Origin: Tribonema minus
Lineage: Eukaryota; Sar; Xanthophyceae; Tribonematales; Tribonemataceae
Direction of reading: 5' to 3'
DNA: 64,000 bases
NCBI GenBank assembly: GCA_017506865.1
Contig: JAFCMP010000515.1
Coordinates: 724,719-788,718 of the forward strand
Of the stretch, positions 1-64,000 are shown one piece after another. Position 1 is the first letter of the stretch. Every line of letters starts with the position of its first letter. The notes under the pieces were generated by a model. That model was not told the DNA's origin and did not search any database. It saw only the letters and a program-made list of their open reading frames with translations. A program made the translations under genes and the position numbers.

Positions 1-66
1 CATCTGCGCTGACCCTGGCCTGCTGCCGCCGGCGCCGCCGAGGCAGATTGCTCTGGAGCAATCCTG
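1..66 (+). CDS. possible 3' part of an exon entering from the left edge
   Basis: A GC-rich stretch runs from the window edge to a good splice donor (CTG followed by GTGAGTGG, exon end about 66). Two of its frames are open, so the frame cannot be chosen from 66 bases. No downstream exon was found to pair with it. It is listed only because the donor is near-perfect and the composition matches other exons here. Confidence 0.2.
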
Positions 67-1060
67 GTGAGTGGTTCAGCCTCCAAGCAGACCAAGACTT
101 GAGCAGGCACAAGCGACACGACGCATGTGCACGCGGCTCCAGTCCGCAGGGCGAGGCGCAGAGTGCGCAGCAGCGCCATCAGCGCGCACTGCAGGTCGTA
201 TGCAGCCCAGGAAGGCGACGCAGGCCCTGACGCGCGCAGAGCGGCGGCGGGCGCCCTCTGTAAGTCTACAGCAAGGGGCGGCGCATGCGCTCGGCTCTCC
301 GAGGCCGCTGGATCGGCAATCATACTTGAGCTGGTGGCTCTGCAGCACTCAGCTGCTTGCGCGCCGAGACGCCTTCAAGCAGTGCGATGGAACGGCAGGG
401 ATCCCATGCGGCACACTGCCATCGCACGACATAAGATCGTGCTTGCAGGCACATATTATCATGGCTAGAAACTCAAGTTGGCGTGCTGCGACTCGCGACC
501 ACGGGGGACTCACGGCCATACGGCCGTCATGCCGGGATGGACTCCTCAGCGCGGCGCCATGGCCGCCCGGTCAAGATGAATGGCACGATGATGCTAAGCT
601 TACACGTAATTGACGTCTTGGTGTTTTGAAATTCCTGTGAAATGCATCACCGCCCGCCAAGCAGTTGTTTATCTGGCGAACTCCTACAAAGCGCTCCTGC
701 TGCAATGCCTGTATTCTCCCCCCCCACTTCACTTCCCTACCCCGCCCCGCAAACCGCCGCCGACACAATGCCAAGCGCAAGTCCATCAGCGCTTGCATTT
801 CCCCACTTTGAGCACTGCCACAACAGCTGGCGTGCACACCGTGTCATTCGCAGCAGCGCTCACGGCAGCACCACTCATCAAACGCACAAGACACCTTGCA
901 CAAAGGCAAACAGAGCTCAGCACCCTCACAACAAGCCCCGCAACGGCAGTGCTCAACACAGTCAAACACCACCATCGACACAGACACGTGGCTGCCCGCC
1001 GCTGCGATTGCTCGTGCAGCAGCGCTGCGCCGTCACATTACTACAGTAACTGTAGTGCCG
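67..1060. other. no gene recognised
   Basis: About 1 kb between the possible edge exon and the 3' end of the Kelch-MORN gene. Short open frames exist on both strands, but none has recognisable motifs or paired splice sites. The part from about 700 to 1030 is CA- and C-rich and may hold the 3' UTR of the minus-strand gene that ends at 1061. Confidence 0.4.
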
Positions 1061-3762
1061 CTACCCCGCTGTCCAATCGCGCTCCTCGATGCTGCCGTTC
1101 GCGCGCCGCAGCCGCCCCGCGCCGTGCTGCGCGCCGCCGCGCCACAGCCCCTCGAACGTGTCGCCGCAGGGGTACGCGCACGTACCCGCGCCGCAGCGCT
1201 CGCCGCCCACAAACTTGCCCCTGTACACCTCGCGCGTGACGCCGCCGCGGTGCTCACCCTGCCCGTTGGCGCGGCCGCTGCGCCACGCGCCGCTGCGCGA
1301 AAGAGTGGGCGGCGCGCATGCGGCGCGGCAGCGCACAGGGTGGCTGAGTTTGGGGGAGTGCTTGTGGGCGCATACGCTGCTATTGGAGTTGACAAGCCAC
1401 CAGGTCTGCAATCGAGCTGCTCGTTGGACACATCGTTGGGGGTGATGTTGCGCCGCGCGCCGCTTTTCTGCGTCGCATGCAGCAGCCCTGTATTGTAACA
1501 GCACGTCTGCCGGGACCCTGTGCACGCCAGGCCCTTCAGTGTGCGGCCAGATGCGCCACAGATCTCACACCAAATGCGATGAAGACACGGTCACAGCACG
1601 CACATGTAGGTTCCTTTGGACAACCTTTGCTGAAGCACTACCTGACATTCATGACGAGCTTCAGTTCATGCCATGACAAGCCATGGCAATTGCAGTGCTC
1701 AAACTCACATGTAAACAGACCCATCTGCGTAGTCGCAGCGCCCCTCCCCCTCCCGCAGCAGCGCTCGGAACCCCCCCTCGTAGCGCCACTTAGGCGTGTC
1801 CTGCGTCCCCCTGTGCAGCTCCCCCCGCTCCCAGTCCCCCTGGAACACCGACCCCCCCAGGGTCAGCTGCCCCCTGCCGTGAGGCGCCCCCTCCGCCCAC
1901 CGCCCCACATACTCCGACCCATTGCAGAACGCCCCGCCTCCCTGTCCGCTCGGCACGCCGCGCTCCCAGTCGCCGCTGTAGCTGCGCAGCGCCGCCGCCG
2001 CCGCGCACGCGCTCGCGCCAGCTCCGCTTGCGCCGCCGGCGGCAGCAGGGGCGGCGGCGGTGGCAAACACAGCCTCGCCGAGGCCGTGTATCACGCCGCG
2101 GTCCCACTCGCCGCTGTACTGCGCCAGCGGCGGCAGGCGCGCGGCGGCGCTGCCGCCGGCGCTGCCGCAGCGCTCAGCGCCGCCGCCGCCGCTGCTGCTG
2201 CTGGCGAACACCATCTTGCCGCGGCCGTGCGGCGCGTCGGCGCTCCACGCGCCCGCGTAGCTGTCGCCGCTGGCGTAGGCGCAGGTGCCGCTGCCCTCGC
2301 GCTGCCCCGCGGCGTTGACCGCGCCGGTGTACACGTCGCCGTTGGGCAGCTCCAGCCGCGGCGGCGGCGGCGCTGCCGCTGCTGCTGCCGCTTGCTCGTC
2401 GCCCTCTTCTGCGGGAGCGAGGCTGCCGCTGCTCTCGTCAGCCAGGAGCACTGTTAGGCCATGTGCGCTGCCCTGCTCTGCGCTTAGATTGAGGACGCGG
2501 CAGTCGCGCAGCCTGGTCCCGTGCGCGCCGGCGCCGCCGCAGATCAGCAGCCTCGAGGCGCCGAGCAGCGTCGCGGCGGCGCCGCAGCGCGGCGCCGCAG
2601 CGTCAGCGTGCGCGTACTCATTCGACGCGCAGACTTTGGCGACCGTGCCAGCAGCCGTGAGCGCAAGGACATCAGCGCTCAACTGGCCGTCGCAGCCAGT
2701 GACGCCGCCGATGATGTACACGGCTGTCTTGACGACCACCTCCGCTGCTGCTGGCGCTGTGCTGGCGTGGTCCGTGGGTGGCGTGCCTTGGCCTGTGGTC
2801 CACAGTGGCGCTCTAGGTTTTGCAGCTTGCGCCGCTGCTGCTGCTGCTGCTGTTGACGGCGCATCTGCTGCTGCTGGCGGCGGCGCCGAGTCGAGCGCCG
2901 CTGCGGCGGGCGCCACCACGGCTGTGTGCATGCAGATGGGCGGCAGGCCTGTGTCGGATGTCAGGGTCCAGGTCATCGATGATAGACTCAGCACTGCAAC
3001 CGTTTTTTGCCGAACTTTGCCGTCAAAACCGCCGCACAGGACCACACGCTGGCCGTCTTCCACGGCGCTCAGCGTGTGATGACACAGCGCCGGCGGCGCT
3101 GCGCCCGCCGGCTGCAGCTCGTGCCATCGGTCTTGCTCAAAATCGAAGCACCAGAGGTCATTCAATATGCCGGAGTCAGCGCCAATGCCTCCGTGCACGA
3201 GAAGGACAGGACGGGCGCCGTCAAGCTTGGCAATGCACGCCGCATGCCAGGCTCTTGGCGCAGGGTGTTTGACGACGTCCGGAGCTGCTGCAGCGGCGGT
3301 GGCAGAAGCGCGTTTTCCTTTGGGCGGCGCTTTCTCAGGTACCGCCGCAATCGGCTGGGGATTGGTACCTAGCAATCGCCAGGACAAGCGTTCAAGTCCG
3401 GGTGTCAAATGCGCCATGTAGGCCTCATTGGTGCTGGCAGATGCAGTCTGCCCTCCGAACACAACGAAAGTACTTGGCGTCGGCCCACTGACGAGGGCAT
3501 GCCCGCACCTGCAGGTAGGGACTTGGCCCTCGCTGGCAGCGTCAACATTGACCCATCTGTTCTTGACCAGAATCGACACCAGCAAGCGAGGATACAGGCG
3601 AGGGTCCCCTCCAGCCAGACAGACCTGACCGTCGCTCAGGGTGCATGCTTTCAGCCCCGATACGCCTGATGCGAGGTAGTCCGCTTGGCCAGAAGCTCCC
3701 TCCCAGACCACCTCCGCTGATTTCGCGTTCCCCGACGCTGTAGCAGGAAGCAGCTCGGTCAT
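1061..3762 (-). CDS. Kelch-repeat / MORN-repeat fusion protein
   Basis: Two exons, complement(1061..1292, 1709..3762), give 761 aa. The 416-bp intron has donor GTGAGT and acceptor GCGCAG. Joining it restores the MORN core VYIGAWRSGRANGQG across the junction, which supports the splice. The N-terminal part (roughly residues 90-440) has Kelch-type blades with paired glycines: FVVFGGQ, VLLVHGGIG, VVLCGGFDG, VYIIGGVTG, LLICGGAG. From about residue 469 to the end are MORN repeats of the form YxGxWxxGxxxGxG. Ala-rich linkers separate the modules. Kelch propellers usually bind proteins, and MORN arrays bind lipids or act as scaffolds at membranes and flagella, so a structural or adaptor role is inferred. 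The start is the ATG at 3762. It is divergent from the TrmO gene 181 bp away. The domain calls are firm; the biological role is not known. Confidence 0.85.
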
Positions 3763-3943
3763 CGCTGCCGAGTGTGTGTGTGTGGCCAGGTGGTGAAACT
3801 GGCAGTGCCGTACAACTGATGATGAGGAAAGCGATTCCTTGGAGAGCGTTCGACGGTTACCTCGAAGAAGTTCTACCTCAACTGTGGAAGTTTCCTGTTG
3901 AAGTTTGTTCGTTGGTGATTTTTTGGGGGCGACAGCTCTTCAG
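3763..3943. promoter_or_regulatory. divergent intergenic region, Kelch-MORN / TrmO
   Basis: 181 bp separate two divergently oriented start codons (3762 minus, 3944 plus), so both promoters must lie here or in the first exons. I see a short GT run near 3773 but no clear TATA box. A bidirectional promoter is inferred from geometry only. Confidence 0.35.
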
Positions 3944-6624
3944 ATGTCGCGGTGGATCGCCAGCATTTCCCTGGTAGGGGGTGCGGTAGTCCTGGTGGTG
4001 GTGGCACGAGCAGTGCACGCCTACACGCACAGCACCGGAGCTGGTCCACGCCGACCACCACAAGCAAGCAATTCAAAGCAGCACTTCAATGGGAAGCACA
4101 GAGAAAAGGCAAAGAAGGGTGCGGGGCGCGCGAGCCGGATTGTGGTAGTCGAGGGAGGTGAAAACATTCCAAAACGAGGCGAGTTTAGGCCGCAACAAGC
4201 GTACACCGACTGCCTGGAAACGCCACAGCAGATGGTGATGGACACTATTGGCGTAGTGAGGAGCCCTTACAAGGAGCGGTTTGGTACCCCAAGGCAGGCG
4301 AACGTGACGGCTGGCGTATTGGAGGGGAAGGTGAGAACTTTCAAATCATGCAGACTCTGTGTTGCCATCAGTGACAGTACGCCTGTAGCACACCTGTGCT
4401 CACTGCTCGGCATTCATCCAGTCTCAGGCTTCAACACTCTTTAAAAGTCACAAATTCAGCAGTCGAATTTGTGTAGATGACATTGTCGAAACTGCGCATG
4501 CTATAGCAATGCACTGCGCAAAGCCACTACGCACGGCAGCACATGGAACGGCATGTGACGCAGCAAAGAGGAAGAGTGAGGTCACATCGGGTGCCTCAGC
4601 TTGCACTTCTCAGTTGATGGGTATTTTGATGTCTTCAAGAAGAATGCGCACAAGAGCTACATCAAGCATCTACATGCCTGCACCCTCCTTGTACTTTTCA
4701 ACACATCACCGCGATCTTCAGGCTCAGCACGGGCAGCTCGTTTTCTCAAGGGGCAGAAACTTTGAAGTTGCGCTGGAGGACCTGGACGGGTTTGATTACG
4801 TCTGGGTCATCAGCTACATGCACCTAAACCAGGGCTGGAATCCTAAAGTGAAGCCCCCACGGGGGCCCAGAGTCAAGAGAGGTGAGATGAGCAAGATCTT
4901 TCTGTTGTCCGGGATGCGATGGTGTTGCGCCAAGATGTGAACCACTAACGCACGAGTGTGCGTACACCACCGCAGTGTATGAGAACAAATCAAAAGATTG
5001 TAGAGCTCTAGGTGACAAGGGAAGGTTAGCCGCAAGTGCCTTCCACCAATAACCGTGGTCGCCGCTGCTGCAGTCATTGGCCACGAGTATGCGTTAGTTG
5101 GCACAAGGCATGCGTTACCAGTGTTCCGTACATATTACCTGCAGTTCGACTGTACCTCCAGGTACAGTAAATGGAACTCGTATCAAAATGGCAAGGCTTG
5201 ATACGCAGTTTGTAGGTGCCAGCATCCAGTGCAGCAGGCAACTACAATGGTATGAGTGCGCACAGAGCTAGTCTCATGCCATTGATCCATTTGCACACGA
5301 CAGAAAACATATCAGCTGTTGGTAGTACAGCATAGGCGCAACTGCTCCTTTTGCCGTAGGGATCTGTTTGCCCCGCTGGTCCACAGGTACGGCTGCAGCA
5401 GCATTGGCATGGAGCCGAGACGGCTTGTGAACAACTGCCCTGAAACGTGCTTGCGTCATGTAAACCAGCCAAGACACGGTGCATACGCGAGCGCTGCAGG
5501 TGTCAGAATTGGTTGCGAACGGCCACCATCAGCAGACTGAGTCCATGACACTGAAACCATATTGCAAGCCTGTTATGTGATGGGTGTAGACACCTACCTA
5601 CATGGTGAGTGAGTGCTAGTGCGCCATGTCTCTCAGGTCGCCATCAAGTGACACGTTTCACCTACATGGCGCAGCACACGAGTTTTCATCCGCTATACAG
5701 TATGTAGGCTGCGGGTGTTCCACATGGAATTGTAAAACGAAGGCCTTCCCTAGAGGAGCGGCACTGATGCTCGCTGACACGCTGCCTTTCTGTTGTTTGT
5801 GCGCAGGGCTGTTTTCTACGCGGTCGCCACACCGGCCCAACTCCATCGCACTGTCGGCAGTCAAGATTGTATCCGTGGACCCCAAGGGCCTGACTGTCAC
5901 GGTTGAAGGACTTGACCTGCTAGATGGTGAGTGGCATGATGTGTCAAAAGGCGGTGGTGCCAGAGATACCCTGCTCTGCACACACGCACGCGTGCACACA
6001 GACACACACATCCCTGCAGGACTGCTTGTGCTGAAATCAAACAGGGCTGCTTCATCATGGTGTGTTTGGCGTAGGCGGATCTGGGCACATGAATGCGCGC
6101 AAAGCAAGCTGAAGTTGACTCATTCTGGAGGCATGATCACTCAGTGAGCGCCTGATTCGCTCCGCATCGGCAGTCGACACCGACGCTTCACGCGGTCGCA
6201 CCTCGTTCTGCGCAAAAGCCTAACACTGGCGCTCTCTGCAAACTGGTGTGCCCTTTGTGCCACCAGTTGTTGTTGCTGCTGTATGCACTTGCTGCGCCAT
6301 GATGGCGTGAGCTTGTCATGGATGGGCCTCGGCATGCAGCAGCGATCAAACTGGATGCTTTGCAGCTTGCTGCATACCACTCAGCAACAGTGACATTCGG
6401 GCAGAGAGTTGCAGTCGCCAAGCCCCTGATACAGCGACCACTGACACTGTCGCCTCATTTCTTTGTTGCTGACATCTGCTTCAGGCACCCCTATACTGGA
6501 CATCAAGCCCTACGTGCCCTACTGCGACGCATTTCCGGGCGCCAAGACGGGTTGGCTGGAGGAGCTCTCCTCTATCGATGAGGTTGACTACCTGCCAAGC
6601 AAACCGCCGCCATTTATCAAGTAG
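3944..6624 (+). CDS. TRMO: tRNA (adenine-N6)-methyltransferase, TrmO/TsaA family
   Basis: Four exons, 3944..4330, 4722..4881, 5807..5926 and 6485..6624, join in phase to give 268 aa. TrmO enzymes use S-adenosylmethionine to methylate t6A37 in the anticodon loop of ANN-decoding tRNAs. Family motifs are clear: IGVVRSPYKERFGTPRQ (residues about 102-118), the segment DYVWVISYMHLNQGWNPKV, then STRSPHRPNSIALS and a C-terminal TPILDIKPYVPYCD. The length fits eukaryotic TRMO. The N-terminus is unusual, with about 20 hydrophobic residues (residues 6-24) directly after the Met, which suggests a membrane anchor or a signal for an organelle. An in-frame alternative start upstream at 3905 is not an ATG. 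All donors are GTGAGN. The last exon ends 276 bp from the convergent GtrA-like gene. Confidence 0.9.
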
Positions 6625-6900
6625 TAGGAGTGCTGTGGCCGTCAATGTCAGTGACAACATGCACGCGTGCGATGTTGCGGCCTTGCCTCTCCCCGTGTTG
6701 TGTTTTGCGCTCTGTGAGGTGCCTGCGCAGAGCACGTAGTTGTTGTGCCCCATGCAAAGCGCACTTGTGCTGATTCAGGCTACATGAACCGAATGTCAAT
6801 ATATCGCATTCATGAGGGGAAAACCAGGCGATACACGCAGAAGTCAAACCGCAGCAACCAAGCGTAATGGAAGTGCAATGTGATTTTGAAATGCCCACCT

Positions 6901-7444
6901 CTACAATTCTTTTTGGTCCTTGTCGGCGGTGCTCATTGCTTTTGATACCGTAAAGTAGTTGAGGACTCCCGTGCTTGCCAGTGTACCAAACCACGCCAGG
7001 GAGTGGGACAACCCAACGTAATTGATCAGAGCAGCGTTGACTACAGGCGACAACGCGATGCTCACGCTGTAGGTTGCGTACGTGACAGCCAGGCTCGTCC
7101 AATAGCCACCCTCTGAGCTGCGGCCAAAGACAAGGAGGGTATGCAGAGAGTGCTGCAGCCACACCGATATCAGGTACGACACAGCCCACGAGACTGCGCC
7201 AGCACAGCAAGCAAAGGAGAGGGGGTGGGTACGTCAGCAACAGCTTCAGTTGCACAAAGGCGGACACGAGGATGACAAGCGCAGCAGCACGTTGCTAACC
7301 TGTTGCTTTTTGCCAGTCGAACGGGTTGTACATGTAGACGGCCTTGTCTATGAAGAAGAAACACAGGTTGCCCAGGCCTCCGCTGATGGCGAATCTCAGC
7401 GGCTGAGGAAGGAATGACAGCACCTCCTCGTTTTTGTTGGGCAT
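6901..7444 (-). CDS. GtrA-like four-helix membrane protein
   Basis: Two exons, complement(6901..7193, 7300..7444), give 145 aa. The intron is 106 bp (donor GTTAGC, acceptor GCGCAG) and the phase is kept. The protein is mostly membrane: about four hydrophobic segments, starting with PLRFAISGGLGNLCFFFIDKA and ending with AWFGTLASTGVLNYFTVSKA before a short charged tail. Size, helix number and the opening RFAxxGG pattern fit the GtrA/DPMS family. That family is linked to flipping or modifying lipid-linked sugars, which is known for the family and not shown here. It is convergent with TrmO. Another small four-helix membrane family is possible. Confidence 0.6.
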
Positions 7445-8493
7445 GATCAATGCAGGCTCAGGATCGCAGTGTTGCTGTGCAAGTAGGGAGCTGCTGCTTC
7501 TGCCGCCACCTTCGGCACCTTGGTGAAGCCTTCAACTTGCACTTGAACATGGTGGGGACGCGCCAAGTGTTGGTCAACTACGATGGCAGCGATCTAGGGC
7601 TGTATTGGAACAGACGTGCTCGAAACTGGCATGTGTATGCATCATTTCCATTATGTAGCCTCAAGCAGTACAGTAGCAAACTGAACAAAACCGTCAGAGG
7701 ATGATCTAAATGCAGCATCTCAAAGGATAAATGAACAGACAGATGTTGACCCAGTGCAACAAACCAAAGAGCCCAATTTGTCCACGTAAAGAGGCAGTTT
7801 ATGCAGCGGACGGAGCTATGTTGACAAGGCCTTGTCAGCAGCCGCGGCGACCAAAATCAGAAGGTACCTTGCTCTAGCAGCGGCTCAAGGGCAGGGGACG
7901 CCTATGCAACAGTGCTGTGCCACTTCTGCACCGCTGCGCCATTGTATACCATGCCACCCGACTGGGTGGCAAACACCGACCCTCTCCTACAGGTTTACTA
8001 TCTGTGTGCGACGATTGTCCCCTGTGTGTCTGTTTATGCCCCTCTCCCCCCCCCCCCCCCCCCCGGCGCTTCGACGGTGTTGTGTATACGCATGTAACCC
8101 CACACCCCCTCACCAGCGTCTAGCCCTACTTCCTGTCACTATTGCCAAACTTCCGGCCGACCAGCTGCATCAGAGCCCTCAGCACGCCCCTCCTCCCTGT
8201 GGCCACACCTCACCGCCGCACACAGCAGCCCAGCCGCGGCCTACCAGCGCAGCTAGCCCGCCACGGTCCCCATGGCCCTCCCAGGCCGCCGCTGCTGCAC
8301 AGCACTGGCGCGCATAGAGCACAAATGCATGCTCCGCCCGCCCACTTCACCAGCCCACACAGGCCTGCCCGCGCCCCATCCTCCACAGCGTTCCACGCAG
8401 CAGCGCCGCCGCCGCCGCGCGCGCTGCCGCACGCCCCCACACCTCTTCCAGCAGCGCTCCGAACCCATAGCATCGCAGTCGCTGCGCGCACGC
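7445..8493. other. intergenic, no gene recognised
   Basis: About 1 kb between the 5' end of the GtrA-like gene and the 3' end of the KRE6-type gene, both on the minus strand. It holds a pure C run near 8046-8064. Plus-strand frames here are short and lack splice or domain support. The promoter of the GtrA-like gene should lie just right of 7444. Confidence 0.4.
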
Positions 8494-11400
8494 TCAGCCG
8501 CGCTGCGCGAGCAGGCGCTTGCTCTCCGCGAGCTGCTGCACCTTCTTGCGCTGGCGCGACTTGGCGACGCCCGCGAGCACGGTCGCGCTCACCACGGCGA
8601 TCGCGACGGCGCCGCCGAGCAGGCGCAGCAGCAGCGGCACGGCGAGCGGCTCGGGCTTGAGGTGCACCTGCGTTGTTGTGCGCCGGGGGGGGGGGGGGGA
8701 GGGGGGGGGGGGGCTCATTGAGTTGTGGTGCAGCAGGTGGTCGAGGGTGATATTTTGTTGGTTATTGATTGCACAGGGCGCGGGGTAGAAGGGGGTGAGT
8801 GAATAGGTGCGGATCAAGCTCCGATGGGGGCGCTGGTGATGGCGCGCTGCCCCTAGCGACAAAGCGCGCATGACGCACGGCACGATCGCGCGCAGCGGCT
8901 GCGTGGAATCAAGTGTGCTCGCGGCTCGTGGTGCTACCGCCGTGATTGCACACAAAGGCAGCACTGATGTTGAGGCATCAAAACATGATATGCAGCTCAC
9001 TGAGCGGTTGCAGCATGCCTCAGACAGGGAGAAAGCGGTCGTGCTGCCATAGTTGAAGTTGCGGGCAGCGCGTCTGTTAGGTGCATGAGAGCGCCAACCC
9101 CGCCATGGTCAAAAAGCTTGCAGAGCCAAGCAACGCCCCGGAAGTGCAAGCTGTAAAGAAGTGGTCAACTGTTCCTCGTTGCAAGGATCTCAACATTTGT
9201 AGCGCCTACGGTGGTGTGTCAAACGGACACTTGTCCCAATACTGTATGCTCAGCATGAACATGCTGTGCACCTCATGATGACTGAGAGTTGCACTGATGT
9301 CTGCCACTTGAAGTTAGCTGCTTCATAAAGTTCACTTGAAAGCGTGCAACGCTGCGAGAGCATCTCGGCAATGTGTCGCCACGGGCCTGGCACACACTGC
9401 TTACTCGATATCCACCCATGTAACAAGCTATCGCACACGCACACATACCGCGATGTAACAATCCTTGCAGACACAACAGATGCACAACCAACTTCAGCAA
9501 GGGCATATGTATTGCATGCTATCAAAGAAAGGAATGCGCTCACCGACTTGACCTGACATGTGCGCCCTCCACTATCATATGCCCCCCCTACACTACTACA
9601 TATGCATCGCTCACGCACCTGGTGGTGGTAGGTGAAGTCGTCGAACTTGTCGAACGCGCGGCACTTGGGCCCCACCCACCCCTCCTCGCACTCGCAGCTG
9701 CGCCAGAACCACGAGCCGCGGCACATGCCGTGCCCCGCGCAGTCGTCGTCCACCTTGCACGACCCCCCTCCCCTCACAAGCTTCTCCAGCGGCTCCTGCG
9801 TCGCACGGGAGCGCGGCGGCAGCGGGGCGATGGGCGGCGAAAGAATGCAGAGGAAGTTGAGGTTGTGAAGCAGGGAACAATGGTGAAAGTGATGCTGCTG
9901 GTCACAGCGCTCATGTGCGACAGTTGTGAGGGGAGCGCTGCTGCCGGCCGCAGACGCCCCGGCGGCGAGTCGCGCGTTGCCCGCGCGGTGCCGTAGGGTG
10001 CAGCAGCAGCATGCAACTGTGTGTGTGCAAGGTGCTGGGCAGTGACTGTTGCGTTCCTTTTGAGGCTCAGGGTTAGGGTTAGGCATCCATTGCGTTGTGC
10101 TAGGGCCAGGTCGAGGGTGCACTATGGCACGTGTGCACTTTTGTGCTCACCACGCCTGCAGTGGCCAGGTAATGGCAATGACCAGCGGAATATGCTTGCT
10201 CTGTAACTCAAACTTCAACTTCAATTCAGGTCAACGCAGAATCATCGAAAAGCAACGTCGCCATAGCAGGCACACGTGCGCACTCTCTGCACCATCGACA
10301 TCAGAGCACCATGGCATCAACGGACGTCGATACTGCACAGCCATGGCTGCTGCAGCAGCCACAGCTATGTGCTGGCTGTGGCGTGCGCTTGCCCGCATAC
10401 AGCCAACTTCAACTTTATGGTGAGGGGCGTCACATCACGACACATTTGCCATGCGCCACTACTCTCGTCAAACTGCAACTGGGCCATCACAGGAGGGCAT
10501 AGGATAAGCAAGACTGCGCAAATTGCATGCAGCCCTCACTACCCCCCCAAACCCCTCATTTTGCTGGAGCGTGAGCCAACTTCAATAGTGTGTGCCACAC
10601 CACAACCAGAGCCCTCCCCCCGCCCCCACCGCACGCGCCCACCGCACTGCAGAGCGCACTCACCGTCTTGCCGTCGCCAAGGTAGCGGTCCGAGAGCGCC
10701 AGCTTCAACAGTGTGTGCCACAATACAACCAGAGCCGCTACGCCCCCCCCCCACCCCCCCCAGCACGCCCCCCGAGCAGCCCCCCCCCCCCCTAAACATG
10801 CCCCCCGTACTGCACAGCACCACTCACCGTCTTGCCGTTGCCGAGGTAGCGGTCCGGGTGCGCCTTGATGAAGGCGGTCGTGGGGTGCGTGGGCGGGTCG
10901 CACGTCTGTGTGAGCAGCGGGTCGGACTCGTCCTGGAAGACGCGCACGTAGTCCACGAGGAAGTGCGCGGGCAGCGTGTCGCAGAACCCCTCGAAGAACG
11001 AGCACGCGCACTTGTCGTCGTTGCAGTCGAAACACTCGCACGCGCACCCCGGCGGGCACGGGATGGGGAAGCCCCACGACGACGCGACGGCCGTGTTGAG
11101 GATGACGTACGACGGCTCGTCGGGGATCTGGCTGCCGTACGGGTCGAGCGACGCCTGGTCGATCTCAAAGAGCAGCTCGTCGTCCAGGTACCACGCAAGG
11201 TAGCCGCCGTCCGCGCCGGGGCGCCACTCGAGCTTGTACGTGTGGAAGTCGTTGAAGTGCGTGCGCGCGAGGCGCGTGATCGCGGAGATGCCGTCCGCGC
11301 GGTACGACTGCTTCTCAGAGCGGTACACGGGCTCCATGGGCAGCGTCTTGTCGACCAGGAGGCCGTAGAAGTGGAAGTTCTGCGTCGTGTTGGGGCCGTA

Positions 11401-13133
11401 CGACATGCCCTCGTACCACGTGTTCTCCGGCTGCTGCTGGTGGTCCTGCTCCGGGCGGTGGTCCTCGATGCCGGGCGCGACCTGCGCCGCGAGCCGAAGA
11501 AATCGTGGTCGTGAATGCATCAGATTCACGGTCGTGAATTCATCGGGTGAGCGCCGGGCAATCCACGCGCGAACGGGTGAGTCAGCGCGCAGCTGCTGCG
11601 GGCGATACGCGCCGTCAATTTCAGGGGTGACGCGCATGACTGCGGCATTCATACTCATGGTGGGTCAGTGAATCTGAGCATGCACGTCTCGACAGTGCAG
11701 ACGCGCTTGCAGCTGCTGCTCATCATGACCCCAGGCAATGCTGTGGGGCTGGATGCTGCCGCAGCGCGCGCGCACCACATACAAACTCATGAAGTAATGA
11801 ATGCATGAGTCCAGGAGACCAGTGGTCTTCATCGTGCTGCTGACGGTGATGAACAAGTCCATCGTGTTCTGCGTGCAGCACACACTTCACATCAAGCTTT
11901 GAAGAACAAACTCCAAATGATTCAGTCGCCAAGACCATGAGTGAAACATTGGCAGTTTGGCGCACCAAAATGCGCCGCCAACGCTTCCGTGGGTGCGTCC
12001 ATGCAACAACGGCAACTTTGAATGTGTACACGTGTGCAGCCTCACATTGCCAGAAGCCAACTGCCACTATCGCAGAATCAAGTCCTGCATTCGCCCGTGA
12101 ATTATGTCCTATACAACCTGGTAAGCACCCCCGACGCGAGCTTGCAGCATACATGCCACGTAATTGAGCGCAACAACACCTGCACAGCTTTGCGTCGCTC
12201 ACGGTGCGCATGCATATAATACAGCCTTCCTCTACCTCATGATCACTGCGCGCGCCTTGCAGCAGAATCGACAGGTCACCACACTACACAAGACGCCTTC
12301 TTGAATCATGCTATTATCAACCAGCAATCACAATTGGAACTAGCACTCACCTGCAGCGTCGCGCTCATGTACGGCAGGCCGATCTTGTCCCACTCAATGA
12401 TCTCCGGGTACCCCGGCTTCCCCGCCATCACCTCGATGATGTCGATCTCCGTGGAGCCGCGCCCCTGGTGCGCGTGCATGCCGAAGTGCTTGACGCCGTT
12501 GCACGCGCTGATCTCCTGCCCCAGCTGCAGCTTGCGGTTGCAGCGGTTGTACGACCACGGCCACACCAGGTTGGTGCTCGCCTCGTAGGTGGCCCTCCCC
12601 AGGTTCCCCAGCAGCCAGAAGGCGGGCCACAGGCCCCCGATGTTGTGCTCCCCCGGCAGTATCGCGCGCATCTCTATGATCCCCCCCGTGAAGCAGAACT
12701 TGTTCCAGGTGGTGATGAGGCCACTCTTGAAGTTCTTGAAGAGGACCTCGTACTTCTTCTTGTAGGGGTTGTAGCCCTTCCACTGCGTCTTCTCGCTGGT
12801 AGTGGTGATGTTGAGGCAGCCGTGGCTGGTGACCACCTGGGAGTCGTTGTAGTAGTGCAGAGATCCATAGCCGGCGCTGCTCTGCGCGTCGTCCGAGTGC
12901 AGCTCGGCTGTCCACATTGGATCCTCCCCATCCGCGAACGTGCGACCCTTAACGTTGAACTCATCCGACATGATGAGCTTGTGGATACGTCCATCCTTCA
13001 GCGACTTCATCGTCGTGTGCTTATTTGGGGTGTCCGGATCTATCCAGCTTGCCAATGCGCATGGCAGAAGACCCAAAGCAGCCAGACGAACCCATCGTTT
13101 TCTCCGCGGTGAGAGCACCGGCGCCTCCCGCAT
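8494..13133 (-). CDS. KRE6/SKN1-type beta-glucan hydrolase/transglycosylase with EGF module
   Basis: Five exons on the complement, 12351..13133, 10828..11481, 10664..10702 (39-nt, tentative), 9619..9795 and 8494..8667, all in phase 0, give 608 aa (595 without the small exon). Exons 1-2 are a KRE6/SKN1 GH16 domain: RIHKLIMSDEFN, LWPAFWLLGNLGR and the catalytic ExDxxE as EIDIIE (residues 229-234). Exon 4 has six cysteines in an EGF-like pattern (SCKVDDDCAGHGMC to CECEEGWVGPKC). Exon 5 is one membrane helix (about 558-584) plus a basic tail. A hydrophobic N-terminal segment (about 16-28) suggests entry into the secretory pathway. The family builds beta-1,6/1,3-glucan in fungi and occurs in chrysolaminarin-storing algae. 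Fungal KRE6 is a type II protein; the C-terminal anchor and EGF module here are different. It is divergent from the ABC1K gene. Confidence 0.87.
10069..10083 (+). repeat. interstitial TTAGGG-type repeat
   Basis: AGGGTTAGGGTTAGG followed by CATC, inside a KRE6 intron. The same repeat-plus-GGCATC junction occurs at 48303-48334. Confidence 0.7.
10571..10855 (-). repeat. tandem duplication of the KRE6 exon-2 3' junction
   Basis: The end of exon 2 (DRYLGNGKT, donor GTGAGT at 10827) recurs about 164 bp further into the intron as DRYLGDGKT with its own GTGAGT donor (10663). Flanking sequence also repeats: AGTGTGTGCCACA with a following ACAACCAGAGCC occurs at about 10587 and 10709. The inner copy is preceded by an AG and is in phase 0, so it could act as a 39-nt exon. 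Confidence 0.75.
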
Positions 13134-13573
13134 GATCCTGAGCAGGGGTTGACCACTACAGCACCTTATTTGGTGCACGGAGGCGCCTGTACTGGCTGTG
13201 CGGTGCACTGCACCGATGTCGAACAGGGGCCCTGCGAGAGCAATGTATGCTGTGCGGTCCCCTAGCTCAAGCGACCGCTTGCGACCTTCAGGTGCACCAG
13301 TTTAGCCAGAAACTGGTACTGCTGTTGCTGAAGCTGCTGTTGGTGTCGCAGGCGGCTCTGGTCGCGACGTCGTCGCCACAACGTTTACCTGCAGCGTCGA
13401 TTACATGATCATACGTACTACTAGTTCTAGGGCTAGCCTAGGGCTGCGCGCTGAGTGAGAATTCTTCAAAATCGAGCTTGCAACGAGAGAGCTGTGCAGC
13501 CAGGCAAAGCAGCAGCCATTGTGCGTTGGTGACCCTCTCACGGAGCCCTGGCGGCAGGCAGGCGAGGGCTCTG
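13134..13573. promoter_or_regulatory. divergent intergenic region, KRE6-type / ABC1K
   Basis: 440 bp between two divergent start codons (13133 minus, 13574 plus). It contains the 5' UTRs and presumably both promoters. No TATA box or clear operator was seen. There is a TGCTGTTGCTGAAGCTGCTG-like CTG-rich stretch near 13320-13345. Confidence 0.35.
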
Positions 13574-16500
13574 ATGCGGCGGATGGCGGTGCTGTGTCCA
13601 CTGCTTCTAGCCTTCTTGAACAGTGGCCTAGTCTTGAGCTTCGCACCCCTGCAGGGACCGACAGCTCCCTTATATCGGCAGCAATCACATTTAGCATGGC
13701 GGCGGGAACCTTGGAGGAGATCATGGCCCCACAGGTCCATCCGTGCAACAGCGGCGACACCAAGTGAGCCCCCTCAACTGCGTGCATCAGTCACAGTTTT
13801 CATGTAGGATTAGGGGCTGTTGCTCAAGCGCTGTTCTGAGTGCCAGTTGAGTGGGGCGGTGCAATTGATGAGACTTGGTGCTTGCAGATGCCTTGCTTCG
13901 CACTGCACCACTTGCTTTGCTTGCCGGGACTTGCTGCTAGACGCCTGCTTGGGGTACGTCTGCTCATACTTGGTTCCTGCTGCTGGCCCTTCAGTGCGCC
14001 GTGTGCAGGACTCTGTGGCAATCAAGCGGGTGCAGGCAGGAATAGCGCAACGGATAGATGCCAGCGTGGGGGAAATCGGCACTGCTGTGCAGACGCAGCG
14101 GCTCTCGATAGCCGGAAAAGCGCAGGCAAGTCACCGCCGTTTCACCAATGCCTGAGAGTGTAGCATGGCAACAGCAGGTGCTGCTTGTCTCCCCAAGCTT
14201 TTGAGTTGACTTCACACTGATTCCTGCATCAGACTCTCTTGATCTGGCCCTGCTCTTGCCGCTGGACACATGTCCTGCCGCTCTCAGGCATTCTGGGGTG
14301 ATAGTGGCAGTTGTCGGTGGCGACAGCGGACGGTGGCATGCATCACCTGCGTAACCTCTGAAATCAATCAAGCTGCAACCTCAACGCCTCGGTGCTGGCA
14401 ATGCACCTTTGTTTCAAGAAATACGCCATGCATGTATGGAGTATAGCACCAGCAGGCACCAACCATTGACCGCCGCATCGCTCAACAGGCACCAGCGCTG
14501 AGTGCTGAGAAGCTGCGACAAATCCGGACGGAGGTGGCGGCGGCGGGGGTGGCGCCCGAGGGGGTATGGGCAAAACGCATCTGGACCGTGCGGCGGTCAC
14601 TGCGTATCTGGGTGTTTCTCGTCCGATCGCTCGTCAAGGTGTTCATGCTGAAGTCGCGGGAAAAGCGGGCGACGCCGGTGAGTGGTGTTGAAGTTAGGGT
14701 GTTGAAGGGCAAGTCAGTGGCAGCTGGTATTCGCCAGGCCTGTCCCCTCAACTGGCCGTGGGACAGCCGTATGGCATGTGCGAGATTGCAGCCCTAGGCA
14801 TTTCCTGCTGCTGGTGCCACTCGCTGCGGCGCAGCAGTTGCTTGTGCTAGTGGGTCACATGTGGCGTACGCCCGTGCTTTGGTGTGCAGATCCAGTCCTG
14901 TCTGATGATGCGTGCGCAACTCTGCTCACCTCACTGCACGAGACACACGTCAACACTCCGTATGGTGTCCTTCAGGTTTGGGTTCTGTTTAGTAGCAAGT
15001 GTGCAGAACGTGTGAGTCAGCTCCTGCAGCAGATGTACGCAACACGAAATATACCCATGTTTGTCTACCTCATGGTCTAATTTGAACAGAGTGACGTGGA
15101 GTGAGGGTAATGAATGCATGATCAACCGGGCGGAGCCGTATTGGTCCCAGGACTAATGGAGTGTGGTAGGTACCAGGTGGTTAATCACATATGTAGAGGA
15201 CAGCAATAATGCACTGACACGCTTGCAGCCAATCATATGACTAACTACTTACATCAGGACTATTGCAATCTGCGCACCGCATGTCAACAAGAGTGTGCAG
15301 GCACTGCTGCACCTTCGCCAACAGTGAGGGCCATGCCTGGCGATGGCTTGTAGGCGAAGATTACATGTCTTCAAGCCTGATTCACCTGCATTAAAAGCGC
15401 ACAGTTGCAGAAGTCGGTCCACAAGGCCGTTTTGCAGAGCTCGCCATGTTGCCCATGTGACTTTATCAATGAATCAGTTCACAGGTAAGCTTTAGTAACA
15501 GTGCAGCAAATTGGGTGTCAAGTGCGAAGGGACTAGACAGCACTGAACGGTGTCGCTGTGGCCAGTTGCATGATGCCGTCGCCTGCAAGGCGTTCGACTG
15601 ATCGTGACGCTTCACAACACTCAACTTCAACTGATGCCTCTTATGCGCGCACCAAACAGGACGTGGCCAGCGCGCTGCGGCGGGAGTTTGCGCGCTACCT
15701 GTGCCGCAGCTGCCTGCGGCTGGGGCCGACGTTCATCAAGGTGGGGCAGCTCATGAGCACGCGCATCGACCTGCTGAGCAAGGAGTACATTGAGGAGCTG
15801 CGGCGCCTGCAGGATGACGTGCCGGGGTTTGGCAAGGCGGCGGCGGTGGCGATCATCGGTGAGGCCCCTGCGTACGTGAAGCACCTGTCGCTGCGCGCAG
15901 CTATGTAATTCAAGATGGCGGTTTCAGAAGTATCCTGGCGGCATTACCGTACAGTACATAATGTGTGCGTTGGACATTGCAAATGAAGTTGAAGTTGAAG
16001 TTGGCAATTAATGAGGCTGTATTGCGGTCCGTTGGCGTGGGTGTTACCAAGGGCGCTGGCACAAATTGCTCGAGGCCTAGGCTCGGGTTGCCACTATGCC
16101 AAAAGCTTAGGCATCCTGGTAGGCATCGGTCAGGCGACGCTGGTGACCATAGTTGGTGACTGCTGCTGCAGCAGTAGCGTAGACAACAACGCGGTGAGGC
16201 GGTTGTCTCTTGCGCCGGGAGCTACGCAATCACAGTAGTTTGAAGCTGCCTGTGCGAGTAACGCCATGCCAATAGTAGATGACTGCTACAATGGTGGTGG
16301 GATCAGTTGCTTGAGGTATCATCATCATGGCAGCACCTCGGTCAGGCAGGGAACCGACCTGCGGTGAGCAGCGAAACGTGTTTGGCCAAGAGTTTCCAAC
16401 TTCAGTTCATACCACTTAGGCACATCCCATTCATACATAGTCCCTGCTTTGCCGCATCAGCACAGCACTTACGGCTGTCCTGGGTTTGGCGACGAGTAGT

Positions 16501-19500
16501 GCCGTTGCGGCACGTGCGACGCTGAAGCAGCGGTCTCTTTCAGAACCACAGGACGATACGTTCAGCTGCACTCGACCGTGCGATGCTGTCTATGCACAGC
16601 CGTGCTCGGCCTGCTGTACACGTGCCGTTTCATTGTGTCAACGTATCGGAAAGCAGCACATGACTGCGTCTTCTGAATCCTAGCACGAAACCGACTCTGT
16701 CAGGTGGGCCAGCGACTCATATTGCAGGGTAAAGAATTGATGTGCTGTACCCATGTGCTGCTCTCCAATCCCCATCGCCACCATCGTGTGTATGCCTTGG
16801 TGTCTCATGCTATACAACATGTACGGAATGTCATCTGGAGTTCTTGAAAGCACTGCTGGATTTCTTTTCCGCACAGATCAAACGCGTCACTGTGAGCACA
16901 AGCACGCTGGTGCTGTGTTATGTTGAGACACGCATGAATTGCCAGTTATGTTGAGACACCTAGCATGTTTCGGTCCACCCCAGGGGGAACAATGCTCTCA
17001 CCTGAGCGCATGTTTTGACCAAGCAGAGTTCACGGGCAGCCTTGAGCAGAAATGCTACAAGTGCCAAAGTTTAAAGCCATGTAGACTAGCTTTCGGAAAC
17101 TGCTGCGTCGACGCTGGTGCCACGGCAATTTGAAAGCTTGAGCATGTTGGTTGCTACGCCGGCTGTGTAAATGATGGATTCAAAATCATGCGTAGGCTGA
17201 TTGGCATCATACGGTAGCAAGTACTTGTGAGCTGGCGTGCACAAACCTACGCGCACGTTGGTGTAAGTTTAGCTTTAAGAGCTCATCTCAGTTGAAGTTG
17301 AAGTTGGCGGTGTGCAGTTGCCATGTACCGAACGCCCCAGGGAGCTGTTCATGGCGCCATCCTGTCGCCGCATGTCAACAGAGTCGGAGCTGGGAGCGCC
17401 GCTGTCAAAGTAGCTATTCGCGCATTGCAACGCTGTCCATTCACATGTTAATGGAATATGTGTAACTGTAACTTCAACTTACACGCAGACCATCTGCTGG
17501 CTGTCCATCTTCTGTGTGTCACAGAGTCGGAGCTTGGAGCGCCAATTACGGAGCTGTACGACTCGTTCAACGAAAATCACATTGCGGCGGCGAGCCTGGG
17601 GCAGGTGCACGAGGCGTGGGTGAACAACACGCGCTACGCGGTCAAGATCCAGCGCCCGGGGGTGCAGGAGATGTTCGCGGTGGACCTGCGGTGCCTGCAG
17701 ACCATGGCCAAGCTGCTGGACAGGTCAGTGCCTCGCACATATATATGCATCTGTATGTGCTTCAGTAGGTAAGCAAGTCAGTAGGTTCAAAGCTGTGCAT
17801 GCGTAGGTGCAGGAGATGTCGGCGGTGCCTGCAGACCATGGCCAAGCTGTTGGACAGGTCAATGCCTCGAATATGATGCCTACCAAAACATTCATTTCAT
17901 TCATGCATATGCATATGCTAAGTACACTGGTTTGCGGCGGACCTGCGTGGTGCCAGCAGGCCCTGACGAAGCTGCGGGAGGTGGATCCGCCGTTTGTTAC
18001 TGTCACACGGACATGTCACTTCAACTGTTACGATGATGTGCCACTGTGCCGTAACGTGTGACGTGTGCAAGGCACAAGTGTGTGAGTGCAGTTGCTCGCG
18101 TGTATCTACGCGTCATTATGGTAACTTTGACTGCAGCAGCGCTTGAAGAGGGTAAAATCTGTCAGCACAGTGCTTTTGCTGCAGAAAGAAGCACTCGTGT
18201 ACAGCTGCATTGTATGACTGGTATGGTCTGGCGTTGGATCATCCAATAGCGTCGGACAGCTAAAACTAGCTGGCAGGTCCAAAAAAGTTGAAGTTGAAGC
18301 TTCCATATGCTCGGTTTTGGGTTCGGGGTAGGGTTAGGGTGCGTTCTGGCCCACATTGTCATGCAGTTGGCCTCTGCCTCAAACATAGCACTGTCAGAAG
18401 AATAGTTTGCTTGAGGGAGGCCAACACCTCATACTGCACAACCTTGGTGTGACCTTGTTGGAGGCGTTGAGGAGTTGGTTTGACATTGAGTTCAAGAGCA
18501 AACAAGGCGGCCTGTGAGCAATGCCTGGCATCGCTGACTCTAGTCTAGCTGATGTCCAGATGTGACAAGTGTATGACGGAGTTAAGGATTGAATCGATGC
18601 AGACTATAACCGAATCATTGCGCCAAATCATTGCTGTTTCAAGTGCCGTGCGGAGCAGCTCAGTTCTTTTTTAGTAAACCTCACGCTCGATATTGTGCAC
18701 TTGCTTATCGTTGACACTAGGTTTGATCCTCAAATGGATGGGACCAAAAAGGACTGGGGGGCCATCTTCAGGGAGAACTCGAGGGTGCTCTATGAGGAGA
18801 TTGACTACATCAGGGAGGGGCGCAATGCCAATAGGTGAGGCTGGTGAATTGTATCATTTGTAGGGTTGCCAACTGCGTATAACGTATATTATACGTTATA
18901 GGTATATATACATTATAATAATCGATATATCGATATCGATATACGCTTTGGATATAATGCCTGTTTCGCCGCATACGGCGTGTTTCCGCGATGCGGAAGC
19001 AGCAGAGTTGCTGCCGCACGCTCCTGCGTTAGACGAAGCATCTAAAGGGTCGGAACATCTCGATACCTCAACACCTGCACGCTGTAGTCAGTGAGCACTC
19101 ACTGGTCCATCAAATCAGCTGCAGCCGTGACCTCTAGCACAAGCGTGGCTTGCTGGTCGACAACGCCTCCTCAACGCATGGTATGCGTGACGAATGTAAG
19201 GATACGGTCACCATCAGCTACGCGAGGCCTCTGCAGCTATGGTGGTTTAAGGCGTGTGTGCTGAGGACGTGCAACGAGCCGAACTTCCGAGAAAACTTCA
19301 ACTTCCGATGTTGAACTGGCGACACGACGACTCGTTCCACACACTGGACAGATGGAATTGGTTCAGTTTGTTTTACTACAGTTATTTTGCAGAAATCAAT
19401 ATTTGATGTCACGCTTGGTGCCTGGTGAACAGTACTGTTGAGATGGATCATAGTATGTTGAGCATGCACTGCATTGCATGGACTGACACATACTTGGTGT

Positions 19501-22500
19501 TTGAACTGCTGCTGGTGACTGGCTGTGATGCACCTGAGTTTGACCGTGTGCATTGGCAGCTGCTATGCCATGACATGTGCAGCACCACTGTTTGTGCATT
19601 ATTTACTCACAAGAACAAAGCCTGGCATCGTGTTGAAATCTTGGCTCAAGGCGCATACACTGAATGCGTGGGTGCACACACTAATGCTGGTTGTCTGGTA
19701 TGGCAGCAAAGTTGAACAAGTGGCGATGCTGCTAACTTCCAGGTATGCTTGAATTAGTAGAATATGACGGGTGTTATGGACTCCTGAAGATTGACACTGT
19801 TGTGGCACACATGCCTGGCCTGCGCCACAAGCAGGTCTGTCACTTGCAGTAGTGAAGTGAAGTACAACTCAGATGTACTACTGCAGGAGTAACCTCGTTC
19901 ACCTACCAATCAGCAACTGTGTGGCACTGCACTCAGCTATGCGACACCCTGCCCCCCCCCCCCACACACACTTACACTGTCACACCGTGCAGGTTTGCGA
20001 ACAACTTCAAGGATACGCCCTGGCTCAAGACCCCGGGGATCCTATGGGAGCTCACCACGAGCAAGGTGCTGACGATGGAGTTTGTGGAGGGGATAAAGAT
20101 CAGCGACGTCGAGAAGGTACGCGGTGTGCGAATACTTGAAGAGGTTGTGAGGGGGTGACCAGTGTTGAGAAGGTACGCGGAGTGGTGGTCTCGTGGGCGC
20201 ATACTTGAAGTTGAAGCGCTGGTGGACGGGATGAAGATCAGCAACGTCGAGAAGGTGCGCAGTTTGTAGATACTTCATGTTGAAGAGTTTGTGAGGACGG
20301 GATCAGTGCTGAAAATGTATGCAGTGTGTTTATCTCATAGCACTCACTTGAAGTTGAAGAGTTTGTAAAGGGGGGTCGAAGTCAGCGACGTCGAAAAGGT
20401 GCGCGGTCTGCCAGCGGTGTCACATGAGCGCATACTTGAAGTTGAAGTTAGTCATCCTGTGCGCAGAAGGCCACTGCAGTGGTCGTCCTACCGTAGCCCG
20501 AGTTTTGAGTCTGCCTGGCAGCTATAAATGTGGACGGCAGGTGGTGGTCGTTGAGCCGTGCGACTGCACGCAGCGTCGCAGGGAAGTGCAAGTAGGGGTG
20601 GGGTAACCCTAACCCTGTTCTGAGCCCGAACTTTGGTTTATCAATAATGCCGCATTCATGCGTACTGGGGTGCTGGACCTGCTGGTACTGTCATGGGCGG
20701 CTTTCGCAGCGCCCGCGCAGGCTGCCTTGCGTCCGCAAGGCTAGGGTTAGCCGTGTACGCAACCAAGAGATCTAGGTGCTCTTTCGCCTGCGGTCCCTTT
20801 GTACAAGCGCGACACCGATTGCGAGTCATGTTGTGGTCATGCTGTGTTTTTGTGGCGCGTGTGACGTATCGACAACTTCCAACTTCTCTCATCATGCTGC
20901 TGCTTTGTGCGCTGCAGATCGATGCTGCTGGGCTGGACCGGAAGCTGCTGGCGCGGCGCATAGCGGAGTGCTACCTGGCGCAGCTGATCCGGCATGGTGA
21001 GCCGTAGACTGTGTGAGCCTTAGGGCATCTGCCATGGTGATGTTCATCACGTCGCAAAGTGTCAGATTGGCGGAATGGGCACCAAAATTGTGTGGCGCTA
21101 TGTGTAGAGAGTCACGCCATCCACAGTCAGTTTGCAGGCTGGTGAGCCATGGACTGTGGGTACGCTTTGAGGCATCCGCCATAGTGATGTTCACCACATC
21201 GCAAAGTATCAGGTTGGCGGAACGGGCAACAGTCATGTGGGGGTTATGCGCAGGAGAGTCACGGCTGTCCGCAGCTTGCTTCTGCAGATGGCGGCGTCAG
21301 GACAAGTCAGGGTCACTGTTCAAGTCAGGTTTAACATTAGGCTCTGCACCACCATGCATCTCTGTCGGCCGCCGCGCCGCTGCGCATGTGATGATTGGGC
21401 TCACATGCAGTGCAGCTACTGCACGTGATGCAGATCTTTGAGCAAACGCTGTGTCACGTGTGAGCACTGACAGCGCTGGTGCACCGGAGACATCGTCAGC
21501 CTCAACAAGACTCACATTGAGACTTACTCACTGACTCACTCACTCTCTGTTGTGTCGATGCCCTGTGCTGCCCTGACTGCCAGGTTTATTCCACGCAGAT
21601 CCTCACTCGGTGAGTCCTCGCACGCTCACGCCTCTTGAAGTTGTCCATGGGGAGTAACGTCACAAGTTGCTGAAGTAAGTGATTCAAGTGCATGTAGCAA
21701 AATGTGTTGTTTGTAGCGGCCAGGCCGCCGCAGAGACATGGTATTTTGCAAGCGTGCATGGCCACGTTCTCCATACCCTCTCAAAGACTTCTGGCGCCTG
21801 ATGGCATCATCTCGTGTTTTTCTCCTCATGCTGCCTGCATACTTTGCGAGCGGTCCTCGCACCATTCTTGTACGCGCTACGCTTATTAAGAGCTGCTTTA
21901 CGAGCGCATTTGTGCTGTGCCTCTGCGCGCGTCATCTGCCGCGCCTGTAGATAATGTTATTCGCACGCCCGCGCTGTCTGCAAGTGCGAGGGACATTGCT
22001 GGGGTGCTGTGCACGGTGCCACTCAAGTGTGCCTCAGGCAGGCAGTCCAAAACTCTTGACTTGCCCCGGCTCCGCAGTGGCGGCGTCGTGCGTGCGTGTG
22101 GCGAAATGTTACACACCGCGCCAATGCATGCGAGGCGTGCCGGTGGTGGCGCATCGCCTGCTCGCATTGCCCGCCGCGCCGCTGCTGCGCTGGCGTCTGC
22201 GCGCCCTTACTTCAAGGCTGGAATCAGCTGACAATGGAATGCTGTGTTTTACGCACCCTCACAGGGGAACCTGGCTGTGGATGGCAAAGGCGGGGGGCGC
22301 ATCATCTTCTATGACTACGGTGAGCAACATCTCAAATCCCTTCCGCTGCCTGCACACGCGCCGCTCTCAGCGGCGCCCTGGGCACGCTGAGCACTGCTGC
22401 GCTCCCTCTTCTTTGCAATCGGCACGGTAGGGGCATGCGCGGCGGGGATGCATCCCTGCTTTTGAGGTCGAGAGTCTGTGCGGCGCGGACTGGCGACGCG

Positions 22501-24869
22501 GCAGTGCAATGGCCTTCAGGCTGGGCCTCTGTCGTCGTCTGTGCTGCGTGCCACAAGGCAGCATCTTGCTGGAACTTCGTTTGAATGCCGATTTTTGCGA
22601 GATGCGCGCTCCGTCACGGGAGAGTGCACTGGCGTTGTTCTGTCCGGCGTCGCGGCACGACCGTTTCTCAATCAGCGCAGGGGTGTAGCTGCCGATGTTT
22701 GGTTCCCGACGAGTAGCAGGCTCGCGCAGCACTCGCTTCTGCTCCAGTCGCTGCGGCAGCGTGTGCAAGCACCATTGCATACATGTCCTTGCCTGCGTCG
22801 TTGAAAATGCGCTTGGTGCACAGGGGCAATCAAGTACATCAGGCATATCGCACTCTGACCCGCCCGTGACGCTTGCATGCTGCCCCACCACCAAGCCATC
22901 ACCCCCTACGCACTTGTACTGATTCCTCAGACCGTATGTTGTGTGCGCAGGCATGATGGACGAAGTGCCATTGAAGACGAAGCGCGGGTTTGTAGACCTG
23001 GTGTTTGGCATCTACGAAAACGACGTCAAGGTTGTCTGCGACGCGCTGGAGCAGGTGATGACAACTATTATAGCACTGATGGCAGTAAAAGTATAGACAT
23101 CCTTGTTGTGATTTGCGGTATTCTGATTCCGGACGTTGTGTCGGTTGCAGATGGGCTGCCGTGTGTAACCACTTTCATGTCCTCATCCAGTGATGCACTT
23201 TGATGTGTGCATGTGTGCATTCGCATGCGCTGTGCTCATCACGACGCCCATTGCAATGCCATCGTGCGGATGGACGGGCGTCATGGACCGCTGGACCGCA
23301 TATCACGGCTTCGTCTTGCCTCTACGCGTTCCTTTGTCCATTCACGTACACTGGAAGTACATGTTTTTATGTACCCTGTCCCAGGCATGTATCCTGTCCC
23401 CAGATAGACAGCATGTGGCGCGGGGCGGACCGCACGACCCTACCAGGACCGCGCGACCCTGGACCGCGTCGCGCGCTTGTATCTGATCAAATTTTTCCAT
23501 TCATCGATCCAATCATTAATTCATTCATTATTCATGCACGCATGTGAATTTACTCACTCGCCACAACGCCCATCGCATCAGATGGACATCATCCGGCGCG
23601 GCGCGGACCGCATGACCCTCGAGCGCGTCGCGCGCTTCTACCTCACCGAGTTCAAGACGACGATGGAGGGCGGCGGCAAGTGGATCAACGAGCTCGACGC
23701 GCAGGGCGAGGAGGAGCTGCGGCGGCGCGAGCGCGCCAAGATCGGCCAGGAGCTGTTCTCCGTCAAGAGCGACGTGCCGCTGCAGTTCCCCGCGGCGTTC
23801 ACGTTCGTCTTCCGCGCGTTCACGACGCTCGACGGCATCGGCAAGACGCTCGACCCGGGGTACGACCTGACGAAGATCGCGCAGCCGTACCTCAAGGAGC
23901 TCGTGGACCTGCGCGACGGCAACGCGTACGTGTCCATCCTCAACTCGTTCGCGAAGCGCGTGGGGTGGCGCCGCGAGGACATTGGCGCGCTCGTCACGTC
24001 GCCGCGCCGCGTCAAGCACATCGACGACGTCGCGCGGCGGCTCGAGGAGGGGGACTTGAAGCTGCAGGTGCGCGCTCCCCCTGCATGCGCGCGTGTGTGG
24101 GAGCTTGCACTCGCATGCAGCACCGTTCTGCTAGTACAAATAGGATGTTGATGAGTTTTGTTGGAGGATTGCACACTGTTGCTGCCATGAGTATTCGCAT
24201 TGACGGCGTCGCTTGCGGTGGCAGAATGGGGGGGTTGAAGTTGTTGTGCAGAGCGCTTCTTCGCATGTTACAAGTGAGTCCGTGGCTATGCTGCAGCTGT
24301 GCAGCATGACAATGTGATGGGCGCAGAAGCTGCCGCAGGCACGTGGTGACCGACAACTGAGCTTGGCCGCTGAACACGCGGCGACAGCAGAGAGCACGCC
24401 GACCACCGCACTATGTACATACCATTAGCAAGACCAGCAGCATGCGACCCCGACAGCCACCCCCCTCACGGCAACGAAACCGCATAGAATCTTGACGCGG
24501 AGGCCGCACGTTTGCACTTGTGCGTATGCTTACCGCCCCCGCTTGCGCTGGAACATATCCTCACTGCCCCCATCCTCCCCCATCCTCCCCCCCCCCCCCC
24601 CCCCGCCCTCCACGGCGCAGGTGCGCGTCATGGAGAGCGAGGCGAGCTTCAAGCGCCTCGAGGCGCAGCAGGGCAGCCTCTCGGCGGCGCTGCTGGCGAC
24701 GCTCGCGCTCAACGCGGGCATGGCGCTCACGGGCAGCGGCGCGCGCGGCCTCGTGCTGCTCGGCCGCGCCCTCTTTGCCGTCAGCGCGTACTGCTGCGCG
24801 CAGGTGCCCATCGGCTACGTGCGCCTGTGGCAGCTGCGGCAGCGCGAGGCGGACAAGGGCTTCCGGTAG
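13574..24869 (+). CDS. plastid-targeted ABC1/UbiB-family atypical kinase
   Basis: Thirteen exons give 714 aa: 13574..13763, 13995..14125, 14489..14677, 15660..15858, 17525..17723, 18721..18834, 19993..20116, 20918..20996, 21584..21609, 22265..22319, 22951..23054, 23582..24067 and 24621..24869. Every phase agrees. ABC1 signatures are FIKVGQ (KxGQ, Lys about 197), the Ala-rich loop IAAASLGQVHEA (about 256-267), YAVKIQRPG (Lys about 277), LTMEFVEGIKISD, FHADPHSGN (about 411-419) and a DYG metal motif (434-436). The N-terminus has a hydrophobic signal and then SFAPLQ, an ASAFAP-like site, so delivery to a red-type secondary plastid is likely. The last exon adds two hydrophobic segments. Plastid ABC1 kinases regulate prenylquinone metabolism. 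Oddities are a 26-nt exon 9, a GC-AG intron after exon 2 (AG then GCAAGT), and Ser where HADPHPGN normally has Pro. Confidence 0.93.
15985..16002 (+). repeat. GAAGTT triplet repeat in intron
   Basis: Three perfect copies of GAAGTT in ABC1K intron 4. Shorter copies of the same unit, on either strand, occur in many other introns and intergenic stretches of the window (for example 17294-17305, 18286-18299, 20436-20450, 45018-45035 and 43438-43451). Confidence 0.8.
17374..17402 (+). repeat. copy of the start of ABC1K exon 5 in the upstream intron
   Basis: ACAGAGTCGGAGCTGGGAGC, with its preceding AG, matches the exon-5 acceptor region at 17522-17541 with one difference. It lies about 150 bp upstream and breaks off after GCGCCG. 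Confidence 0.7.
17806..17960 (+). repeat. decayed copies of the ABC1K exon-5 donor region
   Basis: 17806-17869 repeats the exon 5 end and donor (source 17661-17735): GGTGCAGGAGATG, TGCCTGCAGACCATGGCCAA and GGACAGGTCA, with a 13-bp deletion. A weaker third copy follows near 17931-17960 (GCGGCGGACCTGCG). The spacing is about 145 bp. Confidence 0.75.
18325..18339 (+). repeat. interstitial TTAGGG-type repeat
   Basis: GGGGTAGGGTTAGGG within ABC1K intron 5. A reverse-strand copy (TAACCCTAACCCT) is at 20604-20616 in intron 7. Confidence 0.65.
18880..18955. repeat. AT-rich palindromic cluster in an intron
   Basis: A locally AT-rich island in otherwise GC-rich DNA, with several short perfect palindromes in a row (AACGTATATTATACGTT, ATCGATATATCGAT and ATATCGATAT). 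It begins about 45 bp past the donor of ABC1K exon 6. Confidence 0.7.
20117..20455 (+). repeat. array of decayed copies of the ABC1K exon-7 donor region
   Basis: The exon 7 end (GGGGATAAAGATCAGCGACG then TCGAGAAG and the donor GTACGCGG) recurs at about 20166-20180, 20225-20260 (GGGATGAAGATCAGCAACG) and 20370-20406 (GTCAGCGACGTCGAAAAGG). The copies are separated by CATACTTGAAGTTGAAG. At least four degenerate units span 340 bp. Confidence 0.75.
20993..21290 (+). repeat. tandem ~145-bp duplication at the ABC1K exon-8 donor
   Basis: Two consecutive units, about 20995-21138 and 21139-21285, share TGGTGAGCC at the start, then GTGATGTTCA, CACATCGCAAAGT (or CACGTCGCAAAGT) and GAGAGTCACG. The first unit begins at the real exon 8 donor, so the donor itself was copied. 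Confidence 0.8.
23401..23490 (+). repeat. upstream copy of the ABC1K exon-12 start
   Basis: CAGATAGACAGCATGTGGCG then CGGGGCGGACCGCACGACC resembles the exon 12 acceptor region at 23579 (CAGATGGACATCATCCGGCG then CGGCGCGGACCGCATGACC). The likeness continues into GCGTCGCGCGCTT. The copy has diverged and is unlikely to be an exon. Confidence 0.75.
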
Positions 24870-26029
24870 CACGCCGCGCCGCCGCCGCCGCTGCGCCGCC
24901 GCTGCTGTTGCCACCGCCGCCGGCCCCGCGCCGCTGCTGCGGCTGCTGTTGCACACCGCTGCTCACACCGCACGCGGTGGGCAGCGCTGTGCTCAGGCGC
25001 GAATGCATGGCGCTCCTCTTGCTATATAGGGTTTAGTAGTTGCCCCCGTCCGCTCCCCCCCCCCCTCCCCACCGCGCTAGTGCCCCCCCCCCCCTTCGCC
25101 CCCCAATTGAAAGCGGGGGGTGGGCACTCGGGCCTAAAGGTGTTGCGGTGTCGCACCACGGCCTTTCGCTTGCGTACCCCTCCCCCCCTCCCTAGCTTTG
25201 CAGGCGAGGGGGAGGGGGCATCGATGGGGCCCGGGAGGGGGGAAGTCGGTCGTGTCAGGGCCTGCTACCGGGGTTCTTTGTGTAATAGAGGCAGGCTAGT
25301 ATGCAGCACAAAACTTGTCCGCCGCACCGGCGTAGATACATACACACAACACATTGGTTTTCGGAATGGAACGCTGCTGCACGTGAGGGAAGCTGATGAC
25401 TCGTGTATGCGTTTGTGCTTCGCGCGCTGCTGCATAGATAGATAGATATTCCATTTGTGTGAACATAATTCATTGCATGGTGACCGAAGAGCAACATCAT
25501 CATGAGTGGGCACAGCACCCTGGGGTGCTTTTCTTCAAGGCACAATAATGCCCACGCTGCATCATCAATACTTCACAGAGTACATGGAGTAGACTGTGTT
25601 CTCACCGTCACGTTGGACTGGATTTTTGGTGTTTAACAGGGGGCGCCACCAGTGTCACGGTTTGGCACCATGAAGTTTGGTAGTACTAGTCTAGTCGCTA
25701 CCTTGCCCAAGTACATATATAATCGATTCAGCAGACATGCGTGTGCAGGGTGCACACGCTCATATTTCAACGCTCACTGTTTGCGCTGATTGGCTGCATG
25801 CTCGCAATGCCGATCCATCGTAGCGGCGGCCAGCTTTGCTCTGCTGCTGCGCGTTAGCGCATTAAGATTCAACGCATCATCGCACGACAGCGCCCGAAAG
25901 CAGCGCCACAGGCGACAATGTGCACACACTGACGCGCAATCGGGGCGTGTCACTACCTAACATTCAACCCAGAAGTATTAGCTTGTTCTCAATTTGTACA
26001 CACATATGAAGAAGATCATCGGAGCCTCC
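24870..26029. other. no gene recognised
   Basis: Past the ABC1K stop codon. It holds several C- and G-rich homopolymer tracts (25050-25220), probably the 3' UTR and flank of ABC1K, then ordinary sequence with a short GATA repeat near 25434-25446. No frame here has domain or splice support. Confidence 0.4.
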
Positions 26030-26740
26030 AGGGGCTGTAGTTGGGAGGTCAAGCAGTGGGCCGAAACGCACTGCTTGGGCGGGGGACAGCCCTTTGCTGG
26101 TATGCAGGTTCCTAGCGCTGGCAGACACGGTTTGCAGTTGGGGGGTGTACTAGCACAGCAAAACGCAAATCGATGCCATATGGTTGGTGGGTATGTTCAA
26201 GAACAAAACGGGCTCTTCGAGCTGCTGAGAGACAGCGGCCACGACAACACAGTGGTGTATCCCGAGGTGCATCAACTGCGCTCTGCGCGACCTGGCGCGC
26301 GCGGCGGCCCTGCGCTGCCGCGCCGCTGCTGAGGTGGTGTGTGATGGCGAGCGCGGCGGCGGCAGTGGTGCGCACGCGCGCCCCTCGTCCGTGTCATGGC
26401 ATAATCTGTGTGTGCATGGTCCAGGTCGCGCAGCCTAGCAGCGCCGCCGCAGCAGCCATTGGAGAGAAGCAAGAATCGAGCGCAGCGGCTGCGGCAGTTA
26501 AGCCACCTCCGGATGCTCCACTATGGCGAGGTGGCCACTGTCCCTCGGTAGCTCGAAGAGCCCCTTTCCCCTTTTATTGTGACATGCCCACCATGGGTTT
26601 GCTATTTGCTTTGCCGGTGTACACCGTCAACTGCAGAACCGCATCTGCCAGCGCTATCCCCTACATATGAGCGAAGGGCTGGCCCCCCCTCAAGCAAAGC
26701 ATGCTTGAGTTCCTGACAACAGCCCTTCACGTTGTACGCC
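26030..26740. repeat. large imperfect inverted repeat (fold-back element)
   Basis: The left arm (about 26030-26275) matches the reverse complement of the right arm (about 26500-26740). Shared landmarks in order are AGGGCTGT, AGCGCTGGCAGA, GGTGTAC, GGGCTCTTCGAGCT and the GAGGTG end. Identity looks like 65-75 percent with indels. The loop of about 220 bp is GCG-rich. Both arms read as similar peptide-like fragments (GLFELLRDSGH against GLFELPRDSGH). This fits a decayed fold-back or MITE-like transposable element, or an inverted duplication of a gene piece. Confidence 0.65.
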
Positions 26741-27139
26741 AGCCCCTTCTTGGAGTTGAGTCCGATGTTGCCTGTGGGTGTGTGTGGAATTTGTAGCAGG
26801 CACACAGAGACGGGAGATATCAATGCACGTCACCAACAGCAACCCCGTGAGCAGTGAGCCCAACGAACAGGCACAACAACATCATGGTGGGCACCATCAA
26901 GCAGCTCGCCTGTGCAAAACACCGCTCACCTTCCCAACATGAATCCATCCTCTTGTTTGAAAGTGCCTCCTATATATTCAAGTTCTAACGTTTCTTAAAA
27001 AAGATACGCAAGAGAGCGAATGGAACCCACTCAAGGCACCCACAGCTGCAAGAGCGCTACATGGGAGCACCTCATGGGGCATGTGTCCCAAGACGCGTCA
27101 TGGGAAACCCTTACTGCACCAGATGCAGCGGTACAAATA
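26741..27139. other. no gene recognised
   Basis: About 400 bp between the inverted repeat and a possible small gene. Nothing beyond short frames is visible. Confidence 0.35.
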
Positions 27140-27520
27140 TCAAGCACGTATGACCTTGCAAGAATTTCGGATCGCCTGCACCATCACGCGGCGCAACACC
27201 CGCTCCGGGAACTGCAGCAGTTCCTCCAGTGTCCTCAGCGTCAGCAAATCTCCCACCTTGCCTGCCATCCTGTCAATCTCCGCGACAGGTGATCCCATGT
27301 CGCGTTGCTCTCCTCGGTCACTGTCGTCCCTGCTACGTTTGCTGCCAGCCGCTTCGCCTGCGCTTCTGACGTTGCCGCCCCCCCTGCTGCTGACACTCGC
27401 TCGCCCGCCGTCACCGCTGCCATCGCTGCTGCTGCGGTTGCCGTCGCCTCTGCTGGTGCTGCTGCGGCCGCCGTCAGAGGGTTTCTCTTGGGAGAATGGC
27501 TTCGCCACAAGGCAAACCAT
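27140..27520 (-). CDS. hypothetical Ser/Gly/Arg-rich protein with helical C-terminus
   Basis: An open frame of 126 aa from an ATG at 27520. The first half is low-complexity and charged (runs of S, G, R and D). The second half looks like a folded amphipathic helix: VGDLLTLRTLEELLQFPERV then basic residues. No family is recognised. A competing frame on the same strand starts at a possible acceptor (AACAG near 27551) and ends at 27241, so this could instead be part of a spliced gene. Homopolymeric codon runs make frame choice uncertain. Confidence 0.3.
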   Translation of the reverse strand: MVCLVAKPFSQEKPSDGGRSSTSRGDGNRSSSDGSGDGGRASVSSRGGGNVRSAGEAAGSKRSRDDSDRGEQRDMGSPVAEIDRMAGKVGDLLTLRTLEELLQFPERVLRRVMVQAIRNSCKVIRA

Positions 27521-29426
27521 GCCATAATGGTCAACGCAGTAGTGAAACCCCTGTTAACCGCCCTCCACGTGGATGCAAGAGCGCATGTGGGGAGGGAGGG
27601 CATTGACGTCTCATTACTGAGATTGCACTGGTGTGTGTGTCCAAGTCAACTCAAGCTACTCTCTCTCTCCCCCCCCCCCACGCCTCACCTGCTTTTGACC
27701 GGAAAAGTTAGTGTGGACACTTGAGCTTGGCGATGTGTGCAAGCTGCTGTGCATGGTGCGAGTTCCTGTTGCGTCAACACTTGTGTGGCACCGGAGAATG
27801 GGAGCTATGTGCAACAGTTTGCTGAGATCGATCATTACACACCACTCAAGAGCAAAAGCTTGACGATTTGAAGTATCCCATACCAGTATCCCATCAACAC
27901 ACGTTCAAACACCGAAGTGACACGCCGCAAGTGGAGAGAGATTGGAAGAATTGAGGGGGAAGGGGGGGGGGGGGGGAGGGGGGCACAGAGTCACAAAATG
28001 ACCATGAAAACACTGCGCCCCAAGAAAAGGAGCATGGCCACGGTCAAATGTCCCCATTTACAGTGACGAAAAACAGCGCTCCTGCCGCTACCAAATGCGT
28101 TACTTACATGACCGAAAGAGTACAGGTTGTCATCGCCACAAGTGTCCTGTGCGTGCTGAGCGTGAGTGTGCAGCACCAGCGTCGTGCACACATCGCCCGC
28201 TGCATCCCACTACACAAACTCATCAGAACTTGAACTAAACCATTTCTGTACGCTGCGGGCATGTACATTGTCAATATACACAAGGCGCCACCGGCCCCTG
28301 CTGTGCAACCGCAACGCAGCCTCCATGCACACTGGCTGCTGCCGCCGCCGCGCATCAAACGCGCGTCATGCCCTGCACACTGCTACTCGTCGCGTCCTGC
28401 GCCGTGCCGCTCGCGGACGTCACAAATGCAGGGTAGCTCAACTCCTAGTAGTACTGCAGCGCAAATTTCCTGGGGGGAGCGAGGGGGGCTGAGCACTGCT
28501 GACACAGTACCTCTGCCGAGCGCTGGTGTCAGTGTGGCAGGGCATTGCCGCTACCTGGTGGCGCTGGCGGCCGTGAGTGACAAGTTTGCTCTGCCGTAAG
28601 CTCGTCGCGAGCGCTGATCAAAGAAAGTGGCGCCACCGCGGTGGCTGCCTGTGCTGCTGTAGCAGGTCATTCTCTTGCACCATGGGCGCCAAGTGTGGGC
28701 GCGGGCGCCTTCGCGGTCAGCGTCACTCGCGCGCGGTGATTGATCGCCGGAGCGCTGTTCAAAGTCGAGCATCTGGTACGCGTGCGTACGCGGTCCCAGT
28801 TTACTCGTAGCGGCCGCGTCGGCTGGGATCGCGCGGCGCTTGGCGCGGCGCAGCGCAGCGCCGGTGCTCGCGATCACGCCGCACAGCTGTGGCAGCGCTC
28901 ACCAGCATGGCGCCGCTGCTTAGCCACATCAGTGGGCGCGCCTGATGCGCACACGGCGGCGGCGGCCGCGCGCAGCCGCTGTGCCTCCAAGCGCTCACCA
29001 TGCTTGGCGCTCCAGATACGCTCACCGACGACTGCTTAAAGGCATCCCCCGACTGACTGAGCCGCCGGGTACGAAGCCGCAGTCACAACGCGTGACATCG
29101 GGCAGCAGTCGCCATGCCGCCCGAGACTGTCAGGCAAACGCTGCCAGCAGCGGGCGCACGCAGTGCCGCCGCGCCTCTGGGCTGCTGCCCATCGAATGTC
29201 CACATCAAGCACCCCCCTCCTTAACATGCGTCCCGCAAGGGCGATCCCCCCTGCGGAGGTGGGTCCGCGCTCTCAAGTTCAACTAGACTTGCTGTCGCCG
29301 GCACTGCAGGTTCTCAGGGCTGCCACCCGCAGCAATGCGCAGCTGCTGCGGCTGCTGCCTCCACATCGAGCGCGCCACCCGCACATAGCTTGCGACCAGG
29401 CAGCGTCAACCTCTGGCGCTGCTCAG
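27521..29426. other. no gene recognised
   Basis: About 1.9 kb. It includes a G-rich run at 27957-27981. A segment near 28965-29000 resembles a decayed copy of part of the last exon of the neighbouring coiled-coil gene (GCGCAGCCGCTGTGCCTCC in both). No supported gene was found. Confidence 0.4.
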
Positions 29427-32400
29427 CTAGCCGCGCGCAGCGCGCCGCGGCGGCATCAACGGCGGCGGCGGCGCCAAGCGGCGCTGCAGCTCTTCGAGGC
29501 TGTCGTCGGCGGCATCGCGCAGCCGCTGTGCCTCCTGCGCGAGGCGCGCCTCCATGTCGGTGCGCAGCGCAACGAGCGAGCGCGTGCGTGCGGCGGCGGC
29601 GTCCGCGGCCTCCGCGCGCGTGCGCGTCGCCTCGTGCTGCTTCCCCACCACTTCGCCCTGCGGGGGGACGTTTGAGGAGGGGGGGTTGGGGGGGAAGGGG
29701 GGGGGGGGCGGGGTTACGTTGAGGCTCGGAGCGAGCAGGGAGTGGTGCGGCTGATGCTGCTTTGTGGGTGAAAGCTGATGCTTATCATCATCCACAGCAA
29801 CCGCGTCATTGAAGCAGATGGCGTCAAAAGTGGGCTTCTCAGCGCAGCAGGCAGGTGAGATTAAGGGACACAGGCGGCATTGTGACTTGATCTGCACTAC
29901 GTGGTCGAAGGGGATGGCGCGGTATATGAACTGCGATCCGCGTGTAGCTCTCCGCGCAGCTACCAGTAGGGAGCATGAGCGCTCCTGAAGTGGCAGCGGT
30001 CGCAGGCCACATGATCATCAACGCATTCGGCGGTCACTGGACACAGGCACTAGTATGAGCTGAGCTGAACGCTGGAAGACTCTGAACCCACGTCTTGATG
30101 AGGCCAGCCTACCTTGATTCGAAGCGCATGCACACATGCAACCAACCCCACTCAAGCGGCGCGGCAAACACTGGTTCTGCCCCGATCGTATGCCCCTCGT
30201 TGTGTAGCTGTAAGGCCACTTTTGAATTCGCAACTCCACCAGATGTTCGCATTCCGACGTCGTACCTTCAGCCAGGCAGCCTTCCTCTCCAGGTTCGCCA
30301 CCGCCGTTTCTCTGGCAGCAGACTCCAGCTCAAAGCGCTGCGCTGCGCGCGCTTCCGCCTGCGCCACCTCCTCCCCCACTGCCACGCGCGCCGCAATCAG
30401 GGTCTCCTCCGCCAGGAGCACCTGCGGTCAGAGCGGTGTTCTCCGTTCGTCATTGCGCGACCGGCAGCGTAGATGCAATCCTTCACTGCTGGCGCACAAG
30501 ATCGCGTTGGCAGTTCACAAGAGGTCATTCGTGTTCACCGCACCGCTCAAAGCCCTCGGCAGCATTGCTGGTGGCAGGACGATGAGACGAGTTTGAATAG
30601 GCCGTGATGCAGCATCACATGCAACAACAACCACTATTGCCCCTCTTGTCAATCACTTCAACTTACCAACTTCAATGAAACCTGCTCAGTACTACTCTGC
30701 CCGGTGGCACAGCAGTGTGTGGCAGTGGTTTCCAAAACAAGTCCATGCATCCTGAACGGAGTGTCACAAAACTGTCCCCCTGCCGCTGTGCGTGCCGCAC
30801 GACAAACACATTGCTGCTGTATGCTGTGTGTCAAGTTGAAGTGGGTGCAGCCGCATCAAGGTGAAGTGGGGGTCACGGCAGACGCAACACCCACCACGCT
30901 TTTCTTCAACCACTTGAACCTGATGGACTTAAAGCCTGCTTGGTGCTGCTTTGCACGCACTCCGGACGTCCAGCAAACATGGTTTACCCAGAGTGGCTGA
31001 AGTTGAAGTGGGAGCAACTGCCAGGCCCGTGACGCATGCAGCATGGCCACACTCCCTGATAATAGTACACAACACCCCTAATTCGTGATGGCGCACTGCA
31101 CAGCTGATGAAATGCTGAAACACGTCAACCCAGCACAAGCTACGAGTCAACAGCCCGGAACCAAGCGAGACAGATCCGCACGACCTTGCGCAAGCATCCA
31201 CACACGTATTACGCGCTGCACAACTGCTGAGTGTGTGACAGCGCATAGTAGGAGCCCTACCAGCATCGCCCCTCTGCGTTGCCTACACACTCCATATGCC
31301 CGCCAAAGGCACGGTTAACAGGGAGCGCAGCTCCTGGCGGCATCGCTGCATATGGCGGAAGAGCATGGCTGCCAGGCCAGGCCATCGTGGACTGCGCCGA
31401 AGCTCGCTGCTGCTTCTCGCCCATCCCACCTCGTGTAGGTCAAAGCCCGGCGCTGCCAGAGCAGTATGTACGCCGCAAAGGGGGGGGGGGGGTGGCACCA
31501 GCACGCTCTCCTTGCATTCGCCGATCAAGTTTGAGTAGCAGCGTTCAACAACCAGTCACCAATGCCGCACTATGAATCACTCACCCTCTTGCGCAAGCGG
31601 TCCAGCTCCTGTGCGCAGCGCGCACGCGCCTCCTCCGCGCCCTCGCGCTTGCCCACCGTGTACGCCGCCGCCGCCGCCTCGCGCGCGCGCCCCTCCACCC
31701 CCGCCTCCGCCGCCGCCAGCAGCGCCGCCGCCTGCGTGGCGCGCCGCTGCGGTGCGTGACACGAGGGCATGCAGTGGCCACGCATCAGTGCGCTGCTGCC
31801 GTGTTCAAGCAGCAGTGGCGGGCATGCTACTGGCTACACAGCCAGCTCTATATGTATCTCGCGCCCTGTTGATGGGTAGGTAATTCAACGCTCTCTAAGC
31901 CCCTTGAGACTCGCCCATGAAGAGTTGAGCCAGCAGTATTGCTGTCGTCTGTACCTTTCAACTGTCATTAGATGCATGGCGCGACATCTCTTCCGGCGGT
32001 ATGTGCAGCCTTCGCAGGGGTGCACGGCCTCCAACGTTTTTCGTGGCCGTCCTGCCCGGACCCGTCGCGAACCTTGGCGCTGACGCTGCTCGTGCCATGT
32101 TATTGATGCGCATCAGCTTCAACTGGCCTTTCTTGGTACGTACACTACCAGTATGCAACTTTTATACGCAAAAAGCTGTGCTGACGGGAAACCTCAGATG
32201 GGAAACGTCACGTGATGCTGTATGGAGATGATGAAACGTACGGCGCACGAAATGACGGAGCCTGAAGCCTCCGGAAGTGCTCCGCAGCAGCGCTCAAATC
32301 TGCGTGCCTGGCAGCGGTCACATGTACACCAGCCCTCAGCCTAGCTCTAAACACAACCCTCACCTGGACGCTCTGCATGTGCTTCGCAGTGGCGTTTGCG

Positions 32401-33657
32401 CCCGCTCGCCTCACAACACTCAGCTGGCCCTACGCCTAACTCTAAAACTACTCCTACATCTAAAACCAATGCTAACACTATCCTAATCTGAGTCCAATCC
32501 GGAACACTGACCTGGAGCCTCCGCACGTGCTCTGCTAGTTTCGCGCCTGCTCGCCTCCACAACGCTCAGCTGGCCCTGCCCCTAACTTGGACACTGACTC
32601 TAACGCCAACACCACTTCTACCACCACGCTGAACTGAGCTCAATCCGAACACTCACCTGGAGCCTCTGCACTCAATCCGAACACTCACCTGGAGCCTCTG
32701 CACGTGCTGCGCGGCGGTGCTCGCGTTCGCGCCCAACTCTCAACATTCAGCCCTACCCCCAACTTCTAACTTGACTCTAACTCTAGCACCAATTCTACCA
32801 CTATCCTCTCAAGCGGATTCGCTCCGAACACTCACCTGGAGCCTCCGCACGTGCTCCGCGGTGGCATTGGCGTCCGCGCGCCGCGCCGCGCTCAGCTCCC
32901 GCGTCGCCGTGCGCAGCTCCGCGCAGTCCTCCGTCGACGCGGCGAGGCGCTCCTGCAGCTCCGCGACAATGATGGCCTCCGCCGCGGCCCGTGCGGGGTC
33001 TGGCTCCTCTGCAGCGACGGCGGGGGCGCCCCCCGAGAGCAGCATCGCGCGCAGGCTTCCCAGCAGCAGGCCCAGCGCCCACGCCGCTACGGGGGTCCAG
33101 GGCAACTGTCTGAGAAGCGCGTGTTGCCGTGAGGCAGAGGAGGGGTCAGGGTTGGAAGCGTCGGGGGGCGGGGCGTCTCGCCACCAGCCCTGTTGGGCGC
33201 GCGCCACAGCCAGGCTCAGCTTGCCGTTGACAAGCGCCGACACCCGGGATGGGAGGGGAGGGAGTCTGCTACTGGCAGGGGGGAAGCCATCGCTGTCATC
33301 AGTCGAACGCTTGGTGTCGGCGGTCTGTGGTAGTGAAGCCGCGTTGGCGGAGATCCAAGGCGGGTGCCGCCACCAGGGGGCGCTCTGGGCAGCGTCTCCG
33401 TCAGTTGACGATTTCTCGTCATGCGATCGTGTGTCGCCTCTGCTGAGTTGTTGTGTAGCTTGCTTTCTCCTGTCGCCTGAAGGCTCGTCGTACTCGATGT
33501 CCTCAGGAAACTCTTCCATGAAGGTGGCATATGCCCATGCTCCTCCTCGCAGCGCATAAACATGGTGTCTCACACAGCAGGATTGTTGCTGCAAGGTGAG
33601 AAGCACAGGTGGTGTCGGCCATGAGTCTGCAAGATGGCCCAGCAATGTCGCGGCCAT
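29427..33657 (-). CDS. single-pass membrane protein with long coiled coil, unknown family
   Basis: Four exons, complement(32836..33657, 31585..31731, 30266..30421, 29427..29657), all in phase 0, give 451 aa. The start is the ATG at 33657; the frame is open slightly upstream but has no earlier ATG. Residues 1-190 are variable and polar. A hydrophobic helix (AWALGLLLGSLRAMLL, about 200-215) is followed by Ala/Glu/Arg-rich heptads to the end. Examples are RTATRELSAARRADANATAE in exon 1 and VAQAEARAAQRFELESAARE in exon 3, typical of a long coiled coil. The tail is proline-rich. The N-anchor plus coiled-coil layout recalls mitofilin-like or tethering proteins, but no conserved signature confirms this. 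Intron 1 holds a tandem array of copies of the exon-1 end. Confidence 0.7.
32220..32730 (-). repeat. array of copies of the coiled-coil gene exon-1 donor region
   Basis: The last codons and donor of exon 1 (plus-strand CACCTGGAGCCTCCGCACGT at 32834) recur at about 32690, 32658, 32512, 32362 and 32259 with increasing divergence. The copy at about 32362-32424 still reads QLSVVRRAGANATAKHMQSV where the exon reads ELSAARRADANATAEHVRRL. That is protein-level homology of 20 residues, followed by a GTGAGG donor. Most units are about 130-150 bp. At least one copy has a stop in the needed frame, so most are probably not exons. Confidence 0.8.
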
Positions 33658-34417
33658 GAGGGGCTGACGATGGTAGAGCACGTCGCCAGAATGCCAAGAG
33701 CAGCTCTCTGCCAGGCACGGTGTTCACTGTGAACAAGGAATGAAGTTCAAGTTCTCGAGCATCGCTGGCAGTCGACTTTGTTCAGCGCATCGCTGGCAGT
33801 CGAGTTGAGTCGCGGGTACTCGCCTAGCTGCAACAAGTGACTCGAGAATGCGTTACGTTTTCACGCCCATGATCACAGTGACAAGCACAACACATGCCAT
33901 GGTGAACCAACATGCCGATACCGGACAGCAAAAGCAGCAGTAGGAGGCAAGTCAGACGGAGGCAAGTCACTCGTGCACTGACATTCCGTGCGTGACTTAA
34001 CGTGTTGAGCGCAGGACGTCACGATGCGCCGTTGTCCTGCTTCCAGGCGAGTAAAGGTTGCACTCATGGAAGGCGTACATTGGGGCTCGACCACATGGCC
34101 ATCATACACCGGCGAGCATCGCCTGATGGTATGAGCCGATGTTTGCAAGTCTGCTCTGCTGCCCCGTCTGCATGCATCTGTGCGCCACAGCAGCACGCCC
34201 ATGCATAGCAGTGCCGTGCAGCATGTGCTCCTTTGTAGGCTCGCAAACTCATTGCGCGAGCTGCCGCATGGAGGCCCTTGCGCGCCGCCGCCAATGGCAT
34301 TGCAGTGGGCGCTCACTCCGCACACAGGGCTTTCGACCCGCCACCTTTGCCCCACATCAGCCACGATCCCTGAAACCCCAACCGTCGCCTCATCAACGCC
34401 CCGCACGGGCGTAGCTT
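33658..34417. other. intergenic, no gene recognised
   Basis: About 760 bp between the 5' end of the coiled-coil gene and the 3' end of the radical SAM-like gene, both minus strand. Short repeated GCATCGCTGGCAGTCGA near 33761 and 33787 suggests a small tandem duplication. No gene is seen. Confidence 0.4.
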
Positions 34418-35385
34418 TCATGGATGGTAGCTCCGCAGGCGCACGCCCGCCCCCAGCACGCGCGCCAGCGCCATCGCCGCCGCGACGTCCACCCCGGGCG
34501 CCTCCACCACCGTGCACTCCGTCTTCATCCCGCCCTCCGCGCACGCCTCCACGAACCGGCACACGCGCGCGTGCGCCGTGCCGCTGCCGCCGCCGCCGCT
34601 GCCGCCGCGCAGCCGCGGCTTCATGATGGCGTCGTACTGCGCCGCGTCGGCCGTGTTGAGGGCGATGGCGGCGCCCTCAAACAGCGCGCACGCCTCCAGC
34701 GCCAGCGTGTCGACGTCCAGCACGGGGCTCGCGGCGTCCGCGAGCGCGCCGATGCCGTTGGTGGTCAGGCGCAGCGGCAGGTGCGGGTGGCTGCGGCGCA
34801 GCGCCTCCGCGGCGTGCCGCACGACGCCCCAGCGCAGCGTCGGCTCGCCGAGGCCCGCAAAGACGATCTCTTGGTACGCGCCGGCTGGCAGCGAGAAGGT
34901 CGGGCTGTTGGATTGCGTGTTGGTGAAGAAGCGAGGGCAGGAGAGCGAAGTGGGCTGTCTGTCAGCGGATGCTCAGTCGCTCTGTGATGTGACGGCAAAT
35001 TCGCTGTTGGTGTGCGCGGTTGGCGCCAACTTGAAGCCAGTGCAATGACTGAAGGTGCCTCAGGCCGAATATGACTATTCCTCAGAGGTATCATTGACGC
35101 GGATGGTGCTTGCACCAGCATCAGCATTGCCAGCATCCAACATGAGGATTGCGCCTGTTGCAGCGTGGTGCGCTGAGGGTGCGCCTCAATATTTATGTTC
35201 ATCCAGTATCCTAGGCAGGCTAATGAAGAAATGCGACCATGAGATGATGCCGCCTGGTATGCGGCATCATGTTGCATTCTACAAGTAGGGCTAACCCACC
35301 TTGAGAGCTCCTTGGTCAGGGATTCCAGGACCTCGGTGGCAGATGGTTCAAAATCGTCGGGCAGGGGCTTAAATACAGCGGGCAT
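34418..35385 (-). CDS. TatD-associated radical SAM-like protein, N-terminus missing
   Basis: Two exons, complement(34418..34904, 35300..35385), give 190 aa from a provisional ATG at 35385. The join (donor GTGGGT, acceptor CAACAG) keeps phase. The core matches the TatD-linked radical SAM family: the EPSATEVLESL segment, the GEP motif as IVFAGLGEPTLR, LRLTTNGIG, ALNTADAAQYDAIMKP, and a C-terminal GAGVRLRSY. These enzymes cleave S-adenosylmethionine with a 4Fe-4S cluster bound by CxxxCxxC. I could not find an exon with that motif upstream. The open frame continues upstream past 35385 without an ATG (VTNLSNTITLPASRG), close to where the cysteine loop should be. Either an exon was missed, or the protein has lost the cluster. 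It is divergent from adenylate kinase. Confidence 0.65.
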
Positions 35386-35747
35386 CTTGAATCCGGGGCC
35401 CCGGCTTGCTGGCAATGTAATTGTGTTCGACAAGTTTGTCACTGGTCGACAATGAGACAGAGCATCAGAGGATACATGTACATCAGGCTGTGACACATCA
35501 AAGTGAGAACACACATGTTTTTTTTACTGATGTCTCTCTTCTGTTCGCATTGTGCGTACCTGATACATACAGGGACGACTTGAGGGCGTAGGTTATGCAG
35601 GCATGCTGCATGCTCGTTGCTTTGCACGAGCGTCGTCCTCACAACGCTGATCGCGTGACATCGAAGTTCGAACTTCAAGTGGGGTTTGAAATTGAAGTGG
35701 TTTGTTGACTCTGTGCCCCACTCCTCTGCGACGCGCACGCTGCGACC
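35386..35747. promoter_or_regulatory. divergent region, radical SAM-like / adenylate kinase
   Basis: About 360 bp between the provisional start of the radical SAM-like gene and the AK start. It includes a perfect 14-bp palindrome GAAGTTCGAACTTC (35663-35676) made of two head-to-head GAAGTT units, which could be a protein-binding site. Its role is inference. Confidence 0.3.
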
Positions 35748-38420
<2,673 letters not shown>

Positions 38421-39290
38421 CGCAACAATTGAAAATTTGTTCAAATAGAAGGGGAGTAGGGAAGAGGGGGAGGGGGGGGGGGGTACGTGTGGCTACAATT
38501 GGTGTGGATATGTGGAGGCAGACTGTGGTGTGTGTGGGCGGTTCAGAACGGCATTCAAGTTTTGAAGAGCTTGCAACAGCTTCATGTGAAAATGTGTGCG
38601 CGCCGTGCACGACAGAGGGCATCAACAGCGGTTAGGGGGGCGGGCGGTAGCGCGCCTTCCAGCGGCCGTTTGCTTCGCGAGCGCAACATTGCAGATGTGA
38701 CTCACAGTTACTCACACTCTGCAACAATAGAGAGCAATGGTTTGTTCACCTTCACAAAGCAGTAGTGCAGACTAAGCTAGCACAGTGAATGCGCTTGCAC
38801 CCGCCGGTTTGTGAGTTGACAAGGCGACAGTTTGCTTGACGCGTGCACAGCATCTTGTACCTGCTTGCACAGCAGCTTGTACTTTTTATTAATTCTCGCT
38901 CAGGGCGCGAAAAGGCCCAGATGATTGGCATCTAGCTGTAAGGAATCTACATGTCGTATGACAGTCTGAAAGTGTCGCAACGACAACCACTCAAACGCCG
39001 TGGCCGCCAAATGGCAGCTTGTACCTGCTTGCACAGCATCTTGTACCTGCTTGCACAGAGTGTAGTGAAGGCGCTGCTCAGCAGTTGTGCCCTTGGCTGC
39101 TGCTTGGCCTGCTGGTGCAGATCTGTGCATCTTGCTTGCTGGAATGAGGCTAGGTTCCAAAATCGTGCCAGCAAATAGACTGATATGTGTGTACTGCCTG
39201 GAGTGACCCGATTGCAGTCACCTGGTGGTTGCGATTGCCCCTTCCCCCCCCCCCTCCCCCCCTCACGTTGCGACTGAACCGCATGTCGGC
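38421..39290. other. intergenic, no gene recognised
   Basis: About 870 bp downstream of AK. It carries a G run near 38468-38482 and a short-period repeat described separately. A pure C tract at 39243-39263 directly precedes the RluA-like fragment. Confidence 0.4.
38844..39059 (+). repeat. 22-bp repeat, CTTGTACCTGCTTGCACAGCA-type
   Basis: Units of GCACAGCATCTTGTACCTGCT occur as about two copies at 38844-38882 and two more at 39014-39059, separated by about 130 bp. They look like short tandem duplications. Confidence 0.6.
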
Positions 39291-39494
39291 ATGTCAATAG
39301 CAGCAGCGAAAAACCGCAGAAGGGCCACGGCAGGCCAGACCACAAGCGTGCACTTTGTGGCCACGGCGGAGCTCAATCTGGGCCCTGAAGACATCTCATT
39401 GGACGTTATTTACGAGGACAGCGAGCTGCTGGCGATAGCGAAACCGCCAGGCATGGTGGTGCATTCCGTAGCAGGGAACTGGACTGGCACATTT
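39291..39494 (+). pseudogene. RluA-type pseudouridine synthase fragment
   Basis: An ATG-led exon of 68 codons carries the start of an RluA/RluD catalytic domain: LGPEDISLDVIYEDSELLAI then AKPPGMVVHS and GNWTGTF, matching the family pattern EDIPLDIVYED...NKPAGMVVHP..GN..GTL. It ends at a possible donor (TTT then GTGAAA). The catalytic HRLD motif and the rest of the domain are not found downstream on this strand. A minus-strand exon 650 bp away encodes what looks like the N-terminus of the same kind of protein, so the gene appears split and inverted. It may be a pseudogene or a real gene whose remaining exons I missed. Confidence 0.55.
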
Positions 39495-39639
39495 GTGAAA
39501 CACACTGCCACATCACCTCAGCAAGGATGACGGCGCGTCGTCACGCCCACACCCAGCCGGACTTCCATCAGTTCATCAAACTGTGCTCAGAGCGCATAGC
39601 GTGAGGGAGGTTGCAGCTCGACGAATGCCATGCTCGGCG

Positions 39640-39830
39640 TTGCCCATTGACGACGTCGTGCCGGCCAGCCACAAAAGCTCCAACAGTAGCTGTTTCTCCA
39701 ACACGCCGTACAGTTGCTTGTCCGAGGCACTTCGTTGGCAGCCAAGCTTCTGGCAGGGCCTCAGAGTCCATGCCTGTGAGCTGCAGAGAGTCTATGCACC
39801 TCAACGGCGGGTCTTGTGAGCAGGTCCACA
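39640..39830 (-). repeat. left arm of an inverted repeat (pair at 40690-40800)
   Basis: On the minus strand this reads DKQLYGVLEKQL then WLAGTTSS. It is the counterpart of DKHLYDVLEKQL and WLTGTASS read on the plus strand at 40707-40780. Both DNA and open frame are conserved, so it is an inverted duplication of a coding piece, about 900 bp apart. Confidence 0.65.
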
Positions 39831-40142
39831 TAGATCAAATCAACTGACTGAAGGGGGCACTATGTGACCTGACTGATGGTTGGGCACCTGCATGGGATGG
39901 GGCTCCAGCGAACCGGAGGTTTATCCTGCCTGTTTGCTGTCAGGAGCATACAATGTTAAGTGGCAATTCAAGAGTAAATGCATTTGCTGACTGGCCGCGC
40001 CAATTTCTGATGGTGCAAGAATGCAGGGCGTGCCACTTTACATGTGCCAACACGAGCGTGTCGGGCTTCATATATGTCGGATCCTTGATGCACAGATCGC
40101 CGAAGTGGGTTCGCCGAACTGGGTTCCGCTCTGGTCCGTTAC
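39831..40142. other. no gene recognised
   Basis: About 310 bp between the inverted-repeat arm and the minus-strand RluA-like exon. It should contain the next minus-strand exon of that gene, but none was recognised. Confidence 0.35.
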
Positions 40143-40463
40143 CGTGCTGCAGAGAAAGGCGTCGATCCTGTGGCCTGCATCCGCAAGGTGCACCTCGAAC
40201 ACTGATACATCAAAACTCTCATCCTCGTCTGCGTCCTGGCCCTCGTTGCCGCCGTCATCTGTACGTTCCAGTGCTGCAATGTCGTCCAGAGAGTACGTCG
40301 GAACTTTGGGCTTGGCGTGCAGCCGAGTGCCACAATTGCAACGGCGCGTAGGGCATCTTACCATCACAGCTTTGAAGCGCGAGGTTGTAGCCGCAGGCGC
40401 AGTAAACCCCTGGCATTGGACCATTAAGACAATGAGCCACGGCGTGCTCTGGTCGAGCCGCAT
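40143..40463 (-). CDS. N-terminal exon of a plastid-targeted RluA-like protein (partial)
   Basis: An exon of 107 codons from the ATG at 40463 to a donor (ACG then GTAACG). It begins with a signal peptide (WLIVLMVQCQ) followed by GFTAPAATTSRF. Phe plus Ala-Pro after the cleavage site is the mark of a bipartite plastid presequence in red-lineage algae. After an acidic linker come FEVHLADAGHRIDAFLCST residues that fit the start of the S4-like domain in front of RluA/RluD pseudouridine synthases. The frame stays open past the donor to 40068 (ending ASRIRHI). No following minus-strand exon was found. The matching catalytic piece lies at 39291-39494 on the other strand. Confidence 0.5.
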
Positions 40464-40688
40464 ATTTGGCTGCTAGGCGACCAGCTGTTGTCTCCTAACT
40501 CAAGGTTAATCTCACTGTCACTGTCTACTGTGTCTCTTTCCTCCCCTCACACTTCAACAAGGCAACTTCAACAGGGACTTGAACTGCATCGGTGAAGATA
40601 AGATCTGGAGCGAGCGCTAGCGGGCACCGGAGGAGTGAATCGCTTGGAAGTGGAGGTTGGAGGAGTCTTTTTGTCGGCGAGGGCACTC

Positions 40689-42500
40689 ATGACTGTCGCC
40701 GCAGACAAACACCTGTACGACGTGCTGGAGAAGCAACTGATGAGACTATCACAGCTCCCGTGGCTGACCGGCACGGCGTCCTCCAAGGGAGGAGCGGGAG
40801 TAGTGCAAGGTAAGAACACACTCGTTTTGAGACCTGTGACCGTAGGTGCAACGAGCATGCTTGAACAGTGCAATTATTCGACCATTGAATCTTCTCGATC
40901 AAAGTCTTTGCCATGTTTGATTCTTCATAGTGCTCACCATTTCTCTGCCAACTCCGCATTGTCTGTAGAGCCGCGATCGGCACTCGCCCAGCTGAGCTTG
41001 GCTGAAGTGGAGCTGGAAGGCCTCAGCGCGGCAGCGAATGCCATGCCCACGACCCATCCCGGCGTCGGAGCCCTTCGCTGCGCGGTGCGCTGGCTGGAAG
41101 AGCGCTTGCGGGCCATCCAGGAGTCTTGCGAACTGCACCAGCAGGCTGGCAACCCATGCGTACACCCCGCCCCGAGCACCGCCTCTGCACGCATCTTCAG
41201 CGATACCTCCCTGCGGAAGGAGGTGCTGCGGTCCCTGGGCCCGTGTTACTGGCTGTACGTGTCCGGCGTCTCGAAGGCGCTGCGCTCCGCGTACATGGCT
41301 GTGCTGGCGGCGCATGAAGGGGGCTACAGTTCCATATGCATCACATCCGGCGCCGCGTCGGCGCAGTCGCTCAGCACATATCGCATGGCGCAGCAGTGCG
41401 GCATCACCCAGCAGCAGCTGGAGGATGAGGACTGCTGCGAAGCGGTCGGCCGCAGCGGCTCGCTGGAGCTGATTCGCCTCGCGATGCAGGCAGGCATGCC
41501 TGTCGACTACGATGCGCTGCGCGGCGCTGCAGAAGTCGGCAGCGTGGAGGCCATCGACGAGCTGTACACGCACCTGTGCGTCAACAGCAGTGATGACGAA
41601 CTGCTGGACGCCAGGCTGGACGTGGGCGCATACGCTGCAGGCAGCCGTGCAGATGCCGCGCGCGTGCGCGATGTGCTCATCTGGCTCTCGCACCGGGCGC
41701 GGCCGCGGCGGGACTGGCCGGAGCACTATACAACGGCGCTCTGCTGCAGAGCTGCGCATTGCGGCCGCTTCGAGACTCTGCGCTGGCTCATGACGTCCGG
41801 CGTTGCACTGTTCGGGCCGTATGAGCACGACGTCACGCATGTCTGTGATCGCTCGAGCGCGTATCAGCAATACGACGCCTACAAGACGTGCTTCGTCACA
41901 GATGACGGCGCCATCTTCAGCATCATGGACGCGGCCATCAGCTCTGGGCGCCTGGACATGGTGCAGTGGCTTCGTGCGCAGTCACACGCTTTCACTGCCC
42001 AAAGCGCCAACCTCGCCGCCGCATTCAGCCACCTGCCGCTGCTGCGCTGGCTGCACGCGCAGGGAACGGAAGTGTGCCCCTTCAACGCTGACAGCGTGGT
42101 TGAGAACACAATGAGCACAGTACCGCCACGCACTGCGCAGCTAGCGTGGCTGCGACAGACTGGCGTGATGGACTGGTCCACGCCCGCAGCGCGCGCGACA
42201 CACCTTCGGCACGCGTGCAGTTCGGCGCACCGCGCGCCCATCGTGCGTTGGCTCCTGGCCGAGGGCGCGGCACGGCCAGACAACATTGCTCAGCGCGTAG
42301 AGAGCGGCGAGTGGTGCCCCATGGCCGCGTATCGTGCGGTCATGGCGGGGTGCCCGTTTGGGCAGGGCTGGACTTCCGTTACGTGCAACGCCATCTTGCG
42401 CGGCGTCGCCGAGGATCTGTTTGCCGCAGAGGATGGACACGTGGTGTTGCAAAGACTTCACAGCGCAGGGTGCCCGTACACGTGCCCCAGGTCTGCGTAG
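40689..42500 (+). CDS. ankyrin-like WL-repeat protein
   Basis: One long open frame of 603 codons from the ATG at 40689. A possible 159-bp in-frame intron (40810..40968, GTAAGA donor, TAG acceptor) may or may not be removed, since both forms stay open. The N-terminus (DKHLYDVLEKQL) is duplicated in inverted orientation at 39.7 kb. A central RSLGPCYWLYVSGVSKALRS segment resembles the F-box-like lead of algal and giant-virus ankyrin proteins. It is followed by degenerate repeats such as GSLELIRLAMQAGMPVDYDA, GRFETLRWLMTSGV, GRLDMVQWLRAQS, LPLLRWLHAQGTEVC and APIVRWLLAEGA. Such proteins form large lineage-specific families and usually bind proteins. The exact start is uncertain. Confidence 0.75.
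   Translation: MTVAADKHLYDVLEKQLMRLSQLPWLTGTASSKGGAGVVQGKNTLVLRPVTVGATSMLEQCNYSTIESSRSKSLPCLILHSAHHFSANSALSVEPRSALAQLSLAEVELEGLSAAANAMPTTHPGVGALRCAVRWLEERLRAIQESCELHQQAGNPCVHPAPSTASARIFSDTSLRKEVLRSLGPCYWLYVSGVSKALRSAYMAVLAAHEGGYSSICITSGAASAQSLSTYRMAQQCGITQQQLEDEDCCEAVGRSGSLELIRLAMQAGMPVDYDALRGAAEVGSVEAIDELYTHLCVNSSDDELLDARLDVGAYAAGSRADAARVRDVLIWLSHRARPRRDWPEHYTTALCCRAAHCGRFETLRWLMTSGVALFGPYEHDVTHVCDRSSAYQQYDAYKTCFVTDDGAIFSIMDAAISSGRLDMVQWLRAQSHAFTAQSANLAAAFSHLPLLRWLHAQGTEVCPFNADSVVENTMSTVPPRTAQLAWLRQTGVMDWSTPAARATHLRHACSSAHRAPIVRWLLAEGAARPDNIAQRVESGEWCPMAAYRAVMAGCPFGQGWTSVTCNAILRGVAEDLFAAEDGHVVLQRLHSAGCPYTCPRSA
40690..40800 (+). repeat. right arm of an inverted repeat (pair at 39640-39830)
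   Basis: CTGTACGACGTGCTGGAGAA and GGCTGACCGGCACGGCGTC pair with the reverse complement of 39640-39760. It overlaps the 5' end of the ankyrin-like frame. Confidence 0.65.
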
Positions 42501-42601
42501 TCCGGTTCAGAACCAAATTCAGGAGCAAGTTGTTTGACCAGGCGCATGTAAACATGGCAGGAAAGCAGTGATGAGCATGGCGTCCTGGCGTCCTGCGTCA
42601 G

Positions 42602-42711
42602 TCCGGCCTGTGGTGACGAAGGGCGTGGCAATGACACGCATGCGCTCCACATTCTATACCGAATGGCGCTTGGTGGACTTCAGGGGGCCGCACAGGTGGC
42701 AGAGGCAGTAA
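42602..42711 (+). CDS. possible isolated terminal exon
   Basis: After a GCGTCAG acceptor, one frame runs RPVVTKGVAMTRMRSTFYTE then WRLVDFRGPHRWQRQ to a stop at 42709. The residue composition looks protein-like. It would need a donor of phase 1 upstream, and I found no convincing partner. The ankyrin-like frame ends 100 bp upstream in another frame. Confidence 0.2.
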
Positions 42712-43622
42712 AGGAGGTTTCAGGTCAGCATCTGCATTTCTTTTCAGCCGCTTTCTCTGCAATGTTTTTATTACTGTAGTACGCAATGCATGCTGCTCCT
42801 GTACAGTGTGTTGCCTGGCAACGGCATGCTGGCAACATGACATACAGCCAACAGCATTAGTATATTGCTTGCCTGATGGTTGCGCTGACTGCATTCCCGA
42901 TGTCATCGTCGCTGTTCGCTATTGGTGTCAGCTCATTACATGGTAGCATCTGCAAATGAGCAAAGCGTGCGCCTGCAGCTGCAAGACGCCATTTCATGAC
43001 TGCGTAATGGACCCTAGGGTACAAGCTGCCATGCAAACTCAGCAATGCAACATGCAGCCACAAGACAGCCGGACATCACACCGAGGCTTCACCGCAAGGA
43101 CGAGACATTTTCATCAGGTCATTCGTTCACACTTCACGCGCTTGTACGTTCTAAGCCTGGCAAACTCACGGCTCAGGCTGGCGACTAACTGTGTGCTTCT
43201 CACGCCCTCCACGAAGACCCCCAAAGACACACACGCAAGGAGGCCCAAGGGCCCAAATTGGGTTTTTCTGTACTCGCACAGTGCACTGTCCCCCCACCCC
43301 CCTCCCTCCCACCTGCCCCACCTTCGCCCCCTTCCCGTATAAAGCACACCCAACCATATTGTACACTGCTTCAAAAGTGTGCCGCCCATTGTTTGCCGCC
43401 GGAGTCGCACCGTCGACCTGAGCGCTGCCGTCTGTGCACTTCAACTTCAACCTGCAGCATTCCGCAGCCCTCAACCTCATACGTGCCTGAGCAGCAGCAA
43501 CCAGCAGCGATGCAGTGGCAGGAAAACTGTCAGGCGCCGAGTATACGAGACATCAGATACATGACATGTCTACAAGAGGCGCCCTGGTGCAATGTGGCGC
43601 CAGGCCCCGTCGCCGTGGGATT
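42712..43622. other. intergenic, no gene recognised
   Basis: About 900 bp. It has C-rich tracts at 43280-43330 and GAAGTT-type motifs (reverse strand) at 43438-43451. It probably contains the 3' UTR of the minus-strand membrane-protein gene. Confidence 0.4.
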
Positions 43623-46600
43623 TCATGCCGGCGCTGTGTGTGATTTCAGCTTCACTCCACATGAATGTGTTCTCCGCACGACCTGGTGGGCGCATTTATC
43701 CTTGCGCTCAGCATCAAGAACCCGCCGGCCTTTGCCCAACGGCTGCTGGCTAAAAAGGGGCATACACAACACCAAAGGCCACCTTAAGTTCCTCAAGGGC
43801 AAATGAACCCCCACCATTGCTGAACATGTAGTTGAACATCAGTAAAAGGGTGGCAGCGCTCACCGTGTGTCGAGCTGCGGGGCCTTCTTCTTCTTGTGCG
43901 TTGTCACGGATTCCGGGGACGGAGGCACCGACGACACAGACATGTCGGACCCTAGCCACTCCTGTGCGAGGCGGCGAAAGAGAGTGCAAATACGGCTGAG
44001 GTTAGCTGGTGTCCGCGCATTGGTGTCCGCGCATTAACTCGCGCCAGCGCGGTGGGCCTTTACGCCCCATGCTCTCCTGTACAGCATAGTCACATTGTGA
44101 AAATTTTTGTTGTGTATTTCTCCGGACCTTGCGCTCGTGATGGGCAGCAGCAGGTTAGAGACATGTCAGCGCGCGCATGGTTGGAGAGTTTCCGGCTGCG
44201 CGTGCACAGGCGCAAGGGAACGGCGGCAGCGCACAGCACGCCCCTTGACGGGCACACCGCAGCGCGCCGCCGCTGATGATTACGCCAGGGCGCCGCTGCT
44301 TGCGCACGCTGCGCGTCTCATGACAAGCTTACGCACGCGCCTTAAATGGGCTTTGGTGTGGCCACGATGGAAAGCGACACCGTCGCCGCTCATGGATGCC
44401 ACCGGCACGTCTACCTACCCCCTGAATTTAAACCCCACCGTGAGGGCTTGAAAATGGGCGCGCAGCGCGAGCGCACGTGCGGACTCACTCACTCGCTGAC
44501 TCGCTCGCTACCCTGCGCGCAAACCCCGCCACAGCGACGGCCCTCGAGACTTCACTCACCCCCGCGAGCCCGCCCGGCTGGTCGAAGAGCGACGACGCCG
44601 TCGACGCGCTCGACGCGCTGCTCACGTAGCTGCTCTCCGCCATGGACGACCCGCCGACGCTCGGCGGCGGCGCGTACGACGACGCCACCGACAGCGCGCG
44701 CCCGGAGCGCGACAGCTCCGCCATGGCGTCCGCCGCCTTGCGCCGCTCCGCCATCATGGCCTCCGAAGAGCGCTTGCGGTCGCCCATGAGCGACGCCGCG
44801 GACGGCCGCTTCTCCGTGTAGCTGCTGACGACGACGGCGCCGCCGCCGCCGCCGCCGCCGACGGACGCCGCGCCGCCGCCGCCGAACGAGCCCGAGCGCC
44901 GCCGCTCGCCCCCAGTGAGCGACTTGGAGGACCGCTTGCGGCCGAGCGCCTGGGCGGCAGGGGGAGGGGAGGGGGGGGGGCGTTGGTAAGGCGATGAAAA
45001 ACTGCTGAAGTTGAGGTTTGAAGTTGAAGTTGAAGCTGCATCACACGGGCCGCGTGTCGCGATGGCTCACGTGCGTTTGTCGGCGCAGCGCTGGTGCGCA
45101 GGGGGGCGCTGCTGCCCCGGTGCCGTCGTAATGCACCTTGCACCGCCGCCATTGAGCTCGGCTCGCTGAACGCCATGCCGCACACCACTTGCCTCATGCC
45201 ACGTACAGGCGACAGCACTGGCAGCGCCGCCACCACAATGTCCGCCGCCCCTCGCCATCTCCGCCCGCATGCTGGACATCTACCACCGCTGTGCCTCTTG
45301 CTGCCAGACAAGCGCAACGCAGAGCAGATCTGCACCGGTGCAGGGCCTGACGCAGCCCCAATGATACTTGTCGGCAGAGCCTATGGGCAAGCTGCTGTGT
45401 TGAATGCAGGCCCATGACCTGCGGTGAATCCTGCCAAAATGTTACGGCTGATGTGTGGCAAAACAAGTCTTTGATGTCGGTACACCTTCAACACATGCCC
45501 CAACAAATGCACGCTCTGTGGGCAACACCGCAACGCCGCGCCTCACCTGCTCCGATGCCTGCGCCTCCGCGCTCGCGCTCATCTTCCGGATTGGGTTCAT
45601 GACAAACTCGGTCGGCGGCGAGAGCGGCGCGCGCCGCGCGGACTCCTCCGCCGACGAGCTGTCCGTCGCGTACTGCTGCGCGGCGTCCGCGGCGAGCGAG
45701 CCCATCGCACCCGAGGACCGCGACTTGAGGAACGAGCGCGAGCGCGTTCGCCGCGCCTCCCCCGCGCCGCCGCCGCCGCCGCCGCTCATTGGTGACCACG
45801 CGCTGCCCGGCGCCGCCGACCGCGCCGTCTGCATGTTGTTGGTGCCGTGGCTCAGGTCCTCCAGCTGCTGCTCGAGCGCCTGCAGCGCGAGGTGCTCCGC
45901 CGTGAGCGGCGGCGGCGTCACCATGCCAATGCCGCCGCCGCCGCCGCCGCGCTGCTGCCGCGCCGCCGCCTCCACCTCCGCGGCCGCGCGGTGGCGCTCC
46001 GGCGTCTGCGTCGCCGCCGTCACGCTGCGCCGCCGCGGCTCCTGCGTCGCGTGCGTGCCCGAGCGGCTGCCGCGCGCGCCCTCGATAGTGCCGCCGCCGC
46101 CGCTAGCACGTGGCGTCTTGCCCGCGGCCACAGTATTGGCGGAGCGCGGTGCCTGGGTAACGGGCTGCGAAGCGTCGCCATTGCCCGTCGGGCCAGACGC
46201 CGAGTGCTTCTTGGTGACATGGTGCGCGCCCGCGCGCAGCGCCGCCGCGTGCGCACGGCTCAGCGGGTAGTACTTCTTGCGCCACTTCTGGCGGTCGCGG
46301 TGCAGCAGGCACTCCACCGTCGCGGCGAGCAGCACGGAGACGAGCAGGAAGATGCAGCCGAAGGCGATGGCGCTCTCGTTGGAGCTGCCGCCGGCCGCCG
46401 CCGCGTCCGCCGCCGCCGCCGCGTCGTAGCGCGACAGCAGCGGGCAGCTGCCCTGCCCCTCGGAGCAGAAGACGGCGTTGCCGACCTTGGCGGACGTGCC
46501 GCCGAGCCGCGCCGCCAGCGTGTTTGTGTTCTGCACCAGCAGCTTGAGCGCGACGTTGCCGCCCTTGCTCGTCGTCTCGCCGGGCCCGTCGCCCGCCGCC

Positions 46601-48160
46601 GCGAGCGCCGCGTTGAAGCTGATGTCGAGGTAGCCGCCCGCCACCGCCGCCGACCCTGCCGCCGCGGCGCGCCGCCGCTGCGCGCCGCGGTGGTGGTGGT
46701 GGTGGTCGTCCGCCTCGCCGCCGCCGCCGCCCAGCAGGCCGCGCCGCAGCCGCCCCGCCGCCGCGCCGTGCGTCGCAAAGTTGACAGAATCGACGCCGGA
46801 GCCGAGCGCCTCGCGCAGCGCGTCGGTGATGGTCGCGGTGTCGTAGTTGGTCGCGCCGTACACGCGCACCTGGCCCATGAGCGTCGCCGCGTAGAACGGC
46901 TTGGCGCCCGCGCCCGGCCGCACGTCGTACTCGTACGGGCAGTCCGGCCCGACGCAGATGCTCACGAGCTCCGCGGGCGCTGCCCCCGTGGTGCCCGCGC
47001 CGATGCACAGCGTCATGTTCTGCGCCGCGCCGGCGGGCATCGCGAGGTCCGTCGCACGGTACGTGCTCGCGCTGCCGTCGGGCGCGATGAGGTCCGCGGT
47101 GATGTCCGCGTATGCGACGGCGCCGCCGCCTTGGCTGATGGCCTTGGTCGCGCACGCGTCGCGCTGGTCGCCGCGCAGGAAGCCCACCGTGATGCCGCCG
47201 GGGTCCGCGCCGGTGGAGCGCACCGCGTAGACGACGTTGAAGGTGGCCGCCGTGGCGACGTCGAAGGCGACGAGGACCGCTTCCTGGGGGGGGGGGAGAA
47301 GGGGGGTGTGTGTGGTGAGCGCACGGTGTGCCTCAGCTGCGAGCGAACTGCGCAAATAGGAAGATTGTGTAGGTGGGAGGTGCCACACAAGCTTGGGGCG
47401 TGTCTTGAGGTAGGGTCCACTTCGATGGCTGTACCTTGGCGTGCCTCAATGTGTGGATGGACCGCACTGCGTGGTTGAGCAAGGCTTTGTGCAGGGTGTC
47501 ACATCTCGCCGCACGAGACTGATGCTGCTGTGCAAGCAAGTCTGTCAAGCAATCCACAACATTGATGCCTGGGCGAACGCCGACGTACAGCGCCAAGTAC
47601 CGCTGATCGTCCGCAGGGCCCTTTGCAGTCCTAGACAGGGCTGCACAGAGAGGTCGCCGCGCCACTTACGAGCAGCACAAGAGGCTTTCCATATGCAGCA
47701 GACAGCGTGCATCGCGCGACCAGCACGCTTGCTTTTCTATCCTGAGCTTCTGCCTCCACTTACCGCGCCATCTCTGGCTTCGTCAGGCAAAAAGTCATCG
47801 GCTGGCAGCAGCAACGAGGTGACCGCCTCTCGCCGCTGCACCTCCATCATGTGCCTCGGTGACTCCAGCTGCAAAGTAGTCCTCCTTACGCCTCGCTCGC
47901 TCGCATTCACAAGGTGCGCTCCGCTGTGATATTCCACGCCTCCAGGCGGTTCCACTATTGGAAGGCGGCCTGCAGTCAGCTCTCTCAGGTCAAGGCCCAC
48001 CTCCGCTTTGCCGCTGCTGCTGCAGTGGTGCAGGTATGCCGCAGCTCTTTTATGCTCTCCTCTGGCAAGTTCTCGCTGGATCTCGCCGAAAGAGCTGCTC
48101 GAAAACTTCGGTTTCGTGGCCCTGGGGCAATCAGTTGGCGGGTGAGCGGGATATCGGGGT
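43623..48160 (-). CDS. large single-pass membrane protein, 5' end not found
   Basis: Five exons, complement(47764..48160, 45547..47283, 44560..44949, 43864..43961, 43623..43749), join in phase to at least 915 aa. The upstream exon with the start codon was not found; it must end in phase 2. The first two-thirds lacks a recognised domain but contains compact, Cys-poor sequence (FDVATAATFNVVYAV, ELVSICVGPDCPYEYDV) and His runs. One clear membrane helix follows (IAFGCIFLLVSVLLAATVEC, just after two-fifths of exon 2's end region). The rest is a long Ser/Arg/Gly-rich tail with many possible phosphorylation sites and a KKKK patch. This is a receptor-like layout, with an extracellular ectodomain and a disordered cytosolic tail inferred. 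Three acceptors are preceded by poly-C tracts. It is divergent from the GH26-like gene. Confidence 0.7.
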
Positions 48161-48886
48161 CTGTAGGGGGGGGGGGGGGGGAAGTTGGAAGGAACAAGAA
48201 CTCAAGCCGTATTTTGTGATGCTGGTGTGCTGTATGATAAGGAGCACGATCCTGTACCCGAGCAACTGGGCCCAATGCCACCAAATGACATTGTCATAAT
48301 GCTAGGGTTAGGGTTAAGGTTAGGGTTAGGCATCGGGGCAATGCCTATGTAGAGAACCAGAAGCACGCATGAGGCAAATTGATTTGCCCCCCCGCATGTA
48401 GCTAGCCATATTGTATAAACATGGCTTGACTTGACTTGCAGCAGCAGGGAGCCCAACTGTGTGCCATGGCAGCAGCACCTGGTTTTGCGGAGCAGTGGTG
48501 TACCTTGCATCAATTCTCGCTGTGGGCGCAACAAAGCCCAGACTGTGGATGTCCAGCTTGCTGCCAGAATCTACATGCATCAGAAAGACCCACCTCGACT
48601 ACGTGCATTAGCACGTGAACTGCAACCCATCATGATGCAACACAGACCTGAGATAGCTCGCAAAGCAGGGTCGGCCCGTGGCAGCAATTTCGACTTGGTG
48701 TACATCCTTGAGATGTCAGTGTATACATCGTGCTAGCATGCTCCGGATCCCCCTCAATTTGATTGAGAAAGATGGGAGTGTTTTCCCCTTTCGGCGGTGT
48801 AACGGATTAGAAACGAATAAATAGAGTCACTGCGATCATGCCACACGTAAGTTCCACCATCAAAAGCAGAGTGGTTGTTCTCAGGG
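48161..48886. other. intergenic or missing first exon of the membrane-protein gene
   Basis: 726 bp between two divergent genes. The first exon of the minus-strand membrane protein should lie here but could not be chosen. A poly-C tract (G on the plus strand, 48167-48181) precedes the 48160 acceptor. Confidence 0.4.
48303..48334 (+). repeat. interstitial TTAGGG-type repeat
   Basis: TAGGGTTAGGGTTAAGGTTA continuing to GGGTTAGGCATC. It ends in the same GGCATC junction as the copy at 10069. Confidence 0.75.
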
Positions 48887-51682
48887 ATGGCGCGCTTCTC
48901 GCATCTGGCTCCATGGTGCTGCGTGGTGCTCGGCATTGTTCAAGGTGCAGAGCTGGCGTTGACCAGCGTCCCACCACTGCCTGCGATTGAGCCAACAGTG
49001 GCAGCGCCCGTACCAGGAGCCACAACACCGCCTCTGGGACCAAACGCAGAACCGGCGTTTGAAGGGAATGTGGCACCTGCACTGGGGCCGCATATGGCCC
49101 CTGCAGGGCATGGAGACACGAACTGCACCAGACTGGGCATCAGGCACCCCGATCCCAACAACAAGGCTTGCTGCAAAGCCAGCTGCGGAGCTCAGTGCGG
49201 CACCAGGTGCGTGAGAGAGTGATTCATCTGGAGGTAGTGCGGTGCTGGCGTGCCCAGCATGCGCCTTTGCAGACACTACATGCTTGAAGCTTGTCCATGG
49301 GCCAACATGAGCCCATCGATTACTGGTGCCATGGACGGAGATGCATCGTCACCGTATTCGTTGGCGCTTCCCTGACGCGATGCGAAGCACATCAATGTAT
49401 TTGGTGGCCCTGAACCTTATATGTCAGGTACCGTTATTCTGTATTCTGCTCCAATGTGTTGTGTGCATGCAAGTATCTTCCAAGAGGTTTGAGGTGCTGT
49501 GACACATATTCACATTCAATCTTACACATGCAGTGACCTTCGGCGCCTGCATCAGCATGCGGATCTGTTAAGCGACCGTTTGAGAACAGTGCTGTGATCA
49601 CGCCTGCGGCAGGGCTGACCTGCTGCACTTGTGCCAGCACACTCGAACCCAGCGCGCGCACGCTGTCATTTGCGCCGCAACCCCCCCCATCCGTCATGTC
49701 CCTCTGCATCCGTCCCTCTTCACTCGCAGCACATGCCAGACAGCAGGCATGTGGCAGTGCTGCGGCTACGCCATCCTGGCGGCGAACAGGCCCTGCAGCA
49801 TGTACGACCCGCCCTGCGTGCGCGCTGCGCTGCTGCCCAGCACCCCCCGCGTGACCCCCGCGCCGGTGCCGCCGCCCGTGTGCGGTCAGCTGGGGGGGCT
49901 GCTGTCAGCGGACCAGGCGTCGTGCTGCCCCGCTGCATGCGGTGCCTGGTGAGTGGGCGTTCATGTCGACTGCATGCTACATGCCTGGCCCGGTCAGCGT
50001 CACTTTGCTCATTGGTGGCTGCAAATGCAAAAAAAAAAATGTCGTATGAGGCCAGCGCAGCACTGCATATGTGCGCTTGCACGTAAAGGTGCTGGGCCGC
50101 TGCGCCGCGCACCTGCACGTTAATGCTGCCCCACGTAGGTGCACGAAATTGGCAGTCGTGACCATGCCCCAAACCCTCTTTCATGAGCGTTGCGCGACAG
50201 CAGCAGCAGCCAGAAGTCCAACACGCCGCACTGCCTGCAACACTCGCTCCCGCAGCGGCGGCCTGGGCTGCGCGCAACGCGCCGGCGGCGCCGCGCAGTG
50301 CTGCGGCTCAACCATCCAGGCGAACTCCACGAGCTGCGGCGCGCCCGCCGCCGCGCCGCCTTGCGTCATCAGCGCGGCGCCGTGCCCTGCAGGCGTCTGC
50401 AGCGGCAGCATCGCGCGCGAGGTGGCGCTGGGCCTGTACACGAGCGCGCTGACGCCGCTGCAGCGCGAGGCGCTGTACGGCGTGGACTTCCAGTGAGTAC
50501 GGGCGCTGTCTACAGTATGTATACTTCTTTTTTGTGAGTGGCTGGCAAGGTTCAGTTGCGGCGATGGTGCTTTGCGCGCGCGCGTTGAGGTGAGGTGGCG
50601 GTGACCGCTGCTGCCACCGCTGCAGCAGCAGCAGCAGCAGGAGAGCGGGTCTGCCCTGGCCTACCAGAGAGTTGAGCGGCGCACGAGACCATGCGCGACC
50701 GTGTGGCGCGAGGTACCTGGCTCCCGCGCGTCATGCGTGGCGGCTGGTGACCGCGCTCGCTGCTGCCACGGCGTGCCGCCGCTGCAGCACGAGGAGCTGC
50801 GCTCCCTGGCCTTCCAGCAGGGAGTGCAGTGTCTGCACCAATACTTAGCCCTCTGCGCTGATGTGGAAACTTGTGTGGGCGCGTGTAACAGGAAGCGCTC
50901 GCCGGTGCGCGGGCACGGACCCGTGAGCCGTGATTGAACTTCGGTAACGTGCGCTGTGTCTTTGGTGACTCTGCGCAGCTGCCGCGCGTCGGGACGCAGG
51001 TGCCACGCGTATGCTACGCTGAAGTGCAGCGCACGAGCACGTACAGCAAGGCCTTGCGCGCTACTACTTGTGTGCTATGCGTCCAGTGGCTGTGTCGTGT
51101 TGGTGTCCGCTAAGCCGCAGGTGACTCCAGAATGCACCTAGCATGTAGAAGTACAAGTGGCGATACCTCCATTGCAAAGCCTGCTGACAGGAGTCAGCAG
51201 TCAGGCTACAGACATGGCAACGGCGGGCGGGCCTTTTGCTGACTGCAAAAGCTGTGCGCGGTGCCATGTTCAACTGCTGCTGATTTATTGCCATGCGCTT
51301 TCTTGCCAGATGCGCATCTCGTGACATTGCCACGCCATGACGCAAGGAGCCGGCGGCTGCAGATATAGTGCGACCACAGCCCGCATAAATAAATCATTGC
51401 TCACCGCACGCGCCCGCTCACCTGTTCCGCGCGCCAGGTACGTTCTGCGCTTCCAGAGCATCTTCAACCTCAACTACACCGACATCGCCAAGTACCTGGA
51501 CCAGCGCTTCACGCCCATCCTCAACATTGAGTTTCAGAGCCCGGACGACCGCACCATGACGGGGGCCCCCGTGCTCCCCTTCCTCGTGCGTGGCTACTAC
51601 GACAAGTACCTCGTGGCCTTTGCGGACGAGTGCGTCGCGGCGGGCCGGCCATTCTGGATACGTACCCTCCACGAGTTCAACG
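48887..51682 (+). CDS. secreted Cys-rich / GH26-like glycoside hydrolase, 3' part not visible
   Basis: Four exons, 48887..49206, 49730..49948, 50256..50492 and 51438..51682, give 340 aa with the end still open. The start is the ATG at 48887, followed by a signal peptide (WCCVVLGIVQG). Two copies of a cysteine module follow, each of the form ACCxxxCGxxC...CC...C...PC (KACCKASCGAQCG to MYDPPCV, and SCCPAACGACGGLGC to AAPPCVI). Both are cut by an intron at the same point. Exon 4 starts a TIM-barrel-like hydrolase: FTPILNIEFQSPDD and PFWIRTLHEFNG, where HEFNG resembles the acid/base Glu motif of GH26 mannanases. The nucleophile half is absent before the LTR retrotransposon that starts 540 bp downstream. 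A cell-wall or glycan-degrading role is inferred. Confidence 0.7.
50763..50830 (+). repeat. decayed copy of the GH26-like exon-3 end
   Basis: CCGCCGCTGCAGCACGAGGA followed by GGCCTTCCAGCAGGGAGTG resembles the exon 3 end at 50453 (ACGCCGCTGCAGCGCGAGGC to GACTTCCAGTGAGTAC). Confidence 0.55.
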
Positions 51683-52217
51683 GTGGGTGGTTGAAGTTTA
51701 CGCTGAAGTGTGTCTGGGTGCGCGTCTCAAGAATGCAGGGATGTTGCAAACGTATGGGGACAGGCCAGAGTGCTTGCTGTACAGTTGTGAAGAGTGTGAG
51801 GACTGCCAAAGCTACGGACACGGCTCAAATTGAGACTTAAATGTGTGCATCAATGACACAGGCGTGCGAGAGGGTATCTTACAGCAGAGTAAGCAGGGGG
51901 TGGAACTGCTTCCGCATGCAAATCGTGGAGCGTGCTCGCAAAAGTACATTGATGTCCAAGTCCGAAAGCGCAAGGCAGCACTCAAACTCACCAAGCACGT
52001 CTTACGCAGTAAGTGACGCGCCAGCATCACTAGTGTGTGTCATGTCATGTGTTGGCGCGTGCGCAATCACCACAAGAGGTCGCAACTAGAGAGTGCAGGC
52101 ACCCTTGCATGGAAGTTGTGGCTGGAGCTGGTCCATGGGCATCACGTTGTGCGCTTGCTTGCGCCCTAAACCTGAGGTCACAATCAAGTGGGGAAAGAAA
52201 GGAAGTTAAACCTCACG
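51683..52217. other. intron or flank of the GH26-like gene, left of the retrotransposon
   Basis: About 535 bp. Opens with the donor GTGGGT at 51683. No further exon of the hydrolase was recognised before the target-site duplication. Confidence 0.4.
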
Positions 52218-52221
52218 GTAT
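52218..52221. repeat. target-site duplication, left copy
   Basis: GTAT directly before the left LTR, matched by GTAT at 63605-63608 directly after the right LTR. Confidence 0.8.
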
Positions 52222-52576
52222 TGAAACAAAGTTGGGGTTATATTTGTTATGTTAAGCCTGTCTTACTTGTAGATGGGGCAGCGTTGGCTTGGGCTGATTT
52301 AGACGGGTCCATGATGGTTGATGGTTGTTGGCTTCAGTTGTCTCTATCCTGGAGCCGTGGTATCCTAGCTGAGTGACAAGAACCGAGGCCTTGCAAGCAC
52401 AACCCTTCATCTGGGGAGACTCAAGGGTCTCACCGGTTAAGGGGTTTTCCTGCAATGTTCCCCTAGTTCGAACCAATTGCCCTGGGCCCTAATAACGGCC
52501 GAATATAATAGAGTTGAAACATCATAAGCCAGAAGGCTACATAAATAGTTTACTTTACATACAGCTGCCCGTGTCA
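52222..52576 (-). repeat. left LTR (3' LTR of the minus-strand element)
   Basis: 355 bp, TGAAACAAAG at the left end to GCCCGTGTCA at the right end on the plus strand. It appears identical to 63250-63604. An AT-rich ATATAATAG-type motif near 52502-52510 could belong to the promoter. Confidence 0.95.
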
Positions 52577-52591
52577 ACTCCCCCTTCTCAT
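52577..52591 (-). other. polypurine tract
   Basis: On the sense (minus) strand this reads GAGAAGGGGGAGT immediately before the 3' LTR, as expected for the plus-strand priming site of reverse transcription. Confidence 0.85.
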
Positions 52592-52829
52592 GATTTCTCT
52601 GTCCCCAGAGAAACGCATAGCACCACAGGGATCAACGTTGCTACAGTTCTACGTTAGCGTATGTGTAATTCAATTTGCTTCACCTCCACACCCAACCTTT
52701 ACAGACCCTCGTATAGAGTATCCACATAGGTACTGTGCAGCGCAATATTCGTTTAAGGCGCCGCTGCACAGCTCGAGGATAGCTTCATGTCACAGCGCCG
52801 GCCAGCCACTGAGCACATGCGTGGTGTAG

Positions 52830-55661
52830 CTACCTCACATCACCATCGCTCAAATCCATGTCATCGCCACTGTATGAATCTGAACCTCCCTGACCAGACT
52901 CCTGGCCCAAGGGGACCTCTTCTGCGACCGTGGTCAGCAGTAGATTCCAACTGGACATAGGGTCTGCCTCAGCCTGCTCGCTTGTAACTGCGGTGCTGTA
53001 GTAGTCAGGCCTCAGCCGCACGGTGATTAAACGCGTGACTGGGTGCCCGTTGTAATGCACGCGAAATGTGTACTTGCCGGCCCGGGGCAAGTATTCCTTG
53101 AGCACTGCACGGCTCCAACCAGTTGCACTTTTGACTCTCACGGTCTGACCATGGTAAGTCGCACCAAAGTCTGGTGGAATCCCAGGGCACATTTCCTGCA
53201 CCACCTTGGGGCTAGAAACCGTGACGCCCAGATCCTTTGCGCGCTGCTGAGTGGCTTCAGCCAACGCAATTGCGCATTGCAACTGCCGCTTTGTGAAGTC
53301 CTCCCAGTCACCATCTTCATAGCGCACGCGCCAGTACGGGGCGAGGTAACCAGTGATGGTTCCCCATAGGTACTTGACTTGTTGCTTAAGCGCGCCGCGC
53401 TCCTCACGCACCACCTTAGTACCTCTCGGGAATAGGGCCAGCGCAGCCTCTTTCGTGGATACGCGCCGGTCCTCCCGTGGTATCCTCGTGGCGTAGTCAG
53501 GCATGTCATTCACATGCTTCAACTCGTAGAGCGCGTGAAAAGTATCGAGCGTCCAAGGCATGGCAACCTCGAGTGCATCGTCCTCTGTCTTCCATGTGCT
53601 CAACGTACCATCTCTGAGCAGCCAACGGTAGTCCCACGAACCATTGGGGTTGTACCGGCGGTCTACCAGCCTCTCTAGCCAGCCATCCTTGGGCAGTTGC
53701 TTAATGTCTTCCTCATTAAGCACCGCGTAGGGGTTGTCAAGTTCCATGACACTTGGCCTTAAATGAAAAGGCTTCATGTTGGTCACATGTGCCCGCGTGC
53801 GACGCACCCGGCGCCCCATCATGCGGCATGAAAATGACAGCCCAGATCCGCCAGTTTCCTCTGCTACCACCCATGGTCCAATGAATTTAGGGTCCAGCTT
53901 CCTGGAGCGTCCCTTAGCAGGCTTCTGCTTGATCATGACCAGGTCCCCAACTTTAACCTTCATTGCGCGCTTGACCGCTTCATTAGCCTTGTCAACTCTG
54001 CGCGCCTTGATGCCATATGCCTCATCAATAACCTTCTGTGCCATTTTGAGGTTGACGCGCTTGCGTTCAATCTCAGAATGTAAGTCGCCACCATGCACTT
54101 CATCAGGGAAGGTTTCGAACGGCAGGGACGGCTCGCGGCCATACACACAGTAGAAAGGGCTCAGGCCTGTTTCTTCTCTGGGGGTGGACCGGAGGGCGAA
54201 CTGCACAGCCTCAACGCCCTCATGCCAATTCTGTTGGGTCTTGTCAACCCAGGCAGTCAGAATGGCCATGATGCGTTCATTTTGCCGTTCAGCGACCCCA
54301 TTTGCCTGTGGGTGGTATGCACTTGTGTCAATTTTCATGATCCTGAAAATTGAGCACAAATCGCGCACCACAATGTTCAGAAACTCCTTGCCTTGGTCCG
54401 ACACCAGCTCCTCTAACATGGATCCCATTTCTAGGATTACCTTGTACAAGAGCCTTGCAACCGTATGCATGTCCTTGTTTTTAATTGGCATGAGCCAGCA
54501 AAATCCAGAGCGTGCCTCAATTACTGTCAGCAGCCCTATGTGCCCCTCTGAAGACACCACCGAGGTCATGGTGATGTCAGTGTGCGCTCGCTGAAACATG
54601 CGAGTTGGCAGTGTTAACATCATCTTGGCCTTGCCAGTCGTAGCCTTCTTGCGCTGTAGGCAAGACATGCAACTAGTGACATACGTGTGTACATCACTGC
54701 TGATGCGAGGCCAGTAGAAGCGCTCAAACAGGCGGACATACGTGGCGCTTGCGCCGGCGTGACCGGCCGTGGCGTCGTCATGCCCCAGCCTCAAAACCAG
54801 AGGGCGCAGCGCGGCGGGTACAAACCATTGGCGCAGCACCATCCCGCGTTTGGGGTGGCTGGTGGCCAGATGTACCAGCAGGCCGTCCTCCTCGTGACAG
54901 TACCAGTCACGGTTCACCATTAAGTGTGCAGCCAGCTCACTATCCTGCGGGTATATATTGTCCCTCAGAGTGCGTGACACTGCCTGACACAAGGGGTCCC
55001 GCTGCTGGAGCTCAATAAACGCTTCCCGGCTTAGCATTGCCGGCACAGGCGTGGTCCCGTCAACTGGTTCAGGGACCAGTTCATGGCTGGGCCTGCTGAG
55101 TGTGCGCTTACGGCGTGGCTCCGACACCCCCTCTGTTCGCTGCGGGGGGATGGCGCCCCCTGGTAGCGGTACAGCGGTGTTGGCAGCGACCCGGCGGCGC
55201 TTGGCAGATATGCTCGCAGTCTTGCTAGATGCCGGGGAGTCCCAGTCAGACTCTGCCGCCTCATCCATGCATGCATTAGCATACATATGCAAAGTAGCTG
55301 GACTGAAAGACATCGACGCAGTCTCTCCATCCGTCCACGAAGAGTCTTCCTCGTCCAGCTCACATAGCAAAACATTGACCTGTTGGACCGTAAGCGTAGC
55401 CAGCCTGGCTGCTATGCTTGAGTCCTCACTTGCATTCTTCATGGCTAGCTCATTGAGCGAGAAGGGAGTGCCCCACTCATTGCTCACCAGTTTACCCCTG
55501 AAGTTGGCAATTTTAATTGCCGCTGCAGAAACATGTGACCCATGGTTGGTCGCCTTTGCTTGGTCAGCAAACTCCCTAAGGGCGCCGCAAACTCTTCCAC
55601 AAAATGTGCAAACTTCACCCCTGAAGGTGGTGCTGCAAAGCATGGAATTGAGTCTGACCAT
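52830..55661 (-). CDS. retrotransposon integrase ORF
   Basis: An open frame of 943 codons whose first part overlaps the RNase H frame; the functional join is by frameshift near 55580. A zinc-binding HHCC lies at about residues 290-335 (GHDDATAGHAG to CMSCLQ). The D,D35E core is AHTDITMTSV (about 357), VSDQGKEFLN (about 421) and YHPQANGVAERQNER (Glu about 457). Then come a GPY/F-like module (KFIGPWVVAEE, HVTNMKPFHLRP), a segment WDYRWLLRDGTLSTWKTEDD recalling a chromodomain, and a Tudor-like stretch VKYLWGTITGYLAPYWRV followed by YEDGDWEDF (about 755-785). It inserts element DNA into the host genome; the C-terminal reader-like modules probably guide where. Confidence 0.92.
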   Translation of the reverse strand: MVRLNSMLCSTTFRGEVCTFCGRVCGALREFADQAKATNHGSHVSAAAIKIANFRGKLVSNEWGTPFSLNELAMKNASEDSSIAARLATLTVQQVNVLLCELDEEDSSWTDGETASMSFSPATLHMYANACMDEAAESDWDSPASSKTASISAKRRRVAANTAVPLPGGAIPPQRTEGVSEPRRKRTLSRPSHELVPEPVDGTTPVPAMLSREAFIELQQRDPLCQAVSRTLRDNIYPQDSELAAHLMVNRDWYCHEEDGLLVHLATSHPKRGMVLRQWFVPAALRPLVLRLGHDDATAGHAGASATYVRLFERFYWPRISSDVHTYVTSCMSCLQRKKATTGKAKMMLTLPTRMFQRAHTDITMTSVVSSEGHIGLLTVIEARSGFCWLMPIKNKDMHTVARLLYKVILEMGSMLEELVSDQGKEFLNIVVRDLCSIFRIMKIDTSAYHPQANGVAERQNERIMAILTAWVDKTQQNWHEGVEAVQFALRSTPREETGLSPFYCVYGREPSLPFETFPDEVHGGDLHSEIERKRVNLKMAQKVIDEAYGIKARRVDKANEAVKRAMKVKVGDLVMIKQKPAKGRSRKLDPKFIGPWVVAEETGGSGLSFSCRMMGRRVRRTRAHVTNMKPFHLRPSVMELDNPYAVLNEEDIKQLPKDGWLERLVDRRYNPNGSWDYRWLLRDGTLSTWKTEDDALEVAMPWTLDTFHALYELKHVNDMPDYATRIPREDRRVSTKEAALALFPRGTKVVREERGALKQQVKYLWGTITGYLAPYWRVRYEDGDWEDFTKRQLQCAIALAEATQQRAKDLGVTVSSPKVVQEMCPGIPPDFGATYHGQTVRVKSATGWSRAVLKEYLPRAGKYTFRVHYNGHPVTRLITVRLRPDYYSTAVTSEQAEADPMSSWNLLLTTVAEEVPLGQESGQGGSDSYSGDDMDLSDGDVR

Positions 55662-56188
55662 TGCTCGTCTGCTTGCTCATACTCTCTAGGAGCGTCCAAC
55701 TCTTTTTGCATAGGGAGCCTGGACAGGCCGTCTGCATTTGAGTTCACCAGGCCTGGTCGGTGTTGTACGGTAATGTCGTACTCCAGCAACCTCATAGCCC
55801 ACCGCATAAGCTTGCCATTGTGGTCCTGCAAAGTCAGCAGCCATCGTAGGGCCGCCGCATCTGTAACCACTGTGACTGGGTTGCCCCACACGTAAGGTCG
55901 GTAATGGTTGAGTGACAGCACGACGGCCAGGCACTCTAGCGCGGTAGCGCCAAGTTTGGCGTCTTGTGTGGAATTAATTTTTGAGAAGTAACCCACTACT
56001 ACTTCCATTTCCTCCTTCCCATTTACTGTGCGCCTGCGGCCTGCCGCGGGGGCAGCTTCTTTGCCACTAAGTGCCTGCACTGGTTTAAATTGCGTCAAAA
56101 TGCCACTAGTGGCAGTTTGAGATGCATCAGTGTACAGCACAAATGGTAGTGAGAAGTCTGGGTGTGACACCAGTTTTGCCTCGCACAT
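55484..56188 (-). CDS. retrotransposon RNase H segment
   Basis: Frame opening at MCEAKLVSHPDF and containing the Ty3/gypsy RNase H signature: LPFVLYTDAS, KLGATALECLAVV, VVTDAAALRWL and the ending HRPGLVNSNADGLSRLP. It is separated from the RT part by an extra base in a run of seven T (plus strand 56193-56199) and from the integrase by another shift near 55580. It degrades the RNA template during reverse transcription. Confidence 0.88.
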   Translation of the reverse strand: MCEAKLVSHPDFSLPFVLYTDASQTATSGILTQFKPVQALSGKEAAPAAGRRRTVNGKEEMEVVVGYFSKINSTQDAKLGATALECLAVVLSLNHYRPYVWGNPVTVVTDAAALRWLLTLQDHNGKLMRWAMRLLEYDITVQHRPGLVNSNADGLSRLPMQKELDAPREYEQADEQWSDSIPCFAAPPSGVKFAHFVEEFAAPLGSLLTKQRRPTMGHMFLQRQLKLPTSGVNW

Positions 56189-56396
56189 TGCCTTTTTTTA
56201 ATGCCTCAAAGGCATCGCGCCTGCGCCTATCCCATACCATTTCTGCATCACTTTTGGTCAGCTCCACAAGTGGGGCTGCCAATGTCGCAAAATCTTGAAC
56301 ATACCGCCGGTAATAGTTGAAGCAGCCCAGTACTGTACGTACTAGCCCCTTGTCAGCTCTCCCTTTGGCATTCAATGGCGCGCTCATGTCAGACAT
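56127..56396 (-). CDS. RT-RNase H connection segment in a shifted frame
   Basis: A short frame holding GCFNYYRRYVQDFATLAAPL and the VWDRRRRDAFEALKK end, which is the connection after the gypsy reverse transcriptase. It continues the RT only after a one-base shift at a run of four C (plus strand 56428-56431), and it loses frame again at 56193-56199. Confidence 0.85.
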   Translation of the reverse strand: MSDMSAPLNAKGRADKGLVRTVLGCFNYYRRYVQDFATLAAPLVELTKSDAEMVWDRRRRDAFEALKKGNVRGKTGVTPRLLTTICAVH

Positions 56397-59300
56397 TGCC
56401 TGAACCTTTTCTGGGTCCGGACGAATGCCCCTGATCCCACAATGTGACCAAGGAACTTGATCTCAGTTTGGAACCATTGGCATTTGTGCCGCGCCACACT
56501 TAGACCAGCGTCTTTGATGCGTGATAGGACGTCACGGATATGCGCAAGGTGCGTTTCCATGGAGTCATCATATATCAAGACGTCGTCGACGTAAACCATG
56601 GCATATGCACCTAGGGCAGCGCCCAAAGTGTTGTGCATCAAGCGTGTGAATTGCGCAGGCAAATTCACAAGCCCAAAAGGTGCCACTGTGTACTGCCATA
56701 GCCCTCCATCAGGTGTGCGGAATGCCGTTTTAGGCTTGTCACTTTCGCGCAATGGTATCTGATGGTAGCCCGCGGCCATGTCGACTGAGGACACGTACCG
56801 GGCGCCCTTCATTTGATGCACCATATCATCGATGTTGCCTAGACCTCTGCTGTCGCGCTTCGTGACAGCGTTGAGACGGCGGAAGTCCACGCAAAATCGT
56901 ATCTGATCACCTTGCCTTGCTAGTACTGGGTTGCATGCCCATGGACCATTGCTAGGCTCCACTTGCTTGCGCACATGCATGGCCTTGACATGTTCCATGA
57001 TGTACTCTGCCTCCTTTTGCGCCCACCTCCTAGCCTTTTCAGCGATAGGCATTGCATCACCAGTGTCAATCTCAAACTCCATGAGGTTTGTCACTGTCGG
57101 ATTTTTGGGGTCCTTTGCAAACACGCTCGCGAATTCGTTGAACACATCCATCAGATGCTCAGCATATGGCCTACCATCGGGGGCTTTCATATCATGAAGG
57201 TCACCTTTGGTGGGTAGCATCTCGCGTAGCTCTGCTTCAGTGCAGGGTTCCTGTGTGGTACGAGTGCGTTCTGTGCCTGGTGTAGCAGCAGACACATTAG
57301 CAGCACCATAGGTACCAGCAGCCTTCCCCAATGCAATTGCTCGCAGCGCCGCGGTTGCAGCGTAGCTGAACTCGCTGTTCGGGTGGTGAGCTGCAGCCAC
57401 CTGCAAGAGCTGTTGCTCAAGCTTGGTCGCAGATGCGTCCTCCAACTCAATGATATCCTCAGGCGAAGCCGGCCGTGCCTCACCAATGAAGGTGTTTCTG
57501 GCCATAAGCACCGGCTGGTCTGAGAAGTTTACCATGCGTGCGCGCACAGGGTTGTGCGCGCCAACAATATCCACCGACATGGCGGCCTTTACGCCCCTTT
57601 CTTGCAACTTCAACATCGTCTGAGACATTGCGGGTTGTATTACTGCCGAGTAGGGGCTCAGCCCTTTCACTGGTGGGTGTAATGCAACTTCAACGTTCAC
57701 CTCGGTGTGCGCTGGAATGAGTATGTCATTCACCAGGCACACGGCACGATGCGCAGGGGGGGCTGGTACTTTGGGGCTAATTTTCACAGCCCCTGCGGTC
57801 TTAGCGCCTTGCCACACCGTCCCATGCGCTGCCTCGCTGCCTAGCATCTTCAACTTTGGGCCGTCCGAACCTAACGGCTGGTATGTCAAATCCTCATAGT
57901 CAAAGAGGGTTTTGTACATGCCAAAGAAGTCGCTGCCTAGAATGGTGGTGATGGCCAAGTCCACAATGTAGAACTTGTGCCGCACCAGCTTGTTACCAAA
58001 CCGTAAGGTGAGGTGCAAAGCGCCTACGATCTTGACCTGTGTGCGACTGTCTGCCAGTTCTATGACTGAATGGTCCCCCTTCTCAAGAGGGCATGTCGTC
58101 CCTGGAGATAGCTCATCCGCCGTTGCTTTTGCCATGATGCCTGCCTCAGCGCCGGGGTCCAGCAATGAGACAAAGTCTCGTTCTTTGAACCCACGTTGGT
58201 GCTGCACGCGTGCCTTCAGCCTGGCAAACCGCTGCTTGCTGGGCTGGCCACTTGGCAACACAACTGTCTCTCCCGGCCTCACCGAGGCGGGATCCACTTC
58301 AGCGGCTTGTGAGCGGCTCGCTTCATCGTGTAGCTTGGCAGCCACAGCGCTCACGCGAGGGTTGCCTAGCCCACGCCTGCGAGTTGCCTCATGCACCGTG
58401 TCGTCAAAGTGATGCTCGTCTTCACTGGCGTATGCACCTTGTGAGGAGCCGCTAGGGTGTGACTGCACAAGTTCCTCTTCCTCAACTTCATCAACATCAG
58501 AGTCTGAGTCATTGCACGAGTCATTGAGCGCTGTGCAAGACCAAGGACCTGTGTTCAAACCTTCTGCACATATCATATCAGGGGTGACTGCATACTGCCA
58601 AGCACTGTATCGTGCGGTGATGGCCGCAACCCTAGCCTGCACCTTGCCTTGCTCAGTAGGAGTCTCTGCCACATGCATGTAATCTTCAGACCCTGGCAGC
58701 ATCCATTCAGGGGGGGGTGCACTAGGGTCATGGTCCAGGCGGACACCCCGGGGACAAGGGGCGCCTACTTGAAGATCAAGCATGCCAGATCCCACAAGCC
58801 CAACGGCAATGTGAAAAGCCATGCGTGGCATGACTAAGTTTACAAGCCATAACTTCATGTCCTCAATGGTGGCCTTGCATGGCAAGTCACGTGTAAAGGT
58901 GAGCAGGACAGCCATTTCACGCAATGACAGTACTCTTGCATTTTGCACAGGGCCAGCATCATGTTCATCATCAGCCACATAGTCAGCCAGATCCACTGGT
59001 GGTTTTCCAGGGTTCCGCCTGACCGGGCTGGGCATGCAGTCATCGGCATCATACACACTCTTGGTACCCTTCACGCGAGATTTCCAAAAGAAACAGCGCT
59101 CAGGGCAGCGAAGAACGCGCCGTACGGACATGGGTAATGATGAACGCTGAATTGCATTAATTAACGCCCCGAACCGTGCCATAGCGGTCGTGACACCAAC
59201 CCCTGCCCGCGCAATCACCACATACAGCCGCCGCCGGTGGCACGCTATGCTAAAATCCGACCCCTTCAGCTTGCTGACATAGAGACAGTAGCCGTGGGCC

Positions 59301-62134
59301 AGCAGCAAAGCCTGCGCGCGCGCCCACGCCTTGGAGCTGAGCATGGATACCACATTCTCGATGACACAGCAGCGCAGCTTCGCCCTCACAATCAGCCGCG
59401 CCGCCATGATCGTCACCTCCGCCGCTGCCCCCTCAACGCCACTCCCGTTTGCATAATCTGTGCACGGGGGGGACATTGTGGTGAGGTCAGGATCCAGTTC
59501 AGCCAGTGCTATGGCTACTGCATCATCGCTCAGGCACGCGTTTAAAACCTTGTGGGTGCCAGGGTGCAGTTCGTGGTACGCCTCACACACGCGGGGGCAC
59601 TTGTCAACAGCAAGTTGAGTGTCCACCACAAGGCCTGCCACACTTGCCTGCTTTAAACCCTCGTCCCAGCCACCAATGCCGCAGCATATGGAGGCGTGTG
59701 TCACATGCCGCGCTGCACCCGCCACTGGCATGCCAGCATCAGGGTCCTGTGTCACAGCGGTAGCACAGACAGGCGATTCGCTTGCATTAGGTATGGTAAC
59801 CGTATGCGGCGAACCAGTGTTTGATGGGGGAGTATCGTTTGCACTATCACCTTCAAGTTGCATGTTAGCATCAGCCGTAGACTGCGACACTTCCGCGAGG
59901 GAAGGTACGCTGGGTAACGAAGGATGCAACATAGCCAGCAATACGGCGTCATTGTGCCCAGGCGCGCGCTCACGTGGTGAGGTTGCGATGGACGCGGAGA
60001 CGCACATATCACGTTGACCAAAAGCATGTTCAAGTTCAACTGCGGCGCGCGCACCGCTGGTGCCACCCCCTGAGAGGGCCGCACGCGCGCGCGCGAGCGA
60101 AGTAGACTCACCCTGAGCCCTCTGCCAGGCCACAAAGGCCATCATCTTGTGATACTCGTCCGCCTCCGCTGGCGTTGGCGCAGCGGCAGCAGCCGCCGCT
60201 GCCACGACCGGCGCCTGCGGCATAGCAGCCGGGGGCGGAAAAGGGGGGCGGGGACCGTACCGCGTGTACTGATTCGCCTGATGCGCCGGTGGCGCGCCGC
60301 GCGGCTCACCGCGCGGCCCGCCGTACGGTGCGGCGCGGGGGCGGCGGGAAGGATCAAACGCCGGGCAGTTGGGCGTGTTGCGATGCATGTCAACGGCGAT
60401 ACCGCGCGGCAGCGTTGTCTGGCAGTCAAAGCATACCCAGTGAGAACGCGGGTTGAACTGCACCATGCCTGAATTGTCATGCTCAGGCGCGGGGGGCCCA
60501 CGCCTGGCGGGCGCGGCTGCCGGAGCCGACTTGGCGGCTACAGCAGCAGCTCGCACCTCCAAGGCTTTCTCCTTTTTGGCGAGGCGCCTCTCCTTGTCCG
60601 CCAGCGCCCTCTCCTTGCGCGCAATCTGCGAGGCAGAGGGCGTCTGGCGCGGCGCGTCACTTGCTTGCGACGCGTCGTCGCGCAAACTCTCGCGGTCAGA
60701 ACCATCCTGCGACGTGGGTCCGCCCTTGCTCGCGGCATGGGCTTTCCCGTTCCAGGTGCGCTCAATGTGCTCCTGAATGCTCGCAAGACCAGCGTCCTGC
60801 CAGCCCCTCCCCAGTGCAACCCTAGCGGCCGTCCGCTCCTTGGATGAGATGAGGCGTAAGTAGTGAAGCTTTTCAGAAAACTCACGAGAACTTTCGCTAC
60901 CACCTGCCTGTACAACCATGTTCCGCACGCGGAGAGCCAACTCCCCAGGGCTCTCGCTCGGGAGACGCCTGGCTTGAAGTAGAGAATTGTACACCTTCTC
61001 TTGGGCAGCTTCAGAGTTGAAGTGCTCAATTATGGCTGCACAACGTTCTGCGTACGTTAGCTGCTCCCACCCCTTCCGCTTGCCGCCGACCTCTAGGGAC
61101 AGTAGGCGCACAGTTGAAAGTAAGGGTTTGTCCTTCGACGCCTTTATGGCCACACTTAGAGCGTGGACCTTGACGTCCTCTGCCATGGAGCGCAGCGCAG
61201 CGGTGAGTGAGTCAAGCCTGGTGACACATACACCTACGCGAGAAGAGAGGTCGGCTACGCCGGCAATCCTACCAGCCTTCGCATAGACGTCTCCCTTGCC
61301 CCTGTTAGCAGCGTCAGCGCCGTCCGCTCGGGACGGTTCACTGCCATCGTCGCTGGGGGTCGTGGTGACCCCAGTGCTCGACGGCGCAGTATGAGACATC
61401 TGAATCGAGGCCGCCACGCCAACGCGGGGCGGGGCAACCTGGACCAAACGCCCTGCCTGCAAGTGCTGCACCAGCTGCACCTTCTCGAACGCCTTGAGAC
61501 GGCGCAGTGTATCTGCATCGCCAAGATCGCGATCCATGATTGCGTCGAGTTCTATGCGAGCAGTCTCCAAAGCGCTGAATCTCTGTGAGTACGCGCAGCG
61601 GTCAACTTCTACCTGCTCCATGCTCGCCTTAAGACGTGGAAGCTGGTACGTGATCGCATAGAGGTCCGTCTTGTACATTGTACGTTCAGGGGAACCCTCC
61701 TTGCTAGCATCGCGCAGGCCACGCAACACCTTAGCCTGGGCGTCAAGGTCCTGGAAACGTTCTTGCAGCTGTACCTCGTCTGCAGACAGTCTCGCCGAGG
61801 CAGATGCCCCGGACTTGTGCGAGGCCGCCAACAGCTCGAGCAGCCGGGTATAACGGGCTCTGGATACGGTTAGACCGGCACCAGTCTCACCCGCATCAGA
61901 GCTGGCGTCGTCACCGGCGCCAGCGCATATCTCGTCGTCGAGCTCCGCCTCTCGCTCGCTACCGCCAACGGCCGGCGCAGGAGGGGTTGCGGGCTCCTTT
62001 GACGACTTGGACTTCTTCGCGGGCTTCTCCGGCTTGTCAGCCGGTGCCGCATCAGCCTTGCCCTTACTCCCCTTTCTTTTCGTGGAGGAGTCCGAGTCTG
62101 CACATGGAACAGGATCATGTGTTGAGTCTCTCAA
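56384..62134 (-). CDS. gag - zinc finger - C5 DNA methyltransferase - protease - RT polyprotein
   Basis: A 1916-codon frame. Residues 1-560 are gag-like: Lys/Pro-rich start, helical region, ELALRVRNMVVQAGG. A CxxC...H...C finger (HWVCFDCQ to HRNTPNCPAF) is at about 565-592. A cytosine-5 methyltransferase spans about 808-1115: motif I SICCGIGGWDEGL, IV TMSPPCTDYANG with catalytic Cys, VI ENV, VIII CHRRRLYVVIA, IX LSLREMAVLLTF and X LVMPRMAFHIAVG. The protease has LLDPGAEAGIMA (about 1323) and ILGSDFF. The RT has FCVDFRRLNAVTKRD (about 1745) and MVYVDDVLIYDD (about 1846). The frame begins without an ATG: the 5' codon is TTG and a TGA lies four codons upstream. Translation may follow splicing; an acceptor-like TTCCATGTGCAG lies just inside. 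The frame ends by frameshift shortly after the YVDD region. Confidence 0.95.
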   Translation of the reverse strand: MRDSTHDPVPCADSDSSTKRKGSKGKADAAPADKPEKPAKKSKSSKEPATPPAPAVGGSEREAELDDEICAGAGDDASSDAGETGAGLTVSRARYTRLLELLAASHKSGASASARLSADEVQLQERFQDLDAQAKVLRGLRDASKEGSPERTMYKTDLYAITYQLPRLKASMEQVEVDRCAYSQRFSALETARIELDAIMDRDLGDADTLRRLKAFEKVQLVQHLQAGRLVQVAPPRVGVAASIQMSHTAPSSTGVTTTPSDDGSEPSRADGADAANRGKGDVYAKAGRIAGVADLSSRVGVCVTRLDSLTAALRSMAEDVKVHALSVAIKASKDKPLLSTVRLLSLEVGGKRKGWEQLTYAERCAAIIEHFNSEAAQEKVYNSLLQARRLPSESPGELALRVRNMVVQAGGSESSREFSEKLHYLRLISSKERTAARVALGRGWQDAGLASIQEHIERTWNGKAHAASKGGPTSQDGSDRESLRDDASQASDAPRQTPSASQIARKERALADKERRLAKKEKALEVRAAAVAAKSAPAAAPARRGPPAPEHDNSGMVQFNPRSHWVCFDCQTTLPRGIAVDMHRNTPNCPAFDPSRRPRAAPYGGPRGEPRGAPPAHQANQYTRYGPRPPFPPPAAMPQAPVVAAAAAAAAPTPAEADEYHKMMAFVAWQRAQGESTSLARARAALSGGGTSGARAAVELEHAFGQRDMCVSASIATSPRERAPGHNDAVLLAMLHPSLPSVPSLAEVSQSTADANMQLEGDSANDTPPSNTGSPHTVTIPNASESPVCATAVTQDPDAGMPVAGAARHVTHASICCGIGGWDEGLKQASVAGLVVDTQLAVDKCPRVCEAYHELHPGTHKVLNACLSDDAVAIALAELDPDLTTMSPPCTDYANGSGVEGAAAEVTIMAARLIVRAKLRCCVIENVVSMLSSKAWARAQALLLAHGYCLYVSKLKGSDFSIACHRRRLYVVIARAGVGVTTAMARFGALINAIQRSSLPMSVRRVLRCPERCFFWKSRVKGTKSVYDADDCMPSPVRRNPGKPPVDLADYVADDEHDAGPVQNARVLSLREMAVLLTFTRDLPCKATIEDMKLWLVNLVMPRMAFHIAVGLVGSGMLDLQVGAPCPRGVRLDHDPSAPPPEWMLPGSEDYMHVAETPTEQGKVQARVAAITARYSAWQYAVTPDMICAEGLNTGPWSCTALNDSCNDSDSDVDEVEEEELVQSHPSGSSQGAYASEDEHHFDDTVHEATRRRGLGNPRVSAVAAKLHDEASRSQAAEVDPASVRPGETVVLPSGQPSKQRFARLKARVQHQRGFKERDFVSLLDPGAEAGIMAKATADELSPGTTCPLEKGDHSVIELADSRTQVKIVGALHLTLRFGNKLVRHKFYIVDLAITTILGSDFFGMYKTLFDYEDLTYQPLGSDGPKLKMLGSEAAHGTVWQGAKTAGAVKISPKVPAPPAHRAVCLVNDILIPAHTEVNVEVALHPPVKGLSPYSAVIQPAMSQTMLKLQERGVKAAMSVDIVGAHNPVRARMVNFSDQPVLMARNTFIGEARPASPEDIIELEDASATKLEQQLLQVAAAHHPNSEFSYAATAALRAIALGKAAGTYGAANVSAATPGTERTRTTQEPCTEAELREMLPTKGDLHDMKAPDGRPYAEHLMDVFNEFASVFAKDPKNPTVTNLMEFEIDTGDAMPIAEKARRWAQKEAEYIMEHVKAMHVRKQVEPSNGPWACNPVLARQGDQIRFCVDFRRLNAVTKRDSRGLGNIDDMVHQMKGARYVSSVDMAAGYHQIPLRESDKPKTAFRTPDGGLWQYTVAPFGLVNLPAQFTRLMHNTLGAALGAYAMVYVDDVLIYDDSMETHLAHIRDVLSRIKDAGLSVARHKCQWFQTEIKFLGHIVGSGAFVRTQKRFRQCLT

Positions 62135-63231
62135 ATATACCCCTCACCATCCAACAATAAGATATCCATCAGCCTGGGAGAACAAAAATTATTATAGTAC
62201 TCATCAAGAGAGCTTCTCTTGGAACATGGGATGTCCCTGTGCGCTCGCCCGTGCAATTAGCCAGCCCGGGACGTGCACAGAACACACCGGCACTCCCATG
62301 AGATGCATGTGGTTGCCAATCATAGCCACGCAAGTCAGTAGAACCACGGGCTCCCGCAACCGTGTCAACCGCGGCATGCTATGTCTCAATGCATTTGATT
62401 CTAGTGCGGCAGCGGCAGAGCAGAGTTACTGTTGTTGCTGCGCAAGCACCATATGCACACCTGTTTATCGTCGTAGTTAACGCTGTTGCCTAGCTGATTG
62501 TGGCCTGCACCAATCCAACACCTCCGGTATGCAACCGTTACCTAAGTTGCTCTGGGTAGCAACTTCAAGCGAGCGTCGACGCATTCGCAAGACGAACTGT
62601 GATCATCAGCTCGATTACACCATCATCAGATGGTGCCGAGAAACAAAGGGTGGGGGGTGATGGGTAACCTCGCAAGCCCACTAATGCCCGTGCAAGTCAG
62701 TACGGGAGAACCCGTACCGCAGCTTTCGACAGTCAGCCTCATCATCTCAATTACACAGCGTTAACAGCCGACGTCATGCGAAGCAACTACGGGTGTGTGA
62801 GCCGCTGCTAAGCATGATTCCTCCGACACAGGCACTGGAGCTAGGGCGGCTCACGCAGCATAAAAGCACTGCTGCTCAGTGTTCACTTGGTAGCGACAGC
62901 TGGCACAACCAAGCAAAGGATGCGGCATGCAGGCGCATATTTACAATGTGCATGCACACCGACCCCTGCGCTAAATTCCTCCTCGTAGCTGCCTCCAGTT
63001 AGTACGAGCGGTAACCAACACTCAGCGCGTCCGCCTCGCGAAGGGCCGATACTGAATGATTGGACGATTTCCTATTCGGTCAATTGGCCTACGTTAAGGA
63101 GCGGGAAAGCAACGTTGGCGCTCCAGAGCACGTGTTGATGAGGGCAAGCGAGGGCTAACGATACGATATTTAAGGAGCACGTGTAGCTTGGTTCGTCAGG
63201 GCCCGCCAGAGCGAAGCAAGGGGTGGGTAAG
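62135..63231 (-). other. retrotransposon 5' leader
   Basis: About 1.1 kb between primer-binding site and gag frame with no long open frame. It presumably holds packaging signals and perhaps a leader intron. Confidence 0.5.
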
Positions 63232-63249
63232 GACTGTCTGTAGGTGCCA
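63232..63249 (-). other. primer-binding site
   Basis: Directly after the 5' LTR the sense strand reads TGGCACCTACAGACAGTC. The leading TGG complements a tRNA 3' CCA end. The tRNA species was not identified. Confidence 0.75.
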
Positions 63250-63604
63250 TGAAACAAAGTTGGGGTTATATTTGTTATGTTAAGCCTGTCTTACTTGTAG
63301 ATGGGGCAGCGTTGGCTTGGGCTGATTTAGACGGGTCCATGATGGTTGATGGTTGTTGGCTTCAGTTGTCTCTATCCTGGAGCCGTGGTATCCTAGCTGA
63401 GTGACAAGAACCGAGGCCTTGCAAGCACAACCCTTCATCTGGGGAGACTCAAGGGTCTCACCGGTTAAGGGGTTTTCCTGCAATGTTCCCCTAGTTCGAA
63501 CCAATTGCCCTGGGCCCTAATAACGGCCGAATATAATAGAGTTGAAACATCATAAGCCAGAAGGCTACATAAATAGTTTACTTTACATACAGCTGCCCGT
63601 GTCA
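63250..63604 (-). repeat. right LTR (5' LTR of the minus-strand element)
   Basis: 355 bp, same ends as the left LTR (TGAAACAAAG to GCCCGTGTCA on the plus strand), with no difference noticed between the two. Confidence 0.95.
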
Positions 63605-64000
63605 GTATTGCATGAATCAGCATGAATCAGGTGGAGCGGGGGGTCATTGGTGGTAACGCATGGCGTGCGTTACATGATCGAGTCAATGGCCAGAATACCT
63701 GTTTAAAACTCACCTGCATCTACCATTCAAAAGCAGCCACCAGGCTGCAGCTGTGCACTGCACAGACTAGGCTGCTGCATGTGAGTAAACCCTAGGAATT
63801 CATGGGACACTCAGCCTCCCTTGGGCGTATGTTTTTTTATGCAAGTCCACAAGTGCAGTGCGCAGGCGCTAGTGCCAATCTCGCGAGCCTCGTTTCACAC
63901 ACGCCAATGGCACTGTGCTGGTACGTGCAGCGGAACCATGCATAACGCTCGCACGTAGCGCACGCACTGTGCTATCTGCACGCAAGTCACACGCACGCAC
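63605..64000. other. right flank of the retrotransposon, no gene recognised
   Basis: Begins with the second GTAT. About 390 bp of ordinary sequence. The missing part of the GH26-like hydrolase was not recognised here. Confidence 0.4.

Follow-up and report, generated by a model that had tools for sequence, protein, structure and literature searches.

A C5-cytosine DNA methyltransferase domain encoded between the Gag region and the protease of Ty3/Gypsy LTR retrotransposons in the xanthophyte alga Tribonema minus

Retrotransposon-borne cytosine methyltransferases (MTases) have already been published for dinoflagellates and charophytes (PMC5890265). Of these, KnitGypsy-Dnmt3 of Klebsormidium nitens is a Ty3/Gypsy LTR element with a DNMT3-related MTase in its polyprotein and a Ka/Ks below 0.2, while the C5-MTases of SymbioDIRS-Dnmt3 and SymbioLINE-Dnmt are present in hundreds of copies in Symbiodinium. 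The first of these is a DNMT3 and the second an orphan DNMT encoded in an ORF upstream of the reverse transcriptase (RT). SymbioDIRS DNMT performed de novo CG methylation in the published tests and its authors proposed methylation of cDNA; the SymbioLINE MTase gave no DNA methylation in yeast (PMC5890265). In streptophytes and dinoflagellates, DNMT3 members are also described from DIRS and LTR Copia elements (PMC12344493). Among stramenopiles, Gypsy-10_Ec32 of Ectocarpus bears a Tudor domain at the C-terminus of Pol, and a T. minus homolog has been reported; the section consulted on it mentions no C5-MTase in LTR elements (PMC12477816). T. minus itself is reported to have DNMT5, DNMT4, CDCA7 and HELLS (PMC10538959).

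The window analysed here, a stretch of 64,000 nucleotides of T. minus DNA, contains a Ty3/Gypsy (Metaviridae) LTR retrotransposon of this xanthophyte (Table 1). It has LTRs of the TG...CA type with a target-site duplication, and its RT is nearest to that of Ty3 among solved structures (134.9 and 132.1 bits; 95.7 for the next other RT). The order protease-RT-RNase H-integrase was also found, the last three domains by Pfam and the protease by motif plus one sub-threshold gag-asp_proteas match (22.0 against a cut-off of 28.2 bits) between MTase and RT in the sibling copy L017. The two LTRs match at 355 of 355 positions and, with the GTAT duplication, show that the insertion is recent. No Pfam gag model gave a match in the window element, so the label Gag region rests on position and on a zinc-finger-like C2HC motif. 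In four sibling families the MTase is preceded by similar motifs. The long frame has its first ATG at residue 153.

Table 1. Features of the retrotransposon in the window, in the 5' to 3' order of the element
Feature	Position	Strand	Basis
5' LTR, 355 bp, TG...CA	63250..63604	-	
Putative primer binding site TGGCACCTACAGACAGTCC	63231..63249	-	
Long open frame, 1,916 aa (Gag region, MTase, protease, reverse transcriptase)	56384..62134	-	
Zinc-finger-like motif, Gag region, C-x2-C-x12-H-x5-C (unusual spacing)	60365..60433	-	pattern only
C5-cytosine DNA methyltransferase domain, 308 aa, motifs I, IV, VI, VIII, IX, X	58790..59713	-	
MTase motif I, CCGIGG	59669-59686	-	
MTase motif IV, SPPC	59456-59473	-	
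MTase motif VI, IENV	59348-59362	-	
MTase motif VIII, CHRRR	59222-59242	-	
MTase motif IX	58901-58930	-	
MTase motif X	58802-58834	-	
Aspartic protease region (LLDPGA ... ILGSDFF)	57923..58165	-	motif
Reverse transcriptase, RVT_1, E=2.2e-29	56438..56905	-	Pfam
Interruption of pol frame, window copy (stops at 56384, reopens at 56188)	56189..56383	-	
RNase H domain (RT_RNaseH)	55778..56158	-	Pfam
Frame change before integrase, window copy, approximate	55559..55580	-	
Integrase zinc-binding H2C2	54645..54821	-	Pfam
Integrase core (rve)	54330..54605	-	Pfam
Tudor-like match (PTM_DIR17_Tudor), below Pfam cut-off	53277..53375	-	
Putative polypurine tract GAAGGGGGAGT	52577..52587	-	
3' LTR, 355 bp, same as 5' LTR	52222..52576	-	
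Target-site duplication GTAT, 4 bp (partner 63605-63608)	52218..52221	.	

An earlier note, made from the letters of the window, had proposed a C5-MTase built into the polyprotein of such an element. This was borne out by Pfam (PF00145 DNA_methylase, E=1.4e-11 and 44.8 bits in the whole ORF, 52.4 bits for the domain alone, cut-off 22), by the pol domains and LTRs around it, and by the catalytic motifs I, IV, VI, VIII and X in the expected order. The domain occupies residues 808-1115 of the frame and is flanked by the Gag-region zinc finger on one side and the protease on the other. The note had placed it at 58800..59705 and left the strand unstated; an MTase does lie there, its exact extent being that of Table 1, and the plus strand of the same interval has 7 stops. 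PHROG matches of the window MTase are to DNA MTases (E=3.9e-19), while the score against the Dcm superfamily model TIGR00675 (38.7 bits) fell under the NCBIfam cut-off of 100.65. Judged by its sequence, the domain is confirmed as a genuine, full-length C5-methyltransferase.

The same note had described the MTase as uninterrupted and as retaining its catalytic residues in a recent insertion. The catalytic Cys is indeed present, and the MTase and Gag region are open, but the pol of the window copy is broken downstream, at 56384 and again at about 55560, from where the integrase continues in a different frame. Near the first of these breaks, the RT match of sibling copies covers the 167-aa query as far as residue 161. 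The reader-like module that the note saw in the integrase corresponds to a Tudor-like match, which scores below the Pfam cut-off of 27.2 bits in the window (22.1) as well as in L009 (16.7) and L012 (16.1), and is not listed by Pfam for L022 or L017. The element resembles Gypsy-10_Ec32 in being a stramenopile Ty3/Gypsy element, with a Tudor match that is weak and sub-threshold (PMC12477816).

The closest known systems (PMC5890265) compare as follows. Like KnitGypsy, the Tribonema element is of the Ty3/Gypsy LTR type, with an MTase in the polyprotein, conserved catalytic residues and signs of purifying selection; it differs in the position of the MTase between Gag region and protease, in its stramenopile host and in its many deep families. 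With the Symbiodinium elements it shares a C5-MTase present in hundreds of copies. Those are DIRS and LINE elements, however, whereas this one is an LTR/Ty3 element with RNase H and integrase; from SymbioLINE it is set apart by element type.

Beyond what the earlier note had described, the window element proved to be one among hundreds of copies in many families. A genome search with the window MTase gave 435 candidates, of which 128 places were scored, with identities of 41-100%; for 27 of the 128 the surrounding frame is 3,000 codons or longer, and one of these 27 has a TAG inside its match. An MTase identical over 308 aa occurs at seven places including the window, and four of the other six are in frames of 3,104 codons. 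Searches with the Pfam model (123 matches, 378 candidates), a class B MTase (131 matches, 130 scored of 383 candidates) and a class C MTase (125 matches, 122 scored of 397 candidates) were pooled with this one, repeats and second pieces of a place being omitted at entry and neighbours within 1 kb merged. The result was at least 289 MTase places, broken pieces included. Four were taken as host genes by tree position or Pfam score (two on C223, one each on C181 and C523; C223:702740 was counted so without reading the locus), leaving about 285 or more. Identity to the window MTase ranges from 22 to 100% over several deep families. The possibility of a chance ORF was ruled out by this copy survey.

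Relatives were also found in databases. Searching 5.8 billion proteins with the polyprotein region as a single sequence returned nothing at E<=1e-3, whereas a profile of 16 MTase families did recover relatives. Among the database proteins, P0027 of T. minus is a piece consisting of Gag region and MTase. Three metagenome protein fragments are 79, 76 and 62% identical to the window family, which by this measure show that close kin exist outside the T. minus assembly.

The MTase keeps a fixed place in these elements. Single frames of 3,087-3,234 aa encode the MTase together with RT, RNase H and integrase in four sibling families. When the window RT was used as query and 150 of 475 candidates were scored, 117 of the 150 class A/B RTs were preceded on their own strand by an MTase no more than 5 kb away (111 using the first two MTase lists alone), with a median gap of about 2.0 kb. 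The earlier note had raised the case of siblings lacking the domain; the siblings have it at the same place. For the other 33 RTs, whose loci were left unread, no MTase was found upstream and some of these copies may be without the domain. Five of the 33 are on the plus strand within 4.5 kb of a contig start.

A search with the class C RT gave 149 rows, of which the first 66 were class C/F, 23 belonged to a lineage X and 25 to a lineage Y; 35 fragment rows were dropped. An MTase was located upstream of 62 of the 66 C/F RTs, and upstream of none of the X (0/23) or Y (0/25) RTs, 0 of 48 together. These counts suggest that lineages X and Y may be MTase-free, though they may instead carry a divergent or unscored MTase. 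Both lineages (for example L065 at G000:C15:513847 in X, G000:C33:4597 in Y) have Ty3-like RTs and some frames above 3,000 codons; L065, the one locus read from the two lineages, has an RT with 36% identity to that of the window. Placement of an RT downstream of the MTase was observed for classes A, B, C and F, class E (L050) being outside that reading. MTase-bearing and apparently MTase-free lineages thus coexist in one 158-Mb genome.

We aligned 41 MTases from 41 places, a set that was hand-picked for coverage of the families and is therefore not random. Residues G15, C84, E119, N120, R160, R162 and R213 were invariant in all of them. Among them are the catalytic Cys, both arginines of motif VIII and the EN of ENV, all kept despite identities to the window down to 22%; loss of the catalytic Cys in all other copies, considered in the earlier note, is thereby contradicted. 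The prolines of motif IV do vary: STPC (STLC in one copy) is found in the 46% family, and SSC or APC in class B. On the strength of these variants, some MTase families may have altered activity.

Nei-Gojobori dN/dS values for the MTase between subfamilies were 0.07-0.30 (L040-L053 0.07, window-L013 0.18, window-L016 0.22, L040-L042 0.24, window-L022 0.30), a dS of 1 or more being near saturation. Three pairs among the window and two 80% copies gave 0.12-0.16 for the MTase as against 0.02-0.04 for the RT, whose dS is saturated. Among close copies, six pairs had values of 0.16-0.33 and two had no synonymous change; the pairs at 0.76, 0.84 and 1.9 (the last with 7 differences) show weak or no sign of constraint. 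Taken as a measure of constraint, the ratios between subfamilies indicate that the MTase is under purifying selection. Distances in the MTase and RT trees were correlated (Mantel r=0.94, p=1e-4, n=12; inside class A r=0.60, p=0.005, n=9), so the MTase has long been inherited together with pol.

The type of the MTase was assessed by searching PDB with the 16-family profile. Four DNMT2/tRNA-C38 MTases were the top matches (79-82 bits); DNMT2 scored 82, DNMT1 69, HaeIII 64 and HhaI 62 bits. None of the 53 PDB sequences at E<=1e-3 is named DNMT3. At E<=10 DNMT3A appeared with 15 bits (E=0.12), below DNMT2, DNMT1, HaeIII, HhaI and Rad8. On these profile scores, the trees described below having no DNMT3 among their rows, the element MTase is not DNMT3-like. 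In this it differs from the DNMT3-related KnitGypsy enzyme (PMC5890265), the comparison being one of PDB scores (DNMT3A 15 against DNMT2 82 bits). The profile favours DNMT2, DNMT1, HaeIII and HhaI over DNMT3A, whereas KnitGypsy and SymbioDIRS carry DNMT3; on this indirect evidence a capture independent of these published ones, suspected in the earlier note, is likely.

Two quick trees were built from rows found with the element-MTase profile, which include no DNMT1, DNMT3 or published retrotransposon MTase. The first had 75 rows: 16 element MTases, 3 host rows and 56 database proteins of P0004-P0062 chosen by length. One group (SH-aLRT 98) comprised all 16 element MTases together with two stand-alone MTases from metagenomes; outside it were the 54 other MTases, two MTases of the host and a DNMT2-like host fragment, which is on a long branch. 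In the second tree, of 80 rows, 35 members of the stand-alone family formed a clade (95) that was grouped at 96 with the element MTases and the environmental protein P0164. Here classes A/B/E (94) and C/F (100) were not joined. There may have been two separate captures, one in A/B/E and one in C/F. Forcing the 16 element rows together was not rejected (AU p=0.646), but the branching of A/B, C and X is not resolved in the RT tree.

The stand-alone family (P0004, P0005, P0121-P0163) consists of environmental C5-MTases of about 420 aa, and these are the nearest sequence kin found. The P0005 family aligns with the element MTases over 288 columns, target-recognition region included (hhalign E=1e-52). 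It differs from them in being a separate gene that starts at motif I, with no RT in the protein, and in an extra conserved C-terminal stretch of about 120 aa, for which the members scanned gave no Pfam match above cut-off. Its best PDB matches are bacterial DNA MTases (78-92 bits), DNMT2 scoring 37-54 bits. Scans of IMG/VR and GTDB with short exact peptide patterns gave pattern matches and no confirmed relative. A search with P0005 added MTase places, for example on C224, C96, C401 and C334, that are outside the pooled count. Another MTase group, 31-32% identical to P0005, was noticed at G000:C112:335124, C224:915144, C401:72093 and C334:742903, where the frames reach 2,585 aa.

As far as our literature search reached, no report was found of a C5-MTase in a stramenopile Ty3 element. 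Within that search, MTase-bearing retrotransposons are known as a kind, and the host group, the MTase type, the position between Gag region and protease and the diversity of families appear to be new. What is added is a stramenopile Ty3 radiation in hundreds of copies, with an MTase of a different type from most published retrotransposon MTases. Why a retroelement would methylate DNA can here be tested directly in one alga, in which the variants of motif IV offer natural contrasts.

The fusion to Gag-Pol, the intact catalytic residues and the signs of selection favour an enzyme acting within the cycle of the element. On balance we lean towards an anciently captured, Dcm-like MTase that is carried in the particle as part of Gag-Pol and methylates the double-stranded cDNA that the element itself has just made. 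The enzyme, kin of the stand-alone Dcm-like MTases and not of DNMT3 type, would have been acquired long ago by an ancestor of the Ty3 lineages, which then radiated. Made as a module between Gag region and protease, it would enter the virus-like particle within the Gag-Pol precursor, where the protease might or might not free it, and would methylate the cDNA at the sequence that the enzyme recognises, at the latest on integration. The cDNA would in this way gain the host's own mark, much as phage DNA does from phage-borne MTases. Of the nucleic acids that could serve as substrate, cDNA seems the most likely; against this, lineages X and Y seem to manage without an MTase.

Substitutions among copies have some bearing on this reading. 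In copy pairs with more than 20 transitions, CpG transitions were 1.3-3.1 times as frequent as other C/G transitions; near-identical pairs gave ratios of 0-7.5 from a handful of changes. The excess is consistent with CpG methylation of the copies, by the element's enzyme or the host's, and coding constraint could contribute to it. CpG depletion of the element (0.81, rest of the window 0.93) was dropped as evidence, the difference being too slight.

Since the top PDB match of the profile, DNMT2, is a tRNA MTase, the enzyme may instead act on RNA. It would then methylate cytosines in a primer tRNA or in the genomic RNA of the element, aiding packaging, stability or priming. The four leading DNMT2/tRNA-C38 structures and the location of the MTase after the zinc-finger-like motif are in keeping with this, and RNA methylation has been raised for SymbioLINE (PMC5890265). 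We nevertheless consider it unlikely. The window MTase lacks CFT, the DNMT2 motif; the host DNMT2-like fragment falls outside the element group, albeit on its long branch; the stand-alone kin score closer to bacterial DNA MTases than to DNMT2; and the PHROG matches are DNA MTases.

Action in trans on host chromatin, rival elements or algal DNA viruses (exclusion), and not on the element's own cDNA, would suit the high copy number and the identical MTase at seven places, and an antiviral role has been proposed for accessory domains of retrotransposons (PMC6338049). The in-frame polyprotein fusion, however, suggests delivery in a particle and not a free nuclear enzyme, and we regard this alternative as improbable. 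Still more doubtful is retention of the fold for DNA or cofactor binding or for structure, with catalysis not under selection. The motif IV proline is missing in some families and the MTase is less constrained than the RT (with the RT dS saturated), as such a role would allow, but the catalytic Cys, the EN and both arginines are invariant in 41 of 41 sequences from families that differ from the window at as many as 78% of sites. The idea that the element merely harbours or adjoins, by chance, an ordinary MTase gene of the host or of a contaminant, for which no support was found, is refuted by the copy survey, with its roughly 285 places, fixed position upstream of RT and unbroken shared frames.

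A more specific form of the cDNA reading, which we put forward tentatively and hold to be rather unlikely, is that a modification MTase of prokaryotic or viral type, as opposed to a eukaryotic DNMT, was captured once before the A/B-C/F split, diversified its target recognition by family and serves in the particle to mark the element's own cDNA. If so, each family would place its own sequence-specific mark on its cDNA and pass a host check for foreign DNA. This would parallel, in a eukaryote, the anti-restriction methylation of phages.

Several further observations were made in the genome. Two HhaI-like MTase genes untied to the element, L059 (G000:C223:937850-939100) and L060 (G000:C181:39950-41000), have a motif X-like LGNSVVP ahead of a GYP or LG segment. 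Such a segment normally precedes LGNSVVP, and the two genes possibly represent a rearranged order of C5-MTase motifs. L030 and L029 are fragments of the RuBisCO large subunit in nuclear contigs, probably inserts of plastid DNA, and L030 is red-type by residue reading. There were 92 matches to light-harvesting proteins in the genome; like the RuBisCO remnants, they fit T. minus as host. In the window itself, an open frame of 685 aa on the minus strand (1705-3762) contains repeats that by eye resemble MORN repeats.
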